Of a DNA stretch of 37,294 bases, positions 1 through 37,294 are shown in pieces. The position numbers and the translations under genes are program-made. Every line of letters begins with the position of its first letter. The stretch's first letter is position 1. The stretch is from Spirochaetota bacterium (GTDB lineage: Bacteria > Spirochaetota > UBA12135 > COTS27 > JAFLEE01), in contig JAFLEE010000053.1 in the NCBI GenBank assembly GCA_017302015.1, positions 1-37,294 on the forward strand. Reading direction: 5' to 3'. A model generated the notes under the pieces. It saw only the letters and a program-made list of their open reading frames with translations. It had not been told where the DNA came from and ran no database searches.

Positions 1-1935
1 GGCGGGCTCGGCCTCGTCGCCGGGGGCGACGACCTCCGCGCCCGTGAAGATGCCGGCGATGAGGTGGAAGAAGGACCAGATGGAATTGAGGACCCCGGTG
101 GCGAACCGGTAGATGCCGAGGTCGATGAGGCTGTCGAAGCGCAGCGGGCCCCCGGCCTTCTTCTCCTTGCGCAGGCCCTTCATCTCCTCGAGGATCGCCT
201 CGTAATCGACGCCGACCACCTCGGCGATGGGGCGACGCGTGACGCTCCAGGTGGAGGTGTAGAGCAGTTCGCGGAAATGCTGGCAGCGCTCCTGGGGGCT
301 GGGGCGCCCCTTGGCGTTCTCGGTCGTCCAGGCGAGGTCGGATTGGCTGAGCTTCAGGGAGCCGATGTCGCTGGCCTGGGGGAAGAGCACGCGCACGAGT
401 TCCTGGGAGGTCGGGTAGGCGTCGAGCACGTAGTAGGAATAGGTGAGGAGTTCGCCGTATTGGGGCGAGAGTTGGTCGTGGGTGACCTGGAATTTCCGGG
501 CCTCGGGGATCTGGCTGAGCGGCAGCGCGGCCCACTCCTCGGCGAGGCGGTGGGTGAGGCGGTTGGCTTCGCCGGCGGTCTCGGCGTACATGATGTCCAT
601 GAGCCGGAAGCGGTGGAGGAAGAGGACCTGCTCGCCGACGACGAGCCGGATCACGGGGGGGACCCCCTCGCCGGCCTCGGCGCGCAGGAGTTCCACGAGG
701 GATTTCTCGCTGTACTTGTCCTTGAGCAGCAATTGGCCGGAGGCGTCCTTGAGGGCGCCGATGGCCTCGAGGCTGATGGGATAGAACGCCGATTCGAGGC
801 GGCTCGAGCCCCCGCCGTCGGGCAGGGCGATCTGGCGGCGGCACTCCTCGATGAGGAAGTGGTGGACCATCTTGCGGTCGGCCGCCTCGGCCTCCTTCTC
901 CCACTGGCGCTGCTTGAGGAACTCGCGGGAGTTCATGAGGGCGTGGTGGACGAAGGCGGCGGCCTGGCCGAGGTGCGTGTGGCGCCCGGCCTCCACCGTC
1001 ATGCCCTCGGCCTCGGGGTTGATGGCGCGCTCGATCTGCACTCGGAAGTCGGGGTTCATGGAGATGTTCTTCACCGCCAATGCCCAGTGGATGTACTTCT
1101 GCTCGGGGAGGATCTCGCCGGGGGCCGTGAGCCCCTGGAAGATCTGGTCGAGGGTGACCAGGTTCATGTCGGGGATCGCCTTGAGGCGCAGGCGCACCTC
1201 CTCGGCGAAGCGCGTATGGGTCTCGTGGAACTCGCGTAGGAGCCCCACCGCCATGCGGAAGATGGACCAGAGGTGCGCCCCCGGGGGCAGGACGATGTCG
1301 AAGGGCTTGGTGTAGCCCTCGTGGAAGACGATCTGGATGAGGCGCCCCGGGTGCTGGGCGAAGAAGGGCTCGCTGAAGGCGCTGTCCTGGACGGTGAGGA
1401 AGAGGCGCTGGACCTGCTCGGGGGGGAGGTTGAATTTGGTGGTGACCAGGGAGAGCGTGGGGAAGGTGCCCGTGCGGCCGATGCGGGCCGCGGCCGTGGC
1501 CTGGCCCTCGATGATGCCGTACTGGTCGTTGAGCCAATCGGTGATCCGGCTCTCCATGGGGTCGTGGAGTTCGATGGTCTCGGGGTTCTCGGCGCCGGCC
1601 TCCCGGAAGGTGCGGGCGTAGCCGCCCTTCTCCAGGACGAGGAGGGTCTCGAGGAGGGCGTGGTGGAGGGAGAGTTCGACGGTGATGCCGGCGTTCCCCT
1701 TGCTGAGCATCCAGGCGAGGGCCGGCCCGAACGGAATTCGCGCGTTTTTATGCTGTTGGGCGTAGGAGCAGAGGGCCTGGAAGACCCTCACGAGGCGGGC
1801 GTCCCGGTCGCGGTAGAACAGGTCGGTGGAAACCGCGCTGAAGGCGGGATTCCCCGTGCTCGCATCGATGGCGTAGGCGGGGATGGGCAGGGCCTCGGTG
1901 GAGATCGAAGGGGAGGTGGGGGTCGCCTCGGTCAT
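1..1935 (-). CDS. Large unrecognised protein, C-terminus cut by window edge
   Basis: I do not recognise this protein. An open frame of 645 codons runs leftward from ATG at 1935 to base 1 with no stop, so the C-terminus is outside the window. The translation starts MTEATPTSPSISTEALPIPA and has no signal peptide. It is mostly soluble-looking and probably helical, with many acidic and aromatic residues. A mildly hydrophobic stretch (SIWSFFHLIAGIFTG) lies near the truncated end. Third codon positions are strongly G/C, as in the confirmed genes, and the opposite-strand frames give low-complexity translations, which supports this strand. No strong Shine-Dalgarno precedes the ATG. A -10-like TAAAAT (1959-1964 on this strand) lies 23 bp upstream without a clear -35. 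It is divergent from rpsR. Function unknown. Confidence 0.75.
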   Translation of the reverse strand, partial: MTEATPTSPSISTEALPIPAYAIDASTGNPAFSAVSTDLFYRDRDARLVRVFQALCSYAQQHKNARIPFGPALAWMLSKGNAGITVELSLHHALLETLLVLEKGGYARTFREAGAENPETIELHDPMESRITDWLNDQYGIIEGQATAAARIGRTGTFPTLSLVTTKFNLPPEQVQRLFLTVQDSAFSEPFFAQHPGRLIQIVFHEGYTKPFDIVLPPGAHLWSIFRMAVGLLREFHETHTRFAEEVRLRLKAIPDMNLVTLDQIFQGLTAPGEILPEQKYIHWALAVKNISMNPDFRVQIERAINPEAEGMTVEAGRHTHLGQAAAFVHHALMNSREFLKQRQWEKEAEAADRKMVHHFLIEECRRQIALPDGGGSSRLESAFYPISLEAIGALKDASGQLLLKDKYSEKSLVELLRAEAGEGVPPVIRLVVGEQVLFLHRFRLMDIMYAETAGEANRLTHRLAEEWAALPLSQIPEARKFQVTHDQLSPQYGELLTYSYYVLDAYPTSQELVRVLFPQASDIGSLKLSQSDLAWTTENAKGRPSPQERCQHFRELLYTSTWSVTRRPIAEVVGVDYEAILEEMKGLRKEKKAGGPLRFDSLIDLGIYRFATGVLNSIWSFFHLIAGIFTGAEVVAPGDEAEPA

Positions 1936-1974
1936 TAGGGGTGGCTTAGATCGGGGCTATTTTAGGATGAAAAT

Positions 1975-2003
1975 TTGCAAAAAACGGGGGGGGATACTAA
2001 ATT
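1975..2003 (+). promoter_or_regulatory. Probable rpsR promoter
   Basis: TTGCAA (1975-1980), a 17-bp spacer containing a G-run, and TAAATT (1998-2003). The predicted start is near 2010, giving a leader of about 28 nt. The -35 fits the TTGC form seen at several promoters in this window. A TAAAAT hexamer at 1959-1964 on the minus strand may be the -10 for the divergent 1935 gene, which would put the two promoters almost on top of each other in this 102-bp gap. Confidence 0.5.
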
Positions 2004-2037
2004 TGCCGTTCTTCATTCCCACCCTACGGACGCTTCC

Positions 2038-2343
2038 ATGGCCGATGATAATTCCGACAACAACTCCGCCCCCTCCGGCGACGGTCCCCAGGGCGACCGC
2101 CGTTTCGGGCGCAAATTCCAGTACCGCAAGAAGGTCTGCCGCTTCACGAAAGAGAAGGTCGAGTCCATCGACTATAAAGACGTCGAACTCCTCAAGAAAT
2201 TCGTGACCCGCAACGGCCGCATCATCCCCCGCCGCTTCACCGGCACCTCGGCCCGCTACCAGCGCATGCTGACCTTGGCCATCAAGCGCGCCCGGGCCCT
2301 GGCCATGCTGCCCTTCACGGGCGAAATCCAATTCACGAACTGA
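2038..2343 (+). CDS. rpsR: 30S ribosomal protein S18
   Basis: Component of the small ribosomal subunit platform that binds 16S rRNA next to S6. The 101-residue product has a family-typical core: [20 protein letters not shown], then [20 protein letters not shown] and the conserved [20 protein letters not shown] hydrophilic N-terminal extension of about 25 residues ([16 protein letters not shown]) precedes the core. ATG 2038 was preferred to an upstream in-frame TTG at 1975, because that codon coincides with the probable -35 element. rpsR stands alone here with its own promoter and terminator, rather than in the common rpsF-ssb-rpsR order, so rpsF and ssb must lie elsewhere. Confidence 0.95.
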
Positions 2344-2368
2344 ACCGGCCCCCGGCCGACGAAAAAAA

Positions 2369-2397
2369 AAGCCCGGCTGATGCCGGGCTTTTTTTTT
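2369..2397. terminator. Bidirectional intrinsic terminator
   Basis: A perfect 9-bp stem (AAGCCCGGC at 2369-2377 with GCCGGGCTT at 2382-2390) and a 4-nt loop TGAT. It is followed by a T-run to 2397 and preceded by an A-run from 2362. The hairpin can therefore end transcription of rpsR rightward and of the ECF sigma operon leftward, whose last gene stops at 2414. Confidence 0.92.
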
Positions 2398-2413
2398 CCG
2401 CAGCGGCCCGGGC

Positions 2414-2710
2414 CTAATCGGTGTCTTCGTCTTTCTGCAGCTGGACGTCGCTGAAGGAGGGGGCCACGCTCGTGATGCCCGAGACGTAGGCGTCGAGTTG
2501 GTCGGGCGGCAGGAAGGAACCCTTGGCCCGGTGGGGGAGGAGCAGGAAGGTCGCCACCAAGGCGGCGGCCACGAGCCCCCCGACCCAGGTGGATCGGAAG
2601 ATCCAGGTGCGCGTGCGCTCTTCGGAGGCGAGGCGGTCCTGGAATTGGAGTTTCTCGAGGGGTACGCGGTGGAAGAGGGCATCGATGGGATCGCGGTCGT
2701 GGTGTTTCAT
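2414..2710 (-). CDS. Small single-pass membrane protein, possible anti-sigma factor
   Basis: A 98-residue protein starting MKHHDRDPIDALFHRVPLEK. It has a charged N-terminal region of about 40 residues, one transmembrane helix (about residues 43-61, GGLVAAALVATFLLL) and a short C-terminal part. Its ATG overlaps the TGA of the upstream sigma gene by 4 bp (2707-2710), so translation is probably coupled and stoichiometry fixed. Position directly after an ECF sigma gene and the N-in, one-TM layout are those of many anti-sigma factors, but the cytoplasmic part is short and no zinc-binding anti-sigma motif is visible. The anti-sigma role is inferred from context only. It stops at TAG 17 nt from the shared terminator. 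Confidence 0.8.
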   Translation of the reverse strand: MKHHDRDPIDALFHRVPLEKLQFQDRLASEERTRTWIFRSTWVGGLVAAALVATFLLLPHRAKGSFLPPDQLDAYVSGITSVAPSFSDVQLQKDEDTD

Positions 2711-3228
2711 TGGGGGGCCTCCTCGCCTCGGCGGAACTGGTCGTTGCCAAGGACGGCGGAGAGCCGCTCCCGGGCTTGGTGGATGCGCGATTTGACCGTG
2801 CCTTCGGGGATGCCGAGGACCTTGGCGATCTCGGCGTAGGAACGGTCGTGGTAATAGTAGAGCAGCAGCGGTTCCCGGTGACGGGGGCGCAACTGGGCCA
2901 GGGCCTTCGAGAGGGTCTGGGCATCGTCGGCGCGGTCGCTGGAAGGCGAGGGCTCGTGGGGCTCGGCGGGGTGCTGGCGCTCGAGCTGCTCGCGGAAGCG
3001 CCGCTCGCGGATCTCGCGGCGGGTGAACTCGCGGCACACGTTCCGCGCGACTCCCCAGAGGTAGGTGGTCTCGGAGGATTCCCCGCGGTAATGGGAAGCG
3101 GACTGGGACAGGCGCAAAAAAACCTCTTGGACGACGTCGTCGGCCCATCGGCTATTCCCGAGGAGGATGCACGCGCTCTTGCGCACGAAGAGGCGGTGGC
3201 GCGAGTACCAATCGGCCCACTGGTCCAT
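2707..3228 (-). CDS. ECF-type RNA polymerase sigma factor
   Basis: A 173-residue sigma-70-family protein with the two-domain ECF layout. Region 2 shows DDVVQEVFLRLSQS and ETTYLWGVARNVCREFTRRE, the core-binding and -10-recognition parts. Region 4 shows LRPRHREPLLLYYYHDRSYA followed by the helix-turn-helix EIAKVLGIPEGTVKSRIHQA. ATG 3228 gives the normal family length; an upstream in-frame extension to 3339 would run into the coding sequence of the preceding gene. It lies 8 nt after the LTxxQ gene and overlaps the small membrane protein by 4 bp. Likely role: envelope-stress transcription, inferred from both neighbours. Confidence 0.93.
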   Translation of the reverse strand: MDQWADWYSRHRLFVRKSACILLGNSRWADDVVQEVFLRLSQSASHYRGESSETTYLWGVARNVCREFTRREIRERRFREQLERQHPAEPHEPSPSSDRADDAQTLSKALAQLRPRHREPLLLYYYHDRSYAEIAKVLGIPEGTVKSRIHQARERLSAVLGNDQFRRGEEAPQ

Positions 3229-3236
3229 GGCGATGG

Positions 3237-3725
3237 CTATTTCCTGGGCTTGCCTTCGCCCTTGCGATCGCCCTCGCGCTCGGGCTTGGGCGGCGCGCCG
3301 TGCATCATGGCCGTCTTGACCTGGATGTACTGGATCCACTGCTCGGGGGTGAGGATCTTCTTCACGTCGCTATCGGCGATGAAGGCGAGGTACTGCATGT
3401 CGGCCATGATCTTCCCGCGCTCGTCGCAATTCTTGCGGATCTTGTCCATCTCGAGGTTGCCCGAGAGCAGGAGTTCCTTGAGGTCGAGCTGCTTGCGCTC
3501 CATCTGGATGCGCAGTTTGGAGAGATCGAGCACCATCTGCTCGTAGATCTTCACCATCTGCGATTTCTTCGGGGCATCGAGCTTCAGCCGCTCGGCGATG
3601 CGCTCGCCGGGGTTGGGGGTGCCCTGGGTGATGCCGAGGTCGCGGGTGCGCACGCCTTCGGGCGCGCTTTCGGCCGAGACGAGGATCCCTAGCAGGAACA
3701 GGGGGATGAGCAGGCAACCTTTCAT
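3237..3725 (-). CDS. Secreted LTxxQ-motif protein (Spy/CpxP-like)
   Basis: A 162-residue exported protein. An N-terminal signal peptide (MKGCLLIPLFLLGILVSAES) precedes a highly charged helical body that contains the LTxxQ signature as ILTPEQWIQYIQ at about residues 124-135. The C-terminus is Lys/Arg/Glu rich. LTxxQ proteins (Spy, CpxP, ZraP) are periplasmic chaperone or metal-stress sensors that feed back on envelope-stress signalling. Here it is the first gene of an operon with an ECF sigma factor, which suggests a sensor or negative-regulator role. The start has a strong Shine-Dalgarno (AAGGAGA). The Cys at residue 4 is too early for a normal lipobox, so soluble periplasmic export is more likely than lipidation. 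Confidence 0.82.
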   Translation of the reverse strand: MKGCLLIPLFLLGILVSAESAPEGVRTRDLGITQGTPNPGERIAERLKLDAPKKSQMVKIYEQMVLDLSKLRIQMERKQLDLKELLLSGNLEMDKIRKNCDERGKIMADMQYLAFIADSDVKKILTPEQWIQYIQVKTAMMHGAPPKPEREGDRKGEGKPRK

Positions 3726-3778
3726 GGGTCTCTCCTTAACTTCGACGCCTATGGGTGGCTGCCGGGCGGGGATGGTTC

Positions 3779-3784
3779 ATTATA
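3779..3784 (-). promoter_or_regulatory. Probable -10 element of the LTxxQ-ECF operon
   Basis: On the minus strand this reads TATAAT, 53 bp upstream of the ATG at 3725. No TTG-type -35 lies at 17 bp (GGCGTG there). The promoter is therefore either weak or activator-dependent, or the true promoter uses the operon's own ECF sigma. Confidence 0.4.
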
Positions 3785-3810
3785 AACCTGCACCGGTCGG
3801 GCACGCCTTA

Positions 3811-3820
3811 GGGAATTCCC
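3811..3820. repeat. Perfect palindrome in the divergent promoter region
   Basis: GGGAATTCCC, 10 bp with perfect dyad symmetry. It lies between the leftward -10 (3779-3784) and the rightward -35 (3859-3864), where an operator for divergent control could sit. A palindrome of this length can occur by chance. Confidence 0.3.
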
Positions 3821-3858
3821 CGATCGGAGCGCGGCGAAACCCCCAAAAAAGCCTGAAT

Positions 3859-3887
3859 TTGCCCATGTCGGCGATCGCTGATAAAAT
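3859..3887 (+). promoter_or_regulatory. Promoter of the CorC/HlyC-like, ligA, lnt operon
   Basis: TTGCCC (3859-3864), a 17-bp spacer and TAAAAT (3882-3887). The predicted start is near 3894, giving a leader of about 60 nt to ATG 3954. The TTGC -35 matches others in the window. Confidence 0.6.
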
Positions 3888-3953
3888 GGATGAAACGCTG
3901 GGGGTGGGCAGACGGGCCCGTTCCGGACCACCCCCCACCCTGTTCGGAGCTCC

Positions 3954-5294
3954 ATGTCTTTTCTCCTTTGGGAAATCGTCGTCGTGTTCGCCCTGGTCCT
4001 GACCAACGGGTTCTTCGCCATGAGCGAGATGGCCCTGGTCTCCGTGCGCCGTTCCCGCCTCGAGAAAATGGCGGACGAGGGGAACCGGGGGGCCCGCATC
4101 GCCCTCGACCTGACCTCCGACCAGAACCATTTCCTCTCCACCGTCCAGGTCGCCATCACCCTCGTCGGCATGCTCGCGGCGGCCTTCGGCGGGGCCCAGA
4201 TCGCCCGCGATACGACCGCCCTCTTCCTCCAGGCGTTCCCCGCCTTCCAAGCCCGCGCCGAATGGGTGGCCCTCGGCTGGCTCGGCATCGTGGTGCTCTG
4301 CCTCACGGTCGTCTCCCTCGTCTTCGGGGAACTCATCCCGAAGCGCGTCGGGTTGGTCTACGCCGAGCCGATCTCCGCGGCCGTCGCCGGATTCATGCAC
4401 GGGCTCTCCCGCCTCATCCGGCCCTCGGTCGTCTTCCTCAGCGCGGTCACGGCGCTCTTCTTCAAGGCCTTCCGGCTGCGCACCGAGCCCGAGCCCGCCA
4501 TCACCGAGGACGAGATCAAGGACGCCATCGAGGAGGGGGTGCAGGAGGGGGTGATCGAGAAGGTCGAGCAGACCATGCTCGAGAACGCCCTGCACCTGGG
4601 CGACCGCACGGTGGCCAGCATCATGACCCCGCGCCCCGACATCGTCTGGATCGACCTCACCGAGGAGGCCCGCGCCAATTGGGAGGAGATCGCCCGCAGC
4701 GACCACTCCCATTTTCCCGTCTGCGACGGCAGCCTCGACAACGTGGTCGGGCTCGTCTCGGTGAAGCGCATCTGGACCCGCCTGGTGGCCAACCAGCCCG
4801 TCGACCTCAAGGCCTGCCTCGTCACCCCGCTCTTCATCCCCGAGAGCGCCCGGGTGCACAACCTCATCGAGCTCTTCAAGCAGCACCACCGCCACACGGC
4901 GCTGGCCACCGACGAGTTCGGCAACGTCAGCGGCATCGTCAACCAGATCGACGTGCTCGAAACCCTGGTGGGCTTCATCCCCACCCTCGACGAGAAGGCC
5001 GAGGAGCTCCTGGTGCGCCGGGAAGACGGCACCTGGCTCATCGACGGGGTCTTCGGCGTGGAGGACTTCAAGAAGCGCTTCGACGTGGAGCACCTCGAGG
5101 GCGAGGAACTCGGCGATTTCAAGACCCTCGGGGGTTTCGTCCTCATGCACCTCGGTCGCATGCCCCGGGCCGGCGACCACTGCACCCTCCAGGGCTTCCG
5201 GTTCGAGGTCGTCGACATGGACGGCCGCCGCATCGACAAGATCCTCCTCACCCCCCTCCCCGCGGCGCCGCCCGGGGCCCCCCCGACGCCATGA
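3954..5294 (+). CDS. CorC/HlyC-family (CNNM/DUF21, CBS) membrane protein
   Basis: A 446-residue inner-membrane protein of the hemolysin-C/CorC or CNNM type, linked in characterised members to Mg2+ or Co2+ transport. The DUF21 transmembrane domain spans about residues 1-190, with the family-typical TNGFFAMSEMALVSVRRSRL near the start and VFGELIPKRVGL in the last helices. A CBS pair follows at about 205-335 (SIMTPRPDIVWIDL; HTALATDEFGNVSGIVNQID), then a CorC_HlyC domain at about 345-430. The length is normal. Its TGA overlaps the ligA ATG by 4 bp (5291-5294). The transported ion cannot be read from the sequence. Confidence 0.92.
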   Translation: MSFLLWEIVVVFALVLTNGFFAMSEMALVSVRRSRLEKMADEGNRGARIALDLTSDQNHFLSTVQVAITLVGMLAAAFGGAQIARDTTALFLQAFPAFQARAEWVALGWLGIVVLCLTVVSLVFGELIPKRVGLVYAEPISAAVAGFMHGLSRLIRPSVVFLSAVTALFFKAFRLRTEPEPAITEDEIKDAIEEGVQEGVIEKVEQTMLENALHLGDRTVASIMTPRPDIVWIDLTEEARANWEEIARSDHSHFPVCDGSLDNVVGLVSVKRIWTRLVANQPVDLKACLVTPLFIPESARVHNLIELFKQHHRHTALATDEFGNVSGIVNQIDVLETLVGFIPTLDEKAEELLVRREDGTWLIDGVFGVEDFKKRFDVEHLEGEELGDFKTLGGFVLMHLGRMPRAGDHCTLQGFRFEVVDMDGRRIDKILLTPLPAAPPGAPPTP

Positions 5295-7318
5295 AAGCGC
5301 CCAAGCACGAAAACGCCCCGCGAGCGCGCATGGGCGCCCTCGCCGAGGAAATCCGCCGCCATAACCGCCTCTACCACGAACAAGACGCCCCCGTGCTCAC
5401 CGACGCCGAGTACGACGCCCTGGTCGACGAACTCCGCGGCCTCGAGGCGAAGCACCCCGAATGGGCCCAGGACGACAGCCCGACGAAAGCGGTGGGGGGC
5501 GCCCCCTCCCAAACCTTCGCGCCCGTGCGCCATCCCCATCCCATGTACTCCCTCGACAAGGTCCAAAGCGAGGAGGAGTTCCGCGAATGGATCGAGCGGC
5601 GCGAGAAAGATCTCGGGCGGCCCCTTTCGGGTTTCGCCCTCATGCTCAAGCTCGACGGGCTGGCCGTGGAACTCGTCTACGAAGCGGGCGCCCTGCGGGT
5701 GGCGGCCACCCGGGGAGACGGGGAGACCGGCGAAGACGTCACCGCCAACCTGAAGCGGGTGAAGACGGTGCCGACGCGCCTGAAGAACGCGCAGCGTTTG
5801 GTGGTGCGCGGCGAGGCCCTCATGACCCTCGAGGGGCTCGAGGCGCTCAATGCCTCCCGGGAACGCGCCGAAGAGCCGCTCTTCGCCAATTGCCGCAACG
5901 CCGCCGCGGGGAGCATCCGCCAACTCGACCCATCGGTCACGGCGTCGCGGCCCCTGCTGTTTTTCGCCTACCAATTGGCCAACGCGGGCGAAGTGGCCGA
6001 GAAGACCGGCCGCGACCTATCGACCCACGAGTCCCAGCTCGACTACCTGCGCGAGGCCGGGTTCTATCTGAACCCGTGGAACCGGCGGGTTGAGTCGGCG
6101 GAAGAGGTCGTCGCCTATTACCGGGAATGCGAGGCGGGGCGGTCCGACCTCCCCTACGAGATCGACGGCATCGTGGTGAAACTCGACGCGGTCTCCGAGC
6201 AGGAGTTCCTCGGCGTCGTGGGGCGCCGCCCGCGCTGGGCCGTGGCCTGGAAATTCCCCCCCCAAGCCGAGTCCACCGTGCTCGAAGAGGTCCACTTCCA
6301 GGTCGGGCGCACCGGGGCGGTGACGCCGGTGGGCGTGCTGAAGCCCGTGCGCCTCTCGGGCGCGATGGTGAGCCGGGTGACGCTCCACAACGAGAGCGAG
6401 ATCGAGCGGAAGGATATCCGCATCGGCGACACGGTCCGGGTCATCCGCTCCGGCGACGTCATCCCCAAGGTGCTGTCCGTCGACGCCGGAAAGCGCACCG
6501 GCCGGGAGAAGCCCATCCGCTTCCCGACGGAATGCCCCTCCTGCGGCGCGCCCCTGGCCCGCGACCGCGGCGAGGAGGGGGTGATCCTGCGCTGCCCCGA
6601 GGCCCGTTGCCCCGCCAAGACGGTGGAATCCCTCATCCACTTCACCTCCAAGTCCGCCATGGATATCGACGGGCTCGGCCAGGAGCAAGTGCGCGAACTC
6701 GTGGAGAAGGGCCTGGTGCGCGCGCCCGCCGATTTCTTCTCCCTCAAGCCGGAGCAACTCAATGAACTCGAGCGCATGGGCGAGAAGCGGCGCGAGAACC
6801 TCCTGGCGGCCATCGCGGCGGCCAAAGACCGCTCCCTCGACCGCCTGATCTTCGCCCTGGGCATCCGCAGCGTGGGGGAGAAGACCGCCCGGGCCCTGGC
6901 GCGCAAGTACGGCGCCATCGAAGCGCTCCTCGAGGTGAAGGCCGCCGAACTGCTCGACCTCGACGAGATGGGCGAGACGGTTTCGGGCCACGTAGCCGCC
7001 TGGTTCGCCGACAGGGAAAACCGCGCCCGCGTGCGGGCCCTCCTCGACGCCGGCGTGCGGCCGACCTGGAAAGACCCGGTGGCCGCCGGCGGGCCCCTGG
7101 CGGGCAAAAAGGTCCTCTTCACGGGAACCCTCGCCATGCCGCGACGACTGGCGAAGGAGAAGGCCGAGGCGGCCGGCGCCGAGCTCGTCTCGTCCATCAG
7201 CGCCCACACCGATTACCTCGTCGTGGGGGAGGATCCCGGGAGCAAACTGAAGAAAGCCAAGGCCCTCGGGGTCGCGGTGCTCACCGAGGCCGAGTTCGTC
7301 GCCCTCATCGGGCCCTGA
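5291..7318 (+). CDS. ligA: NAD-dependent DNA ligase LigA
   Basis: Seals single-strand nicks in replication and repair using NAD+. The product is 675 residues, the family length. Domain Ia (YHEQDAPVLTDAEYDALVDE) binds NMN. The adenylation domain carries KLDGLA with the nucleophilic Lys at residue 120. An OB fold follows, then a four-Cys zinc finger at about 415-440 (CPSC with CPEARC), helix-hairpin-helix repeats and a C-terminal BRCT domain at about 600-675 (GKKVLFTGTLAMPRRLAKEK). All catalytic landmarks are intact. It starts inside the stop of the preceding gene, so the two are likely translationally coupled. Confidence 0.98.
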   Translation: MKAPKHENAPRARMGALAEEIRRHNRLYHEQDAPVLTDAEYDALVDELRGLEAKHPEWAQDDSPTKAVGGAPSQTFAPVRHPHPMYSLDKVQSEEEFREWIERREKDLGRPLSGFALMLKLDGLAVELVYEAGALRVAATRGDGETGEDVTANLKRVKTVPTRLKNAQRLVVRGEALMTLEGLEALNASRERAEEPLFANCRNAAAGSIRQLDPSVTASRPLLFFAYQLANAGEVAEKTGRDLSTHESQLDYLREAGFYLNPWNRRVESAEEVVAYYRECEAGRSDLPYEIDGIVVKLDAVSEQEFLGVVGRRPRWAVAWKFPPQAESTVLEEVHFQVGRTGAVTPVGVLKPVRLSGAMVSRVTLHNESEIERKDIRIGDTVRVIRSGDVIPKVLSVDAGKRTGREKPIRFPTECPSCGAPLARDRGEEGVILRCPEARCPAKTVESLIHFTSKSAMDIDGLGQEQVRELVEKGLVRAPADFFSLKPEQLNELERMGEKRRENLLAAIAAAKDRSLDRLIFALGIRSVGEKTARALARKYGAIEALLEVKAAELLDLDEMGETVSGHVAAWFADRENRARVRALLDAGVRPTWKDPVAAGGPLAGKKVLFTGTLAMPRRLAKEKAEAAGAELVSSISAHTDYLVVGEDPGSKLKKAKALGVAVLTEAEFVALIGP

Positions 7319-7337
7319 AACAAGGTACACTTTCCGG

Positions 7338-9059
7338 GTGAAACACATCCTGGAACTCTCCTGGTGGAAGGTCGTCCTCATGGGCGTCGCCTCCGCCCTC
7401 CTCCTGCTTCTGGCCCATCCCATGAGGGAATGGGGAATCTTCCATGATTGGTTCCCCTTGGCCTTCGTGGCGCTCGTGCCCCTCTTCGTGGTGCTCCTTT
7501 CCCAGGGATGGGCCAAGAGCCTGCTGGGCATGGCCGCCTTCGGGGCCGTGTTCTTCGGCTTCTTCCTCCAATGGGTGACCCGGTTCCACCCCTTGGCGCT
7601 CCCCGGACTCACCTTCGCGGTGCTGGTCTTCTACCTGCTCGCCGTGGTCGCCTACCGATTGGTCGCCCGGAAATGGCCCGAACTCGGGTGGCTCCTCCTC
7701 GTGCTGACCTTCACCGGGCTGGAATACCTGCGCAGCGTGGGCTATTTGCGCTTCCCCTACGGCAGCCTGGCCTATACCCAATACCAGTTCCTGGCCTTCA
7801 TCCAGATCGCCGACTTGGGCGGCTACCTCCTGGTCTCCTTCGTCCTCTACCTGTTCAACGCCCTGATTGCCGATTTCCTCTACCGGTTCGTGCTGGCGAA
7901 GAACCGCCCGCTCTTCGTCATGCGCCGGCGCGACCTCTTCCTCAATCGCTTCACGGCCCTGGCGGCGCTCTTCCTCTTGATCCTCGGCTACGGGGTTTTC
8001 CGGCTTTCATTCGACCGCCCCGAGGTCCGGGGACGGGCCCGGGTCGGCCTGGTCCAGAATTGGTTCGATTTCAATAAGCTCTGGACCCAGCAGACGAAGG
8101 CCATCGTCTACGATTCGCTGACCCTGCTCTCTCGCAAGGCGGCCCTGGCCTCGCCCGACCTCATCGTTTGGCCCGAATCGGCCATGCTCACCTATTACGA
8201 GCATTACGCCAAGATGGGCTATATCGACGCGACCGTCTACCGCGATTTCTTCCGGGAGTTCAATCGGGGGGGAGGATCGACCTGGTTCCTCTCCGGCACC
8301 CTGGGCGCGGAGCGCGAACTCCAAACGAACGCGGACGAGACGGCCGCGGCCCGGCCCACGGGCCAGAGCGCCAAGAGCCAGAAAACGGGCCATTTCCGCG
8401 AATCCTACAAGGTCTACCAGTACAATTCGGCCGTGCTGGTGGATGCGGGCGGCCAGGTGGTCGACCGCTACCACAAGCACCTGCTCGTGGCGTTCGCCGA
8501 ATGGTTCCCCTATGGCGATTGGTTCCCGGCCATCAAGCGCCTCCTCGTCGCCGCCCAGGCCAGCGATTTCAGCCCCGGCCGCGTCCTCACCCTCTTCCGC
8601 CACCCGAAGTTCACCTTCGCCGCCCTGGTGTGCTACGAAGACGTCTTCGCCGAATTCTGCCGGCGATTCGTGGAAGAGGGCGCGCAGGCCCTCATCGTCA
8701 TCACCAACGACGCCTGGAGCTACACCGAGTCTTCCCAGACCGTCCACTATATGTTCTCGGTCTTCCGGGCCGTGGAGAACCGGCGCCCCGTGCTGCGGGC
8801 GGCCAACGCCGGGGTCACCGGCATCATCGATGCCTGGGGTCGGCCCACCGCGCTCCTGCCGCAATTCGTGGAAGACGCCCTCGTCGGCGACGTGGAACTT
8901 CGCGACGGGCGCTCGGTGTGGGTCCGCTACGGCTCCAACTGGATCTTCGGCGTCTTCGGCCTCCTGCTCCTCTTTTTCGTACTCTCCTTCTTCCGCGGAC
9001 CCCTGGAGAAGGGGTGGCGTTGGACGGCCATGCGCCTTCCTTGGAATCGCGCCCGATGA
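7338..9059 (+). CDS. lnt: Apolipoprotein N-acyltransferase Lnt
   Basis: Transfers the third acyl chain to the N-terminal Cys of lipoproteins on the periplasmic face of the inner membrane. The 573-residue protein has about six N-terminal transmembrane helices (to about residue 235), then a nitrilase-type CN-hydrolase domain, then a final TM helix (GVFGLLLLFFVLSFF). The catalytic triad positions of the family are present: Glu280 in WPESA, Lys380 in YHKHLLVAFAEW and Cys432 in CYEDVFAEF. The start is GTG 7338, 19 nt after ligA. An insertion rich in Thr, Ala and Lys (about residues 330-350) precedes the active Lys. Its TGA overlaps the next ATG by 4 bp. Confidence 0.95.
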   Translation: MKHILELSWWKVVLMGVASALLLLLAHPMREWGIFHDWFPLAFVALVPLFVVLLSQGWAKSLLGMAAFGAVFFGFFLQWVTRFHPLALPGLTFAVLVFYLLAVVAYRLVARKWPELGWLLLVLTFTGLEYLRSVGYLRFPYGSLAYTQYQFLAFIQIADLGGYLLVSFVLYLFNALIADFLYRFVLAKNRPLFVMRRRDLFLNRFTALAALFLLILGYGVFRLSFDRPEVRGRARVGLVQNWFDFNKLWTQQTKAIVYDSLTLLSRKAALASPDLIVWPESAMLTYYEHYAKMGYIDATVYRDFFREFNRGGGSTWFLSGTLGAERELQTNADETAAARPTGQSAKSQKTGHFRESYKVYQYNSAVLVDAGGQVVDRYHKHLLVAFAEWFPYGDWFPAIKRLLVAAQASDFSPGRVLTLFRHPKFTFAALVCYEDVFAEFCRRFVEEGAQALIVITNDAWSYTESSQTVHYMFSVFRAVENRRPVLRAANAGVTGIIDAWGRPTALLPQFVEDALVGDVELRDGRSVWVRYGSNWIFGVFGLLLLFFVLSFFRGPLEKGWRWTAMRLPWNRAR

Positions 9060-9559
9060 AAAAACGCCTCCTAGAAGCCGGGCGCTGGCTCCTCGGGAAA
9101 GGGGGCCTTCTGACCCCGGCCCAAGTCTTGGGCGTCTCGGGGATCCTCCTCGCCGCGGCGTTCTTGCCGAGGTTCGTTTCTGAGAATCTCAACCCGTTCG
9201 TCGAGGGTTTTACCTATTATTATGAAGAGCCGATCTCCGGGAAGGCGGTCGTGGAGAAACGGAAATTGCGGGTGGGCTGGGCCCGCAGCCGACGGGAACG
9301 GGTGACCCGGGTCGTCGATGATTATCTCCAGGGGCCCCTTGAATTCAGGCTGAAACACCCGGGTTTCGCGATTTTGGGCGCCGTCCACGACGAGGGCGAG
9401 GCGCTCGTGCTCTATTTGAAGCCCTTGGACCCCGAGGCCGTTTCCCCCGAATTCCGCGCCACTTTAGAGGACAGCCTGCTCCGAACCCTCTCCTCCAACC
9501 GCCTCTGCGGCCCTGAAACCAGGGTGTACTGGTCGGGGGTTTCTTCCGACGCCATTTGA
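9056..9559 (+). CDS. Membrane-anchored GerMN-like protein
   Basis: A 167-residue protein with a basic N-terminus, one hydrophobic anchor (about residues 23-38, LGVSGILLAAAFLP) and a small external domain. The domain order resembles GerMN: a helix ending in RVVDDYLQGPLEF, then a beta strand ALVLYLKPLDPE, then a helix EFRATLEDSLLRTLSSN and a final strand ETRVYWSG. GerMN domains occur in spore-germination proteins and in many non-sporulating envelope proteins, so no sporulation role is implied. It overlaps lnt by 4 bp, which places it in the envelope operon. The domain call is by pattern and moderate; the ORF itself is secure. Confidence 0.82.
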   Translation: MKKRLLEAGRWLLGKGGLLTPAQVLGVSGILLAAAFLPRFVSENLNPFVEGFTYYYEEPISGKAVVEKRKLRVGWARSRRERVTRVVDDYLQGPLEFRLKHPGFAILGAVHDEGEALVLYLKPLDPEAVSPEFRATLEDSLLRTLSSNRLCGPETRVYWSGVSSDAI

Positions 9560-9585
9560 CTTCCTTTTTACGCTGATGCTAGGAT
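9556..9585 (+). promoter_or_regulatory. flaA promoter (sigma-70 type)
   Basis: TTGACT (9556-9561), an 18-bp spacer and TAGGAT (9580-9585), overlapping the end of the preceding gene. The predicted start is near 9592, followed by AGGAG at 9606-9610 and ATG 9617. No sigma-28 consensus (TAAA with GCCGATAA) is seen. Confidence 0.55.
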
Positions 9586-9616
9586 CGGGGAACGTAATTT
9601 CTCTCAGGAGCCCTAC

Positions 9617-10540
9617 ATGTCGCGGATGATGCGCACGCTCTCGCTGGTCGCTGGCGTCTGGTTCGCTTGGGTCACGGCCCAACCCGGAACCAACAATCTC
9701 CTCATCGACTTCAACGAGTATGGTGATCCCAAAGTCACCAACGACGTCAACCTGCGTAATTTCTATAATAAGTTCTGGCGAGCGCGCCTCAACCCCTCCT
9801 CCGACTACCTCGAAAACCGGCGCCTCACCTACGTCGAGAACGTGCCCGTGAAGAAGGCCCGAGACGGCCGCTTCGGTTACTCCAACGACGGCTTCGCCCT
9901 CGGCGTGCGTTGCAATTTCCCCAACATCAACGCCAATTCGGCGGTGACCGTGCGTCCCGTCTATGAGTTCGAGGCGTATCCGACCAATGCCCAGGGTGAG
10001 TACACGAATACCTTCGAGAGCAAGGGCGTCCTGAAGAATGTCGGGCTCATCAAGAGCATCACCACGTTCGTGAAGGGGAAGAACTTTCCCCACGCCCTCT
10101 ACTTGAACCTGCGCGACGAGAACGATCAGGTGAAGGCTTACTTCATGGGCTACCTGAACTTCGACGGCTGGCAAGAGAAGATCTACGCCAACCCCGGCTA
10201 CCTGACCGAAGTGAAAGACCGCGCCCTTGTGCGCGTCCCCAATTACCCCAAGGTCGAGCCCCTCGTGAAGTTCGATTCCTTCCAGCTCTTCCGAAACGCC
10301 GAGCATATCGACGGCGATTTCGTCGCCTATTTCGGCTGGGTGCGCCTCGTCTATGATCGCGCCATCCACGACGAGAACGACGACATCACCGATGAAGACG
10401 TGTGGAAGATCCGCCGCACCCAATCCCGCGGGAAGGCCGAGGCCGAGAATGAGCGCCTGAAGTCCCAGGGCGAGCTCGAGCGCCTTGAGCGCATCAAGAT
10501 GTTCCTTCCCCCCTCCCCGTACCAGGCCCAGCCGCGCTAA
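9617..10540 (+). CDS. flaA: Flagellar filament outer-layer protein FlaA
   Basis: Sheath protein of the periplasmic flagella of spirochaetes. The 307-residue product has a signal peptide (MSRMMRTLSLVAGVWFAWVT, then Ala-Gln). The FlaA-like core includes GFALGVRCNFPN, a shift to KGVLKNVGLIKSITTFVKGK, a GYLNFDGWQEKIYANPGYL segment corresponding to the LGWKNL/IP region of the family, and a C-terminal KFDSFQLFRNAEHIDGDFVA. A helical charged tail (about residues 270-307) follows. It has its own promoter and a good Shine-Dalgarno. Export through the general secretory route rather than the flagellar apparatus fits known FlaA. The subfamily assignment rests on pattern recall, so paralogous FlaA-like proteins are not excluded. 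Confidence 0.83.
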   Translation: MSRMMRTLSLVAGVWFAWVTAQPGTNNLLIDFNEYGDPKVTNDVNLRNFYNKFWRARLNPSSDYLENRRLTYVENVPVKKARDGRFGYSNDGFALGVRCNFPNINANSAVTVRPVYEFEAYPTNAQGEYTNTFESKGVLKNVGLIKSITTFVKGKNFPHALYLNLRDENDQVKAYFMGYLNFDGWQEKIYANPGYLTEVKDRALVRVPNYPKVEPLVKFDSFQLFRNAEHIDGDFVAYFGWVRLVYDRAIHDENDDITDEDVWKIRRTQSRGKAEAENERLKSQGELERLERIKMFLPPSPYQAQPR

Positions 10541-10574
10541 GGCGGGGTCCTGATAACCAGGTGACGGGCCCAAG

Positions 10575-10904
10575 ATGAAGCCCGATCACCTCGCGGGGTC
10601 GCGCCTCGCCGAAGAAATGGTGGCCAATGGCCACCTTTCTTTTTCTACGGCGGTCACCCTCCGGGGGCGCTTCTCCGGCACCATCGAGGGAACGGGGCAC
10701 CTCGTCGTCGCCCAGGGCGCCGAGGTCCACGCGCGCATCACGGCGAGGGTCCTCACCATCGCCGGGCTCGTGGTGGGGGATTGCCACGCGGAAGAACGCG
10801 TGGAACTCCTCGGGAGCGCCCGCCTCATCGGGAACGTGCGCACCCGCGCCCTCAAGCTCGCCGACGGGGTGGATTTCGAGGGCCAGAGCGAGATGATCCG
10901 ATGA
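10575..10904 (+). CDS. Bactofilin (polymer-forming cytoskeletal protein)
   Basis: A 109-residue bactofilin-fold protein. The short hydrophobic repeats of the beta-helix are clear: GRFSGTIEGTGHLVVAQGAE, then VHARITARVLTIAGLVVGDC and RVELLGSARLIGNVRTRALK. Such proteins polymerise without nucleotide and organise cell shape or polar and envelope assemblies, including flagellar assembly in some bacteria. This one lacks long disordered tails, so it is near-minimal. It lies 34 nt after flaA and 10 nt before cimA and is probably co-transcribed. The ATG follows an AGGTGA at some distance (13 nt), so initiation may be modest. Confidence 0.88.
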   Translation: MKPDHLAGSRLAEEMVANGHLSFSTAVTLRGRFSGTIEGTGHLVVAQGAEVHARITARVLTIAGLVVGDCHAEERVELLGSARLIGNVRTRALKLADGVDFEGQSEMIR

Positions 10905-10914
10905 GAGAGACCCC

Positions 10915-12579
10915 ATGAACGTGAAGATCTACGACACCACCCTGCGCGACGGCATGCAGGGCGAAAAGGTGAGTTTCACCCTCGAGGATAAGCTGCGCGT
11001 GGCCCAGAAACTCGACGAACTCGGCGTGCATTACGTCGAGGGCGGGTTTCCCCTGGCCAACGCGAAGGAAGAGGAGTTCTTCCGGCGCGCCGCGAAGATG
11101 AAGTGGCGCCACGCCCGCCTGGCGGCCTTCGGCTCCACCCGGCGGCCGGGAAGCGACGCGGGGAAGGATGCCCACCTGCGGGCCCTCCTCGAGGCCGAGA
11201 CCCCCGTGGTGACCATGGTGGGAAAGGCCTGGATCCGCCACGTCACCGAGGTGCTGCGCGCCACCGCCGAGGAGAACCTGGCCATGATCGAAGACTCGGC
11301 GCGCCTGCTGAAGAAGGCCGGGCGCGAGGTCGTCTTCGACGCCGAGCATTTCTTCGACGGCTTCAAGGACGACCCGGCCTACGCCCTGCGGGCCCTCAAG
11401 GCCGCCCGCGACGGCGGCGCCGATATCCTCGTGCTCTGCGACACCAACGGCGGCGCGATCACCCGGGAGTTCCTGCGGGCCCTCGAGGCGGTGCGCGAGG
11501 AGGTCCAGGCGCCCTACGGCGTGCACCTCCATAACGACAGCGGCTTGGCCGTCGCCCACTCGTGCCTGGCCGTGGAGCATGGGGCCCTCCAGATCCAGGG
11601 CACCCTCGACGGGTGGGGGGAGCGCTGCGGCAACGCCAATCTCTGCTCCATCATCCCCAACCTCCAACTCAAGATGGGAATGCCCGTGCTCGCGGTGGGG
11701 CAATTGCGCCACCTCACCAATGTCAGCCGCTTCGTCTGCGAACTGGCCAACTTGCCCCACGACCACCGTCAGCCCTTCACGGGGGTCTCGGCGTTCGCCC
11801 ACAAGGCCGGCCAGCACGCCGACGTCATCATCAAGAACCCCGCGCTCATGGAGCACCTCGACGGCGCCCTGGTGGGCAACGAGCGGCGCGTGCTGCTCTC
11901 CGAACTCGCCGGAAAGAGCACCCTCGTCTACAAACTGCGGGATTTCGGCGATTACGACAAGGGATCCCGCGAGGTCGACCTGCTCACCCGCGAGCTCAAG
12001 GCGCGCGAGAGCGAGGGCTACGAGTACGAGACCGCCGAGGCCTCCTTCGAACTCCTCATCCGCCGCTGCCTGGGCGTCTACCGGCCCATGTTCACGCTGC
12101 TGCATTACGAGGTCGAATCGTTCCAGGGCGGCGGGAAAGACGGGGTGAAGACCTTCGCCCGCGTGCGCCTTTCCATCAACGGGGTCGAGCACGCGGGAAA
12201 CGCCGTGGGCAGCGGCCCGGTGGGCGCCCTCGATTGCGCGCTGCGCGACGCCGTGCGCGTCGTCCATCCCTTCATCGACGGGGTCAAACTCACCGACTTC
12301 AAGGTCCGCATCCTCGACGGGAATCTGGCGACCAACGCGCGGACGCGGGTCTTCGTCCAGGTGAGCGACGGGGCGAAGACCTGGGAGACCGTCGGCGTTT
12401 CCGAGAACATCATCGAGGCATCCTGGCAGGCCCTCATCGACGGCTACGAATATTTCTACAACCGCCAAGCGGCGCCGGCGAAGGAGGCTCCCCGGTCCGT
12501 CCCTTCCCAGGAGCGCACCGCCCGCAAGAAAACCGGCTCGCGGGGAAAAAGCGGAAAGGGAATCCCGCGGCGTGGGTAA
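10915..12579 (+). CDS. cimA: (R)-citramalate synthase
   Basis: Condenses pyruvate and acetyl-CoA to citramalate, the first step of the threonine-independent route to isoleucine. The 554-residue DRE-TIM enzyme starts with the signature YDTTLRDGMQGEKVSF. The metal-binding HLHNDSG lies near residue 203 and the family motif GWGERCGNANLCS near residue 235. CimA-type sequence (AFAHKAGQHADVIIKNPALM; NERRVLLSELAGKS) distinguishes it from LeuA. A regulatory LeuA-dimer domain at about 375-510 would give feedback control. The last 40 residues are a basic, probably disordered tail (RTARKKTGSRGKSGKG) not usual for the family. Neighbours are not amino-acid genes. Confidence 0.93.
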   Translation: MNVKIYDTTLRDGMQGEKVSFTLEDKLRVAQKLDELGVHYVEGGFPLANAKEEEFFRRAAKMKWRHARLAAFGSTRRPGSDAGKDAHLRALLEAETPVVTMVGKAWIRHVTEVLRATAEENLAMIEDSARLLKKAGREVVFDAEHFFDGFKDDPAYALRALKAARDGGADILVLCDTNGGAITREFLRALEAVREEVQAPYGVHLHNDSGLAVAHSCLAVEHGALQIQGTLDGWGERCGNANLCSIIPNLQLKMGMPVLAVGQLRHLTNVSRFVCELANLPHDHRQPFTGVSAFAHKAGQHADVIIKNPALMEHLDGALVGNERRVLLSELAGKSTLVYKLRDFGDYDKGSREVDLLTRELKARESEGYEYETAEASFELLIRRCLGVYRPMFTLLHYEVESFQGGGKDGVKTFARVRLSINGVEHAGNAVGSGPVGALDCALRDAVRVVHPFIDGVKLTDFKVRILDGNLATNARTRVFVQVSDGAKTWETVGVSENIIEASWQALIDGYEYFYNRQAAPAKEAPRSVPSQERTARKKTGSRGKSGKGIPRRG

Positions 12580-12615
12580 GTCCCGCCCCGCCCACCCGTC
12601 CCGGGTTGAAGCCCC

Positions 12616-13356
12616 GTGAAGGAACTTTTCGTCGTCGCCACGCCCATCGGGAACCTGGGCGATCTCAGCGATCGCGCCCGGGAAGTGCTCGGCGCGGTCG
12701 ACCTCATCCTGGCCGAGGATACCCGCACCACCGGGCATCTCTTGACCCATTTCGGGATCCGCAAGCGCATGGTCGCCTACCATAGCGCCAATGAATGGGG
12801 CTCCTTCGATCCCTCCCGGGTCTTCGACCAGGCGGAGCAGGTGGCCCTCGTCTCCGAAAACGGGACGCCCTGCATCATGGATCCGGGGCACCGCATCGTG
12901 GGGTGGTGCCACGACCATGGGGTGCGGGTCACTCCTATCCCTGGTCCCAGCGCCGGCCTCTCCTGCCTTTCGGCCTCCGGATTCCCGGCCCAGAATTTTC
13001 TCTTCTACGGGTTTTTGCCCAATAAGAAGGGCCGCAGGCAGAATATGCTCGGGGAGATCCTTGACCGGGAGAAAAAAGTCGTCATTTTTTACGAATCTCC
13101 CCACCGGATGATGCATTTATTGCAGATTTTGGTCGAGAGGGATCCCGCCCTGAACCTCGTCGTGGGCCGAGAATTGACCAAAAAATTCGAGGAAGTCGTG
13201 CGAAAAAACGCTCAAGAAATGCTTCAGTATTACGACAATAAGGGGGTTCAGGGCGAATTCGTCCTAATCGTCGACAATCGGGAACGTCGGTCGGCCGGGG
13301 GGGGTTCCGGCGCCGAAGAAACCGTTAACTTTGGGGACGATTCGGACGATACTTGA
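12616..13356 (+). CDS. rsmI: 16S rRNA 2'-O-methyltransferase RsmI
   Basis: SAM-dependent enzyme that 2'-O-methylates C1402 in the 16S rRNA decoding centre. The 246-residue protein starts at GTG with KELFVVATPIGNLGDLSDRA, the family hallmark. It continues with LILAEDTRTTGHLLTHFGI, the SAM-site loop GTPCIMDPGH (usually GTPxISDPG), PIPGPSAGLSCLSASGFP and FYESPHRMMHLLQIL. The C-terminal tail (after about residue 225) is low-complexity Gly/Ser/Asp. The aspartate-proline core is retained although Met replaces the usual Ser. Its TGA falls 15 nt before the flgM start. Confidence 0.94.
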   Translation: MKELFVVATPIGNLGDLSDRAREVLGAVDLILAEDTRTTGHLLTHFGIRKRMVAYHSANEWGSFDPSRVFDQAEQVALVSENGTPCIMDPGHRIVGWCHDHGVRVTPIPGPSAGLSCLSASGFPAQNFLFYGFLPNKKGRRQNMLGEILDREKKVVIFYESPHRMMHLLQILVERDPALNLVVGRELTKKFEEVVRKNAQEMLQYYDNKGVQGEFVLIVDNRERRSAGGGSGAEETVNFGDDSDDT

Positions 13357-13370
13357 AGAAGGAGCCTGCC

Positions 13371-13667
13371 ATGACCGTCGATAAAATCGGCAAGATCAGT
13401 GACGTCTCAGCCGTCTCGGGTCCCGCCAAGGCCTCGGGCCCCGCCCCGGCCGCCAAGGCTTCCGATTCCGTGCGTATCTCCTCCGATGCGCTCAAGAAAG
13501 CCGAAGTCCAATCCTATATCGAGATCGTCAAGAACGCCCCCGACATCCGGGCCGACAAGGTCGCCGAGGCCAAGAGCCGCCTGGCGAGCTATATGCAAGA
13601 CAGCGCCCTGCAGGGCCGGGTGATCGACCAGGTCGCCCAGGAAATCATCAACCAGTTGTTGCGCTAA
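13371..13667 (+). CDS. flgM: Anti-sigma-28 factor FlgM
   Basis: A 98-residue protein that in flagellated bacteria holds the flagellar sigma factor FliA inactive until hook completion. The N-terminal half is disordered and Ala/Lys rich. The FlgM core is DSVRISSDALKKAEVQSYIE followed by NAPDIRADKVAEAKSRLASY and the C-terminal VIDQVAQEIINQLLR. ATG 13371 has a good AAGGAG Shine-Dalgarno; a TTG at 13353 in frame would overlap the rsmI stop. In some spirochaetes flgM-like genes are present although FlaA is transcribed by sigma-70, which is consistent with the flaA promoter here. No fliA lies in the window. Confidence 0.86.
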   Translation: MTVDKIGKISDVSAVSGPAKASGPAPAAKASDSVRISSDALKKAEVQSYIEIVKNAPDIRADKVAEAKSRLASYMQDSALQGRVIDQVAQEIINQLLR

Positions 13668-13674
13668 GGGCGCC

Positions 13675-13699
13675 GGCCGGGGGGCTCGCGACCCCGGCC
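13675..13699 (+). terminator. GC-rich hairpin, weak terminator candidate
   Basis: GGCCGGGG (13675-13682) pairs with CCCCGGCC (13692-13699) around a 9-nt loop, just after the flgM stop. Only a short T-tract (ATTTG) follows, so it may be an attenuator or mRNA-end stabiliser rather than an efficient terminator. Confidence 0.4.
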
Positions 13700-13711
13700 A
13701 TTTGAGCGGCG

Positions 13712-14878
13712 ATGGCCAACGCAAGGTTCCACTTCCCCACCCAGGTACACACCGGCAAGGACGCCATGAAGGCGGTGCCCGACATCGCCACGCGCTTCGG
13801 GAACAAGGCGCTCCTAGTCACCAGCCGCCGGCAATTCCAGGACTCCGACCTCGTCGAGCGTCTCCACCAGAACCTCCTCACCAAGAACATCAACACCCTC
13901 GTCTACGACGACACGGGCGTCGAGGGCGAGAGCGTCGAGGTCGACCAGATCGCGCTCCTGGCCAAGAGCGCCCGGTGCGATGTGGTGATCGGCCTCGGCG
14001 GCGACACCGTGCTCAACGTGGCCAAGGCCGTGGCGCTCCTTTGCACCAATCCGGGGGAGGCCTCGGACTACCTCACGGAGCAGGACGGCTACCGCCTCCA
14101 GATCGCCCGCGAACCGCTTCCGACCATCCTCTGCCCGACGGCCTTCGGCACCCTGGGCGAGGTCACCCCGGGGTTCGTGCTGAAGGACCCGGCCGACGGC
14201 TTCCGCAAAAAACTCTATAACGTGAAGGTGGCCCCGACCTGCGCGGTGATGGATCCCGCCCTCACCAAGGGCTTGAGCCGCAAGTACGTCGCCGCCTCGG
14301 CGCTCCTCGTGCTCGCCTACGCCATCGAACTCTACACCTCATCGGAGGCCAACCCGATCTCGGATTGCTTCGCCGAAAAGGCCATCGAACTCGTCCACGG
14401 CGTGCTGCCGGTGGTGCAGAAGGACCCCGAGAACGCGGAAGCCCGCAGCGCGCTCCAGACCGCGAGCCTCGTGCTCGCCTACGGGGCCACCGCCGCCCCC
14501 CTGGGCCCGATCTACGCGCTCTGCGAGGCGATCACCTCGAAGATGTCCACCTACAAGGGGTCCTTGGCCACCGTCCTGCTCCCCCAACTCATGGAATACA
14601 ACCTCACGAGTTCGCCCGCCCGCTACGTGCAGGTGGTGAAATTCCTCGGCGAGGACATCAGCCAGATCAGCGTGCTCGAGGCCGCCATCAAGGCGGTGGA
14701 GCGGGTGCGCCTCTCCATCGAGGCCTTCAACATCCCCACGCGCCTGGGCGATCTCGGCTTCACCCGCGACCTCATCCCCGACGTGACCCAGATCTTCTCG
14801 CGCTTCGAGGAATCCCGCTACAATGCCCGGCCCATCGCGGCGGAGGACCTGCGCATCATCCTGGAGCAGTCCCTGTGA
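13712..14878 (+). CDS. Iron-ADH-fold protein lacking metal ligands
   Basis: A 388-residue member of the iron-containing alcohol dehydrogenase family by fold and by order of motifs (KDAMKAVPDIATRFGNKALL; VVIGLGGDTVLNVAKAVALL; APTCAVMDPALTKGLSRKYV; SLATVLLPQLMEYNL). The four metal ligands of the family (Asp, His, His, His) align to Leu199, Tyr203, Tyr268 and Lys282. The NAD-loop Asp of GGGSxxDxxK is Asn102. The protein is therefore probably not a metal-dependent dehydrogenase. It could be a cofactor-binding or regulatory pseudoenzyme, or have a changed chemistry. Its TGA overlaps the larB GTG by 4 bp, so the two products are probably made together. Confidence 0.85.
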   Translation: MANARFHFPTQVHTGKDAMKAVPDIATRFGNKALLVTSRRQFQDSDLVERLHQNLLTKNINTLVYDDTGVEGESVEVDQIALLAKSARCDVVIGLGGDTVLNVAKAVALLCTNPGEASDYLTEQDGYRLQIAREPLPTILCPTAFGTLGEVTPGFVLKDPADGFRKKLYNVKVAPTCAVMDPALTKGLSRKYVAASALLVLAYAIELYTSSEANPISDCFAEKAIELVHGVLPVVQKDPENAEARSALQTASLVLAYGATAAPLGPIYALCEAITSKMSTYKGSLATVLLPQLMEYNLTSSPARYVQVVKFLGEDISQISVLEAAIKAVERVRLSIEAFNIPTRLGDLGFTRDLIPDVTQIFSRFEESRYNARPIAAEDLRIILEQSL

Positions 14879-15543
14879 ACGCGGCGGAGTACCTGGGGCA
14901 CAGCTTCCTCGACCTGGGCCGCCAGGCGCGCACCGGCGTGCCCGAAGCCGTCTTCGCCCCCGGGAAGACCGCCGCGCAACTCGTCTCCATCGCCGGGCGC
15001 TTCCTCGATTCCCGGTCGAACCTCCTCGTCACGAAATGCGACGAGGCGAAGCGCGCGGCCCTCCGACGGGCCCACCCCGGCCTCCACGCGAGCGCCCGGT
15101 CGGGCCTGGTCTGGAAGCTTTTCGAGAAGCCCCGCGGCGGACGGAAGCCCATCGGGTTCCTGTCGGCCGGCACCAGCGATCTCCCCGTGCTCCTCGAGGC
15201 GGCCCTGACGGCCGCCTTCCTGGGCCACCGCGTCAAGGTCTACTCCGATTGCGGCGTGGCGGGCCTGCACCGGACCGTGAAGCGCTTGGGGCAATTGGAG
15301 GGCTGCGGCGTGCTCGTGGTCGTCGCGGGGATGGAGGGCGCGCTTCCCACGGTGGTGAGCGCGCTCACCGGGAAGCCCGTCATCGCCGTGCCCACGTCCA
15401 CCGGCTACGGGGCCGCCCAGGGGGGGCTGACGACCCTCCACGCCATGGTGGGCTCCTGCTCGCCGACGGTCGCGGTGGTGAATATCGATAACGGATTCGG
15501 CGCGGGGTGCATGGCTTCCGCCATCAACCGGGAGATCGGCTGA
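14875..15543 (+). CDS. larB: LarB-like nickel-pincer cofactor carboxylase
   Basis: A 222-residue protein of the PurE-like LarB family, which carboxylates and hydrolyses nicotinate adenine dinucleotide in synthesis of the nickel-pincer nucleotide of lactate racemase. The start of the LarB domain is RQARTGVPEAVFAPGKTAAQ, followed by KPIGFLSAGTSDLPVLLEAA, the core KVYSDCGVAGLHRTVKRLGQ, and then VVVAGMEGALPTVVSALTGK and PVIAVPTSTGYGAAQGGLTT near the end. The N-terminus is shorter than usual by about 25 residues. GTG 14875 overlaps the upstream stop. LarC, LarE and LarA are not in the window, so a full pathway cannot be claimed. The neighbour suggests nucleotide-cofactor chemistry. Confidence 0.88.
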   Translation: MNAAEYLGHSFLDLGRQARTGVPEAVFAPGKTAAQLVSIAGRFLDSRSNLLVTKCDEAKRAALRRAHPGLHASARSGLVWKLFEKPRGGRKPIGFLSAGTSDLPVLLEAALTAAFLGHRVKVYSDCGVAGLHRTVKRLGQLEGCGVLVVVAGMEGALPTVVSALTGKPVIAVPTSTGYGAAQGGLTTLHAMVGSCSPTVAVVNIDNGFGAGCMASAINREIG

Positions 15544-17012
15544 TGAAAACCGCGCCTTTCCTCCTGCTTCCGTTCCTCGTTCTCTCCCCCGTCCTGCCCC
15601 TGGGCGCCGCGGGGGTGATCGAGACCCGGGTGCTTCGGGACCTCCCCTCCATCACCTTGGAGGCGAGCGGGTTCGAGCTCGGCGGGGGCCTCTCAACCCG
15701 CCTCGACCTCGACCCGAAGGGGGGGGATTTCTTCCTGGATTTCGGCCGGTCCCTACCCGCCGGAGCCACCGGCCTGGCCCTTTTGGGTCGGGAGGGTTCC
15801 CTCGGCAAAGCGGCGGAGTTCCTCCAGCCCGAGAACGCCCTGCGGATTCCCGTGCCGGCCCATCCGTTCTTCACCCGGTTCCCGGATCTCGGGGCGTTTA
15901 CCGTCGAGTTCCGCCTCATGCTTTACGACGCCGGCGCCTCGGGCCCGCTCGTCTCTCGCATGGGCAGCGCCTGGGACGCCTCGGGTTCCTGCCTGCGGTC
16001 CCAGGGGTTCCAGGTGGAACTTCGCCGCGGGAAACTGGCGGCGCGGTTCGAGAATTTCTTCCAATCGCGGGGCCGGTTCCTGTCGGTGGAATTGGACCGG
16101 GGGTTCCAACTGGAGCCCGATCGCTGGTACCACGCCGCGCTTCGATACGATGGCGCCACCGGGCTCCTCGAGAAGCGCCTGGACGGGATCGAAGAAGACC
16201 GCCGATACGCGACCTCCGATGGAAGCGATCAGGGCGTCCTCTACGGCGCCGGATTCCTTCCGGGACACCGCGCCCCCCTCGTCCTCGGCGAGGGTTTCAC
16301 CGGCCGATTGGAAGGGCTGCGGATCTCCGCGGAAAGAGGTCGGCGCACGGTCGTGAACCCCCTTCCCGATTCCATTTCCGCCTGGACGAGCACGGTGCTC
16401 AGCCTCAAGCCCTGGAGCCGCCTGCGGCGCATCGCCCTGGGGCCATTGGAAGGCCGTAGCACGGCGGAACTTCGGGTGCGCACCGCATCCGAGCGCTTCC
16501 TCGCGGAGGATACCCGCTTGGCGTGGAAGCCCGTGCCGGTGAACGCCCCCATCCCCGAAGGCCTCCTCGAGGACGGCCGCTACGCCCAAGTGCGCCTCGT
16601 GGTGCGCAATCAAGGCCTCGCCCGGCCCAACCGCATCGACGCCCTCACCCTCGAGTACGAGGCGGACGAGGTGCCCACGGCCCCGGAACTCCTATCCGTC
16701 GTGGCGAGAAACGGGGCCGCCGAACTCGTGTGGCAAGTCGGAACGGAAGACGACCTGGCCGGATACCGCATCTGGTGGCTTCCGGCCGGGGCCAATCTGA
16801 CGAAGAAATCCGCCCAAAAAGCCGCGGTCCCGCTCCCGGCGACGCTGCGGGCCGCGGACGCCGAATCCGCCCGCATGGCCTTCCGCGTGGAGGGATTGGA
16901 GAACGGGGTGTGCTACCAGATCGCGGTGACGGCCTGGGACCGGCGGGGCGAAAGCCACGAGTCGTCCTTCTCCCGCGTGGTGCAGGTGACGCCCGACCGT
17001 TTCGCGGAGTAG
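15543..17012 (+). CDS. Secreted LamG-like and fibronectin-III protein
   Basis: A 489-residue exported protein with signal peptide KTAPFLLLPFLVLSPVLPLG ending in AA. Residues about 85-270 resemble a concanavalin A/LamG beta-sandwich (FTVEFRLMLYDAGASGPLVS; DRWYHAALRYDGATGLLEKR). A middle beta-rich region follows (about 275-375), and a fibronectin type III domain ends the protein (about 385-485; PTAPELLSVVARNGAAELVW; GLENGVCYQIAVTAWDRRGE). It is probably periplasmic or surface-exposed and carbohydrate- or protein-binding; the ligand is unknown. ATG 15543 shares one base with the larB stop (TGATG), a coupling arrangement. It ends 16 nt before the convergent c-di-GMP gene. Confidence 0.86.
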   Translation: MKTAPFLLLPFLVLSPVLPLGAAGVIETRVLRDLPSITLEASGFELGGGLSTRLDLDPKGGDFFLDFGRSLPAGATGLALLGREGSLGKAAEFLQPENALRIPVPAHPFFTRFPDLGAFTVEFRLMLYDAGASGPLVSRMGSAWDASGSCLRSQGFQVELRRGKLAARFENFFQSRGRFLSVELDRGFQLEPDRWYHAALRYDGATGLLEKRLDGIEEDRRYATSDGSDQGVLYGAGFLPGHRAPLVLGEGFTGRLEGLRISAERGRRTVVNPLPDSISAWTSTVLSLKPWSRLRRIALGPLEGRSTAELRVRTASERFLAEDTRLAWKPVPVNAPIPEGLLEDGRYAQVRLVVRNQGLARPNRIDALTLEYEADEVPTAPELLSVVARNGAAELVWQVGTEDDLAGYRIWWLPAGANLTKKSAQKAAVPLPATLRAADAESARMAFRVEGLENGVCYQIAVTAWDRRGESHESSFSRVVQVTPDRFAE

Positions 17013-17028
17013 GGAAGGGGCGGGCGCT

Positions 17029-19212
17029 TCACCCGGCGGCGGCGAGTTGCTCGGAGAAGCCGGCGGCCGTCATCGGGCGCCCGTGGAAATAGCCCTGGGA
17101 CGAGGCGCATTCGCTGGAGAGCAGGTACTCGGCCTGTTCGGGCGTCTCGACGCCCTCCGCGACGACATCGAGGTTGAGGTTGCGGGCGAGCGAGAGGATG
17201 GCCCGCACCACGGACTGGTCCTCGAGGTTGTCGGGGAGCCCCATGACGAAGGCGCGGTCGATCTTGAGGGTGGAGAAGCGGTATTTCTTGAGGTTGCCGA
17301 GGGAGGAATAGCCGGTGCCGAAATCGTCCATGGCCAGGCGGATGCCGAGGCGCGCCATGGCTTGCACGACCACGGAGACCTGCTCGCTGGCGTCGAGCTC
17401 GATGGATTCGGTGATCTCGGCGCGCAGGCATTGGGGCGGCATCTCGGCGTCGCGCAGCATCTTCTCGAGGCGCGTGGGGAGCTCGGGGTCCATGAGTTGG
17501 CGCACCGAGAAATTGACGGACGCCACCAATTTTTCGTGGCCGGCCAGGCGCCACAGGCGGTGCTGGGCGAGGACGGAGCGCACGGTGAAGTCGCCCATGG
17601 CGTGGATGAGGCCGGAGTCTTCCGCGGCCTGGATGAAGGTGCTGGGGAGGAGGATGCCGCGCGCCGGGTGGTTCCAGCGGATGAGCGACTCGTATCCGGT
17701 GATGTGGCCGCCGCGCAGGTTCACGATGGGCTGGTAATAGACCTCGAATTCCCCCCGCTCGAGGCCCCGGCGGATCTCCTCCTCGAGCGCCAAGCGGTCG
17801 CCGCCGAAGCCGTGCACGCCCTGGCGGAAGAACTCGACCATGCCGCGCCCCCGTCGGCGGGCCGCCTCGAGGGCCGCGCTGGCCTCGCGCAGCAGGTCTT
17901 CGGGCTCGGCCCCGGGGTGCCCGAAGGTGACGCCGATGGTGAGGGAGGGGACGACCATGCGGTTCCCGAGCATGAGCGGCCAGCTGAGGGTGCGTTGGAG
18001 GCCCTTGAGGCGCGCGCGGACGGTCTCTTCGCGGGTTTCGGGGATGATGAGCATGAAATCGTCGCCCCCGGGGCGGGAGACCATCTCGCCGGCCTGGAGT
18101 TCCATGGCCAAGCGGCGCCCCATCTCGACGAGCAGGCGGTCGGCCCGCCGGTGGCCGAGGCTTTCGATGATGATGCGGAAGGCGTCCATGTCGAGGAGCG
18201 CGAGGGCGAAATCGGGGCGGTTCGAATCGAGGCGCAGGCGGGTTTCATCGATGAAGGCGCCCCGGTTCGGCAGGCCGGTGAGGGCGTCGTGGGTGATCTC
18301 ATGGATGAGGCGGATCTCCGCCTCTTTCCGCTGGGTGATGTCGACGGCGGAGCCCTCGAAGAAGAGCAGGCGCCCCGTCTCGTCGTGCACGCTGCGGGCG
18401 CTGAGGGTCAGCCAGGCGATGCTGCCGTCGCGGCGGCGGACCTCGACCTCGAAGTCGCCGGTGCGGCCGTCCCGCTTCATGAGGTCGAGGAAGGCCTGGC
18501 GCCTGGCGGGGTCGGCGTAGACGGTATGGGCGAGGTCTTTCACGTTGGCCAGGAGGCTTTCGAGGTCGGGGTAGCCGAGGATGGCGGCCAGGGCGGGGTT
18601 GCCGCTCATGATGCGGCCCTCGGGGCTGGTCTGGAAGATGCCCTCCACCGCGTTCTCGTAGATCGCCCGGTACTTCTCGAAGAGCATGGCATAGTCGCGG
18701 TCCTGGGCCTCCAGGCGGCGCTCCATGTCTTCGCGCCGGTGGCGCTCGCGGTCGATGACCTCGTCATTATGCTCGATTTTATGGCTATTGACGCGCAGGT
18801 CGTGCTTGAGGCTGCTCAGTTCCCGGCTGATGGCGGCCTGGCGCAGGGCGTGGCGGACGAGGCGGTCGAGCCGGCGGGCGTCGAGTTCGTCCTTGCAGAG
18901 GGCGTCCACGGCCCCGCAATTGAAGGCCCGGGTATCGGAGGCGGGGTCGGGCGAACAGGTGAGGAGAACCGGGGGGATGGCCGGGGTGGCGGAGACGGAG
19001 TGGCGCAGGAGCTCGTATTCGTTCCCGCAAAGGCTTTCGTCGATGAGGGCGATATGGTAGCCGCCCCGGGCCAAAAGGGTCGTGGCGCGGTCGGTATTGG
19101 GCGCGACTTCGACCACATAATCGAAGTCATTGCTCTCGCGGATGGTCTTTCCGAAGCGGGTCAGGAACCCGGGTTCCCCGTCGATCAATAAGATTCGAAC
19201 TTGTCTTTTCAT
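17029..19212 (-). CDS. REC-PAS-GGDEF-EAL c-di-GMP phosphodiesterase
   Basis: A 727-residue signalling protein. A receiver domain (about residues 4-120) has the likely phosphoacceptor Asp in HIALIDESL and the Lys in ALCKDEL, but the acidic pair is reduced to one Asp (LLIDGEPG). A coiled coil leads to a PAS domain (about 180-300, ENAVEGIFQTSPEGRIMSGN). The GGDEF domain (about 310-465) has GGDDF at its signature, so cyclase activity is uncertain. The EAL domain (about 475-720) reads ESL in the signature but keeps the metal and catalytic residues in NFSVRQL, EITES, MDDFGTGYSS, LKIDRAF, VAEGVET and QGYFHGRPM. It is most likely a phosphodiesterase. ATG 19212 has a weak Shine-Dalgarno; an upstream in-frame extension to 19287 would cross the -10 element. 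Confidence 0.9.
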   Translation of the reverse strand: MKRQVRILLIDGEPGFLTRFGKTIRESNDFDYVVEVAPNTDRATTLLARGGYHIALIDESLCGNEYELLRHSVSATPAIPPVLLTCSPDPASDTRAFNCGAVDALCKDELDARRLDRLVRHALRQAAISRELSSLKHDLRVNSHKIEHNDEVIDRERHRREDMERRLEAQDRDYAMLFEKYRAIYENAVEGIFQTSPEGRIMSGNPALAAILGYPDLESLLANVKDLAHTVYADPARRQAFLDLMKRDGRTGDFEVEVRRRDGSIAWLTLSARSVHDETGRLLFFEGSAVDITQRKEAEIRLIHEITHDALTGLPNRGAFIDETRLRLDSNRPDFALALLDMDAFRIIIESLGHRRADRLLVEMGRRLAMELQAGEMVSRPGGDDFMLIIPETREETVRARLKGLQRTLSWPLMLGNRMVVPSLTIGVTFGHPGAEPEDLLREASAALEAARRRGRGMVEFFRQGVHGFGGDRLALEEEIRRGLERGEFEVYYQPIVNLRGGHITGYESLIRWNHPARGILLPSTFIQAAEDSGLIHAMGDFTVRSVLAQHRLWRLAGHEKLVASVNFSVRQLMDPELPTRLEKMLRDAEMPPQCLRAEITESIELDASEQVSVVVQAMARLGIRLAMDDFGTGYSSLGNLKKYRFSTLKIDRAFVMGLPDNLEDQSVVRAILSLARNLNLDVVAEGVETPEQAEYLLSSECASSQGYFHGRPMTAAGFSEQLAAAG

Positions 19213-19258
19213 TAATGTTTCGCCGATTCCACGGAATGGAAGGGCGAGTTTACAGAAA

Positions 19259-19287
19259 ATTATAGAAGTTAGCCGAATAAAAGGCAA
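19259..19287 (-). promoter_or_regulatory. Promoter of the c-di-GMP protein gene
   Basis: On the minus strand TTGCCT (19282-19287), a 17-bp spacer and a perfect TATAAT (19259-19264). The leader is about 40 nt. It lies in the relatively AT-rich divergent gap of 248 bp. Confidence 0.68.
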
Positions 19288-19382
19288 ATTTAAGTAAGCT
19301 AATTGATGTCATTTAACGTGCAAAATAGAGTACATTTTGCGCAATATTTGGCTTCCATGGAATGGATGCAAGGAAAATGGTT

Positions 19383-19411
19383 TTGACAGGAATGGGCAAT
19401 GCCCTTATATT
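19383..19411 (+). promoter_or_regulatory. htpX promoter
   Basis: A perfect TTGACA (19383-19388), a 17-bp spacer and TATATT (19406-19411), the strongest consensus promoter in the window. The predicted start is near 19418 and the leader about 43 nt. A heat-shock -35 (CTTGAA) is not seen. Confidence 0.75.
19394..19404. repeat. Palindrome inside the htpX promoter spacer
   Basis: GGGCA-A-TGCCC, a perfect 11-bp dyad lying exactly between the -35 and -10 of htpX. A repressor bound there would block polymerase, but no regulator gene is adjacent and the repeat is short. Confidence 0.35.
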
Positions 19412-19460
19412 AGATGCCCTAACGCTAAATTAAAGAACTCTCTTGGCTTGGAGGCCGTGA

Positions 19461-20369
19461 ATGTTCCGCCGAATCATGCTCTTCATGGTGACCAACGTCC
19501 TCGTCTTGGTCACCATTTCCATCGTGACGTCGCTCCTGGGAGTGAATAAGTACCTTTCCGGGACCGGGCTCAATTACGGAATGCTACTGGCGTTCTGCGC
19601 GATCTGGGGCATGGGGGGGGCCTTTATCAGCCTCCTCCTCTCCAAACTCATGGCGAAGTGGTTCATGGGGGTGAAGGTCATCGACCCGCAGGAGCCGGGC
19701 GATTATGGCGATCTGGTGCAGCGCGTCCACCGCTTGGCCGAGAAGGCCGGCCTCGATAAGATGCCCGAGGTCGCCTACTACGAGAGCCCCGAGATCAACG
19801 CCTTCGCCACGGGCCCCAGCCGGCGCAATTCCCTCGTGGCGGTTTCTACGGGCCTCCTGGCGGCCATGGACCGCAGCGAAGTCGACGGGGTGCTCGCCCA
19901 CGAGGTCGCCCACATCGCCAACGGCGATATGGTGACCATGACCCTCATCCAGGGCGTCGTCAACGCCTTCGTCATGTTCTTCGCCCGCGTCATCGCCTTC
20001 GCCATCGGCCAGGTGCTGCGCGGGCGCGACGACGAGGGCCCCGGCCTCTCGGGGCTCGTGCAGATGCTCGTCACCATCGTGCTCGAGATCCTCTTCAGCA
20101 TCCTCGGCTCGATGGTCGTCGCCTGGTTTTCGCGATGGCGGGAATACCGGGCCGACGCCGGCGGGGCGCGCTTCGCCGGCCGCTCCAGCATGATCTCTGC
20201 CCTCGAGAAATTGCAGCAGACGGTGGATCGGGCCAACGAGCCGGAGGCCGCCAAGGCCATGATGAGCCTCAAGATCTCCGGGAAGCCCTCGGGGATCATG
20301 GCCCTCTTCTCCACCCACCCGCCCTTGGCCCAGCGCATCGAAGCGCTCAAGAATAGCAGGGAAGTCTGA
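19461..20369 (+). CDS. htpX: Membrane zinc metalloprotease HtpX
   Basis: Inner-membrane M48 protease that degrades misfolded membrane proteins. The 302-residue protein has two N-terminal transmembrane helices (about 5-27 and 40-62), a catalytic HEVAH at 147-151 in GVLAHEVAHIANGDM, two further helices (about 160-185 and 196-220) and the third zinc ligand in WREYRADAGGARFAG. The C-terminal FSTHPPLAQRIEALK is family-typical. Length is normal. ATG 19461 follows GGAGG at a good distance. It has its own promoter with a possible operator and probably continues into the beta-barrel gene downstream. Confidence 0.97.
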   Translation: MFRRIMLFMVTNVLVLVTISIVTSLLGVNKYLSGTGLNYGMLLAFCAIWGMGGAFISLLLSKLMAKWFMGVKVIDPQEPGDYGDLVQRVHRLAEKAGLDKMPEVAYYESPEINAFATGPSRRNSLVAVSTGLLAAMDRSEVDGVLAHEVAHIANGDMVTMTLIQGVVNAFVMFFARVIAFAIGQVLRGRDDEGPGLSGLVQMLVTIVLEILFSILGSMVVAWFSRWREYRADAGGARFAGRSSMISALEKLQQTVDRANEPEAAKAMMSLKISGKPSGIMALFSTHPPLAQRIEALKNSREV

Positions 20370-20437
20370 TCCGTAGCCAATGGACGCCGCCTAAGCGCGC
20401 GCGTCGGGCCCCCCCTCCGCTGGCCGCCGCGGCGCGT

Positions 20438-21004
20438 TTGGCGCTCCTGGGCCTCGCGCTTTCACTGGCGGCCTTCGGCCAGGATGAGCGGGGGACCGCG
20501 GGGATCCGCTTCGGATACAACGCGCCCTTGGGCACCAACGGCGATCTGTTGAAATCTTCCGGGGGGTATTCCCTCGCGGTCCATGGCGAGTGGCATCCCG
20601 TGCCCCTCTTCGGCCTCGGGCTCCAGGCGCGCACGGGCTCGCTCTATACCTTCTCCGGTTCCAACTACCAATACCTCGTCGCGACCAATCTGCTCGTTTC
20701 GGAAGTCGGGGCGCGCTTTATCCTGGGCCGAACGACCGGGCCTTGGGCGGCCCTCGACGTGGGCGTCGCCTTCCCGGCCAGCCGCCAAGTGCTCAATGGC
20801 GTCATGGAATCCAGTTGGGGCGCCGCGAGCATCCCCTCGTTCTGCACGGCGGTGGAGGTGGGGTGGCGGCTCCCGATCTTCCACCCTTGGACGGTGGATT
20901 TCGAGCTGCGGGGCGCTTTCCTGGTCCCGGCCGACCCGTCCGAGTTTCCCCAGACGCCCGTCTTCTGGATCCAGCCGGCGATCGGGTTCGGCTACCGTTT
21001 TTGA
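20438..21004 (+). CDS. Outer-membrane beta-barrel protein, start uncertain
   Basis: An unrecognised protein with amphipathic beta strands alternating with turns, a hydrophobic leader (ALLGLALSLAAFGQ) and a C-terminal Phe in IGFGYRF, the usual barrel-assembly signal. The size is like an eight-strand barrel. The first standard start is TTG 20438 (188 residues), but it leaves the leader without a basic n-region. The same frame is open upstream to 20357 with no ATG, GTG or TTG, and codes for KRARR before the hydrophobic stretch. A CTG at 20366 overlaps the htpX stop as CTGA and follows AGCAGGGA, so a CTG start giving 212 residues is plausible. Confidence 0.78.
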   Translation: MALLGLALSLAAFGQDERGTAGIRFGYNAPLGTNGDLLKSSGGYSLAVHGEWHPVPLFGLGLQARTGSLYTFSGSNYQYLVATNLLVSEVGARFILGRTTGPWAALDVGVAFPASRQVLNGVMESSWGAASIPSFCTAVEVGWRLPIFHPWTVDFELRGAFLVPADPSEFPQTPVFWIQPAIGFGYRF

Positions 21005-21015
21005 TTCGGGATCAT

Positions 21016-21021
21016 TATAAT
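21016..21021 (+). promoter_or_regulatory. -10 element just upstream of the metallophosphatase gene
   Basis: A perfect TATAAT ending 9 nt before ATG 21031, in a 26-bp gap. No TTG-type -35 is at 16-18 bp. If used, transcription would start about 3 nt before the ATG. Confidence 0.45.
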
Positions 21022-21030
21022 AGGGGTCCC

Positions 21031-21990
21031 ATGCGCCTCCTTAACCTCCTGCTCCTCCCCGCCGCCCTCGCGCTCCCGATCGGGGCCCAGACGGCGCGGA
21101 TCCTCTTCGACGGCTCCATGACGGGGCACCTCCTGGGCTGCTATTGCACTTCGGCGCCCAAGTCGGGCCTCATCAAACGGGCGACGTTCATTCACGAATA
21201 CCGCAAGGAGCATCCCGGCGAGGTCCTCGTGGTTTCCTCGGGCGACCTGCTCGAGTTCGGGGTCGACGAAAAATTCGCCAAAGGCATGCTCGAAGCGGTG
21301 GCTTCCGTGGGCTACGATGCCATTGCCCTGGGCGACCAGGAATTCCTCGCCGGCGATTCGTTCACCGAGAAGATGGCCAAGCGCCTGCCGCTCCTGTCGG
21401 CCAACCTCTCCGTCGACGGCTGGCTCTCCGACACGCGCTTCGCCCCGTCGGTCGTGAAGACCGCCGGGGGGCTTCGGGTGGCCTTCATCGCCGTGACGGG
21501 CACCAACGTGTTCCGTTTCTTCCCGGACAAGAAACTCCGCGAGAAACTCGTGCTCACCGACACCGTGGCCGCGATCAAGGGGGAACTGAAGGCCCTCGCC
21601 GGCAAAGCCGACGCCTTCGTCGCGATCACCCACGAGGGGCTCGACGCCGATGCGGTCCTCGCACGCGCCCTCGAAGGCTCCGGGGTGAGCCTGATCCTCG
21701 GCGGCCATAGCCAGGATCTCACGACCAAGCCCTTCACGGCGGGGGGCATCACCATCCTCCACGGCGGCCCCTCCGCCAATTGGCAGGTCGAGGTCCCCCT
21801 TTCCCTCGACAAGGGGAAGGTGAAGGTGGGCGCGGCGAAGTTCCACTTCTTCAAGTACGCCAGCCCCGATCGTCCCGTGCCCCTGAAGGCCATCCTCGGA
21901 GACGAGCCCTGGTCCTATAAATACGTCATCCATGAGAATACCGCCGATGATCCCGCGGTCGCGCGGATCGTGAAGGAATTGGGGCAGTGA
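21031..21990 (+). CDS. Secreted metallophosphatase/5'-nucleotidase-like protein
   Basis: A 319-residue exported protein with signal peptide RLLNLLLLPAALALPIGAQ. The calcineurin-like phosphoesterase order is visible: FDGSMTGHLLGCYC, VVSSGDLLEFG, ALGDQEFLAGD, a LSANLSVDGW region, AITHEGLDADA and LGGHSQDL. The usual first motif DxH reads DGS, and the Asn of GNH reads Asp (GDQ), so metal binding may be altered. A CxC pair (GCYC, about residues 36-38) resembles proteins of this family with the gCgC motif. It lacks the C-terminal 5'-nucleotidase domain and has the size of a catalytic domain only. Its TGA overlaps the next GTG by 4 bp. Confidence 0.8.
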   Translation: MRLLNLLLLPAALALPIGAQTARILFDGSMTGHLLGCYCTSAPKSGLIKRATFIHEYRKEHPGEVLVVSSGDLLEFGVDEKFAKGMLEAVASVGYDAIALGDQEFLAGDSFTEKMAKRLPLLSANLSVDGWLSDTRFAPSVVKTAGGLRVAFIAVTGTNVFRFFPDKKLREKLVLTDTVAAIKGELKALAGKADAFVAITHEGLDADAVLARALEGSGVSLILGGHSQDLTTKPFTAGGITILHGGPSANWQVEVPLSLDKGKVKVGAAKFHFFKYASPDRPVPLKAILGDEPWSYKYVIHENTADDPAVARIVKELGQ

Positions 21991-23498
21991 TCCGCCTCTT
22001 CCCCAAGATCCACGACAAGTTCCAAGTCGAACTCAAACTCGAATACCTCCCCGGGGGCCGTCCGGCCCGCTATAAGGTCCGGTCCTGGCTCTTCGTCCCC
22101 CAGCAATTGGGGGTGTCTCCCCGCACCTACGCGCGGGAGGATTGGTATCGCGACGCGCGCAGTTTCCTCCGCTACAAGACGCCGTGCGAAGCGCTCCCCG
22201 AACTCGCCGATTTCTCGGCCACGGCGTGCAAACGGCTGCAAGAGAAGGTCCAGGCCGCGGTCCGGGGCGGCGGGGCCCCGGCTGCGGTCGAACTCCGCAG
22301 GGAAGTGCGTCTCTTCGGGTGCGTGGTGAAAGCCGCGCTTCGGGATGCGGCCTACGCCTGGCGGAAGGAGCGGGGCTCGAAAGAGGCCCTCGAGTTGATG
22401 CGGGAGGGGGCCCGGCTGCTGAAGCGCTACCGGGATTTGGTGCGCCCCCTGGGAGCGGGGAAGGTCCCCGCCGAGGCCCGCGAGGCTTGCCGCATCATCG
22501 ACACCTTCCTCTCCGGGCTCCTGGAACAGCACGCCCTCGAACTCCTCGAAGACGCGGAAGAGAGCGCGAAAAGCCAGAAACGGGGGTCGAAGCAGGGGAA
22601 GAAGGAGCGCGTACGCGTGCGCCGCCTGGCGCGCTTCGTGCTCGCCCTGGTGACGACCGAGGCCCAAAGGCGCCAGAAGAGCGACCTGCTGCGCTCGGGG
22701 CGCGATGGGTGGGACCCCGGCCGCCTCGAACGGCGCAGCGTGCTCAAGAAATTCGCCGAGAGCATCCTCTACCTGCCCGTGGTGCTCCGGCAGGACGGAG
22801 CGCTCAAGGAGCAATTGTGGTTCGCCGTGGCGGCGGGCGTGGCCATGGCCTTCGCCACCCTGGCGGCCGTGTGGGTCAATTTCAACCCGGGGCAGATGAC
22901 CCTCCCGGCGCTCTTCGTCGTCATCGTTTCCTACATGTTCAAGGACCGGATCAAGGATTGGCTGCGCGCCTGGTTCGCCACCCGCCAACGCCGACGCGGC
23001 TTCGATTACATCCGCGAGGTGCGCGACGAATCGGGGGAGACCGTGGCGACGGTGCATGAGAAGGCCTGGTGGCTGGCCTCCATGGACGAAGTGCCCGAAC
23101 CCGTTCGGCGGGAACGCGGCCAGGATCCCGACGGCCGCCTGGAAGGCTCCGGCCTCGAGGAGCGCGTGCTCGGTTCCCAACGCGAGATCGCGGTGGATGG
23201 CGCCCGTCTGGGGAAGGCCTCCCACCGCCTCCCGGTGCTCGGTCTCACCGAGATCTTCCGCCTCCACATCCGTTCTTTCACCCGGGGGACCGACGATCCG
23301 GCCAAACGCCTATGGATCCTCGACCGTGAGGGCCGTCCCCGCCACCGAAAGGTCCTGCGCCTCTATTCGCTCCATTGGATCCTGGAGCTCGAGGGACCCG
23401 ACGGCCTCACGCGCCGTGCCTTCCGGTTGGGGTTCAACCGCAAGGGCCTCAAGTACGTGGTCTCCCTCCCGGACCACGTGCCCCTCGCCCGGGCGTAA
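21987..23498 (+). CDS. Unrecognised membrane protein with hairpin TM pair
   Basis: I do not recognise this 503-residue protein. The N-terminal 265 residues are charged and helical. Two adjacent hydrophobic segments lie at about 276-297 (LWFAVAAGVAMAFATLAAVW) and 302-317 (MTLPALFVVIVSYMF), an inner-membrane hairpin with both ends probably cytoplasmic. The C-terminal 185 residues have beta content with short charged turns (KRLWILDREGRPRHRKVLRL; ILELEGPDGLTRRAFRLGFN). GTG 21987 overlaps the preceding stop by 4 bp, so it is coupled to the phosphatase. It converges on the MBL-fold gene with a 3-nt gap. Function unknown. Confidence 0.85.
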   Translation: MIRLFPKIHDKFQVELKLEYLPGGRPARYKVRSWLFVPQQLGVSPRTYAREDWYRDARSFLRYKTPCEALPELADFSATACKRLQEKVQAAVRGGGAPAAVELRREVRLFGCVVKAALRDAAYAWRKERGSKEALELMREGARLLKRYRDLVRPLGAGKVPAEAREACRIIDTFLSGLLEQHALELLEDAEESAKSQKRGSKQGKKERVRVRRLARFVLALVTTEAQRRQKSDLLRSGRDGWDPGRLERRSVLKKFAESILYLPVVLRQDGALKEQLWFAVAAGVAMAFATLAAVWVNFNPGQMTLPALFVVIVSYMFKDRIKDWLRAWFATRQRRRGFDYIREVRDESGETVATVHEKAWWLASMDEVPEPVRRERGQDPDGRLEGSGLEERVLGSQREIAVDGARLGKASHRLPVLGLTEIFRLHIRSFTRGTDDPAKRLWILDREGRPRHRKVLRLYSLHWILELEGPDGLTRRAFRLGFNRKGLKYVVSLPDHVPLARA

Positions 23499-23501
23499 CC
23501 C

Positions 23502-24146
23502 TCAGTCTGTCAAGAACGGGTTTCCGGCGATCTCTTCGCCGATGGTGCTGGGCGCCCCGTGCCCGGGGAAAATCCGGGTTCCTGTGGGGAGGGTGAGGAG
23601 TTTGAAGCGGATGCTGGCGAAGAGATGGTCGGTATTCCCGCCGGGAAGATCGGTGCGGCCCACGCTTCCGGCGAACAGGGTATCGCCGGTGACCACCAGA
23701 TCGTCTGATCCGCCCCCGTCGTAATGGAAGCAGCAGGATCCCGGGGAATGCCCCGGGGTATGGAGCACCCGAAGGCGCCAAGGGCCGAAGGAAAGGGTCT
23801 CATTCCCCTTCAGAAGGGTATCGGCCTTGACCCCCTCGTAGCGCCCACCCACGCCCAGGAGGGCGGCTTGCTCCTTGGCGGCCTCGGCCAGGATGCGGTC
23901 TCCTTGGTGGAGGCTCACCGGGACGCCCAAGGCCTTCCGCAGGGCGGGTACGGCGCCGAGATGGTCGATATGGGCGTGGGTGAGCCAGATGGCCTTGAGG
24001 GCGACCCCGCGCTTCTCCACGAGCGATAGGAGCCGCGGGGCTTCGTCGCCCGGATCGACCAGGACGCCCTCGCCGGTTTCGGGGCAATGGAGCAGGTAGG
24101 CGTTCATGCGGAACGGGCCCACCACCAGGGATTCGATCTGGAACAT
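23502..24146 (-). CDS. MBL-fold metallohydrolase (glyoxalase II-like)
   Basis: A 214-residue metallo-beta-lactamase-fold enzyme. The metal site is intact: THAHIDH at residues 56-62 (His57, His59, Asp61, His62), His in VLHTPGHSPGS, Asp in VVTGDTLFAG and His in FPGHGAPST. The short length without the C-terminal glyoxalase II helical domain places it with the small hydroxyacylglutathione hydrolase-like proteins. Substrate unknown; a thioester is plausible. It is last in the HU/ribBA operon, its ATG 2 nt after the ribBA stop. Confidence 0.9.
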   Translation of the reverse strand: MFQIESLVVGPFRMNAYLLHCPETGEGVLVDPGDEAPRLLSLVEKRGVALKAIWLTHAHIDHLGAVPALRKALGVPVSLHQGDRILAEAAKEQAALLGVGGRYEGVKADTLLKGNETLSFGPWRLRVLHTPGHSPGSCCFHYDGGGSDDLVVTGDTLFAGSVGRTDLPGGNTDHLFASIRFKLLTLPTGTRIFPGHGAPSTIGEEIAGNPFLTD

Positions 24147-24148
24147 GG

Positions 24149-25351
24149 CTAGAGGAGGTGTCCCATCTTCTCCCGCTTGGCGGCGATATAGCGCTCGTTC
24201 TCGGGGCGCTCTTCGATGATGAGGGGGACGCGCTCGGAGATGGCGAGGCCGTAGCCCTCGAGGCCGACGATCTTGCGGGGGTTATTGGTGAGGATGCGGA
24301 TGGAGGAGAGGCCGAGTTCCTTGAGGATGCCGGCGCCCAGGCCGTAATCGCGCAGGTCGGGCTTGTGGCCGAGGCTGACGTTGGCTTCGACGGTGTCGAG
24401 GCCCTCGTCCTGGAGGCGGTAGGCTTTGAGTTTTTCGGCCAGGCCGATGCCGCGCCCCTCTTGGCGCAGGTAGAGCACGACCCCGCGCCCCTCCTTGGCG
24501 ATGAGTTCGAGGGCGCGGTCGAGTTGGGCCCCGCAATCGCAGCGCCAGGAGCCCAGCACGTCGCCGGTGAAGCATTCGCTATGGACGCGCACGAGCACCT
24601 GGGCCTGGCCCGAGACCTCGCCCTTCACGATGGCGAGGTGCTCATGGCGATCGACGACGTTGCGGTAGGCGATGACCTTGAAGTCGCCGTGGCGGGTGGG
24701 GATGACGGCGTCGCTCACCCGCTCGACGAGGCGATCGTGGGCGAGGCGGTAGCGGATGAGATCGGCGATGCTCACCACCTTGAGGCCGTGCTCCCGGGCG
24801 AAGGGGATGAGGTCGGGCAGGCGCGCCATGGAGCCGTCTTCCTTGAGGATCTCGCAGATGACCCCCGCCTCGCGCAGGCCCGCCAAGCGCGCGAGATCGA
24901 CGGCGGCCTCGGTATGGCCCGCCCGGCGCAGGACCCCGCCCGGTTCGGCGCGCAGGGGAAAGATGTGGCCGGGGCGGCGGAATTGCCCGGCGACGCTCGC
25001 GGGGTGGGCGAGATCGGCGATGGTGGCGAAACGGTCGCCGGCGGAAATGCCGGTGGTGGTGCGCACCGAGTCGACCGAGACGGTGAATTGGGTGCGGTGG
25101 AGGTCCTGGTTTTCCCAGACCATCTGCCGGAGTTGGAGTTCGCGCAGGCGCTCGTCGGCCAGGGGCACGCAGATGAGGCCCCGGCAATGGCGGATCATGA
25201 AGTTCACCGTTTCGACGGTGGCCAATTCGGCCGCCATGACGGTGTCGCCCTCGTTTTCACGGTCGGCATCGTCGACGACGACGACCAATTTGCCGGCTCG
25301 GATATCGGCGATGGCCTCGGGGATGGTATCGAGTTTGAGTGCTTCTTCCAT
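24149..25351 (-). CDS. ribBA: Bifunctional riboflavin protein RibBA
   Basis: The RibB half makes 3,4-dihydroxy-2-butanone 4-phosphate from ribulose 5-phosphate; the RibA half (GTP cyclohydrolase II) opens GTP. The 400-residue product has RibB signatures DDADRENEGD (about 27-36) and HTEAAVDLARLAG, then the RibA half from about 205 with the zinc site ECFTGDVLGSWRCDCGAQLD and RQEGRGIGL. All key residues are visible. ATG 25351 is preferred; an in-frame TTG at 25363 would add four residues. No FMN riboswitch could be discerned in the 49-bp gap upstream, and other riboflavin genes (ribD, ribE, ribH) are absent nearby. It sits in an operon with two HU-family genes. Confidence 0.97.
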   Translation of the reverse strand: MEEALKLDTIPEAIADIRAGKLVVVVDDADRENEGDTVMAAELATVETVNFMIRHCRGLICVPLADERLRELQLRQMVWENQDLHRTQFTVSVDSVRTTTGISAGDRFATIADLAHPASVAGQFRRPGHIFPLRAEPGGVLRRAGHTEAAVDLARLAGLREAGVICEILKEDGSMARLPDLIPFAREHGLKVVSIADLIRYRLAHDRLVERVSDAVIPTRHGDFKVIAYRNVVDRHEHLAIVKGEVSGQAQVLVRVHSECFTGDVLGSWRCDCGAQLDRALELIAKEGRGVVLYLRQEGRGIGLAEKLKAYRLQDEGLDTVEANVSLGHKPDLRDYGLGAGILKELGLSSIRILTNNPRKIVGLEGYGLAISERVPLIIEERPENERYIAAKREKMGHLL

Positions 25352-25400
25352 GGGTGTGTCCAAAGGGGGAGGTCGGGGCGCGCCCGGGGCCCCGGGCCTT

Positions 25401-26660
25401 TTAAAGCCCGAGGGTTTTCCGTTCCGGAGGGGGGAGTTGGTCGCGCCGGGAGCGCACCAGGGCCCCGTTGAGTTCGTAGGCGGTCCGCAGCCATTCCAGG
25501 CGCCGAAAGGGGGCCTCCACGGGACGTTCGGCGAGCAGGCGGAGATAGAGTTCGGCGGGATCGCCGTTGGTGCGGTAGGTCACGGTGATCACATCGCGAC
25601 CGGGGATGAGGACATCCGGGCGCACGAGCGCCGCTTGGTTGTCGTACCAAAGGAAGATCCACAACCGCGCATCGCCGTAATATCTTGCTGAAAGGGAGGC
25701 GAGCGTATCGCCGTAGCGCACCGCCACCGGGAGGGATGGGCGCACCGGGCCGGGGGAGGTGAGATAGACATCGGTGAAGCGGACGGGTTCGCTTCGGCGC
25801 TTGTAGGGAAGCACCACGAAGACGATGAGCAGGACGGCGATGAGGATCCCGACGAAAACCCCTTCGAGGATGGGCCGGGCCCGCAGGGTGAAGGTGCTTG
25901 GGGCATCCGAGGCCTCGGTTGAATCGGCGACCGTGGCCGCGGGCCCTTCCACATCCCTCGGAGGTGGCGCCGGATCGGGCACCGCAGACGGCGGAGGTTC
26001 GACCGGCCCTGCCGGTGGAATCGAGCCCACCCGCTCGGACGGCGGTTCAATCGGGTCGGGGGCGTGGTCGGTCGCAGGGATATGATCGTCCGGGATCGCA
26101 ACTTTTGGGGGGGGAACTACCACCTCTTTGATCGAAAGGGGCGTTTCGCTTTCTTCGGCCGCCGGGAGCACCGTCGGGGCGGGCAAGGCTTCTGGGAGAT
26201 TGGAGAGGATGGCGTCTTGGGTCTGGTCGAGTCGAGTGAGTTCGGAGGCCTTCTGGGGCTCTTCCTTTTCGAAGACGATGGTGGGCGGAGGTGGGAATAC
26301 AGGGATCGAATCGTCGCTCTCATCCGCGGGGGCCGGGGATTCGCCCGCGGGCGCTCCTTGAACGGGGAGCGCGAATTTGGCGGTGAGCACGCGGCTCAGA
26401 TCGGAGGTCTCGGAAAAGCGCAGGGTGAATCGGGCCGGGACGCGCACGGTCTCGCCGGTGCGCGGATTGCGCACCTCGTAGGGTTCCCGCCGCTTCAATT
26501 TGAGGGTTCCCAGGCCGGGCAGGGTCTGGGTATGCTCGATCAGGAGGGCTTCGCGGATGCTCTCGAACCAGGAGAGGATGGCACGGCGGGCCTCCTCGGG
26601 GTCGATCTGGCTGGCGGCGGCGGCGCGTTCGACGAGTTCTTCAAAACGGGCGACGGACAT
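25401..26660 (-). CDS. HU-domain protein with TM helix and LysM-like domain
   Basis: A 419-residue multidomain protein. Residues 1-95 resemble an HU/IHF DNA-binding domain (FEELVERAAAASQID; HTQTLPGLGTLKL; the arm segment NPRTGETVRVPARFTL). Residues 96-260 are a Pro/Glu/Ala-rich disordered linker. One hydrophobic helix follows at 267-285 (GVFVGILIAVLLIVFVVLP). Residues 311-360 match LysM (VAVRYGDTLASLSARYYGDA, then PDVLIPGRDVITV). A C-terminal region of about 60 residues ends the protein. ATG 26660 lies 4 nt after the small HU gene with no Shine-Dalgarno, suggesting reinitiation. Topology is uncertain: the flank after the helix (YKRR) is basic, which argues against placing the LysM end outside. 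Function not known to me. Confidence 0.85.
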   Translation of the reverse strand: MSVARFEELVERAAAASQIDPEEARRAILSWFESIREALLIEHTQTLPGLGTLKLKRREPYEVRNPRTGETVRVPARFTLRFSETSDLSRVLTAKFALPVQGAPAGESPAPADESDDSIPVFPPPPTIVFEKEEPQKASELTRLDQTQDAILSNLPEALPAPTVLPAAEESETPLSIKEVVVPPPKVAIPDDHIPATDHAPDPIEPPSERVGSIPPAGPVEPPPSAVPDPAPPPRDVEGPAATVADSTEASDAPSTFTLRARPILEGVFVGILIAVLLIVFVVLPYKRRSEPVRFTDVYLTSPGPVRPSLPVAVRYGDTLASLSARYYGDARLWIFLWYDNQAALVRPDVLIPGRDVITVTYRTNGDPAELYLRLLAERPVEAPFRRLEWLRTAYELNGALVRSRRDQLPPPERKTLGL

Positions 26661-26664
26661 GGGT

Positions 26665-26955
26665 TTAGGGGTTGGGCGCGAGGGTTTCGAGGCGCGTGCC
26701 GAGTTCGCGGTGGGGTTCGAAGGCAAGGCGCTTACGCGCGGGCACCGTCAGCGCCTCGGCGTGCCCGGGGGGCTTGACCCGGCGTTCGCCCTGGTCGACG
26801 AGGTGGAAACGCCCGAAATCGGGGATTTCCACGTCGCGGTCGTTCTGGAGCTCTTGGGAGAGGCCCTCGAGGAAGGCATCGAGGCAAGCCTTGATCTGGC
26901 TTTGGGGAAGCCCGGCTTCCCGGGCCAGGTCACGGACCAAATCGCGCTGGTGCAT
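26665..26955 (-). CDS. Small HU-family DNA-binding protein
   Basis: A 96-residue HU/IHF-like protein: MHQRDLVRDLAREAGLPQSQ (helix 1), IKACLDAFLEGLSQEL, then VEIPDFGRFHLVDQGER (the HU beta turn, usually GFGxFxV) and VPARKRLAFEPHRELGTRLE. The arm tip lacks the RNP signature typical of HU, having KPPGHAE in its place, so DNA bending may differ. The start at ATG 26955 is preferred over an in-frame GTG at 26973, which precedes the -10. It heads the operon and is followed by the HU-TM-LysM gene after 9 nt including the stop. Confidence 0.85.
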   Translation of the reverse strand: MHQRDLVRDLAREAGLPQSQIKACLDAFLEGLSQELQNDRDVEIPDFGRFHLVDQGERRVKPPGHAEALTVPARKRLAFEPHRELGTRLETLAPNP

Positions 26956-26963
26956 GGTCCCCA

Positions 26964-26992
26964 AGGGTACCACCCGTTCCCCGCGGGGTCAA
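26964..26992 (-). promoter_or_regulatory. Promoter of the HU-ribBA operon
   Basis: On the minus strand TTGACC (26987-26992), a 17-bp spacer and TACCCT (26964-26969). The -10 ends 8 nt before ATG 26955, so the transcript should start at or next to the start codon. The divergent -35 begins 5 bp away at 26998. Confidence 0.5.
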
Positions 26993-26997
26993 ATTCA

Positions 26998-27026
26998 TTG
27001 CGGGAGGGGGTGGGGCAAACTATAAT
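26998..27026 (+). promoter_or_regulatory. Promoter of the GAF/HD-GYP gene
   Basis: TTGCGG (26998-27003), a 17-bp spacer and a perfect TATAAT (27021-27026). The predicted start is near 27033, about 4 nt before ATG 27037, and no Shine-Dalgarno is present, so the mRNA is probably nearly leaderless. Confidence 0.65.
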
Positions 27027-27036
27027 GAAAAGCGTT

Positions 27037-29037
27037 ATGGGCAAACGAAGCCTCCCGCCCGCCAAGCCCTGCCCCGAACGGCTTATTTTCACTTGGGAGA
27101 CCACCGCCAACGATGGCTCGGTGCGGGCCCTGAAGCGGCAGGGGGAAGGGGTACGCGTCCTCCCCGGGCGCGAGTTCTCGGCGCAGAAGTTCTCCCCCTT
27201 GGGGAACGTGCTTTTGGTGCACCGCCGCCGCCTCGAGGGCCTGCGCCAACGCCACGGCAAACTCCTGCGCCATCCCCTCGTGCGCGTCCTGCTGTGCGCC
27301 CCGCGGCGCGAACTCCGGGTGCCCCCCTCGGGCGTCTTCGACATCCTCGACGATCCGCCCGAGAGCGCCGACTTGACCCTCTCCCTCCACCGCGCCTTCG
27401 ACGACTTGGCGAAGACCCGTGAACTCCTCGAGGCCCGGCGCCTTCTGTCGGCCCAAGAAGAGACGATCCGCAAGATCCTCGCCATCGGCGCCCGGCTCTC
27501 CCAGGAGCGCGACATCGAGACGCTCCTGTCGGCCATCCTCGACGAGGCCATCGCCCTCTCCAACGCGGATTCCGGATCCATCGCCGTGCTCGGCCTCGAC
27601 ACCGACCTGCGCAAGACCCCCGAGGCCGCCGGCAAGCTCACCTTCTTCCTCTCCCATAACCATTCGGTGAAGATCGACTTCGTGCGCAGCAGCATGGAGG
27701 TCAGCAACCGCAGCCTCGCGGGCTTCACCGTGCTCAAGAAGCGGTGCCTCAACATCCCCGACGCCTACGAGATCGATCCCGAGGCCCCCTACCAGTTCCA
27801 CCGGGCCTTCGACCAGAAGCACGGGTTCCGCTCGAAGAGCATGCTGCTGGTGCCCATGGTGAACGCCCAGGGCGAGGTGCTCGGCGTGATCTCGCTGCTC
27901 AACAAGAAGGAGCGGGCCTCGAAGAAGATCGATTACGTGCGTTTCAAGCCCGAGCAGGTGCTCCCCTTCACCGAGGAGGACGAGCGCAGCCTCGCCAGCC
28001 TGGGCAGCCAGGCCACGGTGGCCCTCGAGAACGCCCTCCTCTACCGCGATATCGAGAACCTCTTCGAGCAGTTCGTGCACGCCTCGGTGTCCGCGATCGA
28101 AGCGCGCGATCCCAGCACCTCGGGCCACACCTTCCGGGTCACCGATTATTCGCTGCGCCTCGCCCAGGCGGTCAATAGCGAGCGCCACCCCAAATTGCGG
28201 GTGCGCTTCACCCCCGCGGAGATCAAGGAACTGCGCTACGCGTGCCTCCTCCACGATTTCGGGAAGGTGGCCGTGCGCGAGGCCGTGCTCCTGAAGGCGA
28301 AGAAGCTCGAGCCCGACCGGCTCCTGGCCGTGGTCTCCCGCTTCGAACTGCGCAAGGCGCGCGTGCTCCTCGACGCGGAGGCGCGGGTGCGCGCCCTCTG
28401 GGAGGACCGCGCCCTCGAAGACGCCTCGCGCGCCAAGCGCATCGAAGCCGCGCGGCGGGAGGCGGCCGAAGCCCTCGCCGGCGTCAATAGCGAGCGCGAC
28501 CTCATGCTCTCGGCCAACGAACCCTCCCTCCTGACCGAGGAGAAATCCCACCTCCTCAACGGGCTGCGCGACCGGGTGTACCCCCTCCCCGAGGGGGGCG
28601 AATTGCCCCTGCTCGACCCCGCCGAACTCGCGGCCCTCTCGGTGCCCAAGGGCAGCCTCACCCTCGAGGAGCGGCGCGAAATCGAGAGCCACGTCACCCA
28701 CACCTATAAATTCCTCAAAGCCATCCCGTGGACGAAGAACCTGGCCCGGGTGCCCGAGATCGCCTACGGCCACCACGAGAAGATGGACGGAACGGGCCAT
28801 CCCGTAGGCCTGACGGCCCGCGACCTCCTGCCCCAGGCCCGCATCATGGCCATCTGCGATATCTTCGACGCCCTGACCGCCGCCGACCGCTCCTATAAGA
28901 AGGCCATCCCACTGCCCGATGCCCTCAAGATCATCGAGGACGAGGTCGAACGGGGGAAACTCGACCCGGTCCTCCACGAGATATTCCTCAAACACCGCAT
29001 CTGGGAAGATCCCCGGGAGACCCATCCCTCCGGTTGA
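27037..29037 (+). CDS. GAF and HD-GYP-type phosphohydrolase
   Basis: A 666-residue signalling protein. Residues 1-110 are an unclassified alpha/beta region with some resemblance to a receiver fold (LIFTWETTANDGSVRALKRQ). A GAF domain spans about 140-335 (DIETLLSAILDEAIALSNAD; SMLLVPMVNAQGEVLGVISL). The HD domain has CLLHDFGKVAVREAV at about 403-417, then an insertion of about 110 residues with coiled-coil character, and finally AYGHHEKMDGTGHPVGL at about 576. The GYP motif reads GHP. Members with GYP degrade c-di-GMP; this variation makes activity probable but unproven. ATG 27037 was chosen because the ATG at 27025 lies inside the -10. Confidence 0.88.
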   Translation: MGKRSLPPAKPCPERLIFTWETTANDGSVRALKRQGEGVRVLPGREFSAQKFSPLGNVLLVHRRRLEGLRQRHGKLLRHPLVRVLLCAPRRELRVPPSGVFDILDDPPESADLTLSLHRAFDDLAKTRELLEARRLLSAQEETIRKILAIGARLSQERDIETLLSAILDEAIALSNADSGSIAVLGLDTDLRKTPEAAGKLTFFLSHNHSVKIDFVRSSMEVSNRSLAGFTVLKKRCLNIPDAYEIDPEAPYQFHRAFDQKHGFRSKSMLLVPMVNAQGEVLGVISLLNKKERASKKIDYVRFKPEQVLPFTEEDERSLASLGSQATVALENALLYRDIENLFEQFVHASVSAIEARDPSTSGHTFRVTDYSLRLAQAVNSERHPKLRVRFTPAEIKELRYACLLHDFGKVAVREAVLLKAKKLEPDRLLAVVSRFELRKARVLLDAEARVRALWEDRALEDASRAKRIEAARREAAEALAGVNSERDLMLSANEPSLLTEEKSHLLNGLRDRVYPLPEGGELPLLDPAELAALSVPKGSLTLEERREIESHVTHTYKFLKAIPWTKNLARVPEIAYGHHEKMDGTGHPVGLTARDLLPQARIMAICDIFDALTAADRSYKKAIPLPDALKIIEDEVERGKLDPVLHEIFLKHRIWEDPRETHPSG

Positions 29038-29084
29038 ACGCGCTGGACGACGGGAGTGGGCGCCACGGGGCCGCCCTTCCCCCC

Positions 29085-29093
29085 TGTTAAAAT
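29085..29093 (+). promoter_or_regulatory. Extended -10 element upstream of the P83/100 gene
   Basis: TG-T-TAAAAT (29085-29093) is an extended -10; no -35 is seen at 17 bp. The predicted start is near 29100, with a leader of about 37 nt to TTG 29137. Confidence 0.4.
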
Positions 29094-29136
29094 TGCGACC
29101 TTTTCGTCCGACAATCCAAGTTGGGATGTGACCGCC

Positions 29137-30690
29137 TTGAAATTTCCGCTCGTGTGCTGCGCTTTTTTGGTCCTCGCCGCCCTCGGCGCCGAGGTCCGCC
29201 TGAACGAGGCCGAATTGGCCGGGATGACCAATGCCATCAAGTTCCGTTCCTGGCAGGGGCCCAACGGGAAAGTGAACCCCGAAGACCTCATCATCGGGGT
29301 CGGCGAGCGGATGGCCAACGAGATGGTCCGCAAGGGCAGCGGCGGCTGGAAAGAGGGCTATTATTTCCGCCGCGTCCCCCCCGAACCCGCGAAGATGGGG
29401 GCCGATCTCTTCTTCTTGGGCCCCGAAAGCGAGATCAACCACGTCATCAACCTCTCCCGCATGCTCCAGGGCTACCTGAAGGCCGTGCACGGGTTCACGC
29501 GCCTGCGCGCCGAGGCCGTGGCCCATTTCCTCCTGGTTTACAACGCGGTGAAGCGCAACGACCGGCCCTACCTGCAGGGCCGCTTCGCCCCCGCCGTGGA
29601 CGCGGCCATCCCGGAGGGGAAACTCGGCATCGATACCGACTACACGAATTGGCCGGGGAAGACGGTGCTGGTCATCCCCACCCTGGGCGGTCCCGGCGCG
29701 GCCCTCTCCGCCGCCGAGGTCGGGCGCATCGCCACCGAGCGCGTGGCGGAAACCCCCGGGGCCACGAATCTGCGGAAAGAATTCCTCGATCTCCGAAAGG
29801 AGCAGGTCGCCACCGGCTCCTCCAACCTCGCCGCCGCCCAGGAGGCCCTCAAGAAGAAGGACCAGGACCTGGAGAAGAAGGAGATGGCGGCCCTCACGCG
29901 CGCCCAGGCCGCCGTCTACCCCGTGGAGCAGCAGCGCGCCCGGGAGGAGCAGATCCGCCTCGGGGAAGAGCGCCGGGAACTCGAGAAGCAGCAGAAGCAG
30001 GCCGACCGGCAGAGCGTGGCCGTGGCCGAGGAGCGCGCCGCCATCCGCAACGAAGAGACGCGCCTCACCAATATCCTTCCCGCGCCCGCGACGAACCGGG
30101 CCGCGGAGGGCGGGCCCTCCGCCGGAGAGGTGGCCAGCCGCATGCCGACGCGGGCGACGAGCCCCGGGGACGGCCTCCCCAACGCCCTCAACCAGGGCGA
30201 GGTCTTCTTCCTGAAGACCCTCGGCATCCAAGACGGCCACCTCCTCCAGCAACTCCTGCTCATCAACCCCAATAACGATTCCATGCGCATCGCACCCCTC
30301 GGCGGCATCAGCGGCAACCATTTCCAATTCGTCGAGGGAGACCCGATCCTGGTGGTCGCCGGGGACGGCGGCAAGCAGGTGCTCGCCCGCATCGACCGCA
30401 AGGAACTCACCATCAAGGCCAAGAGCACGGAGAACGTGTTCCACTCCACCAAGATCTGGAGCCAGGAAGGTGCCCTCTACGCGGTGGGCGAGAACGCCGG
30501 GCAAACCTACCTCTGCCGGTTCAGCACCAATCTGGTGCTCCAGGCCCGCAGCGATACCGTGGTTTTCCCCGATACCCAACTCGCCTTCGCGGTGGGCAAG
30601 GTCTATTGCACCGTCCTCCAGGGGAACCAGAACTCCCACGTCATCATCTTCGGGGCCTCGAACTTAAACCGCCTCATGGTGCTGAGGTGA
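29137..30690 (+). CDS. P83/100-family antigen
   Basis: A 517-residue exported protein similar to the spirochaete P83/100 family. The signal peptide is KFPLVCCAFLVLAALGAEV. The N-terminal domain (to about 195) ends with DTDYTNWPGKTVLVIPTLGG, close to the characteristic WPGKTQIVIP segment. A long Lys/Glu/Gln coiled coil spans about 215-315 (KEFLDLRKEQVATG; LEKQQKQADRQSVAVAEERA). A proline/alanine hinge follows, then a C-terminal beta-propeller-like domain (about 355-517; KIWSQEGALYAVGENAGQTY). The start is TTG 29137; GTG 29128 in frame would add three residues. Its function in spirochaetes is not established. Two small genes follow at once. Confidence 0.85.
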   Translation: MKFPLVCCAFLVLAALGAEVRLNEAELAGMTNAIKFRSWQGPNGKVNPEDLIIGVGERMANEMVRKGSGGWKEGYYFRRVPPEPAKMGADLFFLGPESEINHVINLSRMLQGYLKAVHGFTRLRAEAVAHFLLVYNAVKRNDRPYLQGRFAPAVDAAIPEGKLGIDTDYTNWPGKTVLVIPTLGGPGAALSAAEVGRIATERVAETPGATNLRKEFLDLRKEQVATGSSNLAAAQEALKKKDQDLEKKEMAALTRAQAAVYPVEQQRAREEQIRLGEERRELEKQQKQADRQSVAVAEERAAIRNEETRLTNILPAPATNRAAEGGPSAGEVASRMPTRATSPGDGLPNALNQGEVFFLKTLGIQDGHLLQQLLLINPNNDSMRIAPLGGISGNHFQFVEGDPILVVAGDGGKQVLARIDRKELTIKAKSTENVFHSTKIWSQEGALYAVGENAGQTYLCRFSTNLVLQARSDTVVFPDTQLAFAVGKVYCTVLQGNQNSHVIIFGASNLNRLMVLR

Positions 30691-30693
30691 CCC

Positions 30694-30873
30694 ATGGCCC
30701 TAAGCGATGACGAGGCGCGGCGGCTCATGAAGGTCAAGATCGCCCATTTCCGGCTCAAGATCGCGCGGCTGCGGGCCAAGCGGGTCCAGGTGCTCGTGCG
30801 CCTCGCGAAGGCCGAGGCGGCCCGAAAGGCCCCCCAGAGCGCCGAGTCAGGCGGGATCGGGGCGGCCCCGTGA
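30694..30873 (+). CDS. Small basic helical protein of unknown function
   Basis: A 59-residue ORF, MALSDDEARRLMKVKIAHFR then LKIARLRAKRVQVLVRLAKA. It has a strong Shine-Dalgarno (GAGGTGA) overlapping the P83/100 stop, starts 3 nt after that stop, and overlaps the next gene by 4 bp (30870-30873). The body is a single predicted amphipathic basic helix with a short Gly/Ala tail. Function unknown; the tight spacing makes it a credible gene. Confidence 0.75.
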   Translation: MALSDDEARRLMKVKIAHFRLKIARLRAKRVQVLVRLAKAEAARKAPQSAESGGIGAAP

Positions 30874-31094
30874 GCGAGATCAAATTCCTCACCCTCCCCA
30901 CATCCCTGGGGGATGTGACGGTGGAACTCCATTGGGATCCCAAGGCGAGATCCTTCGATAAGGAGGCGGGGCGCCTTTGGCACCGCCTGGACGAGGGCGA
31001 TGTGGCCGAAATGGCCCGAAAGGGCGGCCTGAGCGAGGCCGTCATCAGGGAGCGTCTGGAGGCGGAACTCGATTTGGACGCCCGCCTTGGCTAG
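30870..31094 (+). CDS. Small acidic protein of unknown function
   Basis: A 74-residue ORF starting at GTG 30870 inside the stop of the preceding small gene. The first half is beta-like (KFLTLPTSLGDVTVELHWDP), the second half helical and acidic (DEGDVAEMARKGGLSEAVIR). The opposite charge of the basic 59-residue neighbour suggests a possible pair, which is inference. No known family is recognised. It lies 26 nt before the infC promoter. Confidence 0.7.
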   Translation: MSEIKFLTLPTSLGDVTVELHWDPKARSFDKEAGRLWHRLDEGDVAEMARKGGLSEAVIRERLEAELDLDARLG

Positions 31095-31120
31095 GTTTTT
31101 GGAGCTTTCCCGCTTGAAAT

Positions 31121-31150
31121 TTGCGCGCGAGCCCGGCCAGACGGTATAAT
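31121..31150 (+). promoter_or_regulatory. infC-rpmI-rplT promoter
   Basis: TTGCGC (31121-31126), an 18-bp spacer and a perfect TATAAT (31145-31150). The predicted start is near 31157 and the leader about 25 nt, too short for an L20-binding leader of the Bacillus type. Confidence 0.68.
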
Positions 31151-31181
31151 AACCCGAATTTTCTGCGTTCCAGGAGTGTCG

Positions 31182-31742
31182 TTGCGCCCCAGATTCAGTG
31201 ATCCCCGGCAGTTCAACCGCGAACCGCGCATCCGCATCAACCGCTACATTTCGGCCCCCGAAGTTCGGGTGGTCCTGGAAGAAGGCGAGATGTTGGGTGT
31301 CCTCCCCATCCAAGAAGCCCTGAAGAAAGCCGAAGAGGCCGGCCTCGACCTGGTGGAGATCTCCCCGACGGCCCAGCCGCCGGTCTGCAAGATCATCGAT
31401 TTCGGCAAGTTCAATTACCAGCAGGAAAAAAAACAGAAGGAAGCCCGCAAGCACAGCAAAGTCGTCCAGAACAAGGAAATCAAACTCCGCCCCAAGACCG
31501 ACGTGCACGACTACAATTTCAAGGTCAAGCACATCCGCGAGTTCCTCGAAGACGGGAACCGCGTGAAGGTCACGGTGAAGTTCAAGGGCCGCGAAATGGC
31601 CTATACCGAGAATGGGCGCAAGCAGCTTGAAAAAATCATCGTGGATATCGCGGACGTCGGCAAGATCGAAGTGCCCCCCCGGCTCACCGGGCGCAATTAC
31701 GACATGACCCTGACCCCGACGAAGAAGCCCGCGGGCACCTGA
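31182..31742 (+). CDS. infC: Translation initiation factor IF-3
   Basis: Binds the 30S subunit, discriminates start codons and prevents premature subunit joining. The 186-residue product has the IF3 N-domain (INRYISAPEVRVVLEEGEML; VEISPTAQPPVCKIIDFGKF), a Lys-rich linker helix (YQQEKKQKEARKHSK) and the C-domain (EIKLRPKTDVHDYNFKVKHI; RVKVTVKFKGREMAYTENGR). AGGAG at 31172-31176 places TTG 31182 at the right distance; GTG 31176 overlaps that Shine-Dalgarno and would add two residues. A rare start fits IF3 autoregulation, which relies on an unusual start codon (AUU) in E. coli. First gene of the infC-rpmI-rplT operon. Confidence 0.95.
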   Translation: MRPRFSDPRQFNREPRIRINRYISAPEVRVVLEEGEMLGVLPIQEALKKAEEAGLDLVEISPTAQPPVCKIIDFGKFNYQQEKKQKEARKHSKVVQNKEIKLRPKTDVHDYNFKVKHIREFLEDGNRVKVTVKFKGREMAYTENGRKQLEKIIVDIADVGKIEVPPRLTGRNYDMTLTPTKKPAGT

Positions 31743-31783
31743 AACCCCCCTCCCGACCGACCATCCAAGACCAGGAAAGAACC

Positions 31784-31990
31784 ATGCCCAAACTCAAAAC
31801 CCATAAAGGCGCCCGCAAGCGGTTCAAGATCACCGCCAACGGCAAGGTCAAGGCCAAGCGCGCCGGCGGCCGGCACCTCCAGACCGGCAAGAGCCGCAAT
31901 AATACCCGTAAAAATCAGGGCATGGCCCAGATTCTCACCACGGTCGAAGCGAAGAAGATCAAGACCCTTCTCGCCGGCGCCCGCCACTAA
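31784..31990 (+). CDS. rpmI: 50S ribosomal protein L35
   Basis: A 68-residue large-subunit protein, MPKLKTHKGARKRFKITANG then KVKAKRAGGRHLQTGKSRNN, with the conserved L35 N-terminus and high Lys/Arg content. The order infC-rpmI-rplT is conserved in bacteria. ATG 31784 follows CAGGAAAGAACC; the 41-nt gap after infC contains no hairpin that I can discern. Confidence 0.98.
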   Translation: MPKLKTHKGARKRFKITANGKVKAKRAGGRHLQTGKSRNNTRKNQGMAQILTTVEAKKIKTLLAGARH

Positions 31991-32001
31991 GGAGCTTTCC
32001 C

Positions 32002-32358
32002 ATGCCTCGTGCCAAATCAAGCGTTCCCAAGAAGGCGCGCCACAAGAAAGTCCTCGCGAAAGCCAAGGGCTATCGCGGCAAGCGCAGCAAATGGTTCACC
32101 ATCGCCAACCAGAGCGTGGTGAAGAGCGGCGCCTTCGCCTTCGCCGGACGCAAGAAGAAGAAAGCCGAATACCGCCAGATCTGGCACGTGCGCATCGGAG
32201 CCGGGCTCGAGGGCACCGGGCTCGCCTATTCGCGCTTCATGGCGGGCCTCAAGAAGGCCGGCATCGCGCTCGACCGCAAGATCCTCGCGCTGCTCGCCGC
32301 CGAAGACCCCGCGACCTTCAAGAAGCTCGCCGAAGCCGCCCAGAGCAAGGCCGCCTGA
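32002..32358 (+). CDS. rplT: 50S ribosomal protein L20
   Basis: A 118-residue protein needed for early 50S assembly, and in some bacteria a repressor of its own operon. The sequence is typical: MPRAKSSVPKKARHKKVLAK, then AKGYRGKRSKWFTIANQSVV (the usual Arg-rich helix), YRQIWHVRIGAGLEGTGLAY and KKAGIALDRKILALLAAEDP. It follows rpmI by 11 nt with a GGAG Shine-Dalgarno. The operon terminator is 23 nt downstream of its stop. Confidence 0.98.
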   Translation: MPRAKSSVPKKARHKKVLAKAKGYRGKRSKWFTIANQSVVKSGAFAFAGRKKKKAEYRQIWHVRIGAGLEGTGLAYSRFMAGLKKAGIALDRKILALLAAEDPATFKKLAEAAQSKAA

Positions 32359-32367
32359 CCCGATCGG

Positions 32368-33450
32368 ATGGAAGTTCCAGACCGGCCGCGTCGCCTTGCC
32401 AGGCGGTGGCGGCCGGTTTTCTTTTTGGGGCTCCTGGCCGCGGGCGGGCTGCAGGCGTTCCCCGGCTACCTGAACACGCGCAGCACCGAGTTCTACCCCC
32501 GCGGGCGGGTGGGGCTCTCCGTCGGCCTCGAACGCTTCGAGGACCGCGGCCCCTACGGCACCTGGCCCCTGGTGTTCTCGGCGGTGCCCGTCAGCATCGC
32601 CACGGCGCTGGCGCGCAACGTGCAACTCGGCCTCACCCTGCCGTTCGTCTGGGTCGAGAACCTCGCCCGGCCCGACCGCAGCCTCGCCCTGGTGGCCGGC
32701 GACATGGTCCTCGACATGGAGTTCGGGCACGACGAGCCCGAGTACGACTACCGGGAAGCTTTCACTTTCCGGGTGCGCATCCCCGACACCAGCCCCCCCA
32801 TCGACCGCAACCGCCGCCTGTCCACGCTGGAACGCGATTACGCGGAGGGCTCCACGGTGCGCGATTATTACCCCCTGACGCTCCACCACCAGGAGATGGC
32901 GCTGGGGTGGAATTTTTCCAAGCAACTCGGCGAAAAGACGTGGCTGCACTTCAACGCGCGCTACGTCTACGAGTTCGGCACCAACGAGAGCCTGACGAAC
33001 ATGTTCGCCCTGCAGGGCGCCCTGGTCTCCACCAATGACATCAGCACCATCACCAATGCCGAGGCCCTCGCCGGCACCACCTTCTCCCTCTTCGGCATCG
33101 AGAAGATCTGGGAGCGTTTCTTCGGCTGGACCGGCCGGGTCGATCCCTGGGCCGACAAGGCCAACGACCGGGTGGAATTGTCCCTCGGCGTTGACACCAC
33201 GCTCGACCTGGGATACCATGTTTCGGGCCGGAAGATCCCCTTCGCCATCCAGCCGTTCGCCGAGCTGTTCCTCTCGAAGCGCTTCACCGAGGAGAGCCTG
33301 GCCAAATCCCATCTCGACCTGTCCGCCGGGGCGGCCTTCCACCTCCCCGCGCACCTGCGCCTGCAGTTCGCCTTCACGCGCGTGCTCTGGGCCGACGCGC
33401 GCTTCGACTACCAGGACGCCCTGCGCATGAATCTGACCATCCTCCTGTAG
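32368..33450 (+). CDS. Outer-membrane beta-barrel protein of unknown function
   Basis: A 360-residue exported protein with an Arg-rich n-region and hydrophobic core (RRWRPVFFLGLLAAGGLQAF), then about 330 residues of alternating strands with aromatic girdles (LHFNARYVYEFGTNESL; LRLQFAFTRVLWADARFDYQ) ending in LRMNLTILL. This is consistent with a mid-size barrel; no specific family is recognised. It starts only 9 nt after the rplT stop. A complete intrinsic terminator (32381-32426) lies within its signal-peptide codons, so expression by readthrough from the ribosomal operon would be limited. ATG 32368 is needed to supply the basic n-region. Confidence 0.82.
   Translation: MEVPDRPRRLARRWRPVFFLGLLAAGGLQAFPGYLNTRSTEFYPRGRVGLSVGLERFEDRGPYGTWPLVFSAVPVSIATALARNVQLGLTLPFVWVENLARPDRSLALVAGDMVLDMEFGHDEPEYDYREAFTFRVRIPDTSPPIDRNRRLSTLERDYAEGSTVRDYYPLTLHHQEMALGWNFSKQLGEKTWLHFNARYVYEFGTNESLTNMFALQGALVSTNDISTITNAEALAGTTFSLFGIEKIWERFFGWTGRVDPWADKANDRVELSLGVDTTLDLGYHVSGRKIPFAIQPFAELFLSKRFTEESLAKSHLDLSAGAAFHLPAHLRLQFAFTRVLWADARFDYQDALRMNLTILL
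32381..32426 (+). terminator. Intrinsic terminator inside signal-peptide codons
   Basis: ACCGGCCGC (32381-32389) pairs with GCGGCCGGT (32409-32417); an inner CGCC/GGCG stem (32392-32395 with 32402-32405) caps the hairpin. The tract TTTTCTTTTT (32417-32426) follows. It ends the infC-rpmI-rplT transcript but lies in frame inside the next ORF, where the T-run encodes Val-Phe-Phe-Leu. Confidence 0.85.
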
Positions 33451-33461
33451 AAGGTTTCCCC

Positions 33462-34463
33462 ATGAGCGATCCGAACACCGACGAACTCCGAGAGCAGATC
33501 CAGGCGGAGATCCCCGCCGCCCCCGACGGGAAGGCCCTCGAGGAATTGCGCATCCGCTTCCTCGGCAAGAAGGGCGTGCTGGCCGACCTGGTCTCGCGCA
33601 TCGCCCAGGTCCCCCCCGAGGAGCGCAAGGCGTTCGGCAAGACGGCGAACGACCTGAAGGCCCTGGCGGGCGAACTCCTCGACGCCCGCGCGGGGCAACT
33701 CGAGGCCCAGCGCCGCGCCGAGGCGCTCTCCACCTCCAAAGTCGATGTGCGACTGCCCGGGCGGCGCCACACCCTGGGCACGGCCCATCCCATCACCCAA
33801 GTGCGCGACGAGATCCTCTCGGCGTTCAACCGCATGGGCTTCCTCACCGTCGACGGCCCCGAGATCGAGACCGACTACTATAATTTCGAGGCGCTCAACA
33901 TCCCCCCCGAGCACCCCGCGCGCGACGGGCAAGATTCGTTCTACCTGGCCCCGGGCACGCTCCTGCGCACCCAGACCTCCACGGTTCAGATCCGCGTGAT
34001 GGAGCAGGTGAAGCCGCCCCTGGCCATCGTGAGCGCCGGGCGCGTCTTCCGCCGCGATACCCTCGACGCCACCCACGCCTTCATGTTCCATCAGATCGAG
34101 GGGCTCCTCGTGGCCGAGCAGGTGAGTTTCGCCCACCTGAAGGGCATCCTCCTGAAGGTCGGCCGGGACCTCTTCGGGGCGGGGGCCGCGCTGCGTTTCG
34201 CCCCCGATTTCTTCCCCTTCACCGAACCTTCCTGCCAACTCTGCGTCAATTTCCCGCTGGCCGACGGGCGCAGCCGGTGGCTGGAGGTGCTGGGGGCGGG
34301 GCTCGTGAACCCGGTGGTGCTCAAGGGGGTCGGCATCGACCCCGAGAAGTACTCGGGGCTCGCCTTCGGCATGGGCGTGGAACGCATCGCCATGTGCCGC
34401 TGGGGCATCCAGGATATCCGGCTCTTCACCGAGAACGACAAGCGTTTTCTCGACCAGTTTTGA
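33462..34463 (+). CDS. pheS: Phenylalanyl-tRNA synthetase alpha subunit
   Basis: Catalytic subunit of the class II alpha2-beta2 enzyme that charges tRNA-Phe. The 333-residue product has an N-terminal coiled coil (about 1-85), then motif 2 region VDGPEIETDYYNFEALNIPP with HPARDGQDSFYLAPGTLLRT, the conserved FPFTEPSCQLCVNF, and motif 3 GLAFGMGVERIAMCRWGIQD. Full length. It starts 11 nt after the preceding barrel gene and 12 nt before pheT. Confidence 0.98.
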   Translation: MSDPNTDELREQIQAEIPAAPDGKALEELRIRFLGKKGVLADLVSRIAQVPPEERKAFGKTANDLKALAGELLDARAGQLEAQRRAEALSTSKVDVRLPGRRHTLGTAHPITQVRDEILSAFNRMGFLTVDGPEIETDYYNFEALNIPPEHPARDGQDSFYLAPGTLLRTQTSTVQIRVMEQVKPPLAIVSAGRVFRRDTLDATHAFMFHQIEGLLVAEQVSFAHLKGILLKVGRDLFGAGAALRFAPDFFPFTEPSCQLCVNFPLADGRSRWLEVLGAGLVNPVVLKGVGIDPEKYSGLAFGMGVERIAMCRWGIQDIRLFTENDKRFLDQF

Positions 34464-34475
34464 CGGGGGGATGAC

Positions 34476-36866
34476 ATGCTCGCCAGTTTTTCGTGGCTCA
34501 AAGAATACATCGGCACCTCGCTCTCCGCCGAGGACGTCGCGGCCCGCCTCACGGCCCAGGGTTTCGAGGTCAAGGAACTCCATCGCCACCGCGCCCCGAT
34601 CGCCGGGCTCGTGGTCGGCGAGATCCTCGCGGCCGCCCGCCATCCCGACGCCGACCGGCTCCAGGTCTGCCAGGTGAAGACCGCCACCGAGACGCTCGCC
34701 ATCGTCTGCGGGGCCGCCAACGCCCGCGCGGGGCTCAAGGTCTGCGTCGCCACGGTGGGCACGGTCCTGGGCCCCGATTTCGCCATCAAAAAATCCCGCA
34801 TCCGCGGGGTGGAATCCCACGGGATGCTCTGCTCCCGCGCCGAACTCGGCCTCGAGAAGGAGAGCGCCGGCATCTGGGAACTCCCCGCCGACGCCGGCCT
34901 GGATGACCCGATCCCCAAGTTCGTCGGCCCCGAGGAGCACGTCTTCGACATCGAACTCACGTCCAACCGCAGCGATTGCCTCTCGATCCTCGGCCTCGCC
35001 CAGGAACTCGCCGTCGCCCTGCGCGAGCACCTCGCCCAGAAGAAGCACCGGAAATTCCCGGAGAAGAAGGGGGCCCTCTCGGTCTCCGTGCAGGCCCGGG
35101 AGAAGACCCCGCGCTACACGGCCCGCCTCGTCACCGGGGTGACGGTCGCCCCGTCGCCCGGGTGGATGCAGGATCGTCTCGCGCTCCACGGGCTGCGCCC
35201 CATCAATAACGTGGTCGATATCACCAATTACGTCCTCCTCGAGTACGGCCAGCCGCTGCACGCCTTCGATTACCGGACCCTCGCCGGGCAGAAGGTCGTC
35301 GCGCGCGACGCGCGAGCGGGGGAAGCCTTCGATTGCCTCGACGGCCGGATGCTGGAGCTGACCCCCGACGACCTCGTCATCGCCGACGACCAAGGCCCGG
35401 TGGCCCTCGCGGGCGTCATGGGCGGCCGGCGCACCGGCGTGAGCGAGGCGACGCGCGAGGTGCTCATCGAGTCCGCCTGCTTCGAGCCGGTCACGGTGCG
35501 GCGCACCGGCCGCCGGCATAAAATCGCCACCGACTCCTCGGCGCGCTTCGAGAAGGGGGTCGCCTGGGACCGGGTGGAGGACGCGCTGCACTATTGCGTC
35601 GATCTGCTGTGCGAGCACGCCGGCGGGCAGGCCGCCAGCGCGGTGATGGACGTGAACACCGGGCGGCCGAAGGAAACCCTCGTCGTCTTCCGCTACGCCC
35701 AGGTGAAGGCGAAACTCGCGGTGGAGATCGCGCCGGTGGAGGTCAACAAGATCTTCAATAGTTTGGGCTGCACGGTGAAGTACCACGACCACGAGAAGGC
35801 CCAGATCCTGATCCCTTTCGCCCGCCGCGACCTGAAGGAGGAGTGGGACCTCCTGGAGGAGGTCGCGCGCATCCACGGCTACGACCAGATCCCCGAGGCC
35901 TTGCCCATGGTCTCCAACCGGGAGGACCGCGTCGCGGCCCCCGATACGCGGGCCTGGCGCGAGAGCCTGCGCGGCCTCGGCTACCAAGAAGTCATGAACG
36001 TGGCCTTCGCCGATAGCCGCGTGCTCGCCGCGCTTCGGGTCGACGGCTCCGGGCACGCGGCGGTCCTCAATCCCATGTCCCCCGATTACACGCGCCTGCG
36101 TCGCGACCTCTTCGCCGGGATGCTGCAGAACGTGAAGCATAACCTCGAGCACCAGAAGGGCCAGACCCTGAAGTTCTGGGAATCGGGGCGCGTCTTCGCC
36201 AAGGGCGCGGAGCCCGAGCGCCCGTTCCTCGAGGGCCGCCACCTGGGCCTCATGGCCACGGGGCCGGTCGAGCGCCCCAATTGGACCACGCCCGCCCGCG
36301 CCTTCGACTTCCAGGACTTAAGCGGCGACATGGCCGCATTCCTCGCGGGCCTCGGCCTCGCCTCCGCGAAGATCGAGCCCTGCGACGATCCCGCGCTTTC
36401 CCCCTTGGCCCGGGGCCAGTGGACCTGCGCGGGGCTCGTGCTCGGCCGCCTCGGGCGGGTGCGGGATGAAGACCTCGAGGCCCTCTCCGTGCGGGGGGAG
36501 GAGGTCTTCTTCGGCGAACTCGATCTGGAGCAGGTGGAGGCCGCGCGCGACCGCGTCGGGCGGGCCAAGCGCTTCGCCGCCTATTCCAGCTTCCCCACCG
36601 TCGCCCGGGATCTCGCTTTCGTCATGGCGCGCGACGCCGAGGTCGTCGCCGTGGCGGAATACCTGCGGAAAGCCGACCCCGCCGTCGTGCGCGCGGAGAT
36701 CGCCGACCTGTTCACGGGGGCCCCGGTGGGCCCCGAGCGCAAATCGGTGGTGTTCTCGGTGGAGTTCGGCTCGCCCGAGAAGACCTTCACCCGGGAGGAG
36801 GTCGACGCCATCGAGAAACGCCTGGTGGACACCGCCGCCAAGCGGTTCAACATCGCCAGGCGCTGA
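34476..36866 (+). CDS. pheT: Phenylalanyl-tRNA synthetase beta subunit
   Basis: Large subunit of phenylalanyl-tRNA synthetase, responsible for tRNA binding and editing. The 796-residue product has an OB-fold tRNA-binding domain (about 40-150), a B1/B5-type region (ELTSNRSDCLSILGLAQELA; the MGG motif VALAGVMGGRRTGVSEATRE), the B3/B4 editing domain, the pseudo-catalytic core and a C-terminal FDX-ACB anticodon-binding domain (about 705-796). Length and domain order are normal. It is coupled to pheS and followed by a -10-like TATAAT only 4 nt after its stop. Confidence 0.98.
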   Translation: MLASFSWLKEYIGTSLSAEDVAARLTAQGFEVKELHRHRAPIAGLVVGEILAAARHPDADRLQVCQVKTATETLAIVCGAANARAGLKVCVATVGTVLGPDFAIKKSRIRGVESHGMLCSRAELGLEKESAGIWELPADAGLDDPIPKFVGPEEHVFDIELTSNRSDCLSILGLAQELAVALREHLAQKKHRKFPEKKGALSVSVQAREKTPRYTARLVTGVTVAPSPGWMQDRLALHGLRPINNVVDITNYVLLEYGQPLHAFDYRTLAGQKVVARDARAGEAFDCLDGRMLELTPDDLVIADDQGPVALAGVMGGRRTGVSEATREVLIESACFEPVTVRRTGRRHKIATDSSARFEKGVAWDRVEDALHYCVDLLCEHAGGQAASAVMDVNTGRPKETLVVFRYAQVKAKLAVEIAPVEVNKIFNSLGCTVKYHDHEKAQILIPFARRDLKEEWDLLEEVARIHGYDQIPEALPMVSNREDRVAAPDTRAWRESLRGLGYQEVMNVAFADSRVLAALRVDGSGHAAVLNPMSPDYTRLRRDLFAGMLQNVKHNLEHQKGQTLKFWESGRVFAKGAEPERPFLEGRHLGLMATGPVERPNWTTPARAFDFQDLSGDMAAFLAGLGLASAKIEPCDDPALSPLARGQWTCAGLVLGRLGRVRDEDLEALSVRGEEVFFGELDLEQVEAARDRVGRAKRFAAYSSFPTVARDLAFVMARDAEVVAVAEYLRKADPAVVRAEIADLFTGAPVGPERKSVVFSVEFGSPEKTFTREEVDAIEKRLVDTAAKRFNIARR

Positions 36867-36870
36867 AGGC

Positions 36871-36876
36871 TATAAT
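36871..36876 (+). promoter_or_regulatory. -10 element before the coiled-coil gene
   Basis: A perfect TATAAT, 19 nt before ATG 36896. The nearest -35-like hexamer is TTCAAC at 36846-36851 (19-bp spacing), so the promoter is uncertain. Confidence 0.38.
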
Positions 36877-36895
36877 CGACCGGGGGGAGCTTGCC

Positions 36896-37126
36896 ATGGG
36901 CCGAAAACCGCTTGATCAACAGCAGGTCGAGAACAGTTACAACAATATCTGCGAATCCCTGCAATTGACCTTGAAGGAAAACGAGCATCTGCGCCTCGAG
37001 GTCGAACGCCTCAAGGCCGAGGCGGGAAAGGCGGACGAGGGGGAACTCGCCGAACTGCGCGCCGAGGTCGAAGAACTCGGCGAGACCGTCCTCACCCTGG
37101 AGCAGGAGCGCGATGGCCTGCTCTAG
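36896..37126 (+). CDS. Coiled-coil protein, frame interrupted by TAG
   Basis: A 76-residue ORF with a good Shine-Dalgarno (GGGGGAG), starting MGRKPLDQQQVENSYNNICE. It then forms a continuous heptad-like coiled coil (ENEHLRLEVERLKAEAG; LAELRAEVEELGETVLTLEQ). At 37124-37126 an in-frame TAG ends it. The same frame continues without a stop to the window edge (37294), with helix-like KLKSIERFVARLSG and then a Pro/Ala/Glu-rich stretch, and keeps the G/C-ending codons of real genes. One substitution (TAG from CAG) would restore it. ZapB- or DivIVA-like roles are possible for small coiled coils after a housekeeping operon, but no family is recognised. TAG is a normal stop here, used by at least five other genes. 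Confidence 0.6.
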   Translation: MGRKPLDQQQVENSYNNICESLQLTLKENEHLRLEVERLKAEAGKADEGELAELRAEVEELGETVLTLEQERDGLL

Positions 37127-37294
37127 AAACTGAAGAGCATCGAGCGGTTCGTCGCACGACTCAGCGGTACCCGCTCCCCGGCCGTCGAGGCGGAAACGCG
37201 GGCCGTCCCGACCGAGGCGCCGCGGCCGCCGCGGGCCGTCGAGCCAAGCGTTCCCCCCGCCGAGCGGGAAATCCCGGCCACCGTCCATGCCGCG

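Follow-up and report, generated by a model that had tools for sequence, protein, structure and literature searches.

A two-gene cassette from spirochaetes encoding a putative HU/IHF-like heterodimer with one membrane-anchored, LysM-bearing subunit

The stretch of spirochaete DNA analysed here (37,294 nucleotides; hereafter the window) contains two adjoining genes whose products appear to be partner subunits of a specialised heterodimer of the HU/IHF type. On balance, judging from sequence comparison and structure prediction, we slightly favour the view that this heterodimer ties the chromosome to peptidoglycan by means of its one membrane-anchored subunit. The small subunit would be soluble. 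In the large one, the HU domain would continue into a long, flexible linker, a single helix in the inner membrane, and a LysM domain in the periplasm. On the cytoplasmic side, the two β-arms of the HU pair would grip and bend DNA; outside, the LysM domain would hold peptidoglycan, and the chromosome would thereby be linked to the envelope. The domains and their order, the gene pairing, and the intact arms of the window pair are seen in sequence or model, and from these we infer dimerization, DNA binding, membrane orientation, peptidoglycan binding, and tethering. The initial annotation recognized only the large subunit, for which it gave the correct gene boundaries, and overlooked both the adjoining HU gene and a helical region C-terminal to the LysM domain (Table 1). 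Because the partner gene proved to be conserved, the proposed mechanism shifts from that of a lone HU fusion to that of a probable HU heterodimer with one subunit anchored.

Table 1. Features of the HU cassette, in positions of the window.
Feature	Positions	Strand	Remarks
Large subunit (HU, linker, TM helix, LysM, C-terminal helices)	25401..26660	(-)	419 aa; translation from ATG at 26660
HU domain, residues 8-90	26391..26639	(-)	PF00216 E 8.5e-15; PDB matches HU/IHF
HU β-arm, large subunit	26418..26501	(-)	28 residues, net charge +6; RNPRTGE with P63-equivalent proline; aligned to E. coli HU-β
Pro/Glu-rich linker, residues 96-263	25872..26375	(-)	Predicted disordered; pLDDT mostly <60
Transmembrane helix, residues 267-286	25803..25862	(-)	Mean Kyte-Doolittle 3.1; predicted helix 264-288
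LysM-like domain, residues 309-361	25578..25736	(-)	Relatives-only HMM 38.1 bits; LysM fold, closest Kbp LysM
C-terminal helical region, residues 368-417	25410..25559	(-)	Common to TM-LysM relatives
Small subunit (stand-alone HU-like protein)	26665..26955	(-)	96 aa; PF00216 E 2e-17; alternative GTG start possible at 26973

Domain architecture of the two proteins

The N-terminal region of the large subunit matches PF00216 (Bac_DNA_binding) with 55.2 bits against a cut-off of 22.4, and its top PDB matches are HU and IHF proteins. In the AlphaFold model, which was calculated from 15 sequences, residues 10–90 adopt the HU topology with a pLDDT of approximately 90. The HU domain claimed earlier for this terminus is thus borne out, as are the Pro/Glu-rich linker, which AlphaFold predicts to be disordered, and the lone hydrophobic helix. 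The model also places helices after the LysM domain.

The LysM domain is less readily recognized. The window large subunit taken by itself gives no match to Pfam LysM (PF01476) at E ≤ 1, well short of the gathering score, and an E value of 0.029 with NCBIfam LysM; of the two HMM searches that had been proposed as a check, the one for Bac_DNA_binding therefore succeeded and the one for LysM, run on this protein alone against Pfam, did not. A model built from relatives, with the window protein and its class-mate left out, nonetheless scores 38.1 bits at residues 313–357, compared with 7.4 bits for the best of 2,000 shuffled versions of the last 132 residues. The Pfam LysM cut-off is passed by four relatives that have this architecture (L084, L083, L036, and L087). 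Structure prediction, also proposed as a check, yielded both an HU and a LysM fold: the β-α-α-β arrangement of the latter comprises strands at residues 310–313 and 356–359 and helices at 320–328 and 331–340, with pLDDT values of 78–88. Among solved LysM domains, that of E. coli Kbp is the closest both by sequence (E 0.0037) and by structure (Z 9.2–10.4), and the LysM of a Thermus thermophilus NlpC/P60 protein gives Z 7.5. By profile and model, the earlier assignment stands, and the domain is a divergent LysM.

The small subunit scores 63.6 bits against PF00216 (cut-off 22.4), and its predicted structure is an HU fold with a pLDDT of 83.9. Its gene stops 4 nt before the ATG of the large subunit; ribBA and a metallo-hydrolase gene are the next ones on this strand. 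As only two other HU genes are present in the genome, the adjacency of two HU genes in the window is unlikely to have arisen by chance; those two could serve the housekeeping functions. Divergently upstream of the cassette, positions 27301–29037 (+) encode a GAF and HD-type phosphodiesterase-like protein, the HD region of which matches two Pfam models. Positions 29056–30690 (+) encode a protein of the Borrelia P83/100 family (PF05262, E 6.7e-45), which speaks for placing the window in Spirochaetota; the organism is a spirochaete from a sparsely sampled class. Two further long reading frames, at 21987–23498 (+), with a hydrophobic stretch mid-frame, and at 32017–33354 (-), a candidate frame, lack a Pfam match at E ≤ 0.001.

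Conservation and distribution of the gene pair

Upstream DNA could be read for 31 cassettes, and in every one of them a small HU gene immediately precedes the large-subunit gene in the same orientation. This set comprises 21 cassettes from the genomes of the phylum search (the window included) and 10 from named records, after removal of four duplicate contigs; one further locus (L103) was left out, where a small HU gene stands beside a 127-aa HU reading frame and the rest of the large subunit is absent. The two HU genes overlap by 1–14 nt in 28 of these cassettes, the exceptions being the window (+4 nt), genome G004 (+12), and locus L095 (+616). In L095 (positions 2380–3005), the sole cassette with a large gap, the gap consists of repeated sequence. 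The flanking genes, read by eye, vary by lineage—for example, a ketol-acid reductoisomerase-like gene, RbsD-like and ligase-like genes, adenylate-cyclase-like and argS-like genes, or a branching-enzyme-like gene—so that the pair of small and large HU genes itself constitutes the conserved unit. A mobile-element origin was considered and dropped, as the neighbouring genes look like housekeeping genes.

The HU tree resolves 17 cassettes, with one clade for their small HUs (support 97/96) and a second for their large HUs (91/83); sequences from the window, G003, G005, G014/G026, G004/G045 copy 2, and G159 sit on long unresolved branches. In the better-resolved lineages, the separation of the two clades suggests two subunits of an HU/IHF-like heterodimer, whereas the placement of the window pair weighs against this reading. 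Genome G159 has no separate small HU gene; its TM-LysM protein (L087:3619-5022 (-)) instead carries one clear HU domain, together with a second stretch that resembles HU weakly (i-E 2.9e-5). Such a double-HU protein is what would be expected if the two subunits had become fused, and from its sequence we consider it a probable fusion. The HU domain of L087 is armless, and its second HU-like stretch probably is as well.

Genes for HU-TM-LysM proteins were detected in ten family-level groups of Spirochaetota (f1, which includes the window, f3, f4, f5, f14, f17, f20, f23, f43, and f55), as well as in named Treponema and Spirochaetaceae records. The two-gene unit could be read directly in at least eight of these groups, namely all but f3, where the contig ends, and f43, in which the HUs appear to be fused. 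No copy was detectable in the majority of genomes from the phylum, although the counts are lower bounds, at most four candidates having been scored per genome. This patchy distribution indicates that the cassette is not essential in the phylum. A scan of genome contigs with the window protein as a single sequence found no relative, because the protein is divergent and its class comprises only four genomes; the DNA-pattern scan used an alignment of five members. Within the window's class, G003 contains the full HU-TM-LysM architecture at a contig end, plus a TM-LysM protein devoid of HU. Linker lengths among the relatives are lineage-specific.

The same anatomy—a DNA-binding domain inside, one helix, and a sensing domain outside—would also suit a membrane-bound regulator, in which the LysM domain and C-terminal helices monitor the condition of the wall while selected promoters are bent by the HU pair, in the manner of a one-component membrane transcription factor. 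Patchy occurrence and lineage-specific linker lengths fit such an accessory role. However, HU-type domains usually bind DNA with little sequence preference, and no conserved neighbouring gene presents itself as a possible target; we thus regard regulation as an unlikely function, and a link between chromosome and wall as the preferred reading.

DNA-binding arms and membrane orientation

When aligned to E. coli HU-β, nearly all members possess a 28-residue arm. Both arms of the window pair have this length and the DNA-intercalating proline, with net charges of +3 in the small subunit and +6 in the large, and many small-subunit arms elsewhere are very basic (+7 to +10). The window pair is accordingly likely to bind DNA, a property that is not constant across the family. 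The arm is shortened or lost in both subunits of G004 and of G045 copy 2 and in the small subunits of G014 and G026, and the intercalating proline is replaced in the large subunits of G014, G026, G190, and G198. DNA bending has thus not been kept family-wide. (A 28-residue arm that the alignment assigned to G159 was disregarded as an artefact, the first HU of that protein being armless.) Genome G045 combines one armed cassette with an armless one (L123, on contig C87). Gene pair and LysM domain are kept in the cassettes with arm loss, which are L123 (G045), L085/L036 (G004), L121 (G014), and L122 (G026).

Across the phylum, a broader scenario is conceivable, to which we lend a little less than even credence: scattered spirochaetes may possess a dedicated, split HU heterodimer, one subunit of which passes through the inner membrane and grips peptidoglycan, and some lineages may have lost the DNA arms and repurposed the pair. 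Taken further, arm loss could mean that the HU pair is an envelope scaffold, a mere dimerisation or protein-binding module that leaves DNA unbound, as proposed for CCDC81-type HU domains. The armless subunits listed above and weak matches to HU-CCDC81 models are in keeping with a scaffold, but complete, basic arms that include the intercalating proline are retained in the window pair and in most members, and the high positive charge of many small-subunit arms points the same way. A scaffold therefore seems doubtful, and slightly more so than a regulator; a DNA-gripping heterodimer continues to be preferred.

With a single hydrophobic span, the HU and LysM domains must lie on opposite sides of the membrane. 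The initial annotation had cautioned that basic residues after the helix do not favour an external C-terminus. As far as charge is concerned, this caveat was fair: Lys and Arg are more numerous C-terminal to the helix in 22 of the 33 members and N-terminal to it in 10, with equal numbers in one; these counts lend no support to an internal HU, nor do they settle the topology. Signal peptides on related LysM modules, read by eye, weigh against the caveat. L120 carries this LysM domain and the C-terminal helices behind a Sec-type signal peptide, and L106, L109, and L112, which share the LysM subtype, have lipobox signal peptides at their N-termini; these modules favour a cytoplasmic HU and a periplasmic LysM. 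The subtype (DARLWPxIYxANKDQIKDPDLIFPGQ) also recurs at the C-terminus of long helical lipoproteins in several families of the phylum (L106, L108-L110, and L112-L117). The reverse orientation, with HU outside and LysM acting in the cytoplasm like that of cytoplasmic Kbp, would accommodate the charge bias and the closeness to the Kbp LysM, but it is very improbable, since a 260-residue N-terminal region would have to be exported without a signal peptide, which would be exceptional, related LysM modules sit in secreted or lipidated proteins, and the BON domain of Kbp is absent here. For peptidoglycan binding, a precedent is provided by BB0323, a LysM lipoprotein of the spirochaete Borrelia reported to bind peptidoglycan (PMC6275353). 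Against a tether stands the closest LysM itself, which belongs to a K+-binding rather than a wall-binding protein.

Significance and comparison with known systems

Few direct physical links between nucleoid and cell wall have been demonstrated for bacteria, and little is understood of the way in which spirochaetes, with their great length and thinness, hold their DNA and divide it among daughter cells. If the proposed tether is real, a small system of two genes, combining an HU heterodimer with LysM across the membrane, would open the question of nucleoid–wall links to simple biochemistry. Some lineages have lost the DNA arms step by step, which offers a natural experiment on a histone-like fold leaving DNA. 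More practically, genes that resemble those of plain "HU family DNA-binding proteins" can encode membrane proteins.

Both window proteins contain domains of the HU/IHF family (PF00216), which includes the heterodimeric IHF α/β and HU α/β, and share with it the HU fold, the presence of two different subunits, the arm length, and RNPxTG-type arm tips; here, however, one subunit is fused to a linker, a membrane helix, and LysM. Neither window protein reaches the NCBIfam equivalog cut-offs for IHF and HU. Kbp (YgaU) of E. coli, although the source of the closest solved LysM, is a soluble K+-binding protein in which LysM is paired with a BON domain; membership in this family was rejected, as the window protein gave no BON match and has a membrane helix. 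Spirochaete TM-LysM, secreted LysM, and lipoprotein-LysM proteins (for example, L038, L118, L120, and L106; compare Borrelia BB0323) have the same LysM subtype, and several share the C-terminal helices; no HU domain was found in the proteins of these types. The literature searched, which included few subscription journals, contained no description of an HU-LysM fusion, and one may be listed elsewhere.

A further parallel comes from Bacteroidetes, from which Burroughs and colleagues (Cell Cycle, 2017) reportedly described HU-CCDC81_bac proteins that possess a SPOR domain and a membrane helix and are predicted to function in chromosome partition. Like the spirochaete cassette, these proteins combine HU with a single membrane helix and a domain that binds peptidoglycan. 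Membership in the HU-CCDC81 group was nevertheless rejected, the PF18175 score being 19.4 bits against a cut-off of 35, with the same outcome in the genome search, and no SPOR match was obtained at E ≤ 1 in the window protein, the wall domain of which is LysM. The Bacteroidetes HU-TM-SPOR protein would nonetheless be the nearest known design: there, two HU domains share one chain with SPOR, whereas here the HUs are divided between two genes and the putative hold on the wall falls to LysM.
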